Of a DNA stretch of 64,000 bases, positions 1 through 64,000 are shown piece by piece. How positions within the stretch are numbered: the first letter of the stretch is position 1; each line of letters starts with the position of its first letter. This stretch comes from Niallia alba (GTDB taxonomy: Bacteria; Bacillota; Bacilli; Bacillales; Cytobacillaceae), in the NCBI RefSeq assembly GCF_012933555.1, contig NZ_JABBPK010000001.1:4132001-4196000 (forward strand), written 5' to 3'. Under the pieces are notes generated by a model. It was not told the origin of the DNA. It did not search any database and worked only from the letters and a program-made list of their open reading frames with translations. A program made the translations under genes and the position numbers.

Positions 1-24
1 TACTCCATCTAAAAGTTGACCCAT
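1..24 (-). CDS. PTS sugar transporter IIC subunit (5' end only)
   Basis: Only the first eight codons (MGQLLDGV) fall in the window; the gene runs off the left edge. A good Shine-Dalgarno (GAGAGGAG) lies 6 nt upstream of the ATG. The identity is inferred from position: in galactitol/pentitol-type PTS loci the membrane IIC gene follows the IIA and IIB genes, which are directly upstream here. The 139-nt gap before it contains small hairpins (for example GTGTAT/ATACAC) that may set mRNA processing between IIB and IIC. No domain can be seen in so short a piece. Confidence 0.5.
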
Positions 25-163
25 TTTGAATCTCCTCTCATCATATGTTATTTATATTTGTGTATCCTATACACCACTTTTGGAAAGGGATTGTAGTAGG
101 CAGGTTTCCCCGCCTCTACTTTTTGGCAAGATGTTCTTCTAGGATGTAACCCTTTTTAAGAAA

Positions 164-448
164 TTACTTTTTAAAATGACCAAGAATTTGCTGATCAATT
201 TGCTCCATACCGATTCCACTAATATAACCAGTTGCTACAATAGCAGGAATATCATATTGTTTTGGAAGGATTGTTGTTGATACAATTAAATCTGCATCTG
301 CTTGAAGTGAAGAAACCTCTGCTATTTTACATTGAACTACTTCAGCGTTTAAGTTATTATCTTTCACCAAATTTTCTACACGGTTACATACTACTGTTGA
401 TGTTGCAATACCAGCTCCACAAGCTACAAGAATTTTACCTTTTTTCAT
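164..448 (-). CDS. PTS galactitol-type IIB subunit (copy 2)
   Basis: A 94-residue cytoplasmic phosphocarrier of the galactitol/pentitol PTS family. It takes phosphate from the IIA histidine and passes it to the sugar bound by the membrane IIC protein. The phosphorylated cysteine is Cys10 in the P-loop CGAGIATS, the family hallmark, and the length is normal. The start has a GGGAG Shine-Dalgarno about 9 nt upstream. It is a close paralogue of the gene 80 nt upstream: same length, same P-loop, and the same QCKIAEV and YISGIGME blocks. Substrate cannot be read from the sequence; the tkt and rpiB genes of the locus point to a pentitol or related polyol. Confidence 0.9.
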   Translation of the reverse strand: MKKGKILVACGAGIATSTVVCNRVENLVKDNNLNAEVVQCKIAEVSSLQADADLIVSTTILPKQYDIPAIVATGYISGIGMEQIDQQILGHFKK

Positions 449-529
449 TTTAATAATCTCCCTTCAATTTTCGTAATATCTATATAGAAGCAATTCATTT
501 TTTTGCTATCTAACCTTTTATGCATTTCA

Positions 530-814
530 TTATTTTTTTAAATAACTTAAAATTTCTTTGTCTAATTCTTCCATTCCTATCCCACTAATATAAGCGGTTG
601 CACTAAGAGCCGGAATCGAATATTTTGTTGGTAATATTGTGCTCGAAACGATTAAATCTGCATTAGACTGTAAACTAGCAACTTCTGCTATTTTGCATTG
701 AACAAGCTCCACCTTTAGATTTTCTCGTTCAACTAATTCTTCTAAATGATCAAGAACAACAGTCGATGTAGCAATCCCTGCGCCACAAGCAACCAGTATT
801 GTTTGCCTGTTCAA
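530..814 (-). CDS. PTS galactitol-type IIB subunit (copy 1)
   Basis: The second IIB of the locus, with the same CGAGIATS phosphorylation loop. The reading frame stays open to a GTG at 826, but a TTG at 814 fits better: it has GGTGG 8 nt upstream and gives 94 residues, exactly the length of its paralogue, with Cys10 aligned. It begins 16 nt after the IIA stop codon, so IIA and IIB are co-translated from one mRNA. Two full IIB genes in tandem are unusual; one may serve a different IIC or polyol, or may be a recent duplication with relaxed selection. Both keep all P-loop residues. Confidence 0.88.
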   Translation of the reverse strand: MNRQTILVACGAGIATSTVVLDHLEELVERENLKVELVQCKIAEVASLQSNADLIVSSTILPTKYSIPALSATAYISGIGMEELDKEILSYLKK

Positions 815-830
815 TTTACTCACCACCCTT

Positions 831-1298
831 TCAGGAAACGTTAATACTTTGAAATAATGCTGTTATATCTGATTTATCCTTCGCATGAATAAGCTTTTCT
901 AAATGATCTTCTACTTGGATTACCTGCATTAATTCTTGTAGAACTTCAATTTGACTATGTGGCTGATTCAGGCCAAGCATCAATACCGCCTGAACTTCCG
1001 TTGTTTTTGTGTTATCTTCCATTAAATGAAAGGATACGGGTTTTTCTAAAACTGAAACAGCGATAAATTGCTCCACTACATGCTCCGGATCAGTATGAGG
1101 GATAGCGATACTATACTCATTGACACTTAGTCCTGTTGGGAAGATCGATTCTCTCTCCTTAATTTTTGGTAGGAATGTTTCTTTTACAAAACCCTGCTCA
1201 TATGCCTTTTCAAACATTGCATTAAAAAGCTGATCTTGATTTTCCACCTTTAATCCGACGTTCACTAAGCTTTCTTTAATAAATGAAGCAACTGCCAT
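831..1298 (-). CDS. PTS IIA subunit, fructose/mannitol-type domain
   Basis: A 155-residue PTS_EIIA_2 protein that accepts phosphate from HPr and hands it to the IIB cysteine. The active histidine is His68 in IAIPHTDPEHV, which matches the family motif. The frame is open from a GTG at 1319, but the ATG at 1298 has a strong GGAGG 8 nt upstream and is the likely start. It lies just downstream of the BglG-type regulator, which carries a related IIA domain with IAIPHADPEAGV, so the two probably share ancestry and phosphorylation partners. Cytoplasmic. Confidence 0.9.
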   Translation of the reverse strand: MAVASFIKESLVNVGLKVENQDQLFNAMFEKAYEQGFVKETFLPKIKERESIFPTGLSVNEYSIAIPHTDPEHVVEQFIAVSVLEKPVSFHLMEDNTKTTEVQAVLMLGLNQPHSQIEVLQELMQVIQVEDHLEKLIHAKDKSDITALFQSINVS

Positions 1299-1325
1299 TT
1301 TAAACTCCTCCACTTTCACTTAACT

Positions 1326-3380
1326 TTAAGAATATTTTTTGATAATTTCATATAATTGCTCTGGATTTTTGCTGATCTTTAGATTACTGATTTCTTCGCC
1401 ATTTTTTGATATGCTCATAAGCTGTCTTAGCGCGTAAAGATGTTTATGCTTATCTGTAGATGCAAGCACTACGATAAAATGGACTCTAACCTTCTCATTA
1501 AATGGGATACCATCTTCTATTTTTAATAAGCTCATGCCGACTCTATTTACGCCAGCTTCAGGATCAGCATGAGGAATGGCAATCACATTTCTTAATACGA
1601 TATGTTGAACCATTGCTGGATACTGTTTCAACATTTCTTCTACATAATTTTCTGTGATGCTTCCATTTTTCAATAGCTGACCAGCTGCTATTTGTATTCC
1701 TTGCTGCCAGTCTTCTACGCTTTGTACGACTGTAATCATTTCAGGAGTTAGTAAAGATGCGAGCGATAAATCCGTTTTTGTCATTGGCTCCTGAGTTTCA
1801 CTGGTTGTCGTAATAGTAAAATGTTCTTGCAACGCATCTCTCAAAGATTCTTTATCCTTTATAGACGCATATTTCTCGATTTTCCCCATTAATTGCTCAA
1901 TATTTATTACACTTGTATTTAAGTCAAATATTTCTCTAAGTACCCTCTGTCTAAGTTGAACTTTTTCAAAGTCTGATAGTATCCGATTGATAACAAATTG
2001 CTTTGTATCCGTTTGTAATGGTACTGGTGAAAAAATAATATCAACTTGATAATTGAGTTGGTGAAACTCCCGAATCGATAAAGCTTGATGAAAATAAAAT
2101 TCAGGAAATAATTCACGTAGGGTGCTTTCCATTAGACGCGAGATAGATACACCGTTAGGACAAACAACAACTGCTTTCTTCTTCTTCTGAATGGTTTCTC
2201 CTGAGCTAATTAAATGTCCTCCAACAAAAATAGTGATGAACATTAATTCACTTTCTGGTATTGGACATCCTATATATTCTTCTACTGGAGCAATCGAATC
2301 CTTTACAATAAAATGAATCGTTTCGAATTCTTCGCTTACTTTTTCCATCATTGTGTAATTCGTCGATAGATTGTATTTCATTCGGTAATAAGCAGGCTTC
2401 ATATGAAGTACTAACCTTTCAAGTAATGCCGCTTTATCCTTAAATGCAATACATGCTTTGTACTCAAAAGTATGAAGAAATGTTTCCAAAGCTTTCGTTA
2501 ACTCCGGGATTTGGTGATCAGCTAAGAATTGTGCTGATAATATCTTGGATGTTAACAGCTGCAAGGTCATAAACAGATGTTCTTCTTTCGGAATATGTTT
2601 AATATCTTTAATCAAAATCTCAGCTGCAATAAATTCTTTCGTATCAGATAAGGAACGATAATCAATATGGTAAAAATCCTGGATTACTTTTCCTTTTTGT
2701 ATACGCTTTAATATTACAGCTAAAATATATGGCAATAAGTTAATTCGTTCATCAATGAATTGGAGATTTAAACTACATTCGACTTCTGCTAGTCTTTCTT
2801 TTATCGTAATCAAATTATCTTTAGGTACATTGATAAACTTTTGAATATATATTTCGCCATTATATATAGATAAGATATTTTCTAGTACTTCCACTAATAG
2901 TTTACGAACATTCCATTCCTTCCCTTTTAACTCATAACCTTTCATTCTTGAATAACTAACCTCAAGTTCATAAGGCTCAATCATTTGCTGAACTGTTTTC
3001 ATATCCCGAAGAATCGTATTTTTACTTACCCCTAAGGCACTAGTAAAATGAAGTAAGGACAGCTCATCATCGCTACTGATAATATACAATAGAATAAATT
3101 GAGCTCTTTCTGTTTCAGATGGGATATAATGCTTATCCGCTTGTTCATCTGTCTTTTCAGCGAATAACTCCATAATGACTGGACTAATAATGAACTTTCC
3201 GCCATTTGTTCTTTTAATAGCAGGATAATTATTCGATTCTAGCCAATCATTGATCTTCTGAAAACTGTAACTAACTTGTCTTCTTGATAGGTGAAATTTT
3301 TTCTCTAGCTTTATGTTGGAAGTATCAGGATTGCTTAATACTTCCTTTAATAAAATATTACTTCTTTCGTCAAGATACAT
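1326..3380 (-). CDS. BglG/MtlR-family PTS-regulated transcription activator
   Basis: A 684-residue regulator with the MtlR/LicR layout: N-terminal helix-turn-helix segments (about residues 1-150), two PTS regulation domains (about 190-400), a IIB-like domain (about 400-490, with a cysteine in VVVCPNGVSISR) and a C-terminal IIA-like domain (about 540-684, with the histidine in IAIPHADPEAGV). In this family phosphorylation by HPr and by the cognate IIA/IIB tells the protein whether the sugar is present. It probably activates this PTS locus, with which it is co-directional. The start has GAGGTGAT about 6 nt upstream. It is a DNA-binding activator by architecture, since no RNA-binding CAT domain is apparent. 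Confidence 0.88.
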   Translation of the reverse strand: MYLDERSNILLKEVLSNPDTSNIKLEKKFHLSRRQVSYSFQKINDWLESNNYPAIKRTNGGKFIISPVIMELFAEKTDEQADKHYIPSETERAQFILLYIISSDDELSLLHFTSALGVSKNTILRDMKTVQQMIEPYELEVSYSRMKGYELKGKEWNVRKLLVEVLENILSIYNGEIYIQKFINVPKDNLITIKERLAEVECSLNLQFIDERINLLPYILAVILKRIQKGKVIQDFYHIDYRSLSDTKEFIAAEILIKDIKHIPKEEHLFMTLQLLTSKILSAQFLADHQIPELTKALETFLHTFEYKACIAFKDKAALLERLVLHMKPAYYRMKYNLSTNYTMMEKVSEEFETIHFIVKDSIAPVEEYIGCPIPESELMFITIFVGGHLISSGETIQKKKKAVVVCPNGVSISRLMESTLRELFPEFYFHQALSIREFHQLNYQVDIIFSPVPLQTDTKQFVINRILSDFEKVQLRQRVLREIFDLNTSVINIEQLMGKIEKYASIKDKESLRDALQEHFTITTTSETQEPMTKTDLSLASLLTPEMITVVQSVEDWQQGIQIAAGQLLKNGSITENYVEEMLKQYPAMVQHIVLRNVIAIPHADPEAGVNRVGMSLLKIEDGIPFNEKVRVHFIVVLASTDKHKHLYALRQLMSISKNGEEISNLKISKNPEQLYEIIKKYS

Positions 3381-3431
3381 TATCTATCACCTCTTAACTT
3401 GATTTCATTGTAGCATGGATGAAAAAGATAT

Positions 3432-3445
3432 TGTATCCGTTTTCA
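3432..3445 (-). promoter_or_regulatory. cre site (CcpA) upstream of the PTS regulator
   Basis: On the minus strand TGAAAACGGATACA matches the catabolite-responsive consensus TGNAANCGNWNNCA at every fixed position. It sits about 50 nt upstream of the regulator start, before an extended -10-like TGCTACAAT. CcpA repression of the PTS genes by glucose is the expected outcome. Confidence 0.6.
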
Positions 3446-3707
3446 TTTCCATAACTAGTTTGTGAATTGTGTCACTAAGTGATTAACTTGCACAAACAGC
3501 TTTCCCTTCTCTATTTTTTTTGCTGAAGGAATTGTTGCCAAATTTGATAAAACTATGTATAAATCTCTATAAGCATATTACTTATTTTGACTGTATTTAT
3601 CTACTTTTTCCAGCTAAACTATCGCTAAAATTGACACCTGCTACTAAGACAAAATTTATTTAATAACATTTTTATAGATCCTTTCTTTAAATTCTCCTGC
3701 ACAAAAA

Positions 3708-3748
3708 AGAAGCTAATAACCATCTTTGATGGTCATTAGCTTCTTTCT
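3708..3748 (-). terminator. terminator of tkt
   Basis: A strong stem (AAGAAGCTAAT...ACCATC paired with GATGGT...ATTAGCTTCTT) with a T-rich end on the minus strand, about 25 nt after the tkt stop codon. It closes the rpiB-pfk-like-tkt unit and separates it from the regulator and PTS genes. Confidence 0.8.
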
Positions 3749-3772
3749 TTTCACCAAGTACATTTCCCTTGA

Positions 3773-5788
3773 TTATTTTGTTTTTGCGATAGAAGATTTT
3801 ACTTTCGCAACTACATTTTCTACCGTAAATCCATACTCTTGGAAAAGTTTATCTGCAGGAGCAGATGCACCGAAATGATCAATCGTAATATGCTCTCCTT
3901 TAGAACCAATGTATTCTCTCCAACCAAGAGATGCACCAGCTTCAATTGCAACACGTGCTTGAACACTTTCTGGTAATACACTTTCTTTGTATTCAGCAGA
4001 TTGTTTTTCAAAACGATCCCAGCTTGGCATACTTACCACATTTACTGAAATTCCTTCTTCTGCTAACGCTGCTTGTGCGTTCATTGCAAGAGATACTTCA
4101 GAACCAGATGCTAAGATTAATGCTTGAGCTGCTTCTTTACCAGTTGAAACAGTGTAAGCACCTTTTTTCACACCTTCATATGCTTCTGCTTTTGTTAAGT
4201 CTAATGTTGGCAAGTTTTGACGTGTTAATACAAGAGCTGTCGGTGTATCTGTGCTTTCTACAGCAAGTTGCCATGCAGCAGCTGTTTCTTTTGCGTCTGC
4301 TGGACGAATGATAGAAAGTCCTGGCATTGCTCGTAGAGAAGCTAGTTGCTCAACTGGCTCATGAGTTGGACCATCTTCACCAACTGCGATACTATCATGT
4401 GTGAATACATACGTTACTGGTAATTTCATCAATGCTGCTAAACGGATTGCTGGACGTAAATAATCAGAGAATACGAAGAATGTTGCTCCAAATACTTTCA
4501 CACCACCATGAAGTGCTAAACCATTTAGCGCTGCTCCCATAGCAAATTCACGTACACCAAACCAAATATTTCTGCCAGCATAGCCATCAATCGCAAAGTT
4601 CTTCTCACTAGTTATTAATGTTTTGTTTGAACCAGCAAGGTCTGCAGATCCACCAAAGAAAGAAGGTACCGCACTAGCAATAGCTTGAATTGTTTTACCA
4701 GAAGAGTCTCTTGTTGCCATAGAATCTCCAGCGTTAAATTCAGGTAAGCTCTCTTGTAAACCTTCAGGTAGCTCGCCTTTGATAGCTGTTTCTAATTGAG
4801 TTGCTAGCTCTGGATAAGCAGCTTTATAGCCTTCATATAATTCGTTCCAAGCTTTTTCTTTATCTGCGCCTTCTTGCGCTAATGCTGTATAGTGCTCAGA
4901 AACTTCTGTCGGAACATGGAATGCCTCTTCATATGACCAACCATATGTTTGTTTCGTTAATTGTGTTTCAGAAGCTCCTAGTGGTGCACCGTGTGATGCT
5001 GATTTTCCACCTTTATTTGGAGAACCATAACCAATTACTGTTTTCACTTCGATTAATGTAGGTACAGCTGATTTTTTTGCTTGCGCAATTGCTGCTTGAA
5101 TTTCTGTTAAGTCATTGCCATCTTCGACGCGAATAACTTCCCATCCATATGCTTCAAAACGTTTTTGGACACTCTCAGAGAAAGAAAGATTTAAATCTCC
5201 ATCTAAAGAAATATCATTTGAATCATATAAAACTACTAATCTGCCTAATTTTAAGTGACCTGCAAGTGAAGCAGCTTCTGCAGATACACCTTCCATTAAA
5301 TCACCATCACCACAAATGCTGTACGTATAGTGGTCTACCACTGGATAATTTTCTTTATTATATGTTTCTGCTAAATGTCTTTCTGCCATTGCCATCCCCA
5401 CTGCCATTGCAATACCTTGTCCTAATGGACCAGTAGTTGCTTCAACACCTGGTGTATGTCCGAATTCTGGATGACCTGGAGTTTTGCTTCCCCATTGACG
5501 GAAGTTCTTTAAATCATCAATTGAAACACCATAATTGAATAAATGTAACAAGCTATATAGAAGCATAGAACCATGTCCTGCTGATAACACAAAGCGGTCA
5601 CGGTTGAACCAGTTAGGGTTAGCTGGATTATGATTCATTTCTTTTGCCCATAGTGTATATGCCATTGGAGCTGCCCCCATCGGCATTCCTGGGTGACCAG
5701 AATTTGATTTTTCAATAGCGTCGATTGATAAAGTACGAATCGTATTAATTGCTAATTGTTCAATATTTGTTTTTACTTGATTACTCAT
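3773..5788 (-). CDS. tkt: transketolase
   Basis: A 671-residue thiamine-diphosphate enzyme that moves two-carbon units between ketose and aldose phosphates in the non-oxidative pentose phosphate pathway. Visible features are the N-terminal [12 protein letters not shown] segment, the ThDP motif GDGDLMEG near residue 155, the PYR-domain stretch with [15 protein letters not shown], and a C-terminal transketolase domain. An upstream in-frame ATG at 5797 lies inside the ribosome-binding site; the ATG at 5788, with GAGG just before it, is the better start. Lying between rpiB and the PTS genes, it is probably a pathway-specific copy that feeds pentose phosphates from polyol catabolism into glycolysis; a housekeeping copy may exist elsewhere. 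Confidence 0.97.
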
Positions 5789-5864
5789 TTTCCTCATCCT
5801 TTTTTGATTTATTTAATGCTAAACCTAAACTATTGAATGGCTTTATTAACTTAGGCTTAGGGGT

Positions 5865-6728
5865 TTATTTAAATTGAATTCCATCCTTTTGAACGGCGAG
5901 TTCACCTGTTAAACAATTATTTTTTATCCATCTTAATACTTCATCTGCTAGTTCGTTTGCAAGGATTCGATCGATGGCTGTTGGGTTTACTCCCATGCAT
6001 AATGCTTCATCAATTTCTGTATATTTCCAATCTACATCAAGCTTACTAATCACGGAATTTTGGATTACCTCTTTTGAAGTTTCGCTGTATATTAAGACAT
6101 TAGAAGTTTTTATATATGTATACCTCTTCATTATTGCGTCACATAAGGCGGTAATTTCTTCTTCCTCGTAATCTACTGCTAAATAGTTCCCATCCACTGC
6201 AAGAGAGATGTCCTGCAACATATTGGTCGACGGATTCCCCTCTATCGAAAAACCAAATAATCTTGGTTTATCATATTTAAGAGAATGAATGGTATCCTGA
6301 ACTTTTAACACATTCTGAGTAATACTGTTAAGTGCTGTATCATACCCTAAAGTCCAGTCATTTCCTTTCATGTTATTGTAAATGGAAACTGGAACAAATA
6401 AGGTACGAATGGCTTCTTTATTGGCTATAGAAGTTTGCCATATTTCTTTGGCATGCGCATCCCCAATTACAACTGTCATATCCATTGGAGCAAGTGCTTG
6501 ATTCCACTGATAGTTTACTGGTGTAGAGCTTACCTTTAAGATAGCATGGCTTAAATATGGTGCATCACTAACTTCTTTCAATTCCGTATAAGTGACTTCA
6601 CCTGATTCTCTGTCTATTTCAAGTCCAAATAGTTGATGCATAGAAGCTAACTCCTCATATAATCGATGAAGAATTTGTTTTACCCCTGAAGGCACACAAC
6701 CTAAGACAATCACACCAACCTTCAACAT
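5865..6728 (-). CDS. phosphofructokinase-like protein, catalytic residues lost
   Basis: A 287-residue protein with clear but degenerate phosphofructokinase features. The N-terminal VGVIVLGCVPSGVKQIL matches the GG(D)xPGxN nucleotide loop region. Residues 112-134 (PVSIYNN...GYDTALN) align with the PFK block PKTIDND...GYDTAVN, and GVNPTAIDRILA near residue 250 matches the C-terminal GGxPSAxDRxLA. The catalytic TIDND is replaced by SIYNN, so both aspartates are gone, and the GGDGS ATP loop is reduced to GDA. It is therefore unlikely to phosphorylate fructose 6-phosphate. It lies between rpiB and tkt in one transcription unit, so a regulatory or sugar-phosphate-sensing role is an inference. Shine-Dalgarno AGGGGG precedes the ATG. 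Confidence 0.7.
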   Translation of the reverse strand: MLKVGVIVLGCVPSGVKQILHRLYEELASMHQLFGLEIDRESGEVTYTELKEVSDAPYLSHAILKVSSTPVNYQWNQALAPMDMTVVIGDAHAKEIWQTSIANKEAIRTLFVPVSIYNNMKGNDWTLGYDTALNSITQNVLKVQDTIHSLKYDKPRLFGFSIEGNPSTNMLQDISLAVDGNYLAVDYEEEEITALCDAIMKRYTYIKTSNVLIYSETSKEVIQNSVISKLDVDWKYTEIDEALCMGVNPTAIDRILANELADEVLRWIKNNCLTGELAVQKDGIQFK

Positions 6729-6965
6729 CTTACCCCCTAACTTTTACATAAGCTATACGTAACTAATAATATACAGAAAAATGTCCATGATTTTTGAAGA
6801 AAAAGTATTTTTTTACCTTTTCTTCTCAATGATATATTTTTCCAAAACCATTATACCATACAACTTTCAAAGAATAAACCATACATATTTAGTATAACCT
6901 ATTAATGGTACGTACAAGTTATAATATGTTTCATTTGATAAATAGGAGGTCAATTTGTCCTACTA

Positions 6966-7412
6966 TTAACAATAATATGATTCTAATTCTTTAATTCCAT
7001 TAATTCTATTAGTATGTCTTCCACCTAGAAATTCTGCGCTTAACCACGTATCTACAATTAAGCATGCTAATCCTTCACCAGTAACTCTTTCTCCTAAACA
7101 AAGGATATTGCTATCATTATGTTCTCTTGTTGCTTTAGCTGAGAACACATCTCCGACAACCGCGGCACGTATTCCAGTGATTTTATTTGCAGCAATACTC
7201 ATACCAATCCCCGTTCCACAGCACAAAATCCCTAATTGGTTCGCTCCATTCACAATAGATTCGCCAACATTTTTGGCGTAATCTGGAAAATCTACACTTT
7301 CCCGACTATGACAACCAAAATCCTCTACTTCCAAGCCAGTTTTAAGTAGATGTGCTTTTACCGCTTCTTTTAGCTGATATCCGCCATGATCACTAGCTAT
7401 TGCTATTTTCAT
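6966..7412 (-). CDS. rpiB: ribose-5-phosphate isomerase B family protein
   Basis: A 148-residue LacAB/RpiB isomerase. It interconverts ribose 5-phosphate and ribulose 5-phosphate or a related pair. The start ATG at 7412 gives the family N-terminus MKIAIASDHGGY; an ATG four codons upstream overlaps the ribosome site and is rejected. The catalytic cysteine is in GILCCGTGIGMSIAANK (Cys64/Cys65), with Asp8, His9 and the downstream REHNDSN segment also conserved. It is the first gene of the pentose part of the locus and would connect pentitol-derived pentulose phosphates to transketolase. Confidence 0.93.
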   Translation of the reverse strand: MKIAIASDHGGYQLKEAVKAHLLKTGLEVEDFGCHSRESVDFPDYAKNVGESIVNGANQLGILCCGTGIGMSIAANKITGIRAAVVGDVFSAKATREHNDSNILCLGERVTGEGLACLIVDTWLSAEFLGGRHTNRINGIKELESYYC

Positions 7413-7480
7413 AAACTCATCCATCCTTCCTAGTTATGATGGTTCTTTTTCAGATGTATTCTATCATAAAAGCAACCATT

Positions 7481-7494
7481 TGTATTCGGTTTCA
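7481..7494 (-). promoter_or_regulatory. cre site (CcpA) upstream of rpiB
   Basis: Minus-strand TGAAACCGAATACA matches TGNAANCGNWNNCA at every fixed position and lies about 70 nt upstream of the rpiB start, in the likely promoter. With the cre site before the PTS regulator, both transcription units of the locus look glucose-repressed. Confidence 0.6.
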
Positions 7495-7696
7495 AGTGAA
7501 AACTTATTAATTTTTAATAGTAGTAGTGATGTTTAACAGTCTTTATGGAAAAATGAAAAGGCTGGGACAAAAGTATTCCAGCCAAGGATAATTCCGAACA
7601 ATTATACGAAGATGCTAATCAAAGTTCCGTATAATTGTTTGGTTTTTTATTCGTTTTTTAAAGGATGTTTCCATGTAGTTTAGTGCGATTCCCCGC

Positions 7697-7816
7697 AGCC
7701 GGAATACACTTCGCTATCCGTGGGGCTCGCGCTGAGCCGCTTCGGCTTCGCCTGCAGGGTCTCAGGCTGTCTCGCTAATCCCCGTGGCGCCTTCGTGTAT
7801 TCCGGCTGCTCTGTTT
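7697..7816. repeat. GC-rich palindromic repeat, copy A
   Basis: A 120-bp GC-rich island in AT-rich DNA. Its outer arms CAGCCGGAATACAC and GTGTATTCCGGCTG are perfect inverted repeats, with smaller stems inside. The same core with small changes recurs near 18990 and 41310, where it forms the centre of elements with terminal inverted repeats. No terminal repeats are clear for this copy. Confidence 0.75.
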
Positions 7817-7963
7817 TTCCAACTAATTATATTTCCTCTTGTAAAAGTATGCGAAAGCAGCCGCTATTTACTAGCTAATTCGATATTGTTCGTCTTTACA
7901 GAGTATCTATTTAGTTATGTCCATCCTCTTTTTCTGCTACTTGATTAAAAGATAAAGCATATA

Positions 7964-8803
7964 TTAAAAATCAAAATTATCTGGATCTGGACCAACTCGT
8001 TGATCCATGTTTAATGCATCGATCTTATCCATTTCTTCTTTTGTTAAAGTAAAATCAAATACATTTCCATTTTCGATTATACGGTGCTCTTTCACGGATT
8101 TCGGAATCGTAACAATACCATTTTGCAAATCCCATCGAATAATTACTTGCGCAACAGATTTCTGATACTTTGTAGCAATCTCTACTAATTCAGGCTGATC
8201 TAATAATTGGCCTTGCATTAATGGAGACCATGCTTCTACTTGAATTCCAAGACTCACACAATAAGCAATTAATTCTTTCTGCGTTAGGCGTGGATGCAAT
8301 TCAATTTGATTGATCATTGGTTTCATTTCTGCATCTTTCATTAATTCCTCTAAATGATGGATTTGAAAATTACTTACCCCAATCGCTCTTACTTTCCCCG
8401 CTTTGTATAGTGTTTCTAATGCTCTCCATGCTTCTTTATATTTGCCTTCTTTTGGCCAATGAATAAGGTATAAATCTAAATAATCTAGTCCCAATTTTTC
8501 TAGACTTACTTCATAAGCTTTTAGTGTCTCTTCATAGCCTAAATCGTCTGTCCATACTTTTGAAGTAATAAACAAGTCTTCTCTCGCAACTCCTGCTTCT
8601 TGCATTCCTTTTTTTATTCCTTCACCAACTCCAGCTTCATTCCCATAAATAGCTGCCGTATCAATGCTGCGATAGCCATTTTTAATCGCAGAGCTTACAG
8701 CATCAACGAGTATTTGACCTTCTTCCACCTTAAATACGCCTAATCCTAACCAAGGCATCTTTACTCCGTTTGTTAAATTAACTGTATCTTGTAAGTTTTT
8801 CAT
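7964..8803 (-). CDS. aldo-keto reductase
   Basis: A 279-residue NADPH-dependent aldo-keto reductase of the 2,5-diketogluconate reductase/YtbE-YvgN type, reducing aldehydes or ketones. The catalytic tetrad is visible: Asp48 and Tyr53 (SIDTAAIYGNE), Lys in ITSKVW and His in LIHWP. C-terminal IPKSVKEHRIIEN binds the cofactor. The ATG at 8803 has AAGGAG 10 nt upstream; the open frame further upstream lies inside the MFS gene and is not used. The ATG overlaps the TGA of the MFS gene (ATGA), so the two are translationally coupled. A role in detoxifying a reactive carbonyl exported or sensed by the neighbours is an inference. Confidence 0.93.
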   Translation of the reverse strand: MKNLQDTVNLTNGVKMPWLGLGVFKVEEGQILVDAVSSAIKNGYRSIDTAAIYGNEAGVGEGIKKGMQEAGVAREDLFITSKVWTDDLGYEETLKAYEVSLEKLGLDYLDLYLIHWPKEGKYKEAWRALETLYKAGKVRAIGVSNFQIHHLEELMKDAEMKPMINQIELHPRLTQKELIAYCVSLGIQVEAWSPLMQGQLLDQPELVEIATKYQKSVAQVIIRWDLQNGIVTIPKSVKEHRIIENGNVFDFTLTKEEMDKIDALNMDQRVGPDPDNFDF

Positions 8804-9996
8804 CGTGTTAAAACTCCTTTTTGTAATGAATTTTTTTCTAAAACTAAACTGAAACCTGTTAGGAAGATAGCAGCGACAACCATTATTCCGCCAACCCAAG
8901 AAGTATGGATTAGTCCTAGTGAATTGGTTACTATTCCTCCTAAATAAGAACCGATAGCAATTCCTGCATTAAAGGCAGCAATATTAACAGCAGAAGCAAC
9001 ATCTACCGCACTTGGTACATAGCGTTCTGCAAGCATTACTACGTAAACCTGCAATCCCGGAACATTCATAAACGCCAATAATCCCATAAAAAGAATGCTT
9101 ATTAAGCCAATTACTTTAAATGGCAGCGTAAAAGATAAAATGAACAGTACCATTGCTTGAACGATAAACATATAAAATAATGCCTGTAGCGGATTTTTAT
9201 TAGATAGCTTGCCACCAATCATGTTCCCAATCGCAATTGCCACGCCATACAATAATAAAATTCCTGCTACCGTATTTTGCTGAAATCCTGTTATTTCATG
9301 CAGCAATGGAGAAAGATAAGTGAAAACGACAAAAGTTCCACCATATCCTAATGCCGTAATTAAAAAGAGCATTAAAAGTCGAGCGTTTGTAATTAACCGC
9401 AATTGGTCTTTAAAGGTTGCACGGCCGCCCTTAGATAAGTTACTTGGTATAAGTACACCATTTGCGATAAACGCAATAATTCCAATAATAACAATGATGA
9501 TAAATGCCAATCTCCATCCAAAGTGTTGTCCGATAAATGTCCCAAATGGAACTCCCGTTACGGTTGCAACGGTTAATCCGGAGAACATAATAGAGATTGC
9601 ACTTGCTCTTTTTTCTTTTTCTACTAAATCTGCTGCTATGGTTGAACCAATTGACATAAATATACCGTGAGCAAAAGCTGATACAATACGTGCAATCAGT
9701 AAGATTGTGATATTTGGTGCAAATGCAGCTATACTATTGCCGATAATAAAAACAATCATGATCCACAATAATAGTGATTTTCGTGAAAAATTTGAAGTAA
9801 TAGCTGTCAAAACTGGTGCTCCGATGGTGACGCCGAGTGCATAAATAGAAACGGTTAATCCCGCTGTTGTAATCCCTATATGAAAATCTTCCGCTATTAA
9901 TGGAAGTAAACCAACACTTATAAATTCCGTAGTCCCAATCGCAAAAGCACTAATAGCTAATGCAATTAAAGCGAAAGTATTCTTTCTATGCTTCAA
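8800..9996 (-). CDS. MFS transporter, DHA1-type efflux
   Basis: A 398-residue major facilitator protein with about 12 membrane segments, of the AraJ/YdhP-like efflux group. It begins with the typical ALAISAFAIGTTEFISVGLL and has an intracellular loop with basic residues after segment 2. The frame is open to 10098, but a TTG at 9996 is preceded by a perfect AGGAGG at 9 nt and gives the family N-terminus, so it is taken as the start. It is divergent from the HxlR regulator across palindromic operators and coupled to an aldo-keto reductase, suggesting inducible export of a toxic electrophile or drug. Substrate unknown. Confidence 0.9.
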   Translation of the reverse strand: MKHRKNTFALIALAISAFAIGTTEFISVGLLPLIAEDFHIGITTAGLTVSIYALGVTIGAPVLTAITSNFSRKSLLLWIMIVFIIGNSIAAFAPNITILLIARIVSAFAHGIFMSIGSTIAADLVEKEKRASAISIMFSGLTVATVTGVPFGTFIGQHFGWRLAFIIIVIIGIIAFIANGVLIPSNLSKGGRATFKDQLRLITNARLLMLFLITALGYGGTFVVFTYLSPLLHEITGFQQNTVAGILLLYGVAIAIGNMIGGKLSNKNPLQALFYMFIVQAMVLFILSFTLPFKVIGLISILFMGLLAFMNVPGLQVYVVMLAERYVPSAVDVASAVNIAAFNAGIAIGSYLGGIVTNSLGLIHTSWVGGIMVVAAIFLTGFSLVLEKNSLQKGVLTR

Positions 9997-10102
9997 TTTT
10001 CTTTTCCTCCTATTAAATATATCGTTAACCACTAGTGGTAGTTTTTTTCTTATCTTGCATTTTAACCGGCAAGTGTTATTATGAATCATATAAGACAAAT
10101 AG

Positions 10103-10167
10103 AAAAGTACGTACTTTTTTGTAATGTAGGAACCTAAAAGTTATATAGGTACAAAAAAGTACCTATA
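10103..10167. promoter_or_regulatory. HxlR-type operator palindromes
   Basis: Two related palindromes fill the divergent promoter. At 10103-10118 AAAAGTACGTACTTTT is a perfect palindrome and runs into GTACTTTTTTGTA (10111-10123). At 10144-10167 the arms TATAGGTAC and GTACCTATA surround a spacer of six A. The shared core is GTAC-N6-GTA. The second site ends just before the ribosome site of the HxlR gene, consistent with autorepression. Confidence 0.6.
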
Positions 10168-10181
10168 AAATGGAGGATATC

Positions 10182-10544
10182 ATGGAAAATAAGAAATATA
10201 ATATATCCGTCGAAGCCACTTTAGAAGTAATTGGGGGGAAGTGGAAATGTGTGATTTTATGCCACTTAACACATGGTAAAAAGAGAACAAGTGAGTTAAA
10301 ACGATTAATGCCAAATATTACACAAAAAATGCTTACACAACAATTAAGAGAATTAGAAGAAGATGGCGTAATTAACCGTATTATCTATCAGCAAATACCA
10401 CCAAAAGTAGAATATGAATTAAGTGACTATGGAAAAAGTTTAGAGCCTATTTTAAATGCCCTTTGTGCTTGGGGAGACACTCATATAACTAAAATTTATG
10501 GAGATAAAAATTTAGTGTTGGAAGATAGTGTGCTAAATAAATAA
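10182..10544 (+). CDS. HxlR-family transcription regulator
   Basis: A 120-residue winged-helix regulator. The HxlR signature is clear: VIGGKWKCVILCHLTHGKKRTSELKR, then ITQKMLTQQLRELEEDGVINR as recognition helix, and the wing with VEYELSDYGKSL. GGAGG lies 5 nt before the ATG at 10182. A cysteine occurs in the first helix region (WKCVILC), where redox-sensing members such as YodB and HypR carry theirs, so electrophile or thiol stress sensing is possible but not shown. It probably represses itself and the divergent MFS-reductase pair. Confidence 0.92.
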   Translation: MENKKYNISVEATLEVIGGKWKCVILCHLTHGKKRTSELKRLMPNITQKMLTQQLRELEEDGVINRIIYQQIPPKVEYELSDYGKSLEPILNALCAWGDTHITKIYGDKNLVLEDSVLNK

Positions 10545-10557
10545 GGTTTTACAAAAA

Positions 10558-10595
10558 AATCTCCTGCTTTTGAAAAATGGGCAGGAGATTCTCAT
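10558..10595. terminator. bidirectional terminator
   Basis: Stem AATCTCCTGC/GCAGGAGATT with flanking A- and T-runs, between the convergent HxlR gene and ctpB. It can serve both. Confidence 0.8.
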
Positions 10596-10611
10596 TTTTA
10601 TCGTTCACAAT

Positions 10612-12033
10612 TTAATGTACTAAATATCGTATAGCCGTTTGTAATTGGATATCATTTTCGTCTTTTTGCTTCGCTATTTTAACCGCTTCTTCCAGCTTCG
10701 CAGCCGTTTTTGAATCAATTATGCCAGTTACCTCGAGCGTGTTTTTATCTTGGAATGCTCGCACAGCAACTTCTGTTTGCGGACTATAATAGCCATCTTG
10801 TCGATCTGTCGTGAACCCTAGGCTTGTCAAAATTTCTTGTGCATATTTGACTTGTTCATCATTATCTTCTAACTTTAGCGAGTCTACAATTTGCAAAGGA
10901 TGAGTGTGATATAAATCTGTTTGCTTTACTTCAATGGTTGGTTTTATTCCTTTTTTATGGATCCAATTTCCATCAGGAGTCAGCCATTTAGAAACGGTTA
11001 ATTTGATTTCACTGCCATCATCCATCAAAATTGGTTGTTGGACTGTTCCTTTTCCAAAGGAATTCTCCCCAATTAGCGGATAATCTGCCCCTTCTTTCAA
11101 GGCAGCAGCTAAAATTTCCGAAGCGGACGCACTACCATTATCAATCAGCACTACAACTGGATAGTCCTTTTGTTTATTTAAATCAGAATAAAACGGTTCG
11201 CGGTCTCCATTTCTATTCTCTACTTGTAAATAAGGTTTATGGTCAGTTAAAAATTGCTCCACAATAGCGTTCACACTAGTAAGCAATCCACCAGGATTAC
11301 CGCGGACGTCTAAGATAAGACCAGAAATTTCATTTTTCTCTAAAGTACTTAACGCTTTTTCAAATTCACTTGCCGTATCTTTAGAAAAAGACGTAATTTC
11401 TATATAGCCAATCTTTTCTCCACCATCTTTTTTGATATCAGAATAAACCGTTATTTGGGGAACTTCATCTCGTACAATGTCTACCTTTAGCGGTTTATCT
11501 ACCGATGCTCGTTTAATTTCTAGTTCAACCTTGGTTCCTTTTTCCCCTCTAATTTGGCCAATTACGTCATTTAAGTCTTTTCCTTCTACCTTTTCTCCAT
11601 TAACGGAAATAATTTGATCTTGTGGTTTAATGCCCGCTTTTTCTGCTGGAGAACCTTTAATTGGAGAAACAATGATCATTTTATCTTCTTCTATACTAAT
11701 TTCTGCGCCAATTCCTTCAAAAGAAGAATCTAATGCCTGTTCAAATTGTTTTGCAGCCTCTTGATCCATATAAACAGAATATGGATCCTCCAAGGTAGCG
11801 AGCATCCCTTTGATTGCTCCATCCTCTAATTTCTGCTTGTCTACATTTTCTACATAATTTTGCAGGATGATCTGATAGGCTTTATCTAACTTATAAAGAG
11901 ATGTTGTCTCACTTGTTTGATCATTCGTTTGATCCCCTTGTCTTTTTTCTAAAACGGTTATTCCCATATATGTCATTCCTGACCCCGCTAGTAAGGAGCC
12001 TGCCATGTAAATAGCCAACCATTTTCGATTCAT
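10612..12033 (-). CDS. ctpB: S41 C-terminal processing peptidase CtpB
   Basis: A 473-residue serine protease: an N-terminal membrane anchor (about residues 5-27), a PDZ domain (about 95-180), an S41 protease domain (about 200-375) and a C-terminal peptidoglycan-binding domain (about 385-455). The catalytic serine is in DNGSASASEILA and the lysine in GENSFGKGTVQQP. In B. subtilis CtpB acts in the space between mother cell and forespore and cleaves SpoIVFA during sigma-K activation. Position near ftsEX matches that of the B. subtilis gene, although the metal-resistance and M23 genes now lie between them. Length is close to the 480 residues of B. subtilis CtpB. Confidence 0.93.
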   Translation of the reverse strand: MNRKWLAIYMAGSLLAGSGMTYMGITVLEKRQGDQTNDQTSETTSLYKLDKAYQIILQNYVENVDKQKLEDGAIKGMLATLEDPYSVYMDQEAAKQFEQALDSSFEGIGAEISIEEDKMIIVSPIKGSPAEKAGIKPQDQIISVNGEKVEGKDLNDVIGQIRGEKGTKVELEIKRASVDKPLKVDIVRDEVPQITVYSDIKKDGGEKIGYIEITSFSKDTASEFEKALSTLEKNEISGLILDVRGNPGGLLTSVNAIVEQFLTDHKPYLQVENRNGDREPFYSDLNKQKDYPVVVLIDNGSASASEILAAALKEGADYPLIGENSFGKGTVQQPILMDDGSEIKLTVSKWLTPDGNWIHKKGIKPTIEVKQTDLYHTHPLQIVDSLKLEDNDEQVKYAQEILTSLGFTTDRQDGYYSPQTEVAVRAFQDKNTLEVTGIIDSKTAAKLEEAVKIAKQKDENDIQLQTAIRYLVH

Positions 12034-12129
12034 TTCAACCGTCCCTTCTTCTACAACGATGTATTTATCCCTTTTTTATGTATATGATGGGTTCGGACAA
12101 CTTATGATGAATCTATTTCATACAAAAAA

Positions 12130-12170
12130 AAAACGGTGCCAAAGACGAAATAGCTTTAACACCGTTTTTC
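12130..12170 (-). terminator. terminator of the metal ATPase gene
   Basis: AACGGTG...AAAG paired with CTTT...CACCGTT, followed on the minus strand by a run of T, about 50 nt after the ATPase stop. Confidence 0.8.
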
Positions 12171-12217
12171 TTTTTCTAAAAGAATGTATACATGTGGATC
12201 AGTAAATTTATTATTCC

Positions 12218-14401
12218 TTACAACTCTTTTATCCTCAGCACGCGCATTGCATTTAGAACGGCAAGAACCGTAACACCTACATCGGAGAAAACTGCTTCCC
12301 ACATCGTTGCAATGCCAAAGGCTCCAAGTAATAAAAAGATCGCTTTGACCCCTAAGGCGAATATAATATTTTGCCATACAATTCGTCTTGTACGTTTTGC
12401 AACAGACAGCGCTGTTGCTATTTTAGAAGGTTCATCTGTCATAATGACAATATCTGCTGCCTCAATCGCTGCATCTGCACCTAAACCGCCCATTGCCATT
12501 CCTACATCAGCTCTTGCTAAAACAGGAGTATCATTTATCCCATCCCCAACAAATAAAATTTTTTCTTTCACCTGCTTTTGTGCATCTAGTTTCTCTATTT
12601 CCTCGACTTTATGCTGTGGCAACAGCTCCGCATGAACTTCATCTATTTTTAATAAAGCGCCGATCTTATCGCCAACCTTTTTAGCATCACCGGTTAACAT
12701 GACCGTTTTCTTTATCCCCAACTCTTTTAAACGTTGAATAGCTTCTTCTGCATCTTCTTTTACCTGATCAGAAATAACAATGGAACCAATAAATTCTTGA
12801 TTTACTGCCACATAAATAACCGTACCAACTTCTTCGTTTTGTAAGTAATCTATGTTTTCTTTTAACATCAATTTTTGATTACCAGCTAGCACTTTCTTCC
12901 CATCAAACTTCACAATAATTCCATGGCCAGATAGTTCCTGATATTCTTCCAAACGTTCCTCGATTATTTGAGCATGATATGCTTTTCTAATGGATTCCGC
13001 AATCGGATGATTAGAATGCGCTTCTGCATAAGCTGCATATTCCAAAACTTCTTCTTCTGAAAATCCAGGAGAGGCTTTGATTGAATTTACTTCAAATACT
13101 CCTTTTGTTAAAGTACCAGTTTTATCGAAAACAATATACTTAACATCATTTAATGCTTCTAAATAATTGCTCCCTTTTACTAAGATCCCCTTTTTTGATG
13201 CTGCACCAATTCCGCCAAAGAATCCTAACGGTATAGAGACAACAAGAGCACAAGGACAAGAAATAACAAGGAAGACTAGTGCACGATACAACCAGTCTGA
13301 GAAAGTTGCACCACTTATTAATAGGGGTGGCACGATAGCTAATAAAGCAGCTGTAATCACTACTACCGGCGTATAATATCTTGCAAATTTAGTAATAAAA
13401 TTTTCAGTAGGTGCTTTGCGATTACTTGCATTTTGTACAAGCTCTAATATTTTCGTGACTGTTGATTCTCCAAAATCCTTTGTTACTTCGATTGTTAGTA
13501 CTCCGTGATTATTAATAAATCCACTTAGTACCTCATTACCAATCTCGATATCACGAGGGACGGACTCGCCTGTTAACGCTGATGTATCGACAGAAGAGCT
13601 TCCTTCTATAACCCGTCCATCAAGCGGAATTTTTTCCCCTGGCTTTACCATAATGATATCACCAATTTTCACTTGCTCTGGTGGCATCTTCTTTAATTCT
13701 GTTCCATCCTTTACATTTGCATAGTCTGGCCGTATATCCATTAAGCTAGTAATCGATTTTCTGGAACGATTGACGGCTACCCCTTGGAATAGCTCACCTA
13801 TTTGATAGAAAAGCATAACCGCTACTCCTTCAGGATATTCCTGAATAGCAAATGCGCCTAATGTTGCAATTGACATTAGAAAATGTTCATCAAATACTTG
13901 CCCACGTAAAATGTTTTTTATCGCTCTAAATAAAATGTCTCCCCCAACAATTAAATATGCCAAGAAGAATAGAGCAAATTCGATAATTCCAGTAAACGGA
14001 GCTATAATTCCAATCGCTGCAACAATCGTTCCAGCGATTAATCTTCCAATTAATTTCTTTGTATTTTCCGCACCGTGATCATGCGAATGTCCATGCGAAT
14101 CGTGGTCATGCTTGTGATCATGTGCATGATTATGGGAGGCAGAAGAAGTAGTTCTTTTTCTCTTTTCCACCATTTTCACATGTGGTTCTAGTCTCGTAAT
14201 TGTTTTTTCAGCCTTTGCTAAAATATTGTTTTGTTCCGATTCATCTAACTGTAAACTTAACGTTTGTGTAGCAAAGTTCACATTACATTCACTAACTCCA
14301 TTAATGGAGGAAATTCCATTTTCTATTTTCATTGCACAATTAGCACAATCTAAGCCTTCTAATGTAAATTCTTTTTTCAATAGCTGCTTCTCTTCTCCCA
14401 T
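12218..14401 (-). CDS. Zn/Cd/Pb-type P1B ATPase (CadA/ZntA-like)
   Basis: A 727-residue heavy-metal exporting ATPase. An N-terminal HMA domain carries GLDCANC (Cys19, Cys22); a histidine-rich linker (residues 90-109) follows. The transmembrane metal site is the CPC of SCPCAL, the phosphorylation site is DKTGTLT, and the HP locus is at HSNHPIAES. CPC with GDGINDTP and this overall order is typical of the Zn/Cd/Pb group. It pumps divalent metals out at the expense of ATP. The upstream operator and neighbouring CzrA-like repressor make zinc or cadmium induction likely. It forms an island between ctpB and ftsEX not found in the B. subtilis order. Confidence 0.94.
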   Translation of the reverse strand: MGEEKQLLKKEFTLEGLDCANCAMKIENGISSINGVSECNVNFATQTLSLQLDESEQNNILAKAEKTITRLEPHVKMVEKRKRTTSSASHNHAHDHKHDHDSHGHSHDHGAENTKKLIGRLIAGTIVAAIGIIAPFTGIIEFALFFLAYLIVGGDILFRAIKNILRGQVFDEHFLMSIATLGAFAIQEYPEGVAVMLFYQIGELFQGVAVNRSRKSITSLMDIRPDYANVKDGTELKKMPPEQVKIGDIIMVKPGEKIPLDGRVIEGSSSVDTSALTGESVPRDIEIGNEVLSGFINNHGVLTIEVTKDFGESTVTKILELVQNASNRKAPTENFITKFARYYTPVVVITAALLAIVPPLLISGATFSDWLYRALVFLVISCPCALVVSIPLGFFGGIGAASKKGILVKGSNYLEALNDVKYIVFDKTGTLTKGVFEVNSIKASPGFSEEEVLEYAAYAEAHSNHPIAESIRKAYHAQIIEERLEEYQELSGHGIIVKFDGKKVLAGNQKLMLKENIDYLQNEEVGTVIYVAVNQEFIGSIVISDQVKEDAEEAIQRLKELGIKKTVMLTGDAKKVGDKIGALLKIDEVHAELLPQHKVEEIEKLDAQKQVKEKILFVGDGINDTPVLARADVGMAMGGLGADAAIEAADIVIMTDEPSKIATALSVAKRTRRIVWQNIIFALGVKAIFLLLGAFGIATMWEAVFSDVGVTVLAVLNAMRVLRIKEL

Positions 14402-14463
14402 CTCTATCCCTACTTTCCTTTGAAAATTTTATCTATTACACACTGACTTATATTATTTTTTAA

Positions 14464-14485
14464 TATATGAACAATTATTCATATA
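14464..14485. promoter_or_regulatory. ArsR/SmtB-family operator
   Basis: Perfect inverted repeat TATATGAA-N6-TTCATATA, 63 nt upstream of the ATPase start. This is the classical form of operators bound by CzrA, CadC and SmtB repressors. Confidence 0.75.
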
Positions 14486-14609
14486 CTCATATTTATATTA
14501 TATGAATTATCTTATAAAAGTGTCAATCTATATTCTGATTTTTTATAATAAAGAAACTTCCATCAGTGGAGTATAAAAAAGAAGGGAAGGCATCTTGAAA
14601 ACATCAAAA

Positions 14610-14651
14610 AGACTGTAGAATCCCCTTTCCTTCTAGAAGCTTCTACAGTCA
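14610..14651 (-). terminator. terminator of the CzrA-like gene
   Basis: GACTGTAGAA/TTCTACAGTC stem followed by TTTTTG on the minus strand, 28 nt after the regulator stop. Confidence 0.75.
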
Positions 14652-14678
14652 ATATAGATATTAGAAAGTATTTGTTAC

Positions 14679-15017
14679 TTAGTGATGTCTTGCATGATCA
14701 ATCATTTGTTTTAATACACCCATTACATGCTCATCATCACAGGAATAAATCATTGTTGTTCCTTCTCGCTTATATTTAACTAAGCGCAAATTCTTTAAAA
14801 AACGAAGTTGATGAGAAACAGTCGATTGGAGCATATGCAGATTTTCTGCGATTTCATTAACAGAATGCTGCTTTTTTGACAATAAATGGAGGATTTTTAT
14901 CCTTGTAGGGTCTGATAGTGCTTTAAACGTTTGAGAAACAATAAATAGTGTTTCTTCATCCAATTCATGCTTATTTATTGGATTCATTGATTCATTTTTA
15001 TCATTAAATTCGCTCAT
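14679..15017 (-). CDS. ArsR-family metal-sensing repressor, CzrA-like
   Basis: A 112-residue winged-helix repressor. The DNA-binding region is [18 protein letters not shown]...[19 protein letters not shown]. The C-terminal helix carries D-x-H (DEH) and H-x-x-H (DHARH) with the spacing of the CzrA/SmtB alpha-5 zinc site, and there is no cysteine site of the CadC type in helix 3. It should therefore release DNA on binding Zn(II) or Co(II). It is transcribed separately from, and in the same direction as, the ATPase gene; the TATATGAA palindrome upstream of the ATPase is its likely operator. Confidence 0.9.
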
Positions 15018-15144
15018 CTATAATCTTACCCCTTTATTATTACAAACCTTTCCATCTATTATAGCATACAAATTTATACTTTCTGTAGCGACATGACTCC
15101 TTCTATTTCCTTCTGATATCCAATCTTTCCACCAAAAGAAATAA

Positions 15145-15170
15145 TGGCGTTCATTGAAAAATGAACGCCA
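15145..15170 (-). terminator. terminator of the M23 hydrolase gene
   Basis: GGCGTTCATT/AATGAACGCC stem with a four-base loop, followed on the minus strand by TTATTTCTTTT. Confidence 0.7.
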
Positions 15171-15258
15171 TAAAGTCGGGTTTAGGAGAAATAACATATG
15201 CCTATCATTTCATGTTTAACTCTCCTTATTTCGGATAAACTAGTACTATACTATTCTA

Positions 15259-16668
15259 TTACAATGGAACAATTCCAATTGGATTAATTGCATTTGATTT
15301 TGCTTGGTTCCAAGGTCCTTTATGCAATTCAAAATGTAAATGCTGTCCAGTAGAATCACCTGTATTACCCATTGTACCGATACGTTGTCCTTTTGAAACA
15401 ACATCTCCAGCATTTACTAAACGACTGCCATCTCTCATATGTGCATAAACCGTTGTGTATTGCTGTCCATCAATGTAATGACTAATAAAGATAACTTGTC
15501 CATAACTACTTGAATTATACGATCTTATAACTACACCATCTGCCGCCGAATAAATCGGAACAGCTCCAGTCGCTGCAATATCAACACCTGCATGGAAAGT
15601 ACCCCAACGTTGTCCAAGCCCTGAAGATAAATAGCCGCCGCCTGCTGGACGGGTAAAGTTACCAGATGATACAGAAGTAGATGACTTCGATACACTTGGA
15701 GAACTGCTGCCTCCACTAGACGAGCTGATTGATGTAGTTTTATTCGAACTAGATTTAGTAGCTGATGCTTTTTGTGCAGCAGCTTTTTGTGTAGCAGCTC
15801 TTTCCGCAGCAGCCTTTGCTTCTGCTTCTTTACGTTGTCTTTCTGCTTCTGCCGCTTTTCTTGCTAATTCTGCTTGTCTTTCTTTCTCTAATTTTATCGC
15901 CTTTTCCATAGCTACCTGTTGATCTTTAAGTAGCTGTTCTTCTTCCTCTAAAGAAAGCATTTCTGCATGTACGTGATTTTCCTCTTCTTTCAATTGAGCC
16001 ATTAATTTGTCTTTTGCTTTTTTCTCTGTATTCAACTGAGAACTTAGCGATTCAAGATCAGCAAGCATTGTTTCTAGTGAGCTTAATTTCGACTTTAGCT
16101 CTGCTTTAGAGTCCTCTAATAGCTTTTTATCCGCTTCTTGCTCTTTAATTATCGTTTGATCCGCTTCTACGATTGTTGCTACAGCACCAACTCTATCAAT
16201 AAAATCACTGAAGCTTTGTGAACCCATTAACACATCTAGGTAATTAACCATACCTCCAGTTTGCTGGTAAGATCTCGCACGCTCTTTCAGTAATTCATTT
16301 CTTTTTTCAATCCTTGCTGTTACTTCTTCAATTTGCTTTTCTAATTTTTTCACTTCTTCTTTTGTAGTAGAAATCTGCTCTTTTTTCTCGGTAATTTTGA
16401 CTTGTGTGCTTGAGATAGACGTATTTAATTTCTTAATCTCTGTTTCTACTGATTCTTGTTCTGAATGAATATCATTTAATTTATTAGAAGAATCATCTAG
16501 TTTGGATTTCACATCATTTTGCTTATTCTCAATATTGCTTTTTTCCTTATTCAACTCACTTAGCGAACCTTGGGCATATACCGGTGATGTAGTTGATGCT
16601 GTATAAGCGATAACACTACTTATAGTTAACGCAGACACAAGTGTTAATTTTGCAACTTTCTTTTTCAT
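15259..16668 (-). CDS. M23 murein hydrolase with N-terminal coiled coil
   Basis: A 469-residue secreted protein. A signal peptide ends near VYAQG (residue 33). Residues about 35-275 form a long coiled coil rich in E, K and Q, followed by a Ser-rich linker (about 305-340) and a C-terminal LytM/M23 domain. Zinc ligands are present: FHAGVDIAA and HLHFELH, so the domain looks catalytically intact. The architecture matches EnvC/PcsB-like hydrolases that FtsEX controls. It is directly downstream of ftsX on the same strand (about 150 nt gap), so it is probably the FtsEX-dependent cell-wall hydrolase. In B. subtilis the FtsEX partner is CwlO, encoded elsewhere. Endopeptidase activity is inferred from the M23 family. 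Confidence 0.9.
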   Translation of the reverse strand: MKKKVAKLTLVSALTISSVIAYTASTTSPVYAQGSLSELNKEKSNIENKQNDVKSKLDDSSNKLNDIHSEQESVETEIKKLNTSISSTQVKITEKKEQISTTKEEVKKLEKQIEEVTARIEKRNELLKERARSYQQTGGMVNYLDVLMGSQSFSDFIDRVGAVATIVEADQTIIKEQEADKKLLEDSKAELKSKLSSLETMLADLESLSSQLNTEKKAKDKLMAQLKEEENHVHAEMLSLEEEEQLLKDQQVAMEKAIKLEKERQAELARKAAEAERQRKEAEAKAAAERAATQKAAAQKASATKSSSNKTTSISSSSGGSSSPSVSKSSTSVSSGNFTRPAGGGYLSSGLGQRWGTFHAGVDIAATGAVPIYSAADGVVIRSYNSSSYGQVIFISHYIDGQQYTTVYAHMRDGSRLVNAGDVVSKGQRIGTMGNTGDSTGQHLHFELHKGPWNQAKSNAINPIGIVPL

Positions 16669-16819
16669 TTAGTACAAGCTCCTTCCCCGTATACCAATAT
16701 GTAAACTTGGTAAATTTGTTGCTTTCTCTCTTTTTATTCAAATAGAATAGCTTGAAGCACTATAGTTCTCGTTCTCCAAGCTATTGACCCTTAGACTAAT
16801 TTTTTTATCGACAACCAAC

Positions 16820-17713
16820 TTACACTCTTAAAAACTTGCGGATACTCATTACAGAACCCCAAATTCCAATTACTGCTCCCATTACTAAAAGTAATCCAGA
16901 CACTTGGAATACAAACGGAGTATAATCTAAAATTTGAATATAGCTTCCTGCTAATTTTGCTATTAAAAATTGATACGCATAATAATAAACTGCGCTAACC
17001 GCAGCTATCGGAATAATTGATCCTAATATGCCAAGCCACATACCTTCTAGGAAAAATGGCCAGCGGATAAACCAATTGGTTGCTCCTACTAAACGCATAA
17101 TTTCAATTTCTTTTCTTCTCGCAACAATCGTAATTTTAATCGTATTGGAAATAAGGAACATTGCTGTAAATAGTAAACCGATGATCAGCACAATCCCTAC
17201 ATTTCTACTCATATCAATTGCGCTAAATAGCTTTTCAACAGTACCTTGTCCATACCTTACTTTTGCAGCGTGTTCAAGCTTCTCAATTTTATCTACTACG
17301 GTTAATGTATCTTCTGGATCCTTCGTTTTCACAACAAAGACATCATTTAATGGATTATCCTGTTCAAAGAGTTTAAAGGCATCCCCATCTTCTCCTAGAC
17401 TACTGATTAAGTTGTCCAATTCTTCCCCTTTAGGAGAAAAGACAACACTACCGACTTCTGGAATAGCCTTTATTTGATCTTCTAGCGTGTTTCTCTCTTC
17501 CTCTGTTGCTGCTACATCAATATGCACTCTTATCTCTACATTTTCTTCAATAGAAGTCGCTACATGATTTAAATTCATCATTATAACGAAGAATACTCCA
17601 ACAAGGATTAATGTGATGGTTACCGCACTAACAGAGGCAAATGTCATCCAACCGTTACGAAGAAGGCTTTTAAAACTTTCTTTTGTGTGCCTAGCTACTG
17701 TCCTAGCCTTCAT
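16820..17713 (-). CDS. ftsX: cell division ABC transporter permease FtsX
   Basis: A 297-residue membrane protein with four transmembrane segments and one large extracellular loop (about residues 45-170) that contacts the wall hydrolase. The ATG at 17713 with GAGGTGA upstream gives the usual MKARTVARHTKESFKSL; the open frame further upstream is not used. The start overlaps the end of ftsE by 11 nt, so the pair is translated together. FtsEX passes ATP hydrolysis to peptidoglycan hydrolases in division, elongation or sporulation. Confidence 0.95.
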   Translation of the reverse strand: MKARTVARHTKESFKSLLRNGWMTFASVSAVTITLILVGVFFVIMMNLNHVATSIEENVEIRVHIDVAATEEERNTLEDQIKAIPEVGSVVFSPKGEELDNLISSLGEDGDAFKLFEQDNPLNDVFVVKTKDPEDTLTVVDKIEKLEHAAKVRYGQGTVEKLFSAIDMSRNVGIVLIIGLLFTAMFLISNTIKITIVARRKEIEIMRLVGATNWFIRWPFFLEGMWLGILGSIIPIAAVSAVYYYAYQFLIAKLAGSYIQILDYTPFVFQVSGLLLVMGAVIGIWGSVMSIRKFLRV

Positions 17714-18389
17714 ATCCGTATTCACCTCTCGTTTCATCACGTACAATTCTGCCGCCTTCAATAGCAATAACACGGTGCTTTATCGTGTTAACTACTTCAC
17801 GATTATGGGTTGCCATTATAATTGTTGTACCTCTATTATTTATCGTTTCAAAAATATTCATAATTTCCCATGATGTTTCAGGATCCAGATTTCCGGTAGG
17901 CTCATCTGCAATCACTAATTTCGGGGAATTGACAATGGAACGTGCAATGGAAATACGTTGTTGCTCTCCTCCAGATAATTCTGTTGGCAACATCCTTGCC
18001 TTATGCTTTAATCCAACCAGTTCTAGAGTCTCCATGACTTTTTTCTTTATATATTTTGGGTTTTCTTCAATAACTTCTAACGCAAAGGCAACATTTTCAA
18101 AAACAGTTAACGTAGGAAGGAGCTTAAAATCCTGAAAGACAACTCCCATGTTTCTTCTTAATAATGGAACCTTCTTGTCTTTTAATTTTTCTAAATTTAT
18201 ACCGTTAATTCGAATACTTCCTTGTGTAGGCTTTTCTTCACGATACATCATTTTAATAAATGTAGACTTACCTGCACCACTTGGTCCTACTACATAAACA
18301 AATTCACCTTGATTGATCCTAACATTTATCCCATTAGCGGCTATTACACCGTTAGCATACTTCTTCATTACATTCTTCATTTCTATCAT
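17703..18389 (-). CDS. ftsE: cell division ATP-binding protein FtsE
   Basis: A 228-residue ABC ATPase. Walker A is GPSGAGKST (about residue 35), the signature is LSGGEQQR, and Walker B is LVIADEP, followed by GNLDPETSW and the H-loop histidine in ATHNREVV. It works at the cytoplasmic face with FtsX. A cccB cytochrome gene, which precedes ftsE in B. subtilis, is not present upstream. Confidence 0.96.
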   Translation of the reverse strand: MIEMKNVMKKYANGVIAANGINVRINQGEFVYVVGPSGAGKSTFIKMMYREEKPTQGSIRINGINLEKLKDKKVPLLRRNMGVVFQDFKLLPTLTVFENVAFALEVIEENPKYIKKKVMETLELVGLKHKARMLPTELSGGEQQRISIARSIVNSPKLVIADEPTGNLDPETSWEIMNIFETINNRGTTIIMATHNREVVNTIKHRVIAIEGGRIVRDETRGEYGYEG

Positions 18390-18957
18390 CTATTATCACA
18401 CCTGAATTATTTTTTGTATGGATTATTGAAAAGTGAAGAAGTTACATATGAGTTTGAAAACATAAACGAATCACAGAAGAGTTATATGGAAGTGATTTGG
18501 TTTATGAATTTATCCTCTGGCAATAAGTTTAATTTTCCTAACCTATTCCTTCTACTTTTCCATATGATTCAAAAACCAAAATTCGACAACTTTCAACCGA
18601 CTTAAAGTGACAATCTGTAATTATTCACAGGCTGCCCCTTTGCTTACTTAAGCTATTATATCATCATAATACGTCAAATTAACGTAAAAAATTATTACAT
18701 TTTCTTTTCAAACATAACATAAAGTACTATTGTTTTCATCATATGCCAACAATTTCTATTAATATAGTACTACAAATCGATCTATTTCCCCTTTATTTTC
18801 GTTATTTTTTTCGATAAATAGTATTATATACCTAAATCCATTAATTTTTATTGACATTATTTACATATTAAAAACCGTCTTTTGTTAAGACACAAAAAAT
18901 TCACAAAATTCATTTCCTGTATACTACATTCTAAAAAAAGAAAATTCGACAAATTTA
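18390..18957. other. AT-rich intergenic region upstream of ftsE
   Basis: About 570 bp, very AT-rich. It must contain the ftsE promoter at its left end. No gene with a ribosome site, RNA gene or repeat was recognised. Confidence 0.6.
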
Positions 18958-19128
18958 TAATAAAAAGCTGTTTTCGTAAAGTTTGTTGCGATTACCCGCA
19001 GCCGGAATACACTTCGCTTTCCGTGGGGCTCGCGCTGAGCCTCCTCAGCTTTGCCTCCGGCTGCTCCATTTTTTCAACTAATTTTTTTTCGATTGAAAAA
19101 ACAACAATCCTTTAGAAAAACTCTCATG

Positions 19129-19399
19129 GCGGCGTTACCCGCCGCCACCGTCTATCATGAAAACTTGCTCCTATCCCATGATAGAAAGTCTAAACCACTT
19201 AACACCTGACCATAATTAATAGTACAATACGACCAGTCCGAAGACTGTTTGGTGGATCAATACAAGTTGATACCCCGTTAGAAAAACTGGTTGTGACAGT
19301 TTAAAAGAACCGTCTAATGTGTTTATAAACACGAATACAAAAATTTTGTATGATGACTTCTGTCGCTTGTATTGTATTAAAAATCTTTGAGGTGATTAT
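19129..19399 (+). ncRNA. candidate IS110 bridge RNA region
   Basis: The 270 bp between the left part of the element and the transposase have no ORF but several hairpins: TGGCGG/CCGCCA, CTATCATG/CATGATAG, CAGTC-CGAA-GACTG and ATCAA-TACAAG-TTGAT. In IS110-group elements the non-coding end upstream of the transposase encodes the bridge RNA that pairs with donor and target DNA. Position and structure fit; the guide loops were not resolved. Confidence 0.4.
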
Positions 19400-20629
19400 A
19401 TGGAAGCTATGATTGAACGGTGTGCAGGCCTAGATGTACACCAAGAAACAGTAGTTGCTTGTGTTTTATTTGGTTCATTAGATAAAAAACCAAATAAAGA
19501 GATTCAAACCTTTCCAACAACCACAAGTGGCCTTTTGGCACTTAGCGACTGGCTATCCTCACACAAAATAACGGATGCTGTAATGGAAAGTACCGGTGTA
19601 TATTGGAAGCCCGTTTGGAATGTTATAGAATGTGACTTCCAATTAATCCTCGCCAATGCCCAACATGTTAAAAATGTTCCCGGAAGGAAAACAGACGTAA
19701 AAGATGCGGAGTGGTTAGCTAAACTTTTGCGTTCTGGACTAATTGAAAAAAATTTTGTACCGCCCAAAGAAATTCGTGATTTGCGAGATTTAACCCGGTA
19801 TCGTAAAAAACTCATCCATACACGAACTTCTGAGCGCAATCGAATCCACAAAATTCTACAGGATGCAAATATTAAACTAACTTCTGTTTTATCTGACATT
19901 TTTGGTGTCACTGGTTGTCGCATTATTGAAGCCCTAATAAACGGCGAAAAAATAGGTGTGTTTGAACTTCAACAAATGGTTGATTCAAGAGTTAAGGCGA
20001 GCACAACAGATATTGCAGAAGCCCTTAACGGTGGAATACGTAAACATCATATTGATATGTTACGTTTCCATTGGGACCATATCAATCACATCGATGAAAC
20101 AATCGAAAAAGTAGTTGAACGCATAGACCAAGCGCTTATTCCTTATCAAGAGGAGTGCGAACTACTAGATACCATACCGGGTGTGGATAAAAATGCATCC
20201 GCAATCTTTATAGCTGAAATGGGTGTAGACATGTCAGTATTTAAAAGTTCTAAACATCTAGCCTCATGGGCTGGAGTGAGTCCAGGAAATTATGAGAGTG
20301 CCGGTAAAAAAAAAACAGGTAAAACTCAGTACGGAAACAAATCATTAAGAACCACCGCTGTTGAATGTTCCATGGCTACAGATAGACAGTATAATCGCAT
20401 ATCTGCACATAGAAAAAGAATTATGAAACGACAAGGAAAATCGAAAGCACGGATCGCTTCCGCTCATTTAATCCTAACAATTGCTTACAATATTTTAAAA
20501 ACAAGGCAACCATATCAGGAACTAGGCCCTGATTATGTTGATCTCGAACAAAGTAAAGAACAAAAAATGATTCAATACTTAAAAAGGAAAGGGTATCGTA
20601 TTGAACCCACTAATGAACAAATTGCTTAA
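19400..20629 (+). CDS. IS110-family transposase (DEDD recombinase)
   Basis: A 409-residue transposase. The N-terminal RuvC-like DEDD domain has CAGLDVHQETVVACV, MESTGVYWKP and KTDVKDAEWLAKLL. The C-terminal Transposase_20 domain has LLDTIPGVDKNASAIFIAEMG and WAGVSPGNYESAGKKK, with the candidate nucleophilic serine in that block. GAGGTGATTAT precedes the ATG. Full length and undisrupted, so it may be active. It is one of few plus-strand genes here. Confidence 0.95.
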   Translation: MEAMIERCAGLDVHQETVVACVLFGSLDKKPNKEIQTFPTTTSGLLALSDWLSSHKITDAVMESTGVYWKPVWNVIECDFQLILANAQHVKNVPGRKTDVKDAEWLAKLLRSGLIEKNFVPPKEIRDLRDLTRYRKKLIHTRTSERNRIHKILQDANIKLTSVLSDIFGVTGCRIIEALINGEKIGVFELQQMVDSRVKASTTDIAEALNGGIRKHHIDMLRFHWDHINHIDETIEKVVERIDQALIPYQEECELLDTIPGVDKNASAIFIAEMGVDMSVFKSSKHLASWAGVSPGNYESAGKKKTGKTQYGNKSLRTTAVECSMATDRQYNRISAHRKRIMKRQGKSKARIASAHLILTIAYNILKTRQPYQELGPDYVDLEQSKEQKMIQYLKRKGYRIEPTNEQIA

Positions 20630-20817
20630 TGAATAACAAAAGCACTATATTTAATCATTCCTAGCCTTTTAAAAAAGTTCAAATTTAGAAGGTTCAGCTT
20701 AGTGTTGCCTTTTACCTAAAGAGTTTTCATACAAACAGCCTAATAAAAAGAATATCTTCTTTAGTTCCGATTCCTTTTAAACCCAATGAATCATCCCTAA
20801 AAAAGATATTCTTAATA

Positions 20818-20960
20818 AAGTGAAACTTCCATCAGTGGGGGCTTTCCTTTATCCCCACTGATGGTTAGTTGAACCAATCGGACCTTTACGGACAGTTGAT
20901 CTTCCTCGTATTCTCCTATGCTTGAGGGGGAGTCTTACTGTCCGTTAAGAGTGGGATAAT
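20818..20960. repeat. double-hairpin repeat, copy 1
   Basis: A 143-bp sequence present again at 40363-40518 with high identity, and as a fragment at 14548-14570. It contains hairpin 1, CCATCAGTGGGG (20829-20840) with CCCCACTGATGG (20853-20864), and a longer stem ACGGACAGT (20888-20896) with ACTGTCCGT (20937-20945). It ends next to the YitT stop codon. It may be a mobile or structured RNA element. Confidence 0.7.
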
Positions 20961-20961
20961 C

Positions 20962-21780
20962 TTATTTAAAACCTCTCCCAAGAACCTCTGAGGCATCTGT
21001 TACAACAACAAATGCTGTTTCATCGATAGACTTCACTAATTGTTTTAGCTTTATAAATTGCGACTGATCTACGACACACATTAAGATTGGTCTTTCTGAA
21101 TCAGTATAGCCACCGTGTGCAGTTAATCTTGTTACACCACGGTCAATCTTATTTAAAATACCTTCCCTTACTTCTTCTTGTTTATCGGTAATAATCAAAG
21201 TCATTTTTGAACTTCCAAATCCTACTTGAACAAGATCGATTGTTTTACTCGTTACAAATAAAGCAATTAATGCATAAAGACCTTGTTCAATACTAAATAC
21301 GATAGAAGCAGTAATAACAATAATCCCATCAATTAATGCGACACATTTGCCTAACGAAATACCTGTAAATTTATTGATGATCTGAGCAGCTAGGTCTGTT
21401 CCACCAGTAGATGCTTTCCCTCTAAAAACAATTCCTATGCCAAGTCCAATCCCTATTCCACCATAAAGGGCAGCTAGTAATGGTTCATTTGTCCATGGCT
21501 CTAACCCTCTTGAAAGGTACACAACAAATGGTAAAAATACGGTACCCACTAACGTCTTCACTCCGAAGCTCTTTCCTAATAAAAGGACGCCTAAAATAAA
21601 TAATGGAATATTAAATGCCCATTGCACATAGGCTGGTTCCCACGCAAACATTGCCTTTGTAATCGTGCTAATACCACTTACTCCGCCAGAGGCAATATTG
21701 TTAGGTAATAAAAACAAATTAAATGATAAAGCGACAATTGCCGACCCTATTAGCACATAAACATACTCGCGCAATTTCAT
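20962..21780 (-). CDS. YitT-family membrane protein
   Basis: A 272-residue protein with about five to six membrane segments (residues 5-165) and a C-terminal soluble DUF2179 domain (about 195-265; LTAHGGYTDSERPILMCVV). B. subtilis has several paralogues (YitT, YvjA, YpjC and others) of unknown transport or signalling role. B. subtilis yvjA lies in the same chromosomal neighbourhood as ftsEX and prfB, so this may be its counterpart. No substrate can be named. Confidence 0.88.
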   Translation of the reverse strand: MKLREYVYVLIGSAIVALSFNLFLLPNNIASGGVSGISTITKAMFAWEPAYVQWAFNIPLFILGVLLLGKSFGVKTLVGTVFLPFVVYLSRGLEPWTNEPLLAALYGGIGIGLGIGIVFRGKASTGGTDLAAQIINKFTGISLGKCVALIDGIIVITASIVFSIEQGLYALIALFVTSKTIDLVQVGFGSSKMTLIITDKQEEVREGILNKIDRGVTRLTAHGGYTDSERPILMCVVDQSQFIKLKQLVKSIDETAFVVVTDASEVLGRGFK

Positions 21781-21940
21781 TCTTTTACACCTCTATTTTC
21801 TTGTCAATTTCTGTCACATTTTCAAAGCATTCTTATTCGACAATCTTTTTTATTATGTAAAAATTGTAAAGAGCATAATCAAAAATATGACATCCTTTTT
21901 ATAATCAGTGCAATTTATTTTAAAAAAAACAAACGAAAAA

Positions 21941-21966
21941 GAGGAATCGATTCTCATTCCTCTATT
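21941..21966 (-). terminator. terminator downstream of uppP
   Basis: AGAGGAAT/ATTCCTCT stem followed on the minus strand by TTTTTCGTTTG, about 145 nt after the uppP stop. A second hairpin (GACC..GCAAA with TTTGCG.GGTC) lies closer, at 22072-22100. Confidence 0.65.
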
Positions 21967-22108
21967 CATCATTCAATGAACTGATTCTTCCCAAGCAGAG
22001 AGTATATCATCTATTATTTGAAGTGTAAATGGTGGTAAATTAGCGTGGTAAAGCGATGAAATAAGAAGATTTGACCCCGCAAAAGTAGTTTGCGAGGTCT
22101 GTTAAAGA

Positions 22109-22909
22109 CTATAAAATAAAAATCCAAAAGAGGAAGGCAAGTCCGAATCGATAATAAGCAAAAGGAGCCAACTTGATTTTGTTGATTAGCTGCAAGAAAA
22201 ACTTAATAGCTAATAATGCAACAATAAAAGCAGTGAAAAAACCAGTCAGGAAAAGAGGAAGGTCTTGTGGAGTTAAATAGTTCCAGCTTTCGAACAAATC
22301 CTTACCAGTCGCAGCTGCCATGATCGGAATTGCCATAATAAAAGTAAATTCCGATGCTGTTTTGTGGCTCATTCCAGCGAGCAAACCACCAGATAAAGTT
22401 GCCCCAGAACGGGAAAAGCCAGGTACCAATGCAAAGCACTGAAACATTCCAACTGCAAATGCTTGTCGATAAGTAACTTGATCTAAGGTTTCTGCTGTAG
22501 GCTTGTGCGGTTTCCATTTCTCTGCTGCCAGCATCAATAAACCCCCGATAATAAGCGTAATTACAACCGTTCCTGATCGAAAAAGTACTTCCTTAATAAA
22601 ATCATAAAATAGGACGCCTCCTATCCCAAAGGGAATAATTCCAATGGCAATATGAAAAATGCTTAATGTCCCAACCTCTTCCCCCTTCTGCCACTTTTTT
22701 ATTCCTAGAATACTTAAAATTCGTCTCCAAAAAACAAAGACTACCGCAAGAATACTTCCTAATTGGATAATAATTTCAAACGTTTTGGCTTTCTCCCCTG
22801 TGAATTCTAATAAATGCGCAACTAAAATGAGATGGCCAGTTGATGAAACTGGAGCAAACTCAGTTAATCCTTCTACTATTCCTAATATAATAGCAATGAT
22901 AATCTCCAT
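22109..22909 (-). CDS. uppP: undecaprenyl-diphosphate phosphatase
   Basis: A 266-residue integral membrane enzyme of the BacA family. It dephosphorylates undecaprenyl diphosphate to recycle the lipid carrier for wall synthesis and confers some bacitracin resistance. Motifs are [15 protein letters not shown] near the N-terminus and [13 protein letters not shown] near residue 165. Usual length, about eight membrane segments. Its neighbourhood with polyprenyl-phosphate glycosyltransferase genes fits a role in carrier supply. Confidence 0.95.
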
Positions 22910-23019
22910 GAAGTTCCTCCTCTTAGAAAGATGGGCGTGCTTTACAGAAAAATACTCAACAAAAATTAACGCATGTCCATTTAAATATATTTTTTAACGC
23001 CTTAATCTAGAATCGAAAA

Positions 23020-23048
23020 ATAAAAAAAGAGCCAAGTCAGGCTCTTTT
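23020..23048 (-). terminator. terminator of the GT2-GtrA-DUF6044 operon
   Basis: AAAAGAGCC/GGCTCTTTT stem flanked by A- and T-runs immediately next to the stop of the 561-residue membrane protein gene. Confidence 0.8.
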
Positions 23049-23049
23049 T

Positions 23050-24735
23050 TCACATGGCTTTATATAAATAAATATGCCAATTGCTTTCTTTCGATTCAAA
23101 ATCCTTCATAAATTCAAGATTTGTTTCTTCTGCATTATTGATTGGGAGTGCAGATAGAATATATTGTCCCCCCATCTCTTTCAATGCTTCTACATTTAAC
23201 TGTAAATGGTTAATCTCTTTATCGGATTGCTTAGAATATTGATAGTACTTGCCCAATTCATCGACAAAAATATAACATCTACCGCCCCAGTCGTCGTAAT
23301 AGTTTCTTAACGCTTTATTTTTGTTAAGCTCTGGCTCGATTATTTTTCTAAATTGAAGCTTATATGTTAATGGATAAATATTGCTATAGGAATCCAGTGT
23401 ATACATCCCATTATACTGTGCTACATTTGGATGGATGCCGATACTTACTACTCTATATTGATCCAGCGGCTTTCCGATAAATTCCTTAATGTCTGCAAAT
23501 TGCTCTTCAGCAAAGTATTCTTTATAGCTTGGTTGATTTTTATACATGATCTGTTCATTTGTCGGCACTAAAATTAGTAACTGACCGATTATCAGCACAG
23601 AGACAAGCTTACGACCGAAATGGCCATTCTTCCAGATCATTTTCAAAGTAAGCGCAAATAAAGTATAGATAATCATCGGTCGCAAATAATGAAATCTAGC
23701 AAAATTAAAGCTTGTTAAAATACCAAACTTCTCTTTTAATGGCTGCCATCCTTCAAAAAACCAAAAGGCATACCATGTCGAGAGGACGATATTCAATAAA
23801 TGAAGACCTACATATAATTTATTTTCCTTCCACGTTTTTTTCAAAAGAACGATGATAAGACCATGTAAAGTTAATGGTAAAATAATAAATTGATGAATAG
23901 TTCGATCTTGATTATGACTGATCACATAATTTTTCACGACAAGCTTCAAGGTTTGCACAAAATTTAGCTTCGATTGATAGAATACATCTCTGTTTGTTAA
24001 TTCATCCGATAGTGGTGCAATCATGGAAAAAACAAGACGATAATCGATTGCTAAATAAATAAAAATCATATAGATAATGGCGATAAAGAATGCCCAATTT
24101 CCTTTTCTGTTCTTGATACAGTCGTATAGCCAAAACATTCCCATCGCTGCAAGGAAATAGAAAAAGCCAATAACAAAGGTTGAAAAGAAGGGAATGATCG
24201 TTAAAACAGCTGCATCCTTCCAGTTTCTTTCTCCCTTTTTAATATTCATCATACTCCATAAGGCAAGGGGCATTCCAAGAATGCTGAGCATTCCTGACGG
24301 CCAATACGGTGTTAAGCTAAAGGCTAGCGCAACGCCAATTGTAATCAGATAAGCATTTTTATGCTCCTCTTTCATCACATATTTTTTCAATAATAAATAC
24401 ATCCCTAAAAATGCAACAAAGTGAGTAATTGCTTGACTAAGTCCATATGCAATGACAGGAGGGAATAGTTGAAATAGGAAGACCATCGCATAATACTCGG
24501 AATAATAAGTGTCTCTCGAAAATTCCCCATTCATAATTTGTTCCACTGGTGTATGTAACGGAGAGAAGGCAATTCCGTTATCTTTCATTACTTCATACCA
24601 TCCCAAGTTAGAATCTAGATTGTCATGTACTCGCATATGAGCATCTTCATTTAGCACAAAATAAGGCAGTACCCACAGTAAAACAATTACAATTGCTATA
24701 TAAAAAAACGTTCTTTCTCTCTTTAAATAATTCAT
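23050..24735 (-). CDS. polytopic membrane protein, YkoS-like (DUF6044)
   Basis: A 561-residue membrane protein with about ten to twelve hydrophobic segments in residues 10-400 and an extracellular C-terminal part. It resembles B. subtilis YkoS, and the overall form recalls GT-C glycosyltransferases (an acidic loop DAHMRVHDNLDSNLGWYEV follows the first segment). Its ATG overlaps the GtrA stop by 4 nt. With the upstream GT2 and GtrA genes it would form a three-part system: the GT2 charges a polyprenyl phosphate, GtrA flips it, and this protein transfers the sugar to a surface polymer. The acceptor (teichoic acid or other) is not known from the sequence. Confidence 0.75.
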   Translation of the reverse strand: MNYLKRERTFFYIAIVIVLLWVLPYFVLNEDAHMRVHDNLDSNLGWYEVMKDNGIAFSPLHTPVEQIMNGEFSRDTYYSEYYAMVFLFQLFPPVIAYGLSQAITHFVAFLGMYLLLKKYVMKEEHKNAYLITIGVALAFSLTPYWPSGMLSILGMPLALWSMMNIKKGERNWKDAAVLTIIPFFSTFVIGFFYFLAAMGMFWLYDCIKNRKGNWAFFIAIIYMIFIYLAIDYRLVFSMIAPLSDELTNRDVFYQSKLNFVQTLKLVVKNYVISHNQDRTIHQFIILPLTLHGLIIVLLKKTWKENKLYVGLHLLNIVLSTWYAFWFFEGWQPLKEKFGILTSFNFARFHYLRPMIIYTLFALTLKMIWKNGHFGRKLVSVLIIGQLLILVPTNEQIMYKNQPSYKEYFAEEQFADIKEFIGKPLDQYRVVSIGIHPNVAQYNGMYTLDSYSNIYPLTYKLQFRKIIEPELNKNKALRNYYDDWGGRCYIFVDELGKYYQYSKQSDKEINHLQLNVEALKEMGGQYILSALPINNAEETNLEFMKDFESKESNWHIYLYKAM

Positions 24736-25160
24736 TTGACGCTCCTAGCATTTTCTTGATAGCGTTTCGGAAAAACAAAATATTTCTGCCCTGCATAATT
24801 TAATAATGTATAGAAGCCACTTCCAAATAGAACGGCAATTTCATCTGTATAGAAAGATAAAAAGGCCATTTCACTCAGCAGCATTTCCACAATTACCAAG
24901 CCTGCTTTATAAGCAAGAAAATAAGAGGCTAAAATGACTGCGATGAAGCGTAGTCCACTACTTCCTAAATCCGCATTGCTTTTGAATGTAAATCGTTTAT
25001 TTAGAAAATAACTTACACATGCTCCTACTGCATTTCCTATAAACGTTGCAGTCCAATAATGGAAATGCAGTATGTTCAAGCATAAATAAATGATAGATAA
25101 ACCAATAAAAGTATTCATAAGACCAACTATTAAGAATATAAGAAACGATTTATCCTTCAT
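24732..25160 (-). CDS. GtrA-family membrane protein
   Basis: A 142-residue protein with four membrane segments. GtrA proteins are thought to move polyprenyl-phosphate-linked monosaccharides across the membrane. The motif GNAVGACVSYFLNKRFTF between segments 2 and 3 is typical. Overlaps of 4 nt with both neighbours show a tightly coupled operon. Confidence 0.92.
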   Translation of the reverse strand: MKDKSFLIFLIVGLMNTFIGLSIIYLCLNILHFHYWTATFIGNAVGACVSYFLNKRFTFKSNADLGSSGLRFIAVILASYFLAYKAGLVIVEMLLSEMAFLSFYTDEIAVLFGSGFYTLLNYAGQKYFVFPKRYQENARSVK

Positions 25161-26140
25161 CTAGAATGCACCTTTGATTTATTTCCTACTTTCTTGCATA
25201 AATTACTTTCAATAATATAACGTGGTCGCTGCTTAACCTCCTCATAAATTTTTCCGATATACTCTCCGATTAAACCGATACTCATAAGCATTAATCCACC
25301 AAGTAGCCAAACAGAAATCATCAAAGATGTCCATCCAGATTCTGTATGCCCCATAAAGTTCTGAACTAACGCATAGATACCAGCAAATACACTAATCACC
25401 GAAAATAAGAAACCTAACATCGTAATAAGACGGATTGGTTTTACACTAAAAGAAGTGATTCCATCTAAAGCAAAAGCAATCATTTTACGGAAAGGATATT
25501 TTGATTCCCCTGCTGCTCTAGCCTTTCGTTCATAATAAACTTTTGTAGATTTGAAGCCTAATAGAGGGACAACACCTCTTAAAAACATGTTTGATTCTTT
25601 AAACCGAAGCATTTCCTCGATTGCTCTTTTACTTAATAATCGATAGTCAGCATGATTATAAACAAGTGACAAGCCCATTTTCTCCATTAATCGATAAAAG
25701 CCTTGGGCCGTATTTCTTTTGAAAAAAGTATCTGTATCCCGTTTGCTTCTTACTCCATAGACGATTTCATTGCCTTGTAAATACTGAATAATGAATTCTC
25801 TTATTACGCCTGTATCATCTTGAAGGTCAGCATCGATACTTATCACACAATCTGAAAATTTGACTGCCTCTTCCAATCCAGCTAATAATGCACGCTGATG
25901 GCCAAAATTTCTCGATAGTTTCATTCCACTTACTAACGGATCAAACAAAGTCGCATTTTCGATTTTCTCCCATGTAGAATCTTTACTGCCATCATCAATA
26001 AACAGTAATTGACTTTGCTCACTGATTAAATTTTCTCCCATTAAATCGCACAAAACGGTTCGTAAATTTTCCATTGTCTGATCAAAAACTTCTTCCTCAT
26101 TAAAACAAGGTACAGCAATGGTTAATATTGTTTTTTGCAT
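25157..26140 (-). CDS. GT2 glycosyltransferase, polyprenyl-phosphate type (YkoT/CsbB-like)
   Basis: A 327-residue family 2 glycosyltransferase. The catalytic domain (residues 5-230) shows AVPCFNEEEV, DDGSKDSTW, SIDADLQDD and the RSKRDTDTF loop; two C-terminal membrane segments (about 235-310) anchor it. It should transfer a sugar from a nucleotide donor to undecaprenyl phosphate on the cytoplasmic face. The ATG at 26140 with AGAGGT upstream gives MQKTILTIAVPCFN; an ATG eight codons earlier overlaps this ribosome site. B. subtilis YkoT and CsbB are relatives. Confidence 0.92.
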   Translation of the reverse strand: MQKTILTIAVPCFNEEEVFDQTMENLRTVLCDLMGENLISEQSQLLFIDDGSKDSTWEKIENATLFDPLVSGMKLSRNFGHQRALLAGLEEAVKFSDCVISIDADLQDDTGVIREFIIQYLQGNEIVYGVRSKRDTDTFFKRNTAQGFYRLMEKMGLSLVYNHADYRLLSKRAIEEMLRFKESNMFLRGVVPLLGFKSTKVYYERKARAAGESKYPFRKMIAFALDGITSFSVKPIRLITMLGFLFSVISVFAGIYALVQNFMGHTESGWTSLMISVWLLGGLMLMSIGLIGEYIGKIYEEVKQRPRYIIESNLCKKVGNKSKVHSR

Positions 26141-26324
26141 TTGTAATACCTCTTTTCTTTCCACTTTTTCCTATAATGAAATATCTTTTTATTAAATACC
26201 CCACTTAAGTAAGACGGTGAAACGGTGAAATAGTTTCATTAATTGCAAAATATTATGTAAAAAAAACTGTAAAAGAATAGTAAACAGAAAGTGAAAACGG
26301 ATACTTTCATTAATAGTGCTATAT

Positions 26325-26382
26325 AAAAAAGCCAAATTCGCCTGGATTAGCAATCACTAATCCATTCCGAATTTGGCTCTGT
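26325..26382 (-). terminator. terminator of prfB
   Basis: Long stem AGCCAAATTCG...GGATTAG with CTAATCC...CGAATTTGGCT followed by TTTTTT on the minus strand, starting just after the prfB stop. Confidence 0.85.
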
Positions 26383-26385
26383 TTA

Positions 26386-27490
26386 TTAAGAATTAATTTT
26401 GGAACGAAGATAAGCATTAATAAAGATATCAAGGTCACCATCCATGACAGATTGTGTATTCCCAACTTCTGTATTCGTGCGGTGATCTTTAACCATGGAA
26501 TATGGATGGAAAACATAAGAACGGATTTGACTTCCCCAACCAATTTCCTTTTGTTCTCCACGGATTTCCGCAAGCTTTTCTTCTTGTTCTTCGATTTTAC
26601 GTTGATATAATTTTGCTTTCAACATTTTCATTGCGGTTTCTCTGTTTTTAATTTGCGAACGCTCTGTCTGGCAGGAAACAACAACGCCTGTTGGAATATG
26701 CGTAATACGAACAGCAGAATCGGTTGTATTAATATGCTGACCACCCGCTCCACTAGCACGATACGTATCAATTTTTAAATCTTCTGTACGAACCTCGATT
26801 TCAATTTCATCGTTAAACTCAGGCATTACATCACAGGATACGAAACTTGTGTGTCTGCGGCCAGACGAGTCAAATGGTGAAATACGCACTAAGCGATGAA
26901 CCCCTTTTTCCGCTTTTAAGTATCCATATGCGTTATGTCCTTTAATCGCTAACGTTACACTCTTAATACCAGCTTCGTCTCCTGGTAAATAGTCCAAGGT
27001 CTCCACTTTGAACCCTTTTTTCTCTGCGTATCTTGTATACATGCGCAGAAGCATGCTGCCCCAGTCTTGAGACTCTGTACCACCCGCACCTGGGTGCAGT
27101 TCCAAGATGGCATTATTTTTATCATACGGTCCACTTAATAATAAATTTAATTCGAACTGGCTTAAACGATCAACTAATTCCGTAAGCTCCTCTTCCAACT
27201 CCGCACGAAGCTCAGCATCGTCCTCTTCCTTCACCAATTCGTAAGTTAATTCAAGGTTCTCAAATGTTTCTACTAATTGGTAGAATTCATGAACCTGGTC
27301 CTTTAATGCATTGCTTTCTGAAATTACTGCTTGAGCTGCTTGCTGATCATTCCAGAAGTCAGGATGAAGCATTTCATCTTCTAACCCAGCAATACGCGCC
27401 TCTTTGTTCTCTAAGTCAAAGAGACCCCCTAAAGTTTTCTAGTGTTACATTTATCTTTTCTAACTCATTGCGAATATCTGCTAATTCCAT
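26386..27490 (-). CDS. prfB: peptide chain release factor 2 with programmed +1 frameshift
   Basis: RF2 ends translation at UGA and UAA. The gene starts at ATG 27490 (AAGGGTGA upstream) and encodes 24 residues up to an in-frame TGA at 27418-27416. At CTT-TGA-C, preceded by the internal Shine-Dalgarno-like AGGGGG, the ribosome slips one base and continues at GAC (27417) in the long frame to 26386. The product is 367 residues, close to the 366 of B. subtilis. The peptidyl-hydrolysis motif GGQ is in [13 protein letters not shown], and the stop-reading SPF is in [10 protein letters not shown]. When RF2 is scarce, slipping increases, so the protein controls its own level. Upstream lies secA, as in B. 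subtilis. Confidence 0.97.
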
Positions 27491-27629
27491 TAATGTCACC
27501 CTTTATATAAATTATAGTTCTAAGTAGTTTACTACTTCCTTTATGTATTATATGGCTTTTTGAAAAAAAATGCATGTTTTCCTGTTAATTTAATAGTGAA
27601 GCGGGAAATTGATCGTGCGTTTTGCGGGC

Positions 27630-27795
27630 TTTCTTGCGATTTTCACACCTTTACTTGCGACTTCTCCACCCTTATTTGCGATTTTCGCACTTTTACTTGC
27701 GACTTTCGCACCCTTACTTGCGACTTCTCCACCTTTACTTGCGACTTCCTCACCTTTACTTGCGACTTTCCCTCTTTTACTTGCATTCCAATCCA
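27630..27795. repeat. 21-bp minisatellite, locus 1
   Basis: About eight imperfect tandem copies of a 20-21-bp unit, core TTTACTTGCGACTTCTCCACC, alternating with variants ending TTTCGCACC. Because the unit is 7 codons long, several frames stay open and give spurious heptad-like peptides. The same unit recurs at 61550-61770. It lies between the secA terminator and prfB. Confidence 0.9.
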
Positions 27796-27821
27796 ATCTC
27801 CCGGCCCCCAACCCCCATCCA

Positions 27822-27866
27822 AATAAAAAAAGTCTACCGTTTTCCAAAAGGAAAAGGTAGACCCTT
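27822..27866 (-). terminator. terminator of secA
   Basis: GTCTACC...GGTAGAC stem (27832-27838 with 27856-27862), followed by a T-run on the minus strand, 17 nt after the secA stop. Confidence 0.85.
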
Positions 27867-27878
27867 CACTACTATATA

Positions 27879-30398
27879 TTATAAATTTGCGCCATGGCAA
27901 TTTTTATATTTTTTTCCGCTGCCACAGAAGCATGGTGCATTACGTCCGATGTCTAGTTGCTTAACTGCTGGTTTTTTCTTTGGTTTCTTGTCGCCGCCTT
28001 CTTCTTTTGGGTTTACTGCTTGGCCTTTTGCCACTTCTTCCCTTTCCAGATTATTGCGGATTTCTGCTTTCATGATATATTTTGCAACGTCTTCTTCAAT
28101 GGCAATAACCATTGCTTCAAACATAGCAAATCCTTCTGATTGATATTCACGAAGCGGATCGATTTGTCCATATGCACGAAGATGGATACCTTGGCGTAAT
28201 TGATCCATTTGGTCGATATGGTCAATCCACTTACTATCAACTGCACGAAGAACAATAACTTTTTCAAATTCGCGCATTTGCTCAGGCGAAAGCTTCTCTT
28301 CTTTTTCATCATAGCTTTGTAATACTTTCGTGAAAATGAATTCAACGATTTCATCACTTTCTTTTCCACGAAGATCCGCTACACTTACATCACCTTCGTT
28401 AAGAAGATTTCCATTTACATAATCCACGATAGCCTGTAAATCCCAGCTTTCTCTGTCTGCATTATCTGGAGTATGTGCTTGGACATTTCTCTCTAATGAT
28501 GATTTAATCATCTTTTCCACAATAGAGCGCAAGTTTTCAGAAGTTAATACTTCATTACGCTGTGAGTAGATGATTTCACGTTGCTGACGAAGAACATCAT
28601 CATACTGTAGTAATTGCTTACGTGAATCGAAGTTATTTCCTTCTACACGTTTTTGTGCAGATTCTACAGCACGGGATACCATTTTACTTTGGATAGGCTG
28701 GGAATCATCCATACCCAGTCTCGCCATCATATTTTTCATATTGTCTGAACCGAAACGGCGCATCAATTCATCTTCCATGGATAGATAGAATTGTGTTACC
28801 CCTGGATCTCCTTGACGACCAGAACGACCACGAAGCTGGTTATCAATACGTCTACTTTCATGACGCTCTGTACCGATAACTGATAGACCGCCTAATTCTT
28901 TAACACCTTCGCCAAGTTTAATATCTGTACCACGACCAGCCATATTTGTTGCAATGGTCACAGAACCTTGTTCCCCGGCAGTTGCAATGATTTCCGCTTC
29001 TCTTTCATGGTTTTTCGCATTCAAGACATTATGCGGAATTCCCTTTTTCGTTAAATACTTCGAGATGATTTCAGACGTTTCAATTGCAACAGTACCAACA
29101 AGTACTGGTTGTCCGTTTTTGTGACGCTCTGCAATATCTTCCACGACTGCTCTAAATTTCCCGTCCATTGATGCATAGATTAAATCTGGACGATCATCAC
29201 GAACGATATCACGGTTTGTTGGAATAACAACAACGTTCATATTATAAATATTGCGGAATTCCTCTTCTTCCGTTTTTGCTGTACCAGTCATCCCTGCAAG
29301 TTTTTCATACATACGGAAATAGTTTTGGAATGTGATCGTTGCAAGCGTCATGCTTTCATTTTGAATTTCTAAGTTTTCTTTCGCTTCAATTGCTTGATGC
29401 AAGCCATCACTATAGCGGCGGCCTTTCATTAAACGGCCTGTAAATTGGTCAACAATGACAATCTCGCCATCTTGAACCACATAGTCTATATCCTTGTGCA
29501 TACTAGCATGAGCTTTTAATGCTTGGGTAATATGATGGTTAATCGCAACATTGGAAACGTCAAATAGGTTTTCGATTTGGAAAACACGCTCTGCTTTTGA
29601 CATACCTTCTTCTGTTAATTGAACACCTTTTGTTTTTTCATCATAGGTATAATCTTTTTCTGGCTTTAGGCTGCTAACAAAAATGTTAGCACGAACATAA
29701 AGCTGTGTTGATTTTTGTGCAGAACCAGAAATGATAAGTGGAGTACGAGCTTCATCAATTAAGATGGAATCGACTTCATCGATTACTGCATAATACAATG
29801 GTTTTTGTACCTTTTGCTCGTGATAAAGAACCATGTTATCACGCAAATAATCAAAACCAAATTCATTATTTGTTCCGTATGTGATATCGGCACTATAAGC
29901 TGCTTGCTTATCCTCTCTAGAAAGACCATTTAAGTTAAGTCCGACTGTTAATCCAAGGAAATTATATAATTGACCCATTTCTGCGGCATCACGAGTAGCA
30001 AGATATTCGTTGACTGTTACAACGTGAACTCCTTTACCAGATAGGGCATTTAAGTAAACAGGCATTGTTGCCGTTAATGTTTTACCTTCCCCTGTTTTCA
30101 TCTCGGAAATATTTCCATCATGAAGGGATGCTCCCCCCATTAGCTGTACATGATATGGATAAAGTCCAAGTACACGCTTGGCAGCTTCTCTCACTACTGC
30201 AAAGGCTTCTACCAATAAGTCATCTAATGTTTCCCCTTTTTGGAAACGCGCTTTAAATTCTTCTGTTTTTCCTTTTAATTGCTCGTCCGATAATGCTGCA
30301 GTTTCATCTGCAAGCAATTCAATCTTATCAGCAATTTTTGCTAATTTCTTAATATCGCGTTTGTTTTGATCAAATACTTTATTTAAAATTCCAAGCAT
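27879..30398 (-). CDS. secA: preprotein translocase ATPase SecA
   Basis: An 839-residue ATPase that drives proteins through SecYEG. Walker A is MKTGEGKTL near residue 102, Walker B is [20 protein letters not shown], and the second helicase domain has [12 protein letters not shown] and GRSGRQGD. The C-terminus carries the SEC-C zinc motif [14 protein letters not shown] that binds SecB-like partners or ribosomes. Length and order upstream of prfB match B. subtilis. AAAGGAGCG lies upstream of the ATG. Confidence 0.98.
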
Positions 30399-30749
30399 TA
30401 AAAAACGCTCCTTTTTCTATTATAATGAGAAATCGTAGTAGATATTGGGAAGATTATCTCTTTTTCATTAAAAGCAGATGAAAATTAATTGTCTTCTTTG
30501 TTAACATATCCGTGATTTCATCGAAAAAAATCAATTTTTTAGTTAATTACCTTTAATTATATCGCATACTATATATTATAGAAGAAAAATGATGGCTAAA
30601 TACCCATTTTTCTTTAAAATGAAACTAGTATCATCTATACATCTTACCATTTCCACAATAGCGTGACAACTTATACCTTGACAGAACAATGGATTCTATC
30701 AAGACACACAAAAAAACTCCCTATCAATTTAGGAAGTTTTTTACGATAA
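30399..30749. other. intergenic region upstream of secA
   Basis: About 350 bp, AT-rich. It contains the terminator of the DUF1028 operon on the right and the secA promoter region on the left. No further gene or RNA is apparent. Confidence 0.6.
30709..30746 (-). terminator. terminator of the peptide/GGT operon
   Basis: AAAAAACTTCC...GGGAGTTTTTT stem-loop on the minus strand just after the DUF1028 stop codon. Confidence 0.7.
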
Positions 30750-31586
30750 TCACTTCTGTTTTTTCATATACTCAAGTACTTCTAAATCGATGAGTCCTGT
30801 TGGTTGCTCTCGTTCTTCAAAGTTTTCGGTATGAATATATGTTTTTAGCGCTGTTGATACGTCTGTTGTATTTTCGTTTAGATAGTTTAATCTTTGTAAG
30901 TGTGTCGTTAGTTCTTCTTGCGTCTTTCCTTCTATCGAAATAATATTCTCTGGCTTTGATGGGGCGAAATAGAGTTGCTGTAATTGATAGATGCGTGCAA
31001 GTTCTTTGATTGGCTCCTCGTGATCTTCTACCCGCAAGTCAACATAGCGATCATTAAAACCACCATATCCTCCACTTTCTTTTACAACAAGCAGCGCTGC
31101 TGATTGCTGCCCTCTACTATCACCACCAGCGTCCTGTCCTGCTTGCAATGCTGCAAGTAGCCGTTCTGCTAGTTTCCCTTCTGTTTTTTGAAAAATATCC
31201 GCCATTGCCTGTACTGTATTTTCATCAACAAGAATATTTCCCTGTGCTGCAAAATGAGGACCTGTTACCCCTCCAGCCCAGTTATAACATTCCTTTCCCG
31301 TAAAAGTTGCAGCATTCCCATTTGCATCAATAAAGCCAACCTGTCTTTGCTCTCTTCCTGGGTCTTTGTCTAATAGTGTATGCAAGGCTTCTTCTGCTGA
31401 TTTTCCTTCTTCCATTAAACGCAAGCCTTCTGGACCAAAGGACGTATTTGCATAAGATTGCGTCGCAACGGCTCCCACTCCTGCTTTTGCCCAAGGAACA
31501 ACTGCACCAACGCCAAGAAATTTAGACTGGACAGCAATGCCCCATTCTTTTTCCTGTGGATCATAGCCAATAATCGAAAATGTCAT
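30750..31586 (-). CDS. DUF1028 family protein (Ntn-hydrolase-like)
   Basis: A 278-residue protein of the DUF1028 family. The N-terminus TFSIIGYDPQEKEWGIAVQSKFLGVG and the ATQSYANTSFGPEGL block define it; residues about 210-278 form an extra C-terminal segment. The fold is related to Ntn hydrolases, so an amidase-like activity is possible, but the reaction is unknown. No signal peptide is visible. It is the last gene of the operon with the gamma-glutamyltransferase and peptide transporter, so a role in breaking down an imported peptide or amide is inferred. Confidence 0.85.
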   Translation of the reverse strand: MTFSIIGYDPQEKEWGIAVQSKFLGVGAVVPWAKAGVGAVATQSYANTSFGPEGLRLMEEGKSAEEALHTLLDKDPGREQRQVGFIDANGNAATFTGKECYNWAGGVTGPHFAAQGNILVDENTVQAMADIFQKTEGKLAERLLAALQAGQDAGGDSRGQQSAALLVVKESGGYGGFNDRYVDLRVEDHEEPIKELARIYQLQQLYFAPSKPENIISIEGKTQEELTTHLQRLNYLNENTTDVSTALKTYIHTENFEEREQPTGLIDLEVLEYMKKQK

Positions 31587-31606
31587 TGCCTAACCTCCTT
31601 CTCCAT

Positions 31607-32137
31607 TTAAGCCAAGAAAATAGCCCCATACATAAGGGAACCTGCTATCACATAAGCAGGATGAACTTTTACTTTTTCTAGTAAAAGTAAGCTTACGACG
31701 CCTATGAAAACTGTCTGGTAAATTCCGATTCCATCATACGAATTCTGAAAAAAACTAATCGTCATCATTGCTAGTAAAACCGCTATCACTGGTCGAACTA
31801 AGTTTGTCAGTAAATTTACTTTAGGTGAATCTTTAAATTTCATTAAAAGACGAAGCAAGGCAATCATGAGTAACAAGGATGGAGCAACCGTCGCAAAGAC
31901 ACCAATAAAGGCTCCAATTACACCACCTTCTTGAAATCCGATGTAGCCTGCCATTTTTGTTGCAATTGGTCCAGGCAATGCATTTCCCATTGCCAGCATT
32001 TCACTAAATTCATTTTCCGTAACCCAGCCATACCGGTCGTCTACTTCTTTTTCCACTAAAGGAATGGAAGCGGGTCCTCCTCCATAGCCAAGTATCCCAG
32101 GAAGAAAAAATGCCCAAAAGATGTGCCAGTAAATCAT
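31607..32137 (-). CDS. CHR-family transporter subunit (chromate transporter-like), second half
   Basis: A 176-residue membrane protein, one half of a short-chain CHR pair. The motif FFLPGILGYGGGPASIPLVEKEV near the N-terminus and GNALPGPIATKMAGYIGF mark the family. Its start overlaps the upstream half by 4 nt, and the two presumably form a heterodimer. Named chromate transporters may move other anions. B. subtilis ywrA and ywrB are the same kind of pair and also lie next to a GGT-like gene, ywrD. Confidence 0.9.
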   Translation of the reverse strand: MIYWHIFWAFFLPGILGYGGGPASIPLVEKEVDDRYGWVTENEFSEMLAMGNALPGPIATKMAGYIGFQEGGVIGAFIGVFATVAPSLLLMIALLRLLMKFKDSPKVNLLTNLVRPVIAVLLAMMTISFFQNSYDGIGIYQTVFIGVVSLLLLEKVKVHPAYVIAGSLMYGAIFLA

Positions 32138-32697
32138 GAAGCCTTCACCTCTTTTACTTCCTGCTTCTCCTGCTTACTAAGAAGGGAAACAACAATAACA
32201 ACTCCAATTACAATCGCTGGATGGATATTAAGAAGAACTAAAAGGATAAGACTTGCTATCAGTAATCCAATCGTTAGCTTCACACCAAAATGAGCATTTA
32301 CTTTTTTTAGAAAATCTACTGTTAATACCGCTAGCATTACCCCAACTACGGGAACAACTGCCTTGGCCATTCCTAATACCCAAGGCTTATCTTTAAAGGA
32401 ATTTAAAAAGGTTAAAAGAACAATCATTAATAAAATCGTCGGAACAACGGATGCGATAATGGCATTTAACATTCCGAGGACTCCTTTTACTTGCCAACCA
32501 ATATACCCGGCCATCTTTGTCGCAATCGGTCCAGGCAAAGCATTCCCTAATGCTAAAACATCAGAAAACTCGTCATCTGTCATCCATTTATATTTATCGA
32601 CTACTTCATTTTTTACAAGGGGAATAGAAGATGGACCACTGCCATATCCTAGTATCCCAACTCGGAAAAATGCAAGAAATAGATGCCAATGTGTCAT
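32134..32697 (-). CDS. CHR-family transporter subunit (chromate transporter-like), first half
   Basis: A 187-residue membrane protein with the same motif set as its partner (FRVGILGYGSGPSSIPLVKNEV and GNALPGPIATKMAGYIGW), about five membrane segments. It follows the gamma-glutamyltransferase gene by 24 nt in the same operon. It is homologous to its neighbour, so the pair arose by duplication. Substrate is not evident; the linkage to peptide catabolism argues against chromate as the natural one. Confidence 0.9.
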   Translation of the reverse strand: MTHWHLFLAFFRVGILGYGSGPSSIPLVKNEVVDKYKWMTDDEFSDVLALGNALPGPIATKMAGYIGWQVKGVLGMLNAIIASVVPTILLMIVLLTFLNSFKDKPWVLGMAKAVVPVVGVMLAVLTVDFLKKVNAHFGVKLTIGLLIASLILLVLLNIHPAIVIGVVIVVSLLSKQEKQEVKEVKAS

Positions 32698-32721
32698 AAA
32701 ATCAACAACCTTTCCGAAGTC

Positions 32722-34332
32722 TTACCAGGAAGCAATCGCTCCATCTGTTCTTGATTCTGTCCCGCCAATTAATACCCCCGTCTCTTCATCTCGCCAAATA
32801 ATCTGTCCTCTGCCAAAGTGCCCATACTCCGTCGCGGTTTGAATCTCATGTCCACGTCTTGCAAGTGCTTGGGCAAGATAGTTTGGAAAATGAGGTTCTA
32901 CGAGAATTTTCTTTCCTTCCAACCACTGCCATCTTGGTGCATCTAATGCCGCTTGTGGGTTCAAATGGAAATCAATTGTATTGGTGACAACCTGGAAATG
33001 TCCTTGTGGCTGCATATAACCACCCATAACCCCAAAAGGTCCGACTGGTTTATTATTTTTCGTAAGGAAACCTGGAATAATCGTATGATACGTTCTTTTT
33101 CCTGGTTTTAATGCATTGGGATGAGTGGGATCTAGTGAAAAATCATGCCCGCGGTTTTGCAAGCCAATTCCTGTTTCTGGAATAACAATTCCCGAACCAA
33201 AGCCCATGTAATTACTTTGAATATACGAAATCATATTTCCTTCTTCATCTGCTGCGGCTAAGTAAACCGTTCCTCCTTTTGGAGGGGATAATGGTTCTGG
33301 AGTAATGGCATGCTCGCCGATTTTTTCTCTTCTTAAAGCCGCGTATTCTTCGCTTAATAGTTCACTTACTGTATGAGGCATTTCTTTCTCTTCCGTAATA
33401 AATGCTTTTCCATCTGTAAATGCAAGCTTCATTGCTTCGATATGCTTGTGGTATGTATGTACCGAATCCTTCTCTGTTAAATCAAAGCCTTTAGCAATAT
33501 TTAATGCCATTAAAGCAACTAACCCTTGACCATTTGGTGGAATTTCCCAAACGTCATAACCTTTATAAGAAACGGATATTGGTTCTACCCATTCTGGATA
33601 AAAACGAGCTAAATCGTCTTTATGAAGATAGCCATTATGATCTTCCATAAACTGCGAAATTTTTTCTGCCAATTCTCCTCGATAAAAGCTCTCCGCATTT
33701 GTTTCTGCAATAGAACGCAAGGTAGAAGCATGACCTTCTGATGACCAAACCTCGCCAATTTTTGGCGCTCTGCCATTCGGTGCAAAGGTATCGAACCAAG
33801 GTTTATATTCTTCTCCTTGAAACTTCTCTTTAAAACGATTGTACGCAAGATCCCAATACTTCCCTAAAGTCGGGCTAACTGGATAACCTTCTTCAGCCAG
33901 ACGAATAGCCGGTGCCAACGTTTCACTCAAAGGTAACTTTCCAAACTTTTCTGAAAGTGCAGCCCATGCAGATGGAACTCCTGGTACAGTAACGGGGATA
34001 ACGCCATGGGTTGGCATCTTCTCTAACCCTTTTTCTTTTAAATCGTCAATAGAAATAGAACTTGGTGCCGGGCCGCTCGCATTTAATCCGTGCAACTTGT
34101 CTTTTACCCATACAAGGGCAAACGCGTCGCCGCCGATTCCATTCGATGTTGGCTCCACTACTGTTAAGGCTGCTGCTGTTGCAATAGCCGCATCAATCGC
34201 ATTCCCACCCTTCTGCAAAATTTCAAGACCAGCTTGAGCAGCTAAAGGCTGGGAAGTAGCGACCATTCCCTTTTTGGCAAATACAGTGTTACGTTGGGAT
34301 GGATAAGGATGATACAAGTAATCTAGTTTCAT
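32722..34332 (-). CDS. gamma-glutamyltransferase family protein (YwrD-like)
   Basis: A 536-residue Ntn hydrolase that should cleave itself into two subunits and hydrolyse or transfer gamma-glutamyl groups. The catalytic threonine begins the small subunit in PKGGTVYLAAAD (about residue 350). GIGGDAFALVW near residue 65 and GFGSGIVIPETGIGLQNRG are also family features. No signal peptide is seen, unlike the secreted Ggt, so it should act on imported substrate in the cytoplasm. It begins 1 nt after the OppF-like gene. B. subtilis YwrD is a likely orthologue. Confidence 0.93.
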   Translation of the reverse strand: MKLDYLYHPYPSQRNTVFAKKGMVATSQPLAAQAGLEILQKGGNAIDAAIATAAALTVVEPTSNGIGGDAFALVWVKDKLHGLNASGPAPSSISIDDLKEKGLEKMPTHGVIPVTVPGVPSAWAALSEKFGKLPLSETLAPAIRLAEEGYPVSPTLGKYWDLAYNRFKEKFQGEEYKPWFDTFAPNGRAPKIGEVWSSEGHASTLRSIAETNAESFYRGELAEKISQFMEDHNGYLHKDDLARFYPEWVEPISVSYKGYDVWEIPPNGQGLVALMALNIAKGFDLTEKDSVHTYHKHIEAMKLAFTDGKAFITEEKEMPHTVSELLSEEYAALRREKIGEHAITPEPLSPPKGGTVYLAAADEEGNMISYIQSNYMGFGSGIVIPETGIGLQNRGHDFSLDPTHPNALKPGKRTYHTIIPGFLTKNNKPVGPFGVMGGYMQPQGHFQVVTNTIDFHLNPQAALDAPRWQWLEGKKILVEPHFPNYLAQALARRGHEIQTATEYGHFGRGQIIWRDEETGVLIGGTESRTDGAIASW

Positions 34333-34333
34333 A

Positions 34334-35326
34334 TTAATTCAATTCCTTTCCGACATAATGACAGGCTACGAAGTGATTCGCCTCTGCTTCTTTCCACTCT
34401 GGTTTCGATTGTTTGCATAAGTCAGTCGCAATCGGACAGCGTGTATGGAACGGGCACCCAGATGGCGGGTTAGCAGGATTAGGGATCTCTCCTTTTAAGC
34501 GAATACGTTCACCCTTTCCTCCCATTTTAGGTCGCGGAATCGAGGATAACAATGCTTTTGTGTAAGGATGAAGGGGATTTTCATATAATTTTTCCGAGGA
34601 AGCAAGTTCCACCGTATTCCCTAAATACATAACTAAAACTCGATCACAAAAATAGCGAACTACCCCTAGATCATGAGAGATAAACAGATATGTTAATTGA
34701 TATTTATCTTTTAATCCCTTCATTAATTTTAATACTTGTGCTTGAACAGAAACGTCTAAAGCAGAAACTGCTTCATCACAAATAATCAAAGAAGGATTAA
34801 GAGCAATTGCACGCGCAATCCCAATACGTTGACGCTGCCCGCCACTAAATTCATGGGGATAGCGATCATAATGTTCTTCCTTTAAACCGACCTCTTGTAA
34901 AAGTTCTACTACCCTTTGTTTTCTATCTTCTTTTGATAGATTGGTATGAATAACAAATGCCTCTTCTAATGCATTGCCAATTTTTTGGCGCGGATTTAAG
35001 GAAGCATATGGATCTTGGAAGATCATCTGCATATCTTTTTTGATTGCTTTTCGTTCTTTACTCGAAAGTGCCTGTGTATCTTGGCTTTGGAAATACACCT
35101 TTCCATCGGTTATTTCTTCTAATCCAAGAATCGTTCGGCCAAGCGTCGATTTCCCACAGCCAGATTCTCCAACAACACCAACACTTTCTCCCTCAAAAAC
35201 TTCTAAACTAACATTTTCGACAGCCTTTACATTGCCTTGAACTCTTTGCAATAAGCCACCTTTAATAGGAAAATACTTCTTAACCCCTTCTAATTTAAGA
35301 AGGGATGGTTTCTCGATCGTCTGCAT
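34334..35326 (-). CDS. peptide ABC transporter ATPase, OppF/DppF type
   Basis: A 330-residue ATPase: Walker A GESGCGKST, signature SGGQRQRIGIARA, Walker B LIICDEAVSALD, and the C-terminal oligopeptide-binding extension with CPFHTRCP, whose cysteines may hold a cluster. GGAGGTGG lies just upstream of the ATG, so the 32-nt overlap with the previous gene is real. It pairs with the OppD-like ATPase. Confidence 0.95.
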   Translation of the reverse strand: MQTIEKPSLLKLEGVKKYFPIKGGLLQRVQGNVKAVENVSLEVFEGESVGVVGESGCGKSTLGRTILGLEEITDGKVYFQSQDTQALSSKERKAIKKDMQMIFQDPYASLNPRQKIGNALEEAFVIHTNLSKEDRKQRVVELLQEVGLKEEHYDRYPHEFSGGQRQRIGIARAIALNPSLIICDEAVSALDVSVQAQVLKLMKGLKDKYQLTYLFISHDLGVVRYFCDRVLVMYLGNTVELASSEKLYENPLHPYTKALLSSIPRPKMGGKGERIRLKGEIPNPANPPSGCPFHTRCPIATDLCKQSKPEWKEAEANHFVACHYVGKELN

Positions 35327-36305
35327 GTATTTCCACCTCCTCCTGCAACCAGCATTTTACGCGATGAGCGGAATGCAGCTCATATTCTTTCGGGGAATCT
35401 GCTTTACATCTATCTGTCGCAAATGGACAGCGCGGATGAAAGCGACATCCACTGATTTCTTCATTTAAGTTAGGCAATGAACCTGGAATTGCTTCAAGTT
35501 CAAAAGATGGATCATCAATATCAGGTACAGAGTTTAAAAGGCCTCTTGTATAAGGATGCTGCGGATTGGTAAAGATACTTTCCACATCGCCTTCCTCCAC
35601 CTTTTCCCCGGCATACATAACCATTACTCGATCCGCTATTTCCGCAACTACTCCCATATCATGGGTAACCATAATAACACCCATGCCAAGCTGGTTCTTT
35701 AAATCATCCATTAAATCCAATATTTGTGCTTGAATTGTTACATCTAGCGCAGTAGTTGGTTCATCGGCAATCAATAATTGCGGACGGCATGACAGGGCAA
35801 TAGCAATCATAACCCGTTGTCTCATCCCGCCACTTAATTCATGTGGGTATTGCTTCATTCTTTTTTCAGGATAGGGAATTCCAACTTGTGTTAATAATTC
35901 AATTCCTTTCGCATGTGCCTTTTGCTTCGATAAATGTTGATGAAGCATTAGCGGCTCTCTTAGCTGATATCCGATTGTTAAAACCGGATTTAGTGCCGTC
36001 ATCGGTTCTTGGAAAATCATCGAGATGTCGCGACCTCTGATAGAACGCAGTCGTTCCTTCGGGAGTTTGGACAAATCGGTGCCATTCAAATTAATCGAAG
36101 ACTCTTTGCTAATATAGCCATTACTCGGAAGAAGCCCCATAAGTGAAAGGGAGGTAATACTTTTCCCACAACCGGATTCTCCGACAATGCATAATGTTTC
36201 TCCCTTATCTAAGTCAAAAGAAATTCCTCGTACAGCTGATAGTTCCCCATCAGCTGTACGAAAATTTGTCCGTAAGTCTTTTACAGATAATAGCTTCTTC
36301 TCCAT
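35295..36305 (-). CDS. peptide ABC transporter ATPase, OppD/DppD type
   Basis: A 336-residue ATPase with Walker A GESGCGKSIT, signature LSGGMRQRVMIAIA, Walker B LLIADEPTTALD and the C-terminal CRFHPRCPFATDRC extension. The last threonine of the usual GKST is isoleucine-shifted (GKSITSL), as in many OppD proteins. It supplies ATP to the importer together with the OppF-like protein. Confidence 0.95.
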   Translation of the reverse strand: MEKKLLSVKDLRTNFRTADGELSAVRGISFDLDKGETLCIVGESGCGKSITSLSLMGLLPSNGYISKESSINLNGTDLSKLPKERLRSIRGRDISMIFQEPMTALNPVLTIGYQLREPLMLHQHLSKQKAHAKGIELLTQVGIPYPEKRMKQYPHELSGGMRQRVMIAIALSCRPQLLIADEPTTALDVTIQAQILDLMDDLKNQLGMGVIMVTHDMGVVAEIADRVMVMYAGEKVEEGDVESIFTNPQHPYTRGLLNSVPDIDDPSFELEAIPGSLPNLNEEISGCRFHPRCPFATDRCKADSPKEYELHSAHRVKCWLQEEVEIHADDRETIPS

Positions 36306-36314
36306 TTTTAATCC

Positions 36315-37841
36315 CTACTCTCTGTAAACTTTATATAGTGACCAAGTTCCTGTTGGATCAATCTCTAATCCTTTAACAGATTTATCATAAGCAAGTGTTA
36401 CTACTCCATGGTTCATAACAATGGCTGGTGCGTCTTTTACAAGAAATTCATTCGCTTCTTTTAGTTTCGCTGCACGCACATCTTGGTCTACACTTTCACG
36501 ACTTTCTTCTACTAATTTATCAAATGTTTCATTGCTATATTTCACCTTGTTAGAGGATTCTACATTATCAGAATGGAAATTTGGATATAATAATTCACTT
36601 CCATCTGCTGTTGAATTGGACCAGCTTAAGAAACTCAACTCATAATCTCCAGTCCGGGTTGCATCAAGATATGTTCCCCATTCCATTGTTTCAATTTTGA
36701 TTTTTAAGCCTGCTTCTTGCAATTGAGATTGGCTGATTTCTGCCATTTTCATATAGTTCGCTCTGTTCGCAACTAGTAATGTATACTCTTTGTCACCAAA
36801 GCCATTTTTCTCTACTAATTCTTTTGCTTTTTCTAGGTTATATTCATAACCAACGTCATTGCTTGCCTCATCATAGCCGAATACTTTTGGCCCAATAACA
36901 CTATTACCAGCAACCCCTAAACCGTTAAGTTGTTTCACATAAGCATCACGATTCAATGCATATGCTACTGCTTGTCGAAATTCTAAATTGTTCATCGGTT
37001 CCTTTTGCATGTTAAATCCAAACCAGTAAACAGGTGTTCCTTCTTTTTTCGTTATTTCTACATTTTTTAGCCCTTCTACACGAGACAATTGCTCTGTTGG
37101 AATTGCGTCAATAAATTGAACATCTCCTGATTGCAGCATGGAAATTGCTGTTGTTACTTCTGGCACTACTTTAAAAGTAATTTTGTCTAGTTTTGCTTCC
37201 CCTTGCCAATAATCAGGATATTTTTCTAATACAACAGATTCTCCTGGTGTCCAGCTAACAAATTTAAATGGACCAGTACCTACAGGATTTTTCATTAAAT
37301 CGCCGTTTTTATCTGCCTCTGGGCTAACAATTGCTGCATTAGAATGAGAAAGTGCTGCAAGTAATGCACCATATGCATACTTTGTTTTAATTTCTACTGT
37401 GTATTCATCTTGTACATTGACAGATTCAATTGGTTCAAGCAATGAAGCACGTGGTGCAGCAGTTGCAGGATCGCGGAATTTATCAAATGTATACTTTACT
37501 GCTTCCGCATTAAATGGTGTACCGTCTTGGAACGTAATTCCTTCTTTTAACTTGATTACCCATGTTAATTCATCAGGATTTTCATAGGATTCCGCTAAAA
37601 GTGGTTCAATTTCCATTGTTTCTGAATTACGCGTGAACAATGTTTCGTATACTTGCTCATTGACAGAGGCAGAAACAGAGTCATTTGTTAAAATGGGCGA
37701 TAGTCCTACTACATCTGAAGTTGATGCATACGTTATTTCCTGGGTAACATTTCCTCCGTTTGATCCTCCACTAGAACTTTTCGAACAGCCTGCTGCAACA
37801 AGCAGTAATAATGCTAACATGGAAAAAACTAACTTCTTCAT
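36315..37841 (-). CDS. peptide-binding lipoprotein of the ABC transporter (SBP family 5)
   Basis: A 508-residue extracellular lipoprotein. The signal peptide ends in a lipobox LVAAGC (Cys19), followed by a Ser/Gly linker and a family 5 solute-binding domain with ITFQDGTPFNAEAVKYTFDK. Members of this group bind peptides, glutathione (GsiB) or nickel complexes. The operon with a cytoplasmic GGT suggests gamma-glutamyl peptides such as glutathione. Unusually, it lies between the permease and ATPase genes rather than first. Confidence 0.93.
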   Translation of the reverse strand: MKKLVFSMLALLLLVAAGCSKSSSGGSNGGNVTQEITYASTSDVVGLSPILTNDSVSASVNEQVYETLFTRNSETMEIEPLLAESYENPDELTWVIKLKEGITFQDGTPFNAEAVKYTFDKFRDPATAAPRASLLEPIESVNVQDEYTVEIKTKYAYGALLAALSHSNAAIVSPEADKNGDLMKNPVGTGPFKFVSWTPGESVVLEKYPDYWQGEAKLDKITFKVVPEVTTAISMLQSGDVQFIDAIPTEQLSRVEGLKNVEITKKEGTPVYWFGFNMQKEPMNNLEFRQAVAYALNRDAYVKQLNGLGVAGNSVIGPKVFGYDEASNDVGYEYNLEKAKELVEKNGFGDKEYTLLVANRANYMKMAEISQSQLQEAGLKIKIETMEWGTYLDATRTGDYELSFLSWSNSTADGSELLYPNFHSDNVESSNKVKYSNETFDKLVEESRESVDQDVRAAKLKEANEFLVKDAPAIVMNHGVVTLAYDKSVKGLEIDPTGTWSLYKVYRE

Positions 37842-37870
37842 AAATAACTCCCCTTCATTATATGTATTTG

Positions 37871-38773
37871 TTATTGATTAACTTTCATATTTGGATCGAG
37901 CGCATCTCTTAATCCGTCTCCTAAGACATTAAAAGCAAATACTGTTAGCATAATGGCAATACCAGGAATAATCGTCATATGTGGGGATGTCCACATATAC
38001 GCCTGTCCTTGAGAAATCATTGCTCCCCATTCAGGTGTTGGTGGCTGCGCTCCTAATCCTAAATAACTAAGAGAAGCTGTCGAAAGAATTGCGGTCGCCA
38101 TACGCATGGTGGCGAACACGATAATTGGTGCTGTACAGTTTGGCAAAATATGCTTAAACATAATGCGAATATCGCTTGCTCCAAGTGATTTCATTGCCAG
38201 TATATATTCTTGTTTTTTTACAGATAAAACAGAGCCTCTGACTATTCTGGCACAAGAAGGAATCGACCAGATACTGATGGCAATCGCTACATTTACTAAG
38301 CTCGTTCCAAGAACGGCAATGATAAGCATTGCAAGCAATATACCTGGAAAAGCAAATAGTAAGTCTACGATTCTCATAATAATTCCGTCTAATTTACGAT
38401 AATAGCCTGCCAACAAGCCTAGCGTAATGCCGCCTACTAATCCAAGAGTAACGGCTATACTACCAACTACTAAGGAGATTCTTGCCCCATAAGCTATTCT
38501 GCTCCACATATCACGACCATAATTATCAGTCCCAAGCCAGTGTCCTTCAGAGAACATCGGTAATTCTGTTGCTTCAAGATTTTGACGTGCAGGGTCATAG
38601 CTTGTGATTAACGGTGCCGTTATAGCGATTGCTACTTGCAATATAATAAGAATCAGTCCAACAACGGCCAAACGATTTCGAATCAACTTTTTCCAAGTAG
38701 ATAATAGAAACGAATCTTTCTTTGCCTTCTTTACAATGGGTGACACTTGCGGGTTCGTTACTGTTTCCATCAA
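37871..38773 (-). CDS. peptide ABC transporter permease, DppC type
   Basis: A 300-residue permease with an N-terminal OppC_N segment, about six membrane segments and the EAA loop (REYILAMKSLGASD-like KKQEYILAMKSLGASD). The motif LGTDNYGRDMWSRIAYG is typical of the DppC/OppC/GsiD family. It forms the channel with the DppB-type permease encoded 12 nt upstream. Confidence 0.95.
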   Translation of the reverse strand: MMETVTNPQVSPIVKKAKKDSFLLSTWKKLIRNRLAVVGLILIILQVAIAITAPLITSYDPARQNLEATELPMFSEGHWLGTDNYGRDMWSRIAYGARISLVVGSIAVTLGLVGGITLGLLAGYYRKLDGIIMRIVDLLFAFPGILLAMLIIAVLGTSLVNVAIAISIWSIPSCARIVRGSVLSVKKQEYILAMKSLGASDIRIMFKHILPNCTAPIIVFATMRMATAILSTASLSYLGLGAQPPTPEWGAMISQGQAYMWTSPHMTIIPGIAIMLTVFAFNVLGDGLRDALDPNMKVNQ

Positions 38774-38785
38774 CTTCCTCCTTTC

Positions 38786-39730
38786 TTAATTGTCATAGCT
38801 AATTCTCGGATCTACAAAGACATAAATAATATCAACGATTAAGTTCACTAAAACAAAGAGGGAAGCAACCAATAATACTGATCCTTGCACCATCGGAAAA
38901 TCTCTTGATGCAATCGCATTAATCATTAATCTCCCAACTCCGTTTATTGCAAAAACCTGTTCGGTAATAATCGTTCCCCCTAATAATCCTCCAAAGTTAA
39001 CGCCAATTACGGTAATGACAGGAATCATTGCATTTTTCATTGCATGGACGCCAATAATTGATTTTTCCTTCACTCCTTTGGCTCTCGCCGTTCGGACATA
39101 ATCCGCTTGAATCACTTCCAACATCGAGGAACGACTCATCCTAGCAATCATTGCAGCTGACCCCGTTCCTAATGTAATAGCAGGAAGAATTAACTGCTGC
39201 ATTCCCTCTATTGTCCAAAACGGAGCATCCAATCCTCCAACCGGCAGCATCTGCAAGTTGACGGCGAATACGAGAATCAAGATAGAACCTAGCCAGAAGT
39301 TAGGGATCGATATCCCGCCTAATGAAAATACAGTACTGAATACATCTAGCCATGAATTTTGTTTAAGTGCTGAGATAATACCAGCTACTAATCCAATCAC
39401 AACCGCAACAATGATACTTGCAATCGCTAAATTCAGTGTATTCGGAAATCTTAGCGCAATCGCTTCTGACACAGACTGTTTCGTTTGATAGGAATAACCC
39501 AGGTCGCCCTGTAAAACATTTTTTAAATAGTCCCAATACTGAACAAGAAAAGGCTTATTCAAACCTAAACTTTCTTGAATGGCGGCGATATCAGAATCAG
39601 TTGCCGTTGGTCCTGCTATAATCGAAGCTGGATCACCTGGTGCCATGTGCATACTAGCAAAAACTAAGAAAGATATTCCAATAAGTAATAATACGAGCTG
39701 AAATAGCCTTCTAATAATCATCGAGATCAA
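38786..39730 (-). CDS. peptide ABC transporter permease, DppB type
   Basis: A permease of about 314 residues; MAPGDPASIIAGP after the first membrane segment and the EAA loop YVRTARAKGVKEKSI mark the DppB/GsiC family. The frame is open to 39799 without a ribosome site there. A TTG at 39730 has AAGGTGA at 5 nt and is preferred; an ATG at 39721 is the alternative. It is the first gene of a nine-gene operon running to the DUF1028 gene. Confidence 0.93.
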   Translation of the reverse strand: MISMIIRRLFQLVLLLIGISFLVFASMHMAPGDPASIIAGPTATDSDIAAIQESLGLNKPFLVQYWDYLKNVLQGDLGYSYQTKQSVSEAIALRFPNTLNLAIASIIVAVVIGLVAGIISALKQNSWLDVFSTVFSLGGISIPNFWLGSILILVFAVNLQMLPVGGLDAPFWTIEGMQQLILPAITLGTGSAAMIARMSRSSMLEVIQADYVRTARAKGVKEKSIIGVHAMKNAMIPVITVIGVNFGGLLGGTIITEQVFAINGVGRLMINAIASRDFPMVQGSVLLVASLFVLVNLIVDIIYVFVDPRISYDN

Positions 39731-39799
39731 CCGTCTCACCTTCCCCCTCTTTGCAAAATAACCAATATTAACTTTCAAAAGTAAACTAAATCCTTTCAT

Positions 39800-40579
39800 T
39801 TAATTAACAAACGAAAGCAAATAATTAATATTCATGATTATAAGACAGTTACAAAAAGAATTCTAGTGATTTTTCTAAAAAAATTAATAATTTTATATAT
39901 TCGATATTTACAGAAAACAAGAAAACCCTTTCGCTTCTCTAATATTTATTTTATCGAAATAGTAATATGTTTTTCACAAAGTTAGCGACTTTGAAAAAAG
40001 GAGAGTTTCTATAGATTACGGGGATTGGATTCAGTTAATAATCATACATTTTCGGGTATTTTTATACTATCTTTATTCTCTTATAGTAATTTATATGGAT
40101 GGATTCGTCCTGATTGGTAGGAATGTTAAGCGGTGAATACTATTTCAAAAAAGTAAATTTTCTTATATTTTTAGTTAGAGAATTTTTAAAAGTAATTTAT
40201 AAATTTTCTTGGGGGAATTGGTTGGGGTTTCTATATCCTTACAATTAATCTGAATTTTATAATGATGTGATCAGAAGGTTGATTGGAGAGGGAGGTATGA
40301 AATTCCTACAGTGAAAATCAAATGTTTAAAATAGAGTTCACCTATGTAAATTAAGTCATTATAAAGTGAAACTTCCATCAGTGGGGGGTTTTCCTTCCTC
40401 CCTACTGATGGTTAGTTGAACCAATCGGACCTTTATGGACAGTTGATCTCCCTCCTATCTTCCTCGTATTCTCCTTAGCTTGAAGGGGGAGTCTTACTGG
40501 CCGTTAAGAGTGGGATAAATCATTAAAATCAAGTTATTCCTTTTAAAGGATGTTTCGCAAAATCAAATTTCTTTAATTA
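39800..40579. other. intergenic region upstream of the peptide/GGT operon
   Basis: About 780 bp without a convincing gene. It should hold the operon promoter. The only clear structure is copy 2 of the double-hairpin repeat at 40363-40518; the rest is AT-rich. Confidence 0.6.
40363..40518. repeat. double-hairpin repeat, copy 2
   Basis: A 156-bp relative of 20818-20960, in the same orientation. It keeps AAACTTCCATCAGTGG, the GTTAGTTGAACCAATCGGAC centre and the AGTGGGATAA-like end (GAGTGGGATAA), and has an extra CTCCCTCCTATCTT segment. Hairpin 1 is weaker (CCTACTGATGG) and the outer stem has one mismatch. Confidence 0.7.
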
Positions 40580-40891
40580 TTACGGTGCAAACTCAATTTG
40601 CCCCGTAAACAATAGGAAAATAAAAATTATCCAAAATATAAACAAAGACGAGGATAGTATTAAAGCTATAACTGGGATTAACTTTTTCTCTGTCTTCATC
40701 AATAGTGCAATTATAGATAGTAGGATACCAGCTCCCGTAAGAAAAAATGTTATATAATCCCCAACCACGCTCCCGATATTTGCTATTCTTGTCGGTGTGA
40801 CAAAAACTATAAAGACGCAAATAATGCCAATAGCAAGGGCAATGTAACTAATTATACCGTGCTTCTTTGGTGTGATGATTTCATTTTCCAA
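40580..40891 (-). CDS. small membrane protein of unknown function
   Basis: A 103-residue protein with three hydrophobic segments (about residues 14-32, 45-63 and 72-97) and a short charged N-terminus. The start is TTG with AAGGTTGTG a few bases upstream. No family was recognised. It stands alone on the minus strand between a repeat and a GC-rich mobile element. A real gene is likely from its consistent membrane topology, but no function can be given. Confidence 0.55.
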   Translation of the reverse strand: MENEIITPKKHGIISYIALAIGIICVFIVFVTPTRIANIGSVVGDYITFFLTGAGILLSIIALLMKTEKKLIPVIALILSSSLFIFWIIFIFLLFTGQIEFAP

Positions 40892-41281
40892 ATAAACACA
40901 ACCTTTCTAATTTTTGTAGAATAAAATTATTTTAACACATTTTTCCCTAATTATGGAAATTGTCTAGAATAAATTATAGTTTTTATTTCGAATTTTTGTC
41001 TGTAATTCCGCAATTCGCGTTTTATTTTATGTAATAAATTTATCTGTTTAAGGGAGAATTTTCGTTTAGTAACCTTATATTGAAAACGTTGCGTCCCTAA
41101 TCAAAAAGGACACAGAGAAGCTTTCTCTATTACCGTAACCAGAAGAATAAGCGCAAAAAGGACACAGAGCAGTGTTCTCTGTTACCAAGAGTAAGTGATA
41201 GAGAATAAAAATGTACATTCTTAAACTGTCTGAAGTTACGCCCTTAGCTTAGCAATTACATCTAATCTGCTTTTTCTTTTT

Positions 41282-41453
41282 GGCTGTTTTTGTAAAGTTT
41301 GTTGCTATTACTGCAGCCGGAATGCACTTCGTTTTCCGGGAGGCTCAGACTGTCTCGCTAATCCCACAGGAGTCTTCGTGTATTCCAGCTACTCTATTTT
41401 TCCAACTAATTTTTTCTCCTAGTGAAAAAACAACAATCTTTTAGAAAACTGCC
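41282..41453. mobile_element. small inverted-repeat element (MITE-like), copy C
   Basis: 172 bp bounded by imperfect 23-bp terminal inverted repeats that begin GGCTGTTTTTGTAAAG and GGCAGTTTTCTAAAAG (18 of 23 positions shared). It is flanked by the 8-bp direct repeat TTCTTTTT at 41274-41281 and 41454-41461. The centre is the GC-rich palindrome also seen at 7697 and 18990. It has no ORF, so movement would need a transposase supplied in trans. Confidence 0.7.
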
Positions 41454-41486
41454 TTCTTTTTTTATAGAACCCACTAAGAACATAAA

Positions 41487-41537
41487 AAATACCAAACAAA
41501 GGACTACAATAGTAAATTGGATCTTTGTTTGGTACGG
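41487..41537 (-). terminator. terminator of the Lrp/AsnC-family gene
   Basis: ACCAAACAAAG...CTTTGTTTGGT stem followed by ATTTTTT on the minus strand, starting at the stop codon of the gene. Confidence 0.8.
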
Positions 41538-41540
41538 TCA

Positions 41541-41990
41541 TTAAATTTTCAAGCCATTTCTGCTTTTAAATCTTCTTAAAAGGATATGGCTTTCCACTCT
41601 TGTGATTCCTTCTAAAGAATAGAGCTCGTTGTTGGTAAAACTTTCTAGTGCTTCGAAGTCTTCGACTAGGACGTGCATATGTAAAGTGCTTGGACCTGTC
41701 ATTTGATAGCAGCTTGCTACAACTGGATTTTCCGCTAGCGTTTGCGCTACTTGAATAAGAGAAGCTGGCTCGCAGTCGACTTCAAAAAAGGCGGAAACTG
41801 TCTTGCCTACTTTTTCAGAATTGATAACAGCGCTGAATTTCTCTATGACTCCATTTTCGATAAGTTGGCTGACCCTCTCTCTTATTGCTACTCGTGATAA
41901 ATTTAGTTCTTTTCCAATCTCTACATAAGATAGTCTGCCATTTGCTGTAAGTAAATCTAATATTCGTTTATCTGTTTCATCTAACTTCAT
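41541..41990 (-). CDS. Lrp/AsnC-family transcription regulator (YwrC-like)
   Basis: A 149-residue regulator: N-terminal helix-turn-helix (DETDKRILDLLTANGRLSYVEIGKELNLSRVAIRERVSQL) and a C-terminal RAM domain (residues 70-140) that binds an amino acid or similar ligand. B. subtilis ywrC, of the same family, lies with ywrA, ywrB and ywrD, whose counterparts are in the operon 2 kb away. It may therefore regulate the peptide/GGT/CHR operon in response to an amino acid, which is an inference from context. Confidence 0.9.
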   Translation of the reverse strand: MKLDETDKRILDLLTANGRLSYVEIGKELNLSRVAIRERVSQLIENGVIEKFSAVINSEKVGKTVSAFFEVDCEPASLIQVAQTLAENPVVASCYQMTGPSTLHMHVLVEDFEALESFTNNELYSLEGITRVESHILLRRFKSRNGLKI

Positions 41991-42303
41991 TTAACCACCA
42001 CGCATCTTCTGTTTTAAATTATGTTTCATTATAGCTTGTAGATTAGAAATTAGGAAGTATTTTTTAGAATTTTCAAAATTTCACAGATAGATACAAAAGT
42101 GTTTGAAAAATTTAGTAGGGTTGTCTATTGACTTATTTGAGGTTGGAGAAAGTATGAAAATGAAGGAAATAACGCTAGGCTTCAAATCTATCCTGGTCTT
42201 ATTTTTCGCTAACAAAGGCAGCTTATTATTAGTCCAAACTTTGCCTATTATATAGGTTTTTAAATAATAAAAAGCCTGCAGCTTGTCCGCTGCAGGCTTT
42301 TTA
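41991..42303. other. intergenic region between Lrp gene and hpf
   Basis: About 310 bp containing the Lrp gene promoter and the hpf terminator. A 33-codon frame at 42154-42255 was considered but is not convincing. Confidence 0.55.
42265..42303 (-). terminator. terminator of hpf
   Basis: Perfect stem AAAGCCTGCAGC/GCTGCAGGCTTT with a 6-nt loop, followed by T-rich sequence on the minus strand. Confidence 0.9.
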
Positions 42304-42852
42304 TTATTGTGCTTCGATTAAGCCGTACTTTCCGTCTTTTCGTTTATAGACGATATTAGTGTTGTTTGTTTCTGCGTCTGTGTAGACGAAGAAGTTATGG
42401 CCTAAAAGGTCCATTTGTAGGATTGCTTCTTCGCTATCCATTGGTTTTAAATTGAAGCGTTTTTGACGGACAATCTCTAGATCCTGTTCTTCTTCCTCTG
42501 TATTTGGCGCACTCTCGTAAGAACCAAATAGTTCGTTAAGATTTCCTTTTTCTCTATGCTTACGATTTACTTTTGTTTTATGTTTTCTTATTTGTCTTTC
42601 TAATTTATCAGAGATTAAATCAATGGCTGCATACATATCCATGTGGTCTTCTTCTGCACGTAACAGCAACTGGGACATTGGAATTGTAACCTCGACCTTA
42701 GAAGTTTTGTCATTATACGTTTTTAAGTTCACATTTACTTGTGCATCTGGTGTTTCAGAAAAATATCTTTCTAATTTTGATATTTTCTTTTCTACGTACT
42801 CTCTAATTGCTGGAGTTACCTCAATGTTTTCTCCTCTAATGTTGAAGTTCAT
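42304..42852 (-). CDS. hpf: long-form ribosome hibernation promoting factor
   Basis: A 182-residue long HPF (B. subtilis YvyD). The N-terminal domain (1-100) binds the 30S decoding region; the C-terminal domain (about 125-182, with MDSEEAILQMDLLGHNFFVYTDAET) dimerises two 30S subunits to give 100S ribosomes in stationary phase. In B. subtilis the gene lies beside secA; here about 12 kb of accessory genes separate them. A SigB promoter lies upstream. Confidence 0.97.
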   Translation of the reverse strand: MNFNIRGENIEVTPAIREYVEKKISKLERYFSETPDAQVNVNLKTYNDKTSKVEVTIPMSQLLLRAEEDHMDMYAAIDLISDKLERQIRKHKTKVNRKHREKGNLNELFGSYESAPNTEEEEQDLEIVRQKRFNLKPMDSEEAILQMDLLGHNFFVYTDAETNNTNIVYKRKDGKYGLIEAQ

Positions 42853-42959
42853 AAGTTACTCCTCCTTTATAATTTCCAGTGCAAGTCTTATTTTTTCCTA
42901 ATGGTAAATGAAAATATACCATATAAGAAATCATTTTGACTATACAATATATTTCTAGC

Positions 42960-42985
42960 ATACCCTCTCAAAATCCTGCTAAAAC
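42960..42985 (-). promoter_or_regulatory. SigB promoter of hpf
   Basis: On the minus strand GTTTTA (42985-42980), 14-nt spacer, GGGTAT (42965-42960). This fits the general stress consensus GTTTWW-N13/14-GGGTAT, about 110 nt upstream of the hpf start. B. subtilis hpf is also SigB-dependent. Confidence 0.75.
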
Positions 42986-43470
42986 GAGAATAAATTTCGA
43001 CAAATTTGTGAACTTTTTTCAAAAATGAACTACTAGTGAGTATTTCTAGGAAAATTATTCTAAGAAATTTTTTATGTCAGAAAATGTTTCAAATTGATTA
43101 GTAGAGGTTATATATACAGCATAATTAAAACGTATAGTTCGATACGAAAAAACGAAGTAGCCGGTTTACTAGTAAAAGAACTAGTTCTTTGAAAAAAATT
43201 AGATAGGCAAAGAAGGATGCATTCCTAGTATTTTCCCTATCAAAAGTTAAGTCTATTGTATATAAAGATCTATACAATAACTCCTTTTTTAAAAACATTT
43301 CGACATAATCTATGAGAAGAAGCCTATATTCCTAATGATAAATGGAATTATGAGTAGCACTTATCCATTATATGTCGAGATTTAGCGAAATTAATCAAAA
43401 TATTTTTACAATTCGTTGTTTTATATTTGCTACAATGAACACATTAAGAATTTAACCTGGAGGTAAAAGA
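42986..43470. other. AT-rich region between the hpf promoter and a small ORF
   Basis: About 480 bp, with no gene or clear structure apart from the likely promoter of the small ORF at its right end (extended -10 TGCTACAAT near 43427). Confidence 0.5.
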
Positions 43471-43569
43471 ATGAGTGAGAAAATCTTACAAAACCAACCT
43501 GAATTAGAATTAAAAGAAATGGAAGAGGAAGAATACTATTACAAACTCTGGGAAGACGATCGTTTATAA
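43471..43569 (+). CDS. small acidic protein, 32 residues
   Basis: A short frame starting ATG with TGGAGG 7-8 nt upstream, coding 32 residues with ten glutamates and two aspartates and the ending YYYKLWEDDRL. An extended -10 (TGCTACAAT) lies about 40 nt upstream, and a hairpin terminator follows at 43597-43633, so it looks like a complete unit. No family was recognised; function unknown. Confidence 0.5.
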   Translation: MSEKILQNQPELELKEMEEEEYYYKLWEDDRL

Positions 43570-43596
43570 ACCGAAATAGATCTACTTGATAAGAAA

Positions 43597-43636
43597 AAAT
43601 CAAGAACATTTGCTTTTCCAAGAGATGTTCTTAAAA
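43597..43636 (+). terminator. terminator after the small acidic ORF
   Basis: AAGAACAT/ATGTTCTT stem with a 15-nt loop; the downstream T-run is weak. Confidence 0.5.
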
Positions 43637-43729
43637 TTTGAAAACTTTCTGGAAATATAAGTAATATATTACTTTCTTTTGAATTTCTAACTAATGAACT
43701 TTTGACAACGCATACTGGAGGGATCTATT

Positions 43730-44896
43730 TTGAATAAGAAATGTATTGCAATGCTATTGGCTGGCGGAAGAGGGACAAGATTAAAAAAACTAACAGAAGA
43801 ATTAGCAAAACCAGCAGTACCCTTTGGAGGAAAATATCGTATTGTTGACTTTACATTAAGCAACTGCCGTAATTCAGGTATAGATACAGTTGGTGTATTG
43901 ACACAATACCAGCCACATGTACTGCAAAATTACATTAAAGACGGAAAAGATTGGGATTTGGACAGCAGAGATGGCGGACTTAGCATCCTCCCTCCATACC
44001 AATGTGGTACTGAAGAGCGCTGGTATGATGGTACAGCCCATGCTATTTATCAAAATATATCCTATATTGACCAGTATAACCCGGATTATGTTCTTGTTAT
44101 TTCTGGTGACCATATTTATAAAATGGATTATAATTTAATGCTACAACAGCATATAAAAACAGGGGCAGATGCAACGATTTCAGTTACGGAAGTTCCTTGG
44201 GCGGAAGCAAGCCGATTTGGCATCATGAACACAGATGGCACGAATAATCGCATTGTCGATTTTGAAGAAAAACCATCTAACCCAAAATCGAATTTAGCTT
44301 CAATGGGTGTTTATATTTTCAAATGGAAAACGCTTAAAAACTATCTGCAAAAAGAAGAAAAAAATGAATTATCTTCAAAAGATTTTGGGAAAGATATTAT
44401 TCCTGCCATGCTGACAGATAACCGCAAATTACACGCTTATACATTTAAAGGTTACTGGAAGGACGTTGGGACAATCGACAGCTTCTGGAAAGCAAATATG
44501 GACTTATTATCGAAGGAAAGCAATATCTTTCTAAATGACAAAGACTGGACCGTATTCACCCACGAACAGTGCTTTGCCCCATCCTATATTGAATCTTCCG
44601 CTACCGTAAAACGCTCCATTATAAGTGAAGGCTGCGAAATTTATGGAACAGTAGAAAACTCCGTCATCTTTAATGATGTCATTATCGGAAAAGGATCAAT
44701 CGTTAAAGATTCTGTACTCCTTCCTGGAACCGTTATCGGTGAAAATGTAGTCATCGAAAAGAGTGTAACGGCCTGTAATGTAACGGTTGAAGATCACTGC
44801 ATTATTGCTCCAGAGGATGCTGATTCGGAGATTGTTTTGATCGGAGAAAGTGTTGAGAATAAGCAGACTCGTGTTGGGTTGTCTCGAGTGATTTAA
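43730..44896 (+). CDS. glgC: glucose-1-phosphate adenylyltransferase
   Basis: A 388-residue ADP-glucose pyrophosphorylase that makes ADP-glucose for glycogen from ATP and glucose 1-phosphate. The nucleotidyltransferase domain has [41 protein letters not shown] and FEEKPSNP; the C-terminal part (from about residue 290) is a left-handed beta-helix. The start is TTG with GGAGGG upstream. No glgD, glgA, glgB or glgP is next to it; B. subtilis has glgBCDAP together. It is thus an orphan copy, and it stands alone between two terminators on the plus strand. Confidence 0.93.
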
Positions 44897-44937
44897 CTGG
44901 GGGACAGTGGTTCAGGTTCCTTGTCCCACTTTCACAT

Positions 44938-44980
44938 AAAAGAGCTAATATTCACTATTAATTGGATATTAGCTCTTTTT
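44938..44980 (+). terminator. terminator of glgC
   Basis: AAAGAGCTAATAT/ATATTAGCTCTTT with a 14-nt loop, followed by TTTTT, 42 nt after the glgC stop. Confidence 0.85.
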
Positions 44981-45121
44981 CTTATGTTTCCAACTTTTGA
45001 GGAAACTAAAATGTTTTATTGACTTCTTACTTTGCACGCTGAACTTATCTGAAATAGATTCCTCTGGGTCTTTACATAATAGATGGATATGATTGTCCCT
45101 CAAACAATAACCATATAACTT
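44969..45121 (-). pseudogene. RAYT (REP-associated tyrosine transposase) fragment
   Basis: Minus-strand frame between stops, 50 codons. Its first part reads KLYGYCLRDNHIHLLCKDPEE in segments (YGYCLRDNHIHLL), the region around the HUH motif (HIH) of Y1/IS200-like REP-associated transposases. The catalytic tyrosine region and the ends are missing, and there is no start codon or ribosome site. It is a dead remnant inside REP-like arms. Confidence 0.65.
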
Positions 45122-45211
45122 TTACTTACTAATGACTCTGCCTAATTATTTCAGCAAAGATATAAGAACAGAAAAAAAGTGGGACAAGGAACCTCGCCCC
45201 TTGACCCACTA

Positions 45212-45547
45212 CTATTTTCGCTTATCGTAAAACATACCATCTGTTTGCAACGATTGATACGGATTCACATATTTTTGATTGGATGATTTTTTGTGTTCTA
45301 AACTACGCAATTCCTTTTGAATCGATTGCTTTTCTTTTGCCAGCAATGCAACCAACTCTTTATCTTGTTGCAATAGAGCCTGTCCGATTTTCTTTTCCGT
45401 TTCCGTTGTCGGAGAAGTAAGAAGTGTTAAGCAAGCTTGCCTTTGATCCAGAAGCTGATTCACTTTTTCCGTATCTACCTCAGCTTCTCCTTTCAACAGC
45501 TCCACTAACTCATTCGTAATAGCATAGCATTGCTTTAATGCTTCCAT
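45212..45547 (-). CDS. fliT: flagellar export chaperone FliT
   Basis: A 111-residue helical protein. FliT binds the filament-cap protein FliD before export. The ATG at 45547 overlaps the fliS stop (TAATG), and its position as fourth gene after flaG, fliD and fliS supports the call, since FliT proteins are poorly conserved. A longer open frame upstream lies inside fliS and is rejected. Confidence 0.85.
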   Translation of the reverse strand: MEALKQCYAITNELVELLKGEAEVDTEKVNQLLDQRQACLTLLTSPTTETEKKIGQALLQQDKELVALLAKEKQSIQKELRSLEHKKSSNQKYVNPYQSLQTDGMFYDKRK

Positions 45548-45948
45548 TATGCTTGACCACCTTGCCCATGCTGTTTTTGACGATTTAAAACAATCGCTTC
45601 TTTCCACGTATCACGGAATTCAGTCACAAGGGATTCCACTTCCTCAATAATCGTAACGTCATTCTCAATGTTCGCCTTCATTAACTGGCGGTTCATATAA
45701 TCATACAAAGACATCAAATTTTGTGAGATCGGAATATCCATATTTAACGTTACCATTAATTCCTTAATGATATTTTGTGATTTTTGAATATTGGTGTTTC
45801 TTGTTGGAATGTCATTTTCTTTAATTGCATTTTTGGCTAAGTGTAAAAATTTCAGACAGCCGTTATATAGCATTAATGTCAAATCTCCAGCAGATGCCGT
45901 GTTTACGGAGTTCTGCTGATAGGATTGATAGGGGTTTGAAATGGCCAT
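45547..45948 (-). CDS. fliS: flagellar export chaperone FliS
   Basis: A 133-residue four-helix protein that caps the C-terminal helices of flagellin and prevents premature polymerisation. The N-terminal PYQSYQQNSVNTASAGDLTLMLYNGCLKFL is characteristic. It may also antagonise FliW through flagellin. It sits in the flaG-fliD-fliS-fliT operon. Confidence 0.96.
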   Translation of the reverse strand: MAISNPYQSYQQNSVNTASAGDLTLMLYNGCLKFLHLAKNAIKENDIPTRNTNIQKSQNIIKELMVTLNMDIPISQNLMSLYDYMNRQLMKANIENDVTIIEEVESLVTEFRDTWKEAIVLNRQKQHGQGGQA

Positions 45949-45966
45949 TATTAAATCTCCTTTTTA

Positions 45967-47499
45967 TTAAGAACTGAACATATTTGTTAAATAGGTTGAT
46001 TGGCTATTTGCTTTGTTAATTGCTGTTTCCATTGCTGTGAAACGAGCCCAATATCGGTTTTCAATTAATTTCAATTTATCTTCAAAACGAGTAATTTGAC
46101 TTGCATAGTTATTTAATACTTTACCTAACGTAAATGTATTATTTACACTAGTAGTTTTCCCAGCTTTGGCCGTGATATCAGTCATCGCTGTTTTTAGAGT
46201 ATCCCTTAAGCGACGTGCAATTCCTTGTTCTGAACTCGTTGATCCATCCTTTTGAAACAGTTCATAAACAGCGTTTGGATCAGCCGAAATCGCTGCTCTT
46301 AGTTTATCTTCATCAATTGTTAGCTTCCCACCATCTAAATAATTGGCAGTAGTTGAAATCCCAATTTGCGATAGTTGCGAATAAGTAGACGTCCCACTTA
46401 CTGGAGAACTAAAATTCGAACGCATTTTTGTTAAAACATTATTTAAAATTGAATCATTTTTCAGCGTACCACTTTTCGCAAGCTTATCCCATTTTTCAAT
46501 TTCATCCTCTGACATATCCTCTTTTTGCGCATCTGTAAGAGGTTGATAATCTCGGTACTTTGTTTCTGTTGTTTTGGCACGGATTTTTTCTACCAATTCG
46601 TTATATTTATTTACAAATTGTGTTATTGTGTCCAAGATACCATCTACATCAGGTGTAGAGGAGAAGGTTACTGCTTCTGTTGTTACTTTTTTTGCAGTGA
46701 ATTCTACACCGTTGACGGTGAAGGTGTTGGAGCTTCTAGTAATATTTAGACCATTATATGTGATGTCAGCGTTTGTTCCAGCAGTTCCAAAAACTGTCCC
46801 ATCCTCACGAGGTTTAGCTGCTAAATCATTATTAGAGTTTATTCCCAATATATTATTAAAAAATTTATTTGGAGAATCCCCATCATCAGAAAGAATTATT
46901 TCAGGCGCTCCCTCGATACCGCCAGTGTTTTTTGCAGTAAAAGAGATTCTTTGAGTCTTATTATCAAAAAATGCAGTTACTCCAGAATCTTTATTAATCC
47001 TTGTAATTATACTGTCCAATGTATCATCCTCAGAAATTGGTAATTTATAAGAGTTTTCTTGGATAACACCGTCTTTTGTAATCGCACTAATAGTTATTGT
47101 CTGACTTCCTGAAAACCCAATATCACTGAGTTTTTTGGATGAATCCCTTATTTTTGAATCCGTGAAACTTTGCATCGTTGCGGCACTAGCCAATTCATTT
47201 ATTTTAATAGAACCAGAAAAATCTATCGTCGAATTCACATTCTTTACCGAAAGTGCATCTGAATTGGATATAGAAACTGTTTTTTTAATATAACTTGCCT
47301 GCTTAGCAACTCCATTAAAAATAGTATTATCTAAATCTAGCAACAATGAATTCATTTCCCGATAGTCATCACGTTGCCACTCTGTATATGTCTTTTTCTG
47401 ATTTATCTTATCTAGTGGCACTCGTTCTGCAGTCATTAACTGCTCAACAAGTGTATCAATATCCATTCCACTAGCTAAACCACCAATTCTTAATACCAT
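45967..47499 (-). CDS. fliD: flagellar hook-associated protein 2 (filament cap)
   Basis: A 510-residue cap protein that folds incoming flagellin at the filament tip. FliD_N (residues 1-100; VLRIGGLASGMDIDTLVEQLM) and FliD_C (about 225-490) are recognisable; coiled-coil ends support pentamer assembly. Start preceded by AAAGAGGTGAG. It lies 15 nt after flaG. Confidence 0.97.
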   Translation of the reverse strand: MVLRIGGLASGMDIDTLVEQLMTAERVPLDKINQKKTYTEWQRDDYREMNSLLLDLDNTIFNGVAKQASYIKKTVSISNSDALSVKNVNSTIDFSGSIKINELASAATMQSFTDSKIRDSSKKLSDIGFSGSQTITISAITKDGVIQENSYKLPISEDDTLDSIITRINKDSGVTAFFDNKTQRISFTAKNTGGIEGAPEIILSDDGDSPNKFFNNILGINSNNDLAAKPREDGTVFGTAGTNADITYNGLNITRSSNTFTVNGVEFTAKKVTTEAVTFSSTPDVDGILDTITQFVNKYNELVEKIRAKTTETKYRDYQPLTDAQKEDMSEDEIEKWDKLAKSGTLKNDSILNNVLTKMRSNFSSPVSGTSTYSQLSQIGISTTANYLDGGKLTIDEDKLRAAISADPNAVYELFQKDGSTSSEQGIARRLRDTLKTAMTDITAKAGKTTSVNNTFTLGKVLNNYASQITRFEDKLKLIENRYWARFTAMETAINKANSQSTYLTNMFSS

Positions 47500-47514
47500 T
47501 TTAACTCACCTCTT

Positions 47515-47862
47515 TTAAATCTTCTCATCAATTACTAAGCCCATAAATTCCTTCATCGCTGCATACATATCGAGCATTTTTTTAGATGGAATTTCGCGAA
47601 CTACTTCTTTCGTGTCATCATCAATAACTGTTACATAATAATCATTTAATTTTTCATGAAGCTCAAATTTCAAGGAAGTATGTGAAGGCTGCATGAAAGC
47701 ATTCATACTTTCAATTACTTCGTTTAATTGCTGTTTGTTTGGTTTTGGACCATAAAGCTGTAACTGAGGATCCATACTATCTAATTTTTTTTCGATACCA
47801 TTAGTGTTTTCCGCTTGTCTAGGTGTGTAGATATTATGTTGGGAACCAATCCGTTCAATCAT
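47515..47862 (-). CDS. flaG: FlaG family protein (YvyC)
   Basis: A 115-residue FlaG protein, thought to influence filament length. The C-terminal block LKFELHEKLNDYYVTVIDDDTKEVVREIPSKKMLDMYA is typical. The ATG has GGGGGATAATTT upstream. It is the first gene of the fliD operon. An insertion sequence begins 15 nt upstream of its duplicated target site, so only a minimal native leader remains. Confidence 0.93.
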   Translation of the reverse strand: MIERIGSQHNIYTPRQAENTNGIEKKLDSMDPQLQLYGPKPNKQQLNEVIESMNAFMQPSHTSLKFELHEKLNDYYVTVIDDDTKEVVREIPSKKMLDMYAAMKEFMGLVIDEKI

Positions 47863-48027
47863 AAATTATCCCCCTGTGAATACATCGTATTGTCAAAACT
47901 TTTATAGTAAATAGGTTATTAAATCCTATCTGAGAGGGCTTTATAAGCAAAAAAATTGCCACCCCCTGAATTCTAAGGATAATTGAGGTTACGACACTCT
48001 CAACAACCTAGAAAAGGAAGTGACAAT

Positions 48028-49467
48028 TTGTACCCTCAAATTATAACCTATTTATTAACTTTTATAAACTATCAAGAACAACTAATTCGAACATTGCTTA
48101 CTTTATTGATTGGTAAGAGTATGTTTGATAAGCCTACTGAACAGCCAGTAAATAAACCATATCGAAAACTTCAAGTGGACGACCTTCCGGTCATTGAAGT
48201 TCTGGAACAGCTTGATTATCGAGTTCTTCTTAGTGAATATCTAGAGAAGAACGGGAAACCACTTAAACCTGTTCAAAGGCGTAAGAATGCAAAAGTTTCC
48301 GTACCTAAATCCATGAACTGCCCAAAGTGTGGTGCTCCATCAGATTATCTTTATGCCAACAATGGAGATAAAGGCCAGTATCAATGCAAGGTGTGTACAG
48401 AGCTCTTCAGTGAAAAGAACCGTTATTCTAAGGAAGCCATCCTGAAGTGTCCTCATTGTTCCAAAACTCTCGAGAAAATAAAAGAAAGAAAAGATTTTCA
48501 CGTGTTTAAGTGCAAGAACAATGACTGTTCTTATTATCAAAAGAAGCTCAATGGGATGACTTCAAAAGAAAAGAAAAGGTTCAAAAAGGACCCTCAAGCA
48601 TTTAAATTAAGATACATTTTCCGTCAGTTTCATATCGATTTCCAGCCGTTATCCAAGGAATCACCAGAACTGCCGGCCGTTGACTTATCAAAGATTTATG
48701 CATCACCACATACATTAGGATTAATCCTAACCTATCATGTAAACTATGGCCTTTCGGCCCGTAAAACAGCTGCGATTATGCAGGACGTACACGGAGTGAT
48801 GATTTCACATCAGACTGTATTGAACTACGAAAATAGCGTAGCTTTATTACTTAAACCTTATGTGGATCACTATCCCTATGAACTTTCAGACCAATTCTGC
48901 GGTGATGAAACGTATATCAGAGTAAACGGTCGATGGCATTATTTATTTTTCTTTTTTGACGCCGTGAAAAAGATTATTCTTTCGTATCCGGTGTCGCCTA
49001 ATCGAGACACAGCAACAGCCATTCGAGCAATTGATGAGGTCTTAATCAAGATGAAAGAGATTCCAGAAAATCTGACCTTTGTGGTAGACGGGAATCCAAT
49101 CTATCTTTTAGCCCAACATTTCTTCGCTCAACATGGGATTTCATTCGATGTGAAGCAGGTCATTGGATTAACCAATGAGGACCCTGTTTCGACCGAATAT
49201 AGACCACTGAAACAAATAATTGAGAGACTTAACCGCACCTTTAAGGGCAATTATCGCTCCACTCATGGATTCGGCTCTGAACATGGTTCCATTTCATACG
49301 TCACCTTATTTACGGCCTACTTTAACTTTTTGCGTCCGCATGCCGCCTTAGAAGGAAAAGTGCCCGTAGTGAATCCAGAACTCAAGGGGCTTCCAACAAT
49401 GCCAGCACGTTGGACAAAGCTCATTGGATTAGCACAACAATGGATAGTAGAACAAAGACAAGCCTAA
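48028..49467 (+). CDS. DDE transposase with N-terminal zinc ribbons
   Basis: A 479-residue transposase. Residues about 90-165 hold paired CxxC zinc ribbons (CPKCGAPS...CKVC, CPHCSKT...CKNNDC). The catalytic core shows D in FCGDETYIRVNGRWHYL, D in TFVVDGNPIYL and E in IIERLNRTFKGNY, with IS6-like spacing. The start is TTG at 48028 with AAGGAAGTG at a good distance; the frame is open further upstream but lacks a ribosome site. Family assignment is not certain; IS6-like catalytic domain. Intact. Confidence 0.88.
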   Translation: MYPQIITYLLTFINYQEQLIRTLLTLLIGKSMFDKPTEQPVNKPYRKLQVDDLPVIEVLEQLDYRVLLSEYLEKNGKPLKPVQRRKNAKVSVPKSMNCPKCGAPSDYLYANNGDKGQYQCKVCTELFSEKNRYSKEAILKCPHCSKTLEKIKERKDFHVFKCKNNDCSYYQKKLNGMTSKEKKRFKKDPQAFKLRYIFRQFHIDFQPLSKESPELPAVDLSKIYASPHTLGLILTYHVNYGLSARKTAAIMQDVHGVMISHQTVLNYENSVALLLKPYVDHYPYELSDQFCGDETYIRVNGRWHYLFFFFDAVKKIILSYPVSPNRDTATAIRAIDEVLIKMKEIPENLTFVVDGNPIYLLAQHFFAQHGISFDVKQVIGLTNEDPVSTEYRPLKQIIERLNRTFKGNYRSTHGFGSEHGSISYVTLFTAYFNFLRPHAALEGKVPVVNPELKGLPTMPARWTKLIGLAQQWIVEQRQA

Positions 49468-49504
49468 CTTTTTGTTTAGCTGAGCCCTTAAGCTAATTCA
49501 GCAA

Positions 49505-49665
49505 TCGGCGGAGCGAACTCTTGACAAACCGAACTTGCCAATGGTTTAAAATGGAAACAACCAAGGGCTTATTTGGTATGCCTTCTTTTGTTCCCTTCGC
49601 CCTTGTTAAACAATCCTCAAACCATTGGCGTGTTTGTCAAGAGCGATTGCGGCGCATCTCCATCC
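49505..49665. repeat. large imperfect inverted repeat at the right end of the IS
   Basis: Left arm blocks CTCTTGACAAAC and GCCAATGGTTT pair with AAACCATTGGC and GTTTGTCAAGAG; an inner pair AAGGGC/GCCCTT lies between. The result is a long broken hairpin downstream of the transposase gene. Confidence 0.7.
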
Positions 49666-49750
49666 AGTAAATAGGAGAGAAACTAACCCTTTAGGTAGTT
49701 TTCATAAATCTTTTGACACTACCGAATACATCTAGAATTTTATATTTTTT

Positions 49751-49776
49751 ATATCGGTTAAATAATGAAAGTTTTA
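49751..49776 (-). promoter_or_regulatory. SigD promoter of the flaG-fliD-fliS-fliT operon, displaced by the IS
   Basis: Minus strand TAAA (49776-49773), 14-nt spacer, ACCGATAT (49758-49751), close to the SigD consensus TAAA-N14/16-GCCGATAT. Without the IS its -10 would lie about 35 nt upstream of the flaG ATG. The IS now separates them by 1.85 kb. Confidence 0.75.
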
Positions 49777-49886
49777 AGGAATATTACTGAAAGATTGCTT
49801 AATGAGAGAAAATTACTAGTTTAATAAGGATAAATAACCTATAATAAAATAGAACATACATTCTTTTCGAAAGGATAATAATAATA

Positions 49887-50876
49887 ATGGATAAATACTC
49901 TAATTTAGAAATAAGATTCTCTTATGAAGGATTATGCATGTTAACTGGGAAACTTCTTGGGGGATGGAAACTTATTTCAATCACCAGGAAGACAAGCTAG
50001 ATTTCGATTCAGTCACCGAACAGAGGAGAGAGAATAGACTTTCCATTGTTATCATCAACTGATGAAAGATATTCCATTAGTTATACCTAAATACAAAAAA
50101 TAAAGGATCCTAGAATTTCAGCTGGCTATACAGAACATTTCTATTCACAATCAAGAAACAGTAAATATTTTTCTGATTTAATGAAAGTATGGTATCCAGA
50201 AGGTAAAAAAATCCTTCCATTAACATTTTTAGAAAGATACCTAAACGTTTTTGCCCTTGCATGGTTTTATCAAGACGATGGATGCTTAATAATGAAAGAT
50301 TCAAAAATAAAAAAGATTATTTTATCCACTGAATGCTTTACTATAGAAGAAAACAAATTGTTAGCCAAACTAATTTACCAAAAGTTTCATATACTATTTT
50401 CTCAGGATAAACAAAATAGACTACTACTGTATGATCAAAAACAGATACTTTATTTTCTACATATGGTAGACCCATATATGCACTCTTGTATGGATAGAAA
50501 AAGGAGAGTAGCTCTTTTTCTCCCATCTAAATTACTTGATAAACGAACAACGATAAAACTTCCACTATCCATAACTATAAAATGTCCTACAGAAGAAATC
50601 TATCAAATTCTAAATACACTTCCAAACCTACTATCATTAATTAAGTCTAAAAACGGATATAGAAATTTATTTATAAACGACTATTTTTTAGAGAATTTTA
50701 CTAATACGAAGAAAAGCTATCAAATTATTATTAAAGGAGAGCATAGGGACTTATTAGAAGAATGTAATTATATTAGTGGTTTAAACAATAGCCAAATTAC
50801 TGAACTTTGCTACCGAATAAATAAAATGAGTGAGAAAGAAATTAGTAACCTATTAAATCAACAAACTACTAAATAA
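49887..50876 (+). pseudogene. LAGLIDADG homing endonuclease, disrupted
   Basis: A frame starting at ATG 49887 (AAAGGATAAT upstream) encodes CMLTGKLLG and then breaks. Removing one G from the G5 run at 49959-49963 restores LTGKLLGDGNLFQSPGRQAR, a first LAGLIDADG-type motif. A TAG at 50035-50037 replaces an expected Trp codon, and loss of one A in the A-run at 50095-50100 causes a second frameshift. The remaining frame to 50876 includes the second motif ALAWFYQDDGCLIM (about 50256-50297). Three lesions make it inactive. It lies antisense to hag, just past the hag terminator and outside the hag intron. Confidence 0.8.
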
Positions 50877-50910
50877 AGAGATATCAGAAAAACTGATATC
50901 TCTTTAAAAA
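50874..50910. terminator. hag terminator (bidirectional)
   Basis: AAAGAGATATCAG/CTGATATCTCTTT perfect stem with a 5-nt loop. T-runs follow on the minus strand for hag and A-runs allow use on the plus strand. The last codon of the endonuclease pseudogene touches it. Confidence 0.9.
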
Positions 50911-50919
50911 AACTCACTA

Positions 50920-52473
50920 TTAACGTAATAATTGAAGAACACCCTGCGGCTGTTGGTTTGCTTGAGCCAACATAGCTTGTGCTGCTTGAGAAAGAATAGA
51001 ATTCTTAGTTTGTGCCATCATTTCTTTCGCCATCGTGCGAACATTTACTTTCATAAATGACTAGACTATATCTTCACCCTCTAATATTTCTAGTAGGGGT
51101 CGGGCACTTCGGATTCACAATACTGATGTATATTGTTTTACCTATGGATTTCATCATCATAGCTTCAGCCTTAGATGGTTTATCCTAGTCGTTGAACCTT
51201 CTCCACTTTTTCAAGTAAGGAGCTTGGCTGCTGATTGCCCAATCTTTTCTTTTTTCACACATTCACGCCTACCATTTCTAGTTACGTTGTAGTAAGAAAA
51301 GCTCTAAGAGTTTTCCAGCAATTCACCCGATAGTAATCTCTAGCCGTTACCAGCTAGGACGACTGTGCTTGTTACTGCTTTTTACGCAGCTAAAGCATAA
51401 TCAACGTCACGGATACGAGATTCCGCAGCAGTTAAGTTTTCAGAAGAAGTACTTAAGTTGTTGATAGTGTGGTCTAAACGGTTTTGGTTTGCACCAAGTT
51501 TAGAACGCTCAGCAGAAACTTGGTCAATAGCTGATTGGATTTTAGTTACTGCATTCGCAGCTTTCTCATGTGTTGATACATCAAGCGCTTGTTCAGTAGT
51601 TGTATTATTGGTACCATCAGTTACAGCTAGTTTAGAATTACTAGTACCTGTTTCAGAAATTCCTAAAGCAACAGCTCTCATATCAGATATATCAAGGCTT
51701 AAACTTTGTTTTTCGTTAGCACCGATTTGGAATTTAAGACTCTTAGTAGAATCTGCGGCTTTACCTACAGTTACTGTTGATTCAGTTACTGCAGCAGCGC
51801 CTTTTTTAAAGTCACCAGAAGTAACGGAATCAACACCAGCTGTTTTAGCAGTAAGTGTAAGCGAGCCATCGTCATTAGCAGTAGCTGTATATTTATTAGT
51901 TGTGTCTGCATTAACCAATTTTGCTAGTCCAGCAAGACCATTATCAGTAGTAGTAGCAGTATATGCTTTACCACCAATTGTCATTTCTTTTGTGTTTGCA
52001 AAATCAATATCTGTAGATGCTAATTTATATTCTGCTGCTACTGCACCTCCATCTTTATCACCATTCAATAACTTTTGAGTATTAAACTCAGTGGTATTAC
52101 CAATACGGTTGATTTCAGAAGTTAAAGAGTTCATCTCTTTTTGGATTTCTCCACGATCTGTTTCAGTATTTGTATCGTTAGCTGCTTGTGTTGCTAATTC
52201 ACGCATACGTTGTAGGATATCAGTAGTTTCGCTTAAAGCACCTTCAGCAGTTTGGATTAAAGAAATTCCATCTTGAGCGTTTTTAGCTGCTTGGTCTAAA
52301 CCACGGATTTGACCACGCATTTTTTCAGAGATTGCTAGACCAGCTGCGTCATCAGCTGCATTATTAATACGAAGACCAGAAGATAATTTCTCCATTGATT
52401 TGCTTTGTGCATTGTTTGCGCTACTTAATTTGTTGTAAGTGTTAAGAGCTGCGATATTATGATTGATTCTCAT
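50920..52473 (-). CDS. hag: flagellin, coding sequence split by a group I intron
   Basis: Exon 1 runs 52473-51400 (358 codons, ending RIRDVD) and exon 2 runs 51033-50920 (37 codons, starting MAKEMMAQTKNSILSQ and ending QGVLQLLR). Joining them gives a 395-residue flagellin with the complete D0/D1 core: N-terminal MRINHNIAALNTYNKLSSAN and the C-terminal helix needed for export and polymerisation. Without splicing, translation runs five codons into the intron and stops (RDVDYALAA), losing the export helix. The central domain (about 170-290) is variable and Thr/Ala-rich. The leader has a SigD promoter, a CsrA-type hairpin and the ribosome site AAGGAGG. Confidence 0.93.
51034..51399 (-). ncRNA. 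group I intron in hag (366 nt, no ORF)
   Basis: Conserved core elements appear in order on the minus strand: P, TTGCTGGAAAA (near 51323-51311); Q, AATCAGCAGCCAAGC (51236-51222); R, GTTCAACGACTAGG (51197-51184); S, AAGATATAGTC (51074-51064). P and Q pair (TGCTG/CAGCA), and R and S pair (GACTA/TAGTC) to form P7 with the guanosine site. The upstream exon ends in T and the intron in G (51034), as group I introns require. The borders restore the flagellin frame exactly. The P1 pairing was not resolved by eye. Confidence 0.92.
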
Positions 52474-52499
52474 TTTTGTTTTCCTCCTTGAATTTAGGT

Positions 52500-52517
52500 G
52501 TTCACATCCTTGTGAAC
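52500..52517 (-). promoter_or_regulatory. CsrA-binding hairpin in the hag leader
   Basis: The mRNA reads GTTCACAAGGATGTGAAC: a 6-bp stem presenting AAGGA in its loop, the classical CsrA target. A second GGA lies in the Shine-Dalgarno AAGGAGG 12 nt downstream, so CsrA bound to both would block translation. Confidence 0.75.
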
Positions 52518-52573
52518 ATGATAGTTTTTATTGGAGTTAGGAAGGTCGGCCGCCCTTCCCCCTCTTACTTTAT

Positions 52574-52599
52574 ATATCGTCTCTGCTATTCAAAGTTTA
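52574..52599 (-). promoter_or_regulatory. SigD promoter of hag
   Basis: TAAA (52599-52596), 14-nt spacer, GACGATAT (52581-52574), one base from the -10 consensus GCCGATAT. It predicts a leader of about 95 nt. Confidence 0.8.
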
Positions 52600-52675
52600 A
52601 TAGTTTTTTATAGTTTTTTTATTTTTTTATAAAAAATTTTAGAGATTGCTATCTAATAGGGTTTTCAGCAAATAA

Positions 52676-52706
52676 AAAAGCATAGCCTCTATCAGCTACG
52701 CCATTT
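52676..52706 (-). terminator. terminator of csrA
   Basis: GCGTAGC/GCTATGC stem followed by TTTTTTATTTG on the minus strand, shortly after the csrA stop. It separates csrA from hag. Confidence 0.7.
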
Positions 52707-52724
52707 TTTCTAATATCTTTCTTA

Positions 52725-52946
52725 TTAATGCTTCCCTTTAAACAAATTCATCACTGCTGCAACATCTACTGATGCCTGCTTATTTTCTGCTATTATTTCT
52801 TCATATACCTCTTTACGATATATTTCTACATTCTTCGGGGCTGATATACCGATTTTTACTTGCTCTCCTTTTGTAGCAACAATCGTTATCTCCATATCAT
52901 CGCCAATTTTTATAACCTCACCTTTTTTCCGTGTCAAAACTAACAT
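52725..52946 (-). CDS. csrA: carbon storage regulator CsrA
   Basis: A 73-residue RNA-binding dimer starting MLVLTRKKGEVIKIGDDMEI, with the RNA-contact segment EVYEEIIAENK. It blocks translation of hag mRNA by binding GGA motifs in its leader. FliW, encoded 4 nt upstream, sequesters CsrA until flagellin is secreted or accumulates. Normal length. Confidence 0.97.
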   Translation of the reverse strand: MLVLTRKKGEVIKIGDDMEITIVATKGEQVKIGISAPKNVEIYRKEVYEEIIAENKQASVDVAAVMNLFKGKH

Positions 52947-52950
52947 CGAA

Positions 52951-53400
52951 TCACCCCTTTACCAATGTTGGATTATTTTTTTGAAATAATGGGTGCTTTG
53001 TGTGGTAATTTGGTTCATTTAAAATGACTTGCTTTGCGATATTCTTCTTACTATTAATGACAACAGGTGCTTGCAGATTTGCCGTTGTCTTTTCAAATTG
53101 ATCTTGAACAGTTAATATAGAAAAAACTTGGATATCTTCTTCTGATTCTAATTCCAATAGCTCAACAATATGATCTTCTAATGTAAATTCATATTCCTTA
53201 AAGAAGGTAAATGGATTAGAAAGCACAAACGCTAATTGTTGATTTTCTACCGATTGTAAAACAATAAATTGACTTTCCTCATCAAGGGGTAAGAGAACAA
53301 ATTCCTTTTCTTCAGGAAAACCAGGAATTGCTTGTGGAAATGTAATGACTTCTTTTTCTTGTATTTCTTTTTCACCGTGATATTTCGTCGCAATTTTCAC
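52951..53400 (-). CDS. fliW: flagellar assembly factor FliW
   Basis: A 149-residue protein with FPQAIPGFPEEKEFVLLPL near the N-terminus and the NPFTFFKEYEF block. It binds either flagellin or CsrA and so links flagellin supply to translation. It precedes csrA in the usual order. Confidence 0.96.
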   Translation of the reverse strand: MKIATKYHGEKEIQEKEVITFPQAIPGFPEEKEFVLLPLDEESQFIVLQSVENQQLAFVLSNPFTFFKEYEFTLEDHIVELLELESEEDIQVFSILTVQDQFEKTTANLQAPVVINSKKNIAKQVILNEPNYHTKHPLFQKNNPTLVKG

Positions 53401-53413
53401 TTACATCATTCCT

Positions 53414-54001
53414 TTATATGTATTGTTCATAGTTTACCCCAATATACTTTAAATTTTCAAAGTCTATCTCTAAAGATGGATATTGTGCTAGTTGGATATT
53501 AACCTTAGAAGGTGTGTATTTAATTTCAGGTTTGTTTATTGTACTATTAATGATAGCTTTTTTCGGTTCAATCGAAACATTCACTTCTCCTGGGTCATAA
53601 TTGATTTGCACACTATTTGGAGAAGGAATCCATCCTAAACCAAATTGCTTGGGATCGCCTTGACTATTTCTTTTCGCTTGGCTAGCGATTACATTCCCGC
53701 CATTTTGAATTTGCAATAATTCATTACGTTCTTGTCCTCGTCTGGCTATCCCTTCCATTACAGCTTGTTTTCCTTCAGCGGCCGAATCTTCAATCATCCG
53801 TGGCACACTTTTATAACCGACATCTTCCCTTGCCTTTGTCTGATCAATCGTTAATTGAGACGGTCTTCTTTCAATCGTTAATTCCGCTTTCGGCTGTTCC
53901 ATCTCTACCTCAGCCTGTTTCTGCTGAATCTCAAGCGATCCCTTATCCACCCACATATCTAGACGCGCCGGCGTCGATTGTAATCTAATTTGCGGAAACA
54001 T
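53414..54001 (-). CDS. YviE-like protein (DUF6470)
   Basis: A 195-residue protein that occupies the yviE position between flgL and fliW. The sequence begins FPQIRLQSTPARLDMWVDKG and contains repeated beta-strand-like IEIQQ/AELTIE stretches. No function is established; conserved placement among flagellar genes suggests a role in late flagellar assembly or its control. Confidence 0.85.
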   Translation of the reverse strand: MFPQIRLQSTPARLDMWVDKGSLEIQQKQAEVEMEQPKAELTIERRPSQLTIDQTKAREDVGYKSVPRMIEDSAAEGKQAVMEGIARRGQERNELLQIQNGGNVIASQAKRNSQGDPKQFGLGWIPSPNSVQINYDPGEVNVSIEPKKAIINSTINKPEIKYTPSKVNIQLAQYPSLEIDFENLKYIGVNYEQYI

Positions 54002-54340
54002 ACATTTACATCCTTTTCTACTTTATAGTTTTTTCAACACATGATTGTCGTTCTATAAAAATTCAGCTACTTAATTCCTTATAATAAACTGGTTGATTGT
54101 AGTGGAAGGTGCGAGACTCCTGCGGGAAATGCGGGACAGGTGAGACCCCACAGACGGAATGTCGAGGAGGCTCACCGCCCGCCCCGCGGAAAGCGAGCAT
54201 CCTGGAACGAAAAGCAACCAACCTATTTAAAAGCATGTATTTTATCCTTTTGTCAATTTCCCCCAATAATAAAGACAAAATAATAAAAAGGAGCCAAACC
54301 ATCAGACCAAAACAATAGTCAGGCTTGCCTCCTTCCATTT
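54002..54340. other. intergenic region between flgL and yviE with a GC-rich repeat
   Basis: About 340 bp. A GC-rich block at 54098-54208 (GGAAGGTGCGAGACTCCTGC ... AGGAGGCTCACCGCCCG) has several inverted segments such as GTGAGACC/GGCTCACC and resembles intergenic repeats seen in other Bacillaceae. The flgL terminator follows. No gene is credible. Confidence 0.65.
54278..54336 (-). terminator. terminator of flgL
   Basis: On the minus strand AAGGAGGCAAGCC pairs, with two mismatches, with GGTTTGGCTCCTT followed by TTTATTATTTT, 5 nt after the flgL stop. Confidence 0.7.
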
Positions 54341-55231
54341 TTATCGTAAGAAATCAATTAAAGACGTTTGAATTAATCGTGCTCCAACTGCCAATGCTGC
54401 ATTATGGACACTTTCCTGAACAGATAAATTCGTAATCGCCTTTTCCATATCCACATCTTCATTATCAGAAAGGACCTTTGTCGCCATTACTTCCTGTGCA
54501 TCAATTCTCGCCTCTACCATTTCCAAGCGATTTGAGCGAGCGCCAAGCTCAGCTCTTTCACTGTTCATCGAATTAAGAACCTTATCAAGACGCTCTAATA
54601 AATCATCTAGTCCCTCTGTATCATTATTATTGAATTTATCTTCAATACCTTGCATCACATCAAACATCTCTTGATTAAATGTGCTAGCAGGACTTACATT
54701 TGCTTTCATTGTAATTCCTTGAGAAACTTCAACTCCATAATTATCAATTGCTGGATCATTAATATTTGCTGCAACAGTTGGAGGTGATCCGCTTGTTACT
54801 AACGGATTCGATACATCTGTACCATGGAAAATGAATTTTCCGTTAACCTTTGTATTAGCAACATTCACTAAATCATCTTTCAGCTGTCCGATTTCTTTCG
54901 CAATTGCTGCTCTTTCATCGCCACTATTTGTATCATTCTTACCTTGAAGTAATAGTTCACGAGCTCGATCAAGTCCACTAGTCGCTTGCTCAAGTCCTGC
55001 CTCTGAGTTATCCATCCACAAATGAAGCTCGGAAAGATTTCGTTTATACTGTTCCACTTGATTTAAATTGGAACGGAAGTACATTCCTTTCATTGCAACG
55101 ACTGGATCATCAGATGGCTTTGTTATTTTTTTACCGGTTGCAACTTGGTTATTTAGTTCAGCTAATTTATTGTAGCTACTGCTAATATTGCGAAGGGAAT
55201 TCGCTGATACCATTGATTGTGTGACACGCAT
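54341..55231 (-). CDS. flgL: flagellar hook-associated protein 3
   Basis: A 296-residue junction protein with flagellin-like termini: MRVTQSMVSANSLRNISSSYNKLAELNNQVATGKKI at the N-terminus and LSVQESVHNAALAVGARLIQTSLIDFL at the C-terminus. It joins the hook (through FlgK) to the filament. It is 11 nt after flgK. Confidence 0.96.
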   Translation of the reverse strand: MRVTQSMVSANSLRNISSSYNKLAELNNQVATGKKITKPSDDPVVAMKGMYFRSNLNQVEQYKRNLSELHLWMDNSEAGLEQATSGLDRARELLLQGKNDTNSGDERAAIAKEIGQLKDDLVNVANTKVNGKFIFHGTDVSNPLVTSGSPPTVAANINDPAIDNYGVEVSQGITMKANVSPASTFNQEMFDVMQGIEDKFNNNDTEGLDDLLERLDKVLNSMNSERAELGARSNRLEMVEARIDAQEVMATKVLSDNEDVDMEKAITNLSVQESVHNAALAVGARLIQTSLIDFLR

Positions 55232-55242
55232 TATTTATTCAC

Positions 55243-56790
55243 CTATCTTCCAACGACGCCCATGCCGTTTATAATCTTATCTAGCAATTCATCCATTACC
55301 GTTATCATTCTTGCCGATGCATTATATGCTTGCTGGAATTGAATCATATTCGTCATTTCCTCATCTAATGAAACAGAGCTAACACTCATTCGTCTATTAT
55401 CAACCGTTTGCTGAAGTGTTGCAGAATTGGCAGCCATCTTATTTGCTTCTTGTGCGCTTACTGCCATACTTCCGATAACCCCTTCAAAATAGTTGCGGAA
55501 ATTTGACTGCTCAGAATTATTACCATAATCATATTTGTTATTGATGATTTCTGCTAATTTACTCACATAGGTTGCATCACCAAGTGTTGGATTTGATGGA
55601 TCTGCATTTGCGATATTATCCAAGCTGTTTCGAATATCCTGTGAAATTGTCATTCTGCTCGCAAAGCCATTGCGATCCGTAATGCTACCATCTACACTTT
55701 CCGAATCGGCAAAGAAAGAAATCGCTTTGTCGCCATCTTTTATTTCATTCGGACTTAAACCTTCTTCATGCACCTTGTTAAATTCTGTTGCAAAAGTATA
55801 TGCCAGATTGTCTAATTCTTTTAACATATCATTAAAAGTCCCAGCTAATTCGCCATTTTGATCTACATATCCATACGATTCTACTACACTCTTTAATTTT
55901 CCAATAGAGTTAAAGTTATTAATATCAACTACTGTATCTCCAATAGTAATAGACTGAACAGCTGTATCATCTGCATTGCTGTTAACCTTTACTTGTTTAG
56001 CACCATCTTTATCAACCAATGTTCCTAGAGCATTTCCTTTATCATCTACTAAAGTAACAATTGCTTTTCCCTCTGCTTGTGCTAACGCATTTCCGCCTGG
56101 AGCTTCATAGCTTACTTTGATATTCGCAAATTTTGATAGTTCATCTAGTAAACCGTCTCTTTTATCATATAAATCATTGGGTAAATAGCCATTTGGCTCG
56201 ATACTGCCAATTTGCTTATTTACTTGGTCAATTTGTGAAAGCAATGTATTTATTTCTTTTTCAGCTACACTTAATTCATTTTTTGCATCTGCTTTTTCTG
56301 CTGAAACAGTTTGATGTAAATAATTAAATGTTTCTGCTACTGCAATCCCACGCTGGCGCACTACTGCACGAGCACCAGCATTTTGCGGATCAACTGCCAT
56401 GTCCTGAAGTGACTTCCAGAAAGAATCCATCGCTGCAGATAAACCAGAGTCAGACGGCTCATTCAAAATGGTTTCTAAATTGCTTAATGCTGCGGAGCGA
56501 TTTTCCCAGTAGCCGAGCTTGCTCGCTTCAGATCGATACTGTGTATCAAGGAATGTTTCTCTTACACGCACAACTGCCCCTGCTACAACGCCAGTTCCCA
56601 TTTGCCCCGGCATTTTCGGTGCATTTGTCCCTACAGATGGAAAACTTTCTGATTGCTGTAAATCGACTCTTTGACGAGTGTAGCCTAAAGTATTTGCATT
56701 AGCGATGTTATTTCCGGTTGTATATAAAGCACCTTGTTGTGCTGTCATTCCTCTTCTTGCGGTTTCTAATCCCATAAACGTTGAAGCCAT
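55243..56790 (-). CDS. flgK: flagellar hook-associated protein 1
   Basis: A 515-residue protein. The N-terminal rod/hook domain has STFMGLETARRGMTAQQGALYTTGNNIANANTLGY, and the C-terminal Flg_bbr domain ends DEEMTNMIQFQQAYNASARMITVMDELLDKI. It sits on the hook and carries FlgL. Operon flgM-flgN-flgK-flgL. Confidence 0.97.
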   Translation of the reverse strand: MASTFMGLETARRGMTAQQGALYTTGNNIANANTLGYTRQRVDLQQSESFPSVGTNAPKMPGQMGTGVVAGAVVRVRETFLDTQYRSEASKLGYWENRSAALSNLETILNEPSDSGLSAAMDSFWKSLQDMAVDPQNAGARAVVRQRGIAVAETFNYLHQTVSAEKADAKNELSVAEKEINTLLSQIDQVNKQIGSIEPNGYLPNDLYDKRDGLLDELSKFANIKVSYEAPGGNALAQAEGKAIVTLVDDKGNALGTLVDKDGAKQVKVNSNADDTAVQSITIGDTVVDINNFNSIGKLKSVVESYGYVDQNGELAGTFNDMLKELDNLAYTFATEFNKVHEEGLSPNEIKDGDKAISFFADSESVDGSITDRNGFASRMTISQDIRNSLDNIANADPSNPTLGDATYVSKLAEIINNKYDYGNNSEQSNFRNYFEGVIGSMAVSAQEANKMAANSATLQQTVDNRRMSVSSVSLDEEMTNMIQFQQAYNASARMITVMDELLDKIINGMGVVGR

Positions 56791-56803
56791 TTTCTTTCCC
56801 CCA

Positions 56804-57298
56804 TTATGCCTTTATATTTAATAAGCTGTTTCCTTGTTTTCCAATTGCGTTCGTTTGAATATTATTGCCGCTCGGCTTACCGTAATTAATGCTTTTCTGC
56901 GTCGGCTTTAATAAATTTAAGGAAACATTGACAAATTGCATGGATTGTTGAAGAAGCTGTTGATTCAATGAATTTGTTTCTGCTAAATTCATGATAATTT
57001 CTTTCAGATGATTGGCAATTTCCGATACTTTCTCTGCATCTTGTGAATCAAGAAACTTTACGCAATCCATCACTGTAGGATCTGGAATAGTTGGAACCAT
57101 TCGTTTAGAGATAGTAACCCTTGCTTCTTCCAGTTTTTGTATGCTCATAATATGAGCTTGTTCATCCTTCATAATTTGCTTGAGGGCGTCCATATCGCCA
57201 ATCTTAATTGCTTCTGTCTTCTTTTTTGCTACTTCATGTAAACTTTGATGTAACTTCACAAGCTTGTCCAGTGTCTGTATTAATAATGTTGCTGACAT
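56804..57298 (-). CDS. flgN: flagellar export chaperone FlgN
   Basis: A 164-residue mainly helical protein (B. subtilis YvyG) that escorts FlgK and FlgL to the export machine. Helices cover residues 1-130; the tail is low complexity. Identified by position between flgM and flgK and by the FlgN-type helical pattern. Confidence 0.9.
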   Translation of the reverse strand: MSATLLIQTLDKLVKLHQSLHEVAKKKTEAIKIGDMDALKQIMKDEQAHIMSIQKLEEARVTISKRMVPTIPDPTVMDCVKFLDSQDAEKVSEIANHLKEIIMNLAETNSLNQQLLQQSMQFVNVSLNLLKPTQKSINYGKPSGNNIQTNAIGKQGNSLLNIKA

Positions 57299-57324
57299 GT
57301 TAGCCCTCCTTTTTTATGAATGAT

Positions 57325-57591
57325 TTAGTTTTTGGAATAAAAGTTTAAAATGCTTTTTGCTACATCTTGCGGATTTACTTCATACGTACCGCTCTGTACT
57401 TGTTTTTTCAGTGCATCGATTTTTTCCGTGCGCGCAGCAGAAACTTGGGAAACTTGCTGTAATTCTTTCGCAGCCGCAGAGATTTCAACTTTATCTGCTC
57501 CTTTTGTTCCTTCCGCTTTATTGGATTGGTCGACTTTGTTTACTTTTTTATATGGATTAATGCCCTGTGTTCCATAATTATTAATTTTCAT
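57325..57591 (-). CDS. flgM: anti-sigma-D factor FlgM
   Basis: An 88-residue protein that holds SigD inactive until the hook is complete. N-terminal MKINNYGTQGINPYKK and C-terminal SigD-binding segment with KIDALKKQVQSGTYEVNPQDVAKSILNFY. The ATG at 57591 with GAGGAG at 6 nt is preferred over an upstream frame start. A SigD promoter lies 50 nt upstream, giving feedback control. Confidence 0.96.
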   Translation of the reverse strand: MKINNYGTQGINPYKKVNKVDQSNKAEGTKGADKVEISAAAKELQQVSQVSAARTEKIDALKKQVQSGTYEVNPQDVAKSILNFYSKN

Positions 57592-57639
57592 TGTGTACTC
57601 CTCGCTTTCTTTCCCGTACAAGTTTTATTCTTATTACTA

Positions 57640-57665
57640 GTATCGGATGATTAGCGTTTTATTTA
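57640..57665 (-). promoter_or_regulatory. SigD promoter of the flgM operon
   Basis: TAAA (57665-57662), 14-nt spacer, TCCGATAC (57647-57640), sharing CCGATA with the consensus. It has the same spacing as the hag and flaG promoters in this window. Confidence 0.65.
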
Positions 57666-57763
57666 ATCATTTCCTTTAATTTTTATAAAAATACGTCAAA
57701 ATAACTACTTTCCCAATCATATGTGTGAGTATATTCCTAGAGGGGATTTTAGGTTGTAGGTTT

Positions 57764-57784
57764 AACGCCGAACGAGTTCGGCGC
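57764..57784 (-). terminator. hairpin after yvyF
   Basis: CGCCGAAC-GA-GTTCGGCG palindrome 11 nt after the yvyF stop. A T-run is absent, so it may attenuate or be an mRNA-protecting stem rather than a full terminator. Confidence 0.45.
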
Positions 57785-57794
57785 TTGTTTGGAA

Positions 57795-58196
57795 TTAACG
57801 TGTAAAATAGGTAGTCCTTTTTTTAAGCTCTTTTTGTCTTTCTTCTTCTTGTTCGACTGCATGCAAGTCATTTTTTATCTCCGTTAAACAAGAATTACAA
57901 AGCTTGCCTTCACGAATAATCGTACCGCACTGTGCACAAGGATAGCCAAGGTTCGGAAATTGAGCGAGCTTAATTCTACCTTTTTTGATAAATTTATAAA
58001 TCAGCGTTCTCTCTACGCCCGTTGCTTCCACTACTTCATCCATTTGCGCTGTTCGATTCTGCTTTTTGCGAATAAATTGATAAACTTTTTCAAAATCGGC
58101 TTCTTCTTGTTTATAGCATTTTAGACACACATCGCGAATATTATTTAGCACATAAATATCGCCACATTGTGGGCAATTCCCTAGTTCTGCCACCAA
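57795..58196 (-). CDS. yvyF: YvyF-like zinc-ribbon protein (TIGR03826/FlgM-adjacent)
   Basis: A 133-residue protein with two four-cysteine zinc ribbons: CPQCGDIY...CLKC near the N-terminus and CAQCGTII...CNSC near residue 90, and a central MerR-like helix-turn-helix segment (TGVERTLIYKFIKKGRIKLAQFP). It lies between comFC and flgM as in B. subtilis. The function is not established; DNA binding is suggested by its motifs. Confidence 0.88.
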   Translation of the reverse strand: MVAELGNCPQCGDIYVLNNIRDVCLKCYKQEEADFEKVYQFIRKKQNRTAQMDEVVEATGVERTLIYKFIKKGRIKLAQFPNLGYPCAQCGTIIREGKLCNSCLTEIKNDLHAVEQEEERQKELKKRTTYFTR

Positions 58197-58205
58197 AATT
58201 CCTCC

Positions 58206-58898
58206 TCATCTTGCAAGCGTAAAGGAAGAGATGGACTTTGCTCCCGCTTCCTTTAATAATTTTGCTGCACTCCGTAACGTTGCACCTGTAGTATATATAT
58301 CGTCCATAAGAAGAATATCTTGAGCAATTATCGACTCTTTCTTCTCTAGTTTAAAAATATTTTCTATTTGCAAGCGTTCTTGTCTTGTTTTTTTCGATTG
58401 TTTTTCGCTATGTATGCGTACAAGACAATTGGTGTAAGGGATTTTCGTATAAAAAAATATAGCCTCTACTTGATTAAAGCCTCTCTCATACAATCGTTCC
58501 TCGCTTAATGGAATGGGCACAACCACCTTATTTTTTCCGAAATCCTTCGGTAAAAAAGAAACGAAAGCAGAAGCTAAGCGAAAGTCTCCTCTATATTTAA
58601 ATCGAGCAATTGTCTCTTTCAAAAAATCATTATATAAAAATAGCGACTGATTCGATTGCAGTATACCTTTCCATTCATTTAGTTCGTCCCATTTTTGGCA
58701 ATCGCGGCATACCCCATCTTTAACATGTCTAGTCTCCAGCATTTGAAGAGATCGACCACATACTTGGCACGTCTCCCCTTTAATTACTTCTAATTTCTCC
58801 TTGCAATCTGCACATAAATAACATTCTGGCTCTCTTGAGAAAAGATAAGTCCAATTAAATTCTGGGGTTACTGGAGCTAAGCAAATCACACAAATCAT
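58206..58898 (-). CDS. comFC: competence protein ComFC, phosphoribosyltransferase-like
   Basis: A 230-residue protein: an N-terminal zinc ribbon (CVICLAP...CYLCADC, CQVCGRS...CRDC) and a PRTase domain with the pyrophosphate motif ILLMDDIYTTGATL. It works with ComFA in uptake of single-stranded DNA during transformation. Its start overlaps comFA by 4 nt. comFB, which lies between the two in B. subtilis, is absent. Confidence 0.95.
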   Translation of the reverse strand: MICVICLAPVTPEFNWTYLFSREPECYLCADCKEKLEVIKGETCQVCGRSLQMLETRHVKDGVCRDCQKWDELNEWKGILQSNQSLFLYNDFLKETIARFKYRGDFRLASAFVSFLPKDFGKNKVVVPIPLSEERLYERGFNQVEAIFFYTKIPYTNCLVRIHSEKQSKKTRQERLQIENIFKLEKKESIIAQDILLMDDIYTTGATLRSAAKLLKEAGAKSISSFTLAR

Positions 58899-60394
58899 CG
58901 AAGCATCCCCCTTTCTCTTGCTTCTTTATTACTTTTCATAATTTGCTTTCGTGCTGAAACCATACTATTTGTTTTTCCATAATGAAAAAAAGTAATCGTT
59001 CCACCCGGAAATTCTTTTTTCCTGCCTACCCTGCCTGAAATCTGAACGAGAGCACTTTCGGTAAAAATTGGATTTTCTGCCCCTAACACCGCAACATCTA
59101 CATTAGGAAAAGTTACCCCTCTTTCTAAAATGGTTGTCGTGATAAGCAAGTCCACTTTTTTATCACGCATTTTTTGGACCTTTTCTTTTCTATTAGGATC
59201 TTCTGCGTGAACAGCTTCTAAGCTACTTATAATTGGTTGTAAGAGCGTTTTTATTTTTTCCATATAATAAATTTTCGGCACAAATAAAAGTATTGGCTTC
59301 TTCTCAGGAACTCGTTCATGAATCCATTTAATAAGTGGGGCAGGTAACTTTTCCTTACTTAATCCTTTTTCCCAATTTCCACACCACTGAAAAGAAGGAA
59401 CTGGCAAAGGGTATTGATGAAAACGAGCAGGGATGGTGACGAAGGGAATCTTCTTTTGTCTACATTTTTCTTGCCAAGCTTTATCAGGGGTTGCTGTTAA
59501 ATAGATAAGTGTCGAGTGTTCTTTTCTCGCTTTCTGTACAGCATATTGAAGGGATGTATCAACTGAATAGGGGAAAGCATCCATTTCGTCCAAAATGACG
59601 AGATCAAATGCTTGTTGAAAACGAAAAAGCTGGTGTGTTGTGCTTATCGTTAGGGGACTATATAGATGACGATCTTCACTGCCGCCATAAACAGGAAGAA
59701 CCTTTATGTCTGGAAAAACCTCCTGCAATCTAGGGGCCAATTCGAGGACAACATCTGTGCGAGGGGTTGCAATACATACTCGTTGGTTTTGCTTTAATGC
59801 TTTTTCGATCCCTTTAAAAAGTATCTCCGTTTTTCCAGCTCCACACACCGCCCAAATAAGTAGTTCAGATTGGTCTTCGATAATTGCCTCCATTTTGTCA
59901 GATGCCTCTTGCTGTCCTGGTGATAATGTTCCGCTCCATTGTAGCGCAATTTCTGAAGTTTCTTGAATTAATTTAGGTCCATTCCAAGTAATTAATGGAG
60001 TACATTCACTAATTCTCCCCATCATGATGCAGTTCCGACAATAGGTACATGTTTCTTGACATCTCGCACATGGAAAACTTGCAAACAGCTGCTGATTCTC
60101 ATTACCACATCGCTTACAGCTATATTTATTGCGAGCATTTTTTTCAATGCCTTGCATGTAGGAACAATAACCATTTTCGTAATGTGCTTGGATTTCTTCT
60201 TCGGAAAAAGGCAGTTCATTTAGTAGTAATGCTTTACCTTGAAGAGTAGCTTGGAGTTGGGGATTAAATGGATAAGCACTATTAAGTGGGGGCGTTAAGA
60301 GCAGATTTGGTGAAGCATTCGAAATTCGAAAAGAGTGAGGGGGATTACTTTTAGTGGGGATTATTATATTGTGCATTTGATAAAACCGCATCAT
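58895..60394 (-). CDS. comFA: competence DEAD-box helicase/translocase ComFA
   Basis: A 499-residue ATPase that drives DNA import. An N-terminal zinc-binding region (CKRCGNENQ...CARCQETCTYCRNC) precedes helicase motifs: Walker A AVCGAGKTE, Walker B VILDEMDAFP, YLTATP, and QISGRVGRKK. The start is ATGATG; either ATG may be used, and the second has better spacing from AGGAGG. The start overlaps the stop of the upstream NERD gene. Confidence 0.96.
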   Translation of the reverse strand: MMRFYQMHNIIIPTKSNPPHSFRISNASPNLLLTPPLNSAYPFNPQLQATLQGKALLLNELPFSEEEIQAHYENGYCSYMQGIEKNARNKYSCKRCGNENQQLFASFPCARCQETCTYCRNCIMMGRISECTPLITWNGPKLIQETSEIALQWSGTLSPGQQEASDKMEAIIEDQSELLIWAVCGAGKTEILFKGIEKALKQNQRVCIATPRTDVVLELAPRLQEVFPDIKVLPVYGGSEDRHLYSPLTISTTHQLFRFQQAFDLVILDEMDAFPYSVDTSLQYAVQKARKEHSTLIYLTATPDKAWQEKCRQKKIPFVTIPARFHQYPLPVPSFQWCGNWEKGLSKEKLPAPLIKWIHERVPEKKPILLFVPKIYYMEKIKTLLQPIISSLEAVHAEDPNRKEKVQKMRDKKVDLLITTTILERGVTFPNVDVAVLGAENPIFTESALVQISGRVGRKKEFPGGTITFFHYGKTNSMVSARKQIMKSNKEARERGMLR

Positions 60395-61386
60395 TTTCCT
60401 CCTAATTCTGATTTAAATAGATTTAAGGGTAAGTGATGGACAGTCATTTTTCCTGCTCCAGTCACTTTTAAGTTTAATTTCGCTAGTATTCTGGAAGCAG
60501 TGTAAATAGAATCTATTTGTAAAAATTCCCTGAGTTGAGAATTGGTGATTTGCTCCCCGAAAAGAAAGTAATAATCTTTTAAAGTTGGGATCATCACTTG
60601 ATTTGTCTTGTGTTTGCAACCAAGGCAATACCAATGTTGCATATGTTTTTTCATTAAAAATTGGTTGCAACATTCGCATTTCACTCCGGATATGATATCT
60701 GCTTTATTAACTTGATACTTTTGCAGAATATCCGTATCTAAAGGAGTGTTCTTTTTCTTTAAGCATTTGATTAATTTCTTCCTTTCATCTGCTGGGAGGA
60801 AGGATGCTTTAAAAGATAAAGTAAGTTTAGGAATTAATTCTGGCAAATACTCTTTATGAATGATGGTATTTTTAAAGGTTTGAATTTGAGGAGGGGATAA
60901 ACGTAAAATCGATTTGGGATTACTAAATACAACGAGAGAGTAAATCGGAATAGCAGGAAATTGATTGGCTAGTAACCAGTCTTCAAGTTGTCTCTTTAAT
61001 CTGTTCACTTGAATAATAGGGTCCGGAAAGGCCTCTTTTTCCTCTCCTTTTATTCGTGTCATTTGATGCAAATCAATATCAAAGTACAGTTCACCGACTA
61101 TGTTTTTCACTTCAAGAATTAGGGCATATTTTGCATGAAGAATTAATACATCAATTTGAAAAAAATGTTTTCCATCCCATAGACGTAAATCATGAAGAAT
61201 AAAGTAGTCCTCATCTGGTAAAAAACTAAGTGGGAAGTCTACAGCCTTCTCTCCCCTGTAGCCTGCCAATTTTCTTTGATAATCTTGATTTATTAAAGAA
61301 ATATTAGGATGATGGGCTCTAATTCTGGAAAGTAAGGCTTCTAATTGAAGCGCTCGATATGGATATTCAATTGGTCTTACAATCAA
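60391..61386 (-). CDS. NERD-domain protein with C-terminal zinc ribbon
   Basis: A 331-residue protein. The NERD (nuclease-related) core has a D...ExK pattern in QIDVLILHAKYALILEVKN; a later ribbon CECCNQFLM...CLGCKHK follows near residue 240. The TTG at 61386 with AAGGAAGTGA upstream is the likely start; the open frame further upstream lacks a ribosome site. Its stop overlaps comFA (A-TGA-TG), so it is the first gene of the comF operon here. NERD proteins are predicted nucleases, and many sit in DNA-processing loci; a role linked to transformation is an inference. Confidence 0.8.
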   Translation of the reverse strand: MIVRPIEYPYRALQLEALLSRIRAHHPNISLINQDYQRKLAGYRGEKAVDFPLSFLPDEDYFILHDLRLWDGKHFFQIDVLILHAKYALILEVKNIVGELYFDIDLHQMTRIKGEEKEAFPDPIIQVNRLKRQLEDWLLANQFPAIPIYSLVVFSNPKSILRLSPPQIQTFKNTIIHKEYLPELIPKLTLSFKASFLPADERKKLIKCLKKKNTPLDTDILQKYQVNKADIISGVKCECCNQFLMKKHMQHWYCLGCKHKTNQVMIPTLKDYYFLFGEQITNSQLREFLQIDSIYTASRILAKLNLKVTGAGKMTVHHLPLNLFKSELGGK

Positions 61387-61549
61387 CTGATCACTTCCTT
61401 TCATTTTTATACTGTTTATTCTATACTTTAGCTTGAATTCCTGCATATTTTATAAAAAATTACGAACGTTAATATAATCTGTGCTTTCTGATATGAGTGG
61501 TAGCAATCTTTGTTGCCGTTTTATAGCTTTTGCTTGTTTCTTTTTTTAC

Positions 61550-61772
61550 TTTTACTTGCGACTTCTCCACTTTTACTTGCGACTCTACACTTTACTTGCG
61601 GCCTCTCCACCTTTCCTTGCAACTTTCACTCCTTTACTTGCGACTTCTCCACTTTTACTTGCGACTTTCACTTCTTTACTTGCGACTTTCACTCCTTTAC
61701 TTGCAACTCCTCCACCTTTCCTTGTGACTTTCACCTTTTACTTGCGACTCCCCACTCCTTTACTTATGATCA
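61550..61772. repeat. 21-bp minisatellite, locus 2
   Basis: About eleven imperfect copies of the same 20-21-bp unit as at 27630-27795 (core TTTACTTGCGACTTTCACTCC, with CTTCTCCAC variants). It lies between the degV terminator and the NERD-comF operon. The unit leaves several frames open, giving spurious repeats of a TCDF-type peptide. Confidence 0.9.
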
Positions 61773-61783
61773 ACCAACCCCCC

Positions 61784-61820
61784 ATCAAAAAACCCGGTTC
61801 TCATCAAGAACCGGGATCTC
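61784..61820 (-). terminator. terminator of degV
   Basis: CCCGGTTCT/AGAACCGGG stem with a 5-nt loop followed by TTTTTT on the minus strand. Confidence 0.9.
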
Positions 61821-61834
61821 TCTAACACAACCTA

Positions 61835-62674
61835 TTATCTCTTCTTCATCCACCCAAGCCCCATAGACCCCTCACCTAAATGAGTTCCAATTACGGCACC
61901 AAAGTAGCTTAAGGAGAATTCAATATTCGGGAATTCTTGCTCTAGTTCTGCTTTCCATTCTTTTGCTTCTTCTTCGCGATTAGCATGGATAATGACAGCA
62001 TAGTAGCTGTCTCCGTTTGTTGCTTCGCGTAAAAGTTCCACAATGCGCTTCATTGCTCTTTTTTTTGTGCGGATTTTTTCAAATGGGACGATTAGTTTAT
62101 CCTTGAAATGTAGCAACGGTTTTACTTGCAGGAGACTTCCTATGATTGCTTGGGCGCTTGAAAGGCGTCCTCCGCGTTGGAGATTGGACAGATCATCTAC
62201 CATAAAGTAGGCGTGGCTTGTTTCTTTTAATTCATCTAGAATTGGCATAATTTCTGCTGCTGTTTTGCCTGCACGGACTAATTTCGCTGCTTCAATGGCA
62301 TAGAATCCTTGAACCATGCAACTCACTTCTGTATCAAAAGCAAATACAGTAATTCCATCTACCATGTCTCCCGCAGAGATGGCGCCTTGATAAGTACCGC
62401 TAATTCCGCTTGATAAGTGGATACTAATTACTTCATCATAATTCTCGGAGAGTTTTTCAAATAGCTCCACAAATTTTCCAATTGATGGCTGAGAAGTAGT
62501 AGGCAGCTCCTTTGTTTTAATTTCTTCATAAAATTCGGATGCTGTTAATTCTTTTTCTTCTTCATACACTTCTGACCCAAGAATGACCGTCAATGGAATC
62601 ATATGTATATCGTACTTCTCCCTTACATCTTTAGGGATATAAGCCGTACTATCTGTAACAATAGCTGTTTTCAT
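61835..62674 (-). CDS. DegV family fatty-acid-binding protein
   Basis: A 279-residue DegV/FakB-type protein. TDSTAYIP near the N-terminus, SQPSIGKFVELFEKL, and HLSSGISGTYQGA are the lipid-binding motifs, and HLGEGSMGLGW is near the C-terminus. FakB proteins hold a fatty acid for phosphorylation by FakA. It is in the yviA position, between comF and degU. Confidence 0.93.
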   Translation of the reverse strand: MKTAIVTDSTAYIPKDVREKYDIHMIPLTVILGSEVYEEEKELTASEFYEEIKTKELPTTSQPSIGKFVELFEKLSENYDEVISIHLSSGISGTYQGAISAGDMVDGITVFAFDTEVSCMVQGFYAIEAAKLVRAGKTAAEIMPILDELKETSHAYFMVDDLSNLQRGGRLSSAQAIIGSLLQVKPLLHFKDKLIVPFEKIRTKKRAMKRIVELLREATNGDSYYAVIIHANREEEAKEWKAELEQEFPNIEFSLSYFGAVIGTHLGEGSMGLGWMKKR

Positions 62675-62823
62675 CCAATTAGTTACCTTCCTTATCTATT
62701 CGTTTGTATTCCATTTTAACTAAAAAAGAGTTTATTTGCATTATATATTAACTCTATTATAATGCACAAAAAGAGGAATTTATATGGAATTTTAATAGGC
62801 AAGAAAATATTATAACAGATTTT

Positions 62824-62973
62824 TTACTTTTGAGGTTGATTCGGAATGGGAATTTCTCTTCTCTTTAATTCTACAAAGAGGAGCAGGATGAATTCTTCGG
62901 CGAGTTCTAATTTTATCGCTTCTAAATATGCTTCTATTAGGGTGTGATCAGGAAGTCTCTTGATTCCATTCAT
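62824..62973 (-). CDS. sda: sporulation histidine kinase inhibitor Sda
   Basis: A 49-residue helical hairpin: LPDHTLIEAYLEAIKLELAEEFILLLFVELKRREI matches Sda in pattern, with LIExYxxA and ELKRR conserved. Sda binds the dimerisation domain of KinA-type kinases and delays sporulation when DNA replication is disturbed. AGGAGG lies 7 nt before the ATG at 62973. In B. subtilis sda lies elsewhere, so its placement between degV and degU differs. Confidence 0.8.
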   Translation of the reverse strand: MNGIKRLPDHTLIEAYLEAIKLELAEEFILLLFVELKRREIPIPNQPQK

Positions 62974-63089
62974 TGGAATTCCTCCTATCATCTTCTTTAC
63001 CAATATCTTATCAATAATCCTAGGTAAAAACACCTAATTCACTTACAATATTATGACAATTCCACAAACTACTGTAAGGACAAATAAAA

Positions 63090-63133
63090 AAGGAGCTCCT
63101 TAAACCAACTAGTGATTCAGGTAGCACCTTTCC
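63090..63133 (-). terminator. terminator of degU
   Basis: AAAGGTGCT...AGGAGCTCCTTT stem followed by TTTTATTTG on the minus strand. Confidence 0.6.
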
Positions 63134-63135
63134 TA

Positions 63136-63822
63136 TTAACGAACTTCTACCCAACCGTTTTTAATAGCAACAACAACTGCTTGCGTACGGTCGTTTACAT
63201 TCATTTTTTGTAAAATATTACTTACATGGTTTTTAACCGTTTTTTCACTAATAAATAATGCCTCGCCGATTCCTCTATTACTTTTACCATCTGCAAGAAG
63301 CTGTAAGACTTCACATTCACGTCTAGTTAATAAATGTAATGGTCTTCTAATTTCTACAACTTGTACATGGTGTTCATCAGAGTTTGCATTTTCTAATGCT
63401 AGACGACGATATTCATTTACTAGGTTATGGGTTACTTTCGGATGTAAATAGGAACCTCCGTCAGCTACTACTTTAACCGCTTCAATAAGTGCATCTGCAT
63501 CCATTTCTTTTAGTAGATAACCGCTAGCACCTGTTTTTAATGCATGGGTTACGTAGTTTTCATCATCATGAATGGATAGAATGATAACCTTTGTATCAGG
63601 AAATTTCTCTAACAATTGTCTTGTTGCCTCTACTCCATTAATTGTAGGCATATTTATATCCATAATTGTTACGTCTGGTTGGTATTCTTCAATTAGCTGA
63701 ATGGCTTGTGTGCCATCATCCCCTTCAGCTACGACTTCGAAACTCGATTCGAAGTCGAGAATTCGTTTTACCCCTTCTCTAAACAATTGGTGATCATCAA
63801 TAATAACTATCTTAGTAGTCAA
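63136..63822 (-). CDS. degU: response regulator DegU
   Basis: A 228-residue NarL-type regulator. The receiver domain has the phospho-acceptor Asp55 in [13 protein letters not shown] and Lys in KEMDADAL; the C-terminal LuxR domain has [39 protein letters not shown]. It controls exoenzymes, competence and motility. The start is TTG with GGGAGG at 8 nt. No histidine kinase gene end is clear in the 178 nt upstream; degS normally precedes it. Confidence 0.96.
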
Positions 63823-64000
63823 ATGCTCCGCCTCCCTTATTTTCTTTAGGCTCTTTTCGAATAATAATACGTTTTGCTATGTATGAAGTCCTTGATTACA
63901 GACACAAACAGTTAATCCAGAAAGAATAGCCCCTTTCAGTTTAGGGACCTCCTTTCCCTCAGAAGTCAAGATTATCTGCTTTAGTCAATACTACTCAATT

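Follow-up and report, generated by a model that had tools for sequence, protein, structure and literature searches.

Why does an insertion sequence (IS) lie between flaG and its SigD promoter in Niallia alba, and what would it do to the flagellar genes behind it? We addressed this in the 64,000-nucleotide stretch of DNA that carries the locus, hereafter the window, and in homologous elements from other genomes. The explanation that we consider probable as a whole is that an IS which targets the signature of gene starts cut the flaG operon off from its promoter, and that expression of the operon is reduced by a predicted antisense terminator within the IS.

The insertion in front of flaG

The IS (47886-49723, plus strand, 1838 bp) is complete and is bracketed by perfect 8-bp direct repeats, with GAATACAT on the flaG side (47878-47885) and an identical GAATACAT on the promoter side (49724-49731). 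Its left end faces flaG, and its inverted repeats are imperfect, reading CGTATTGTCAAAAC on the left and GGTAGTGTCAAAAG on the right. The ends were defined by the inverted repeats together with the 8-bp repeats and are the same in ten copies in this genome, nine of them 100% identical and one 99%; every copy is flanked by a perfect 8-bp repeat of its own. A 79%-identical relative accounts for five further copies in the same genome. The transposase ORF of the flaG-adjacent copy is intact and points away from flaG. We placed the gene at 48028-49467 (plus strand, 479 aa), from a TTG start behind AGGAAG, on the basis of the start and the cysteines that are conserved among homologues; the mechanically called ORF begins at 47983.

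The SigD promoter, TAAA-N14-ACCGATAT (49751-49776, minus strand), was recognized by its pattern and by its conserved position in three genomes of the same genus. The bare pattern gave one match in 64 kb where 0.32 were expected, which is not significant alone. An equivalent site is found at the same place before flaG in the three same-genus genomes, which have no IS there, and the SigD site upstream of flaG is therefore very probably real. The joined flanks of the insertion align closely with these genomes near the gene, and a SigD/FliA-type sigma factor is encoded in the N. alba genome (profile score above cutoff). From the -10 end to the flaG ATG the distance is 42 nt in the joined empty site and 1888 nt with the IS.

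Four genes follow on the minus strand: flaG (47515-47862; Pfam FlaG, 97 bits, above cutoff), fliD (45967-47499; Pfam FliD_N and FliD_C, both above cutoff), which is present in a single copy in the genome, fliS (45547-45948; Pfam FliS, 144.9 bits, above cutoff) and a probable fliT (45212-45607), for which the Pfam FliT score of 26 bits is below the cutoff of 29.5 and which is supported by its position. They are co-directional, with short gaps or overlaps between them. In B. subtilis, filament assembly and flagellin export involve FliD and FliS (PMC4054197).

A preliminary description of this DNA had reported an intact IS with 8-bp duplications between the SigD site and the flaG ribosome site, had put the promoter at about 35 nt from the ATG without the IS, and had considered the operon separated from that promoter by the insertion. 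All of this was borne out. Both repeats are perfect and the ends are defined, the 42 nt of the joined empty site come near the expected figure, and comparison with the three relatives that lack the IS gave an uninterrupted site with the conserved promoter in place.

On the other side of the promoter, at 51042-51412 and 51382-52473 (both minus strand), a group I intron (Rfam RF00028, 83.5 bits) interrupts hag close to its 3' end, and the remaining flagellin C-terminus lies at about 50920-51040. Outside the intron, in the interval from hag to the flaG promoter, there is a LAGLIDADG endonuclease gene (49888-50876, plus strand) in the orientation opposite to hag, the 5' part of which is probably degraded. 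Related DNA occurs at the corresponding position before flaG in one same-genus genome (L017).

Target choice

All 15 copies of the IS and its 79% relative in this genome have an ATG at nearly the same distance from the left end, at offset 24 in 13 cases and at offset 25 in two. The offset is the position counted from the left end of the IS; offset 24 means that the left end is 23 nt upstream of the ATG. The left ends thus precede the ATG by 23-24 nt, and in most copies a G-rich Shine-Dalgarno-like run follows immediately. At flaG, the signature GGGGG-N7-ATG (47860-47874, minus strand) consists of the ribosome site and start codon of the gene, with the ATG at offset 24.

Every delimited copy among the homologues was collected, which gave 85 distinct non-tandem sites. 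The ATG was at offset 24 in 70 of them, at 25 in nine and at 23 in one (80/85 at 23-25). Elsewhere in the same flanks, ATG occurred at a background of 1.6% per position; the binomial p for offset 24 was ~1e-110, calculated on insertions that come from related elements but with distinct sites and repeats. G was dominant at offsets 12-16, reaching 91%, and directly behind the ATG there was a preference for A. For the 58 sites that have perfect repeats, the right flanks provided an internal control: the ATG signal was present in 55/58 left flanks compared with 1/58 right flanks. The right flanks of these sites had no enrichment of ATG or of the G-run.

Thirteen further sites were examined after the rule had been formed. 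Among them are elements from Trichococcus, Enterococcus, Geobacillus, Pediococcus and Levilactobacillus with transposases that were only about 50-68% identical. In eleven the ATG was at offset 24 and in one at 25 (12/13), with the offsets of two sites (L201 and L204) read by eye. The thirteenth has a TTG at offset 25, the start of an ORF of at least 146 aa that, by inspection only, looks like MutS2. In two cases (L200 and L202), the predicted codon coincides with the publicly annotated gene start, and the 8-bp repeat was confirmed. Two Lactobacillales elements (L203 and L205), with left ends not identified, were not counted. Across Bacillota, the total came to 98 sites, with the ATG at 23-25 in 92. 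The statistics show that this IS lineage inserts at a fixed distance before start codons and in one orientation.

Such a pattern might arise by survivorship, if insertions landed anywhere but persisted only in the short stretch that precedes a gene start, where they leave ORFs intact. Most sites are indeed intergenic and their ORFs are left intact. Survival, however, cannot produce spacing to a single nucleotide or a constant orientation; moreover, several insertions are located within other ORFs, where a G-run/ATG motif occurs by chance, and the remaining intergenic positions go unused. We give this possibility next to no credence.

A chance insertion, notable only for its disruption of flagellar genes, would correspond to the reading of the preliminary description, in which the IS formed part of an unusual mobile-element pressure on the late flagellar genes, jointly with the intron. 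The insertion, the nearby group I intron and the endonuclease remnant are all real. Against an accident of this kind, which we find scarcely credible, the same start-codon rule held in 15/15 copies in this genome and at 92/98 sites, in front of unrelated genes, and flaG is a top-scoring target by its sequence. The claim of unusual pressure had to be given up, as the signature is targeted genome-wide and across genera with flaG among the best matches, and the IS has no relation to the group I intron in hag.

The genes in front of which copies were found include sdhC, whiA, infB and those for an IS110 transposase, a PhzF-like protein, alanine dehydrogenase and cytochrome c551. Of the 85 sites, 62 open an ORF of 60 aa or more, and some of the other sites lie inside longer ORFs where a G-run and an ATG occur by chance. 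A weight matrix was built from the sites. In the window, only four positions reached or exceeded the median site score, each of them opening a long ORF; the flaG start was the fourth-best match among about 128,000 window positions, flaG itself being one of the 94 training sites. Matches with lower scores were often not gene starts. These observations fit a transposition machinery that recognizes a DNA sequence and strikes gene starts as carriers of this signature; coupling to translation need not be invoked.

Alternatively, start sites might be recognized via the translation machinery or an IS-encoded RNA rather than by the transposase alone. Slight room for this is left by two TTG-started ORFs that were struck at the same place (L098 and L154). 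The sites inside other ORFs speak against it, as do homologues without the right-end element (described below) that still target ATG, and we regard it as very improbable. We favour recognition of the DNA sequence, in which the transposition machinery would select the G-rich Shine-Dalgarno-like run at offsets 12-16 together with a start codon at offset 24, and the flaG start would have been chosen as one of the best matching sequences. The insertion left the ribosome site and ORF of flaG intact and cut them off from the SigD promoter.

To our knowledge, the prokaryotic DDE transposases known to aim at gene signals go for promoters. A Bacillota-wide IS lineage that reads a ribosome site and start codon would offer a clean system for studying how transposases read their targets. 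The lineage works with single-nucleotide spacing and in one orientation. It would also make the genes to be struck predictable, and its insertions between a promoter and its gene, with ORF and ribosome site intact, are potentially reversible transcriptional switches.

Relation to known insertion sequences

The transposase matched Pfam DDE_Tnp_IS240 with 36.8 bits (cutoff 27), while zinc-ribbon matches were weak and below cutoff. Its best NCBIfam match was transpos_IS6, at 76.5 bits and below the cutoff of 125. The CxxC pairs are invariant and an N-terminal extension is present in 19 homologues. We class the element as IS6-related and clade-i-like. With IS6 clade i, as described in the family review (PMC7986276), it shares 8-bp target duplications, a zinc-binding region and the N-terminal extension; its DDE domain is of the IS6/IS240 type by the Pfam match. 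According to the same review, clade i transposases have about 450 aa compared with 479 aa here, the elements measure 1710-1760 bp compared with 1838 bp here, and their inverted repeats have a GG tip and cTGTt/caaa motifs; here, the right end reads GGTAGTGTCAAAAG, whereas the left end reads CGTATTGTCAAAAC. Clade i is also associated with a replicative cointegrate mechanism, on which the flanking repeats of all copies have no bearing. The review states that little is known about the control of transposase expression in the IS6 family (Varani et al. 2021, PMC7986276), and its passages on the clade that we consulted make no mention of a target preference or an antisense RNA. An AlphaFold model of the transposase was set aside (mean pLDDT 57.6, pTM 0.30).

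Fixed orientation and a fixed distance to a gene signal are also features of TnGBS and ISLre2 (PMC3942029). TnGBS, ISLre2 and ISKra4, which have Mutator-superfamily transposases, insert 15-17 bp upstream of sigmaA promoters (PMC3942029), whereas the signal of the IS in the window is a ribosome site with a start codon. No Mutator family was among the profile matches listed for the transposase, the best of which was IS240/IS6. A start-codon target preference was not reported for any IS in the mostly open-access literature that we searched.

The left end of the IS

The left end is predicted to fold into a long hairpin with seven U at its end, about 85 nt before the flaG ATG. The hairpin resembles an intrinsic terminator that faces flaG (stem 48016-48029 with 47953-47966, minus strand) and has the polarity of the strand antisense to the transposase gene, which is the strand of any SigD transcript. 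It is preceded by an outward-facing, sigma70-like site, TTTATA-17-TATAAT (48040-48068, minus strand, 10/12 match). A site of this kind is kept before the hairpin in nearly all homologues, either as TTTATA-17-TATAAT (or with TTAATA) or as TTGATA-18-AATAAT.

The comparison covered 39 different leaders, from N. alba itself and from other Bacillota. The fold energy was lower on the minus than on the plus strand in 39/39 (mean -37.0 vs -22.8 kcal/mol), and the mean z against shuffled sequences was -4.2 for minus and -2.6 for plus. For 30 aligned leaders, the minus strand gave a consensus fold of 14 pairs at -14.2 kcal/mol and the plus strand one of seven pairs at -3.3 kcal/mol. In the named left-end structure, 92% of the cells were paired (41-56% when it was slid), and compensatory changes were found in 22 cells compared with 7.6 in shuffles, above all shuffles; both figures include a second helix of nine pairs that would form a pseudoknot and is less certain. 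Taken together, the fold, its recurrence in 39 homologues, covariation and strand asymmetry indicate that the left end probably carries an antisense RNA gene (47949-48033, minus strand) that covers the transposase ribosome site and ends in an intrinsic terminator.

The hairpin might instead act on the plus strand, where it would hide the transposase ribosome site from externally initiated transcripts. It does cover that site (GGAAG), and the plus-strand fold is itself somewhat better than shuffles (the mean z of -2.6). The main stem, however, has 103 mismatches on the plus strand and only 18 on the minus strand, because many G-U pairs of the minus strand become C-A on the plus strand, and both the U-tail and the conserved promoter-like site are found on the minus strand only. 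We consider a plus-strand role in place of the antisense RNA improbable. A terminator on the minus strand and masking of the ribosome site on the plus strand could coexist.

The first job of the predicted antisense RNA would probably be to limit translation of the transposase, as RNA-OUT does in IS10. RNA-OUT is likewise a short antisense RNA with an outward promoter that is complementary to the transposase ribosome site and folds into a hairpin (PMC5006887); IS family and sequence are unrelated, and the RNA in the window is a predicted one, with a terminator of the U-run type and compensatory changes that are conserved. ISPpu9 also combines an antisense RNA upstream of the transposase gene with a second RNA downstream (Asr9 and Ssr9), but it is an unrelated IS of Pseudomonas putida, located in REP sequences, and its antisense RNA aids translation (PMC8450116).

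Expression of the flaG operon

The preliminary description had stated that a SigD transcript must now cross the IS antisense to the transposase gene. The geometry agrees with this, and the terminator-like hairpin on that strand strengthens the point. A SigD transcript that crosses the IS would be a long, untranslated antisense RNA and would then meet the predicted terminator. Because this terminator reads toward flaG and the SigD transcript would be long, untranslated and antisense, we expect expression of flaG-fliD-fliS-fliT to be strongly reduced, perhaps not abolished; a reduction as such is likely. The strain is thus predicted to have little cap protein and flagellin chaperone as the result of one precise insertion.

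As an alternative, a start inside the IS had been suggested. An outward promoter-like site does exist (48068-48040, 10/12), but its transcript would meet the same hairpin. From the hairpin to flaG, no sigma70-like site scored 9/12 or higher. Read-through from hag into flaG was rejected because of the strong terminator after hag.

A nearly neutral insertion would require that SigD read-through or a weak promoter near the left end drives flaG and that the hairpin terminates poorly. One copy of the IS bears directly on this. In Heyndrickxia sporothermodurans DSM 10599 (L088), it is located 23 nt in front of infB (TIGR00487, 936 bits). infB is essential in bacteria, so that expression past the IS copy must persist in this strain, and other insertions likewise precede useful genes, e.g. 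sdhC and whiA. The infB case warns that silencing by the IS need not be complete. The TTGACA in the IS tip is moreover a -35-like box, and relatives in the IS6 family form hybrid promoters (PMC7986276). With a spacer of 16-18 nt, however, the -10 of a hybrid promoter from this outward TTGACA would fall into the G-run of the target, and we rejected it as a candidate; between the hairpin and flaG, sites of at least 9/12 are lacking, as stated above. The hairpin stem with its U-tail is conserved, and the copy before infB carries a deletion in the stem. We therefore consider near neutrality unlikely, if deserving of some weight, and prefer the reading in which the operon is cut off from its promoter and its expression reduced.

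Compared with a consensus of twelve copies, the copy before infB has a 3-nt deletion in the G-run of the terminator, which changes the hairpin from -33.2 to -26.0 kcal/mol. It also differs from the consensus by one end base, a difference common to several of the twelve. The coincidence of a weakened hairpin with the infB position is suggestive, but it is a single case, spotted after the fact. Among the twelve compared copies, only this one has a change in the terminator stem.

The right end and other copies

A conserved, structured and noncoding element with the polarity of the sense strand follows the transposase gene (49471-49660, plus strand). In 30 homologues, its plus strand had 1158 Watson-Crick pairs, 76 G-U pairs and 26 mismatches, compared with 97 mismatches on the minus strand. 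The polarity is opposite to that of the left-end hairpin. A stem of the element is compensated wholesale in two homologues (L108 and L109). If transcribed, the element could be likened to the downstream RNA of ISPpu9 (PMC8450116). A search of the IS elements against Rfam gave no match even at E<=1.

Two Tissierellales homologues appear to be without the right-end element and have the ATG at offsets 23-24. Because these homologues keep the ATG at that position, the element is probably not required for target choice. We also considered a right-end RNA as the guide to the target and rejected it, as inspection by eye showed no complementarity at the right spacing and these two homologues do without the element.

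Read inward, the right end of most homologues is GGTAGTGTCAAAAGTTCTATGAAAAC, with ATGAAA 18 nt from the tip, which resembles the ATGAAA of the target. The corresponding stretch in the window copy (49702-49723) reads TTTATGAAAAC. The similarity between the two ATGAAA motifs may hint at a shared recognition.

Tandem arrays of the IS with a period of 1846 bp (IS plus 8 bp) occur at L077-L080, L151 and L050, in a Bacillus dakarensis-like genome (G208). In a genome of another genus (G213), copies (L048 and L153-L158) are 99% identical to the IS in the window, which suggests recent transfer between genera.
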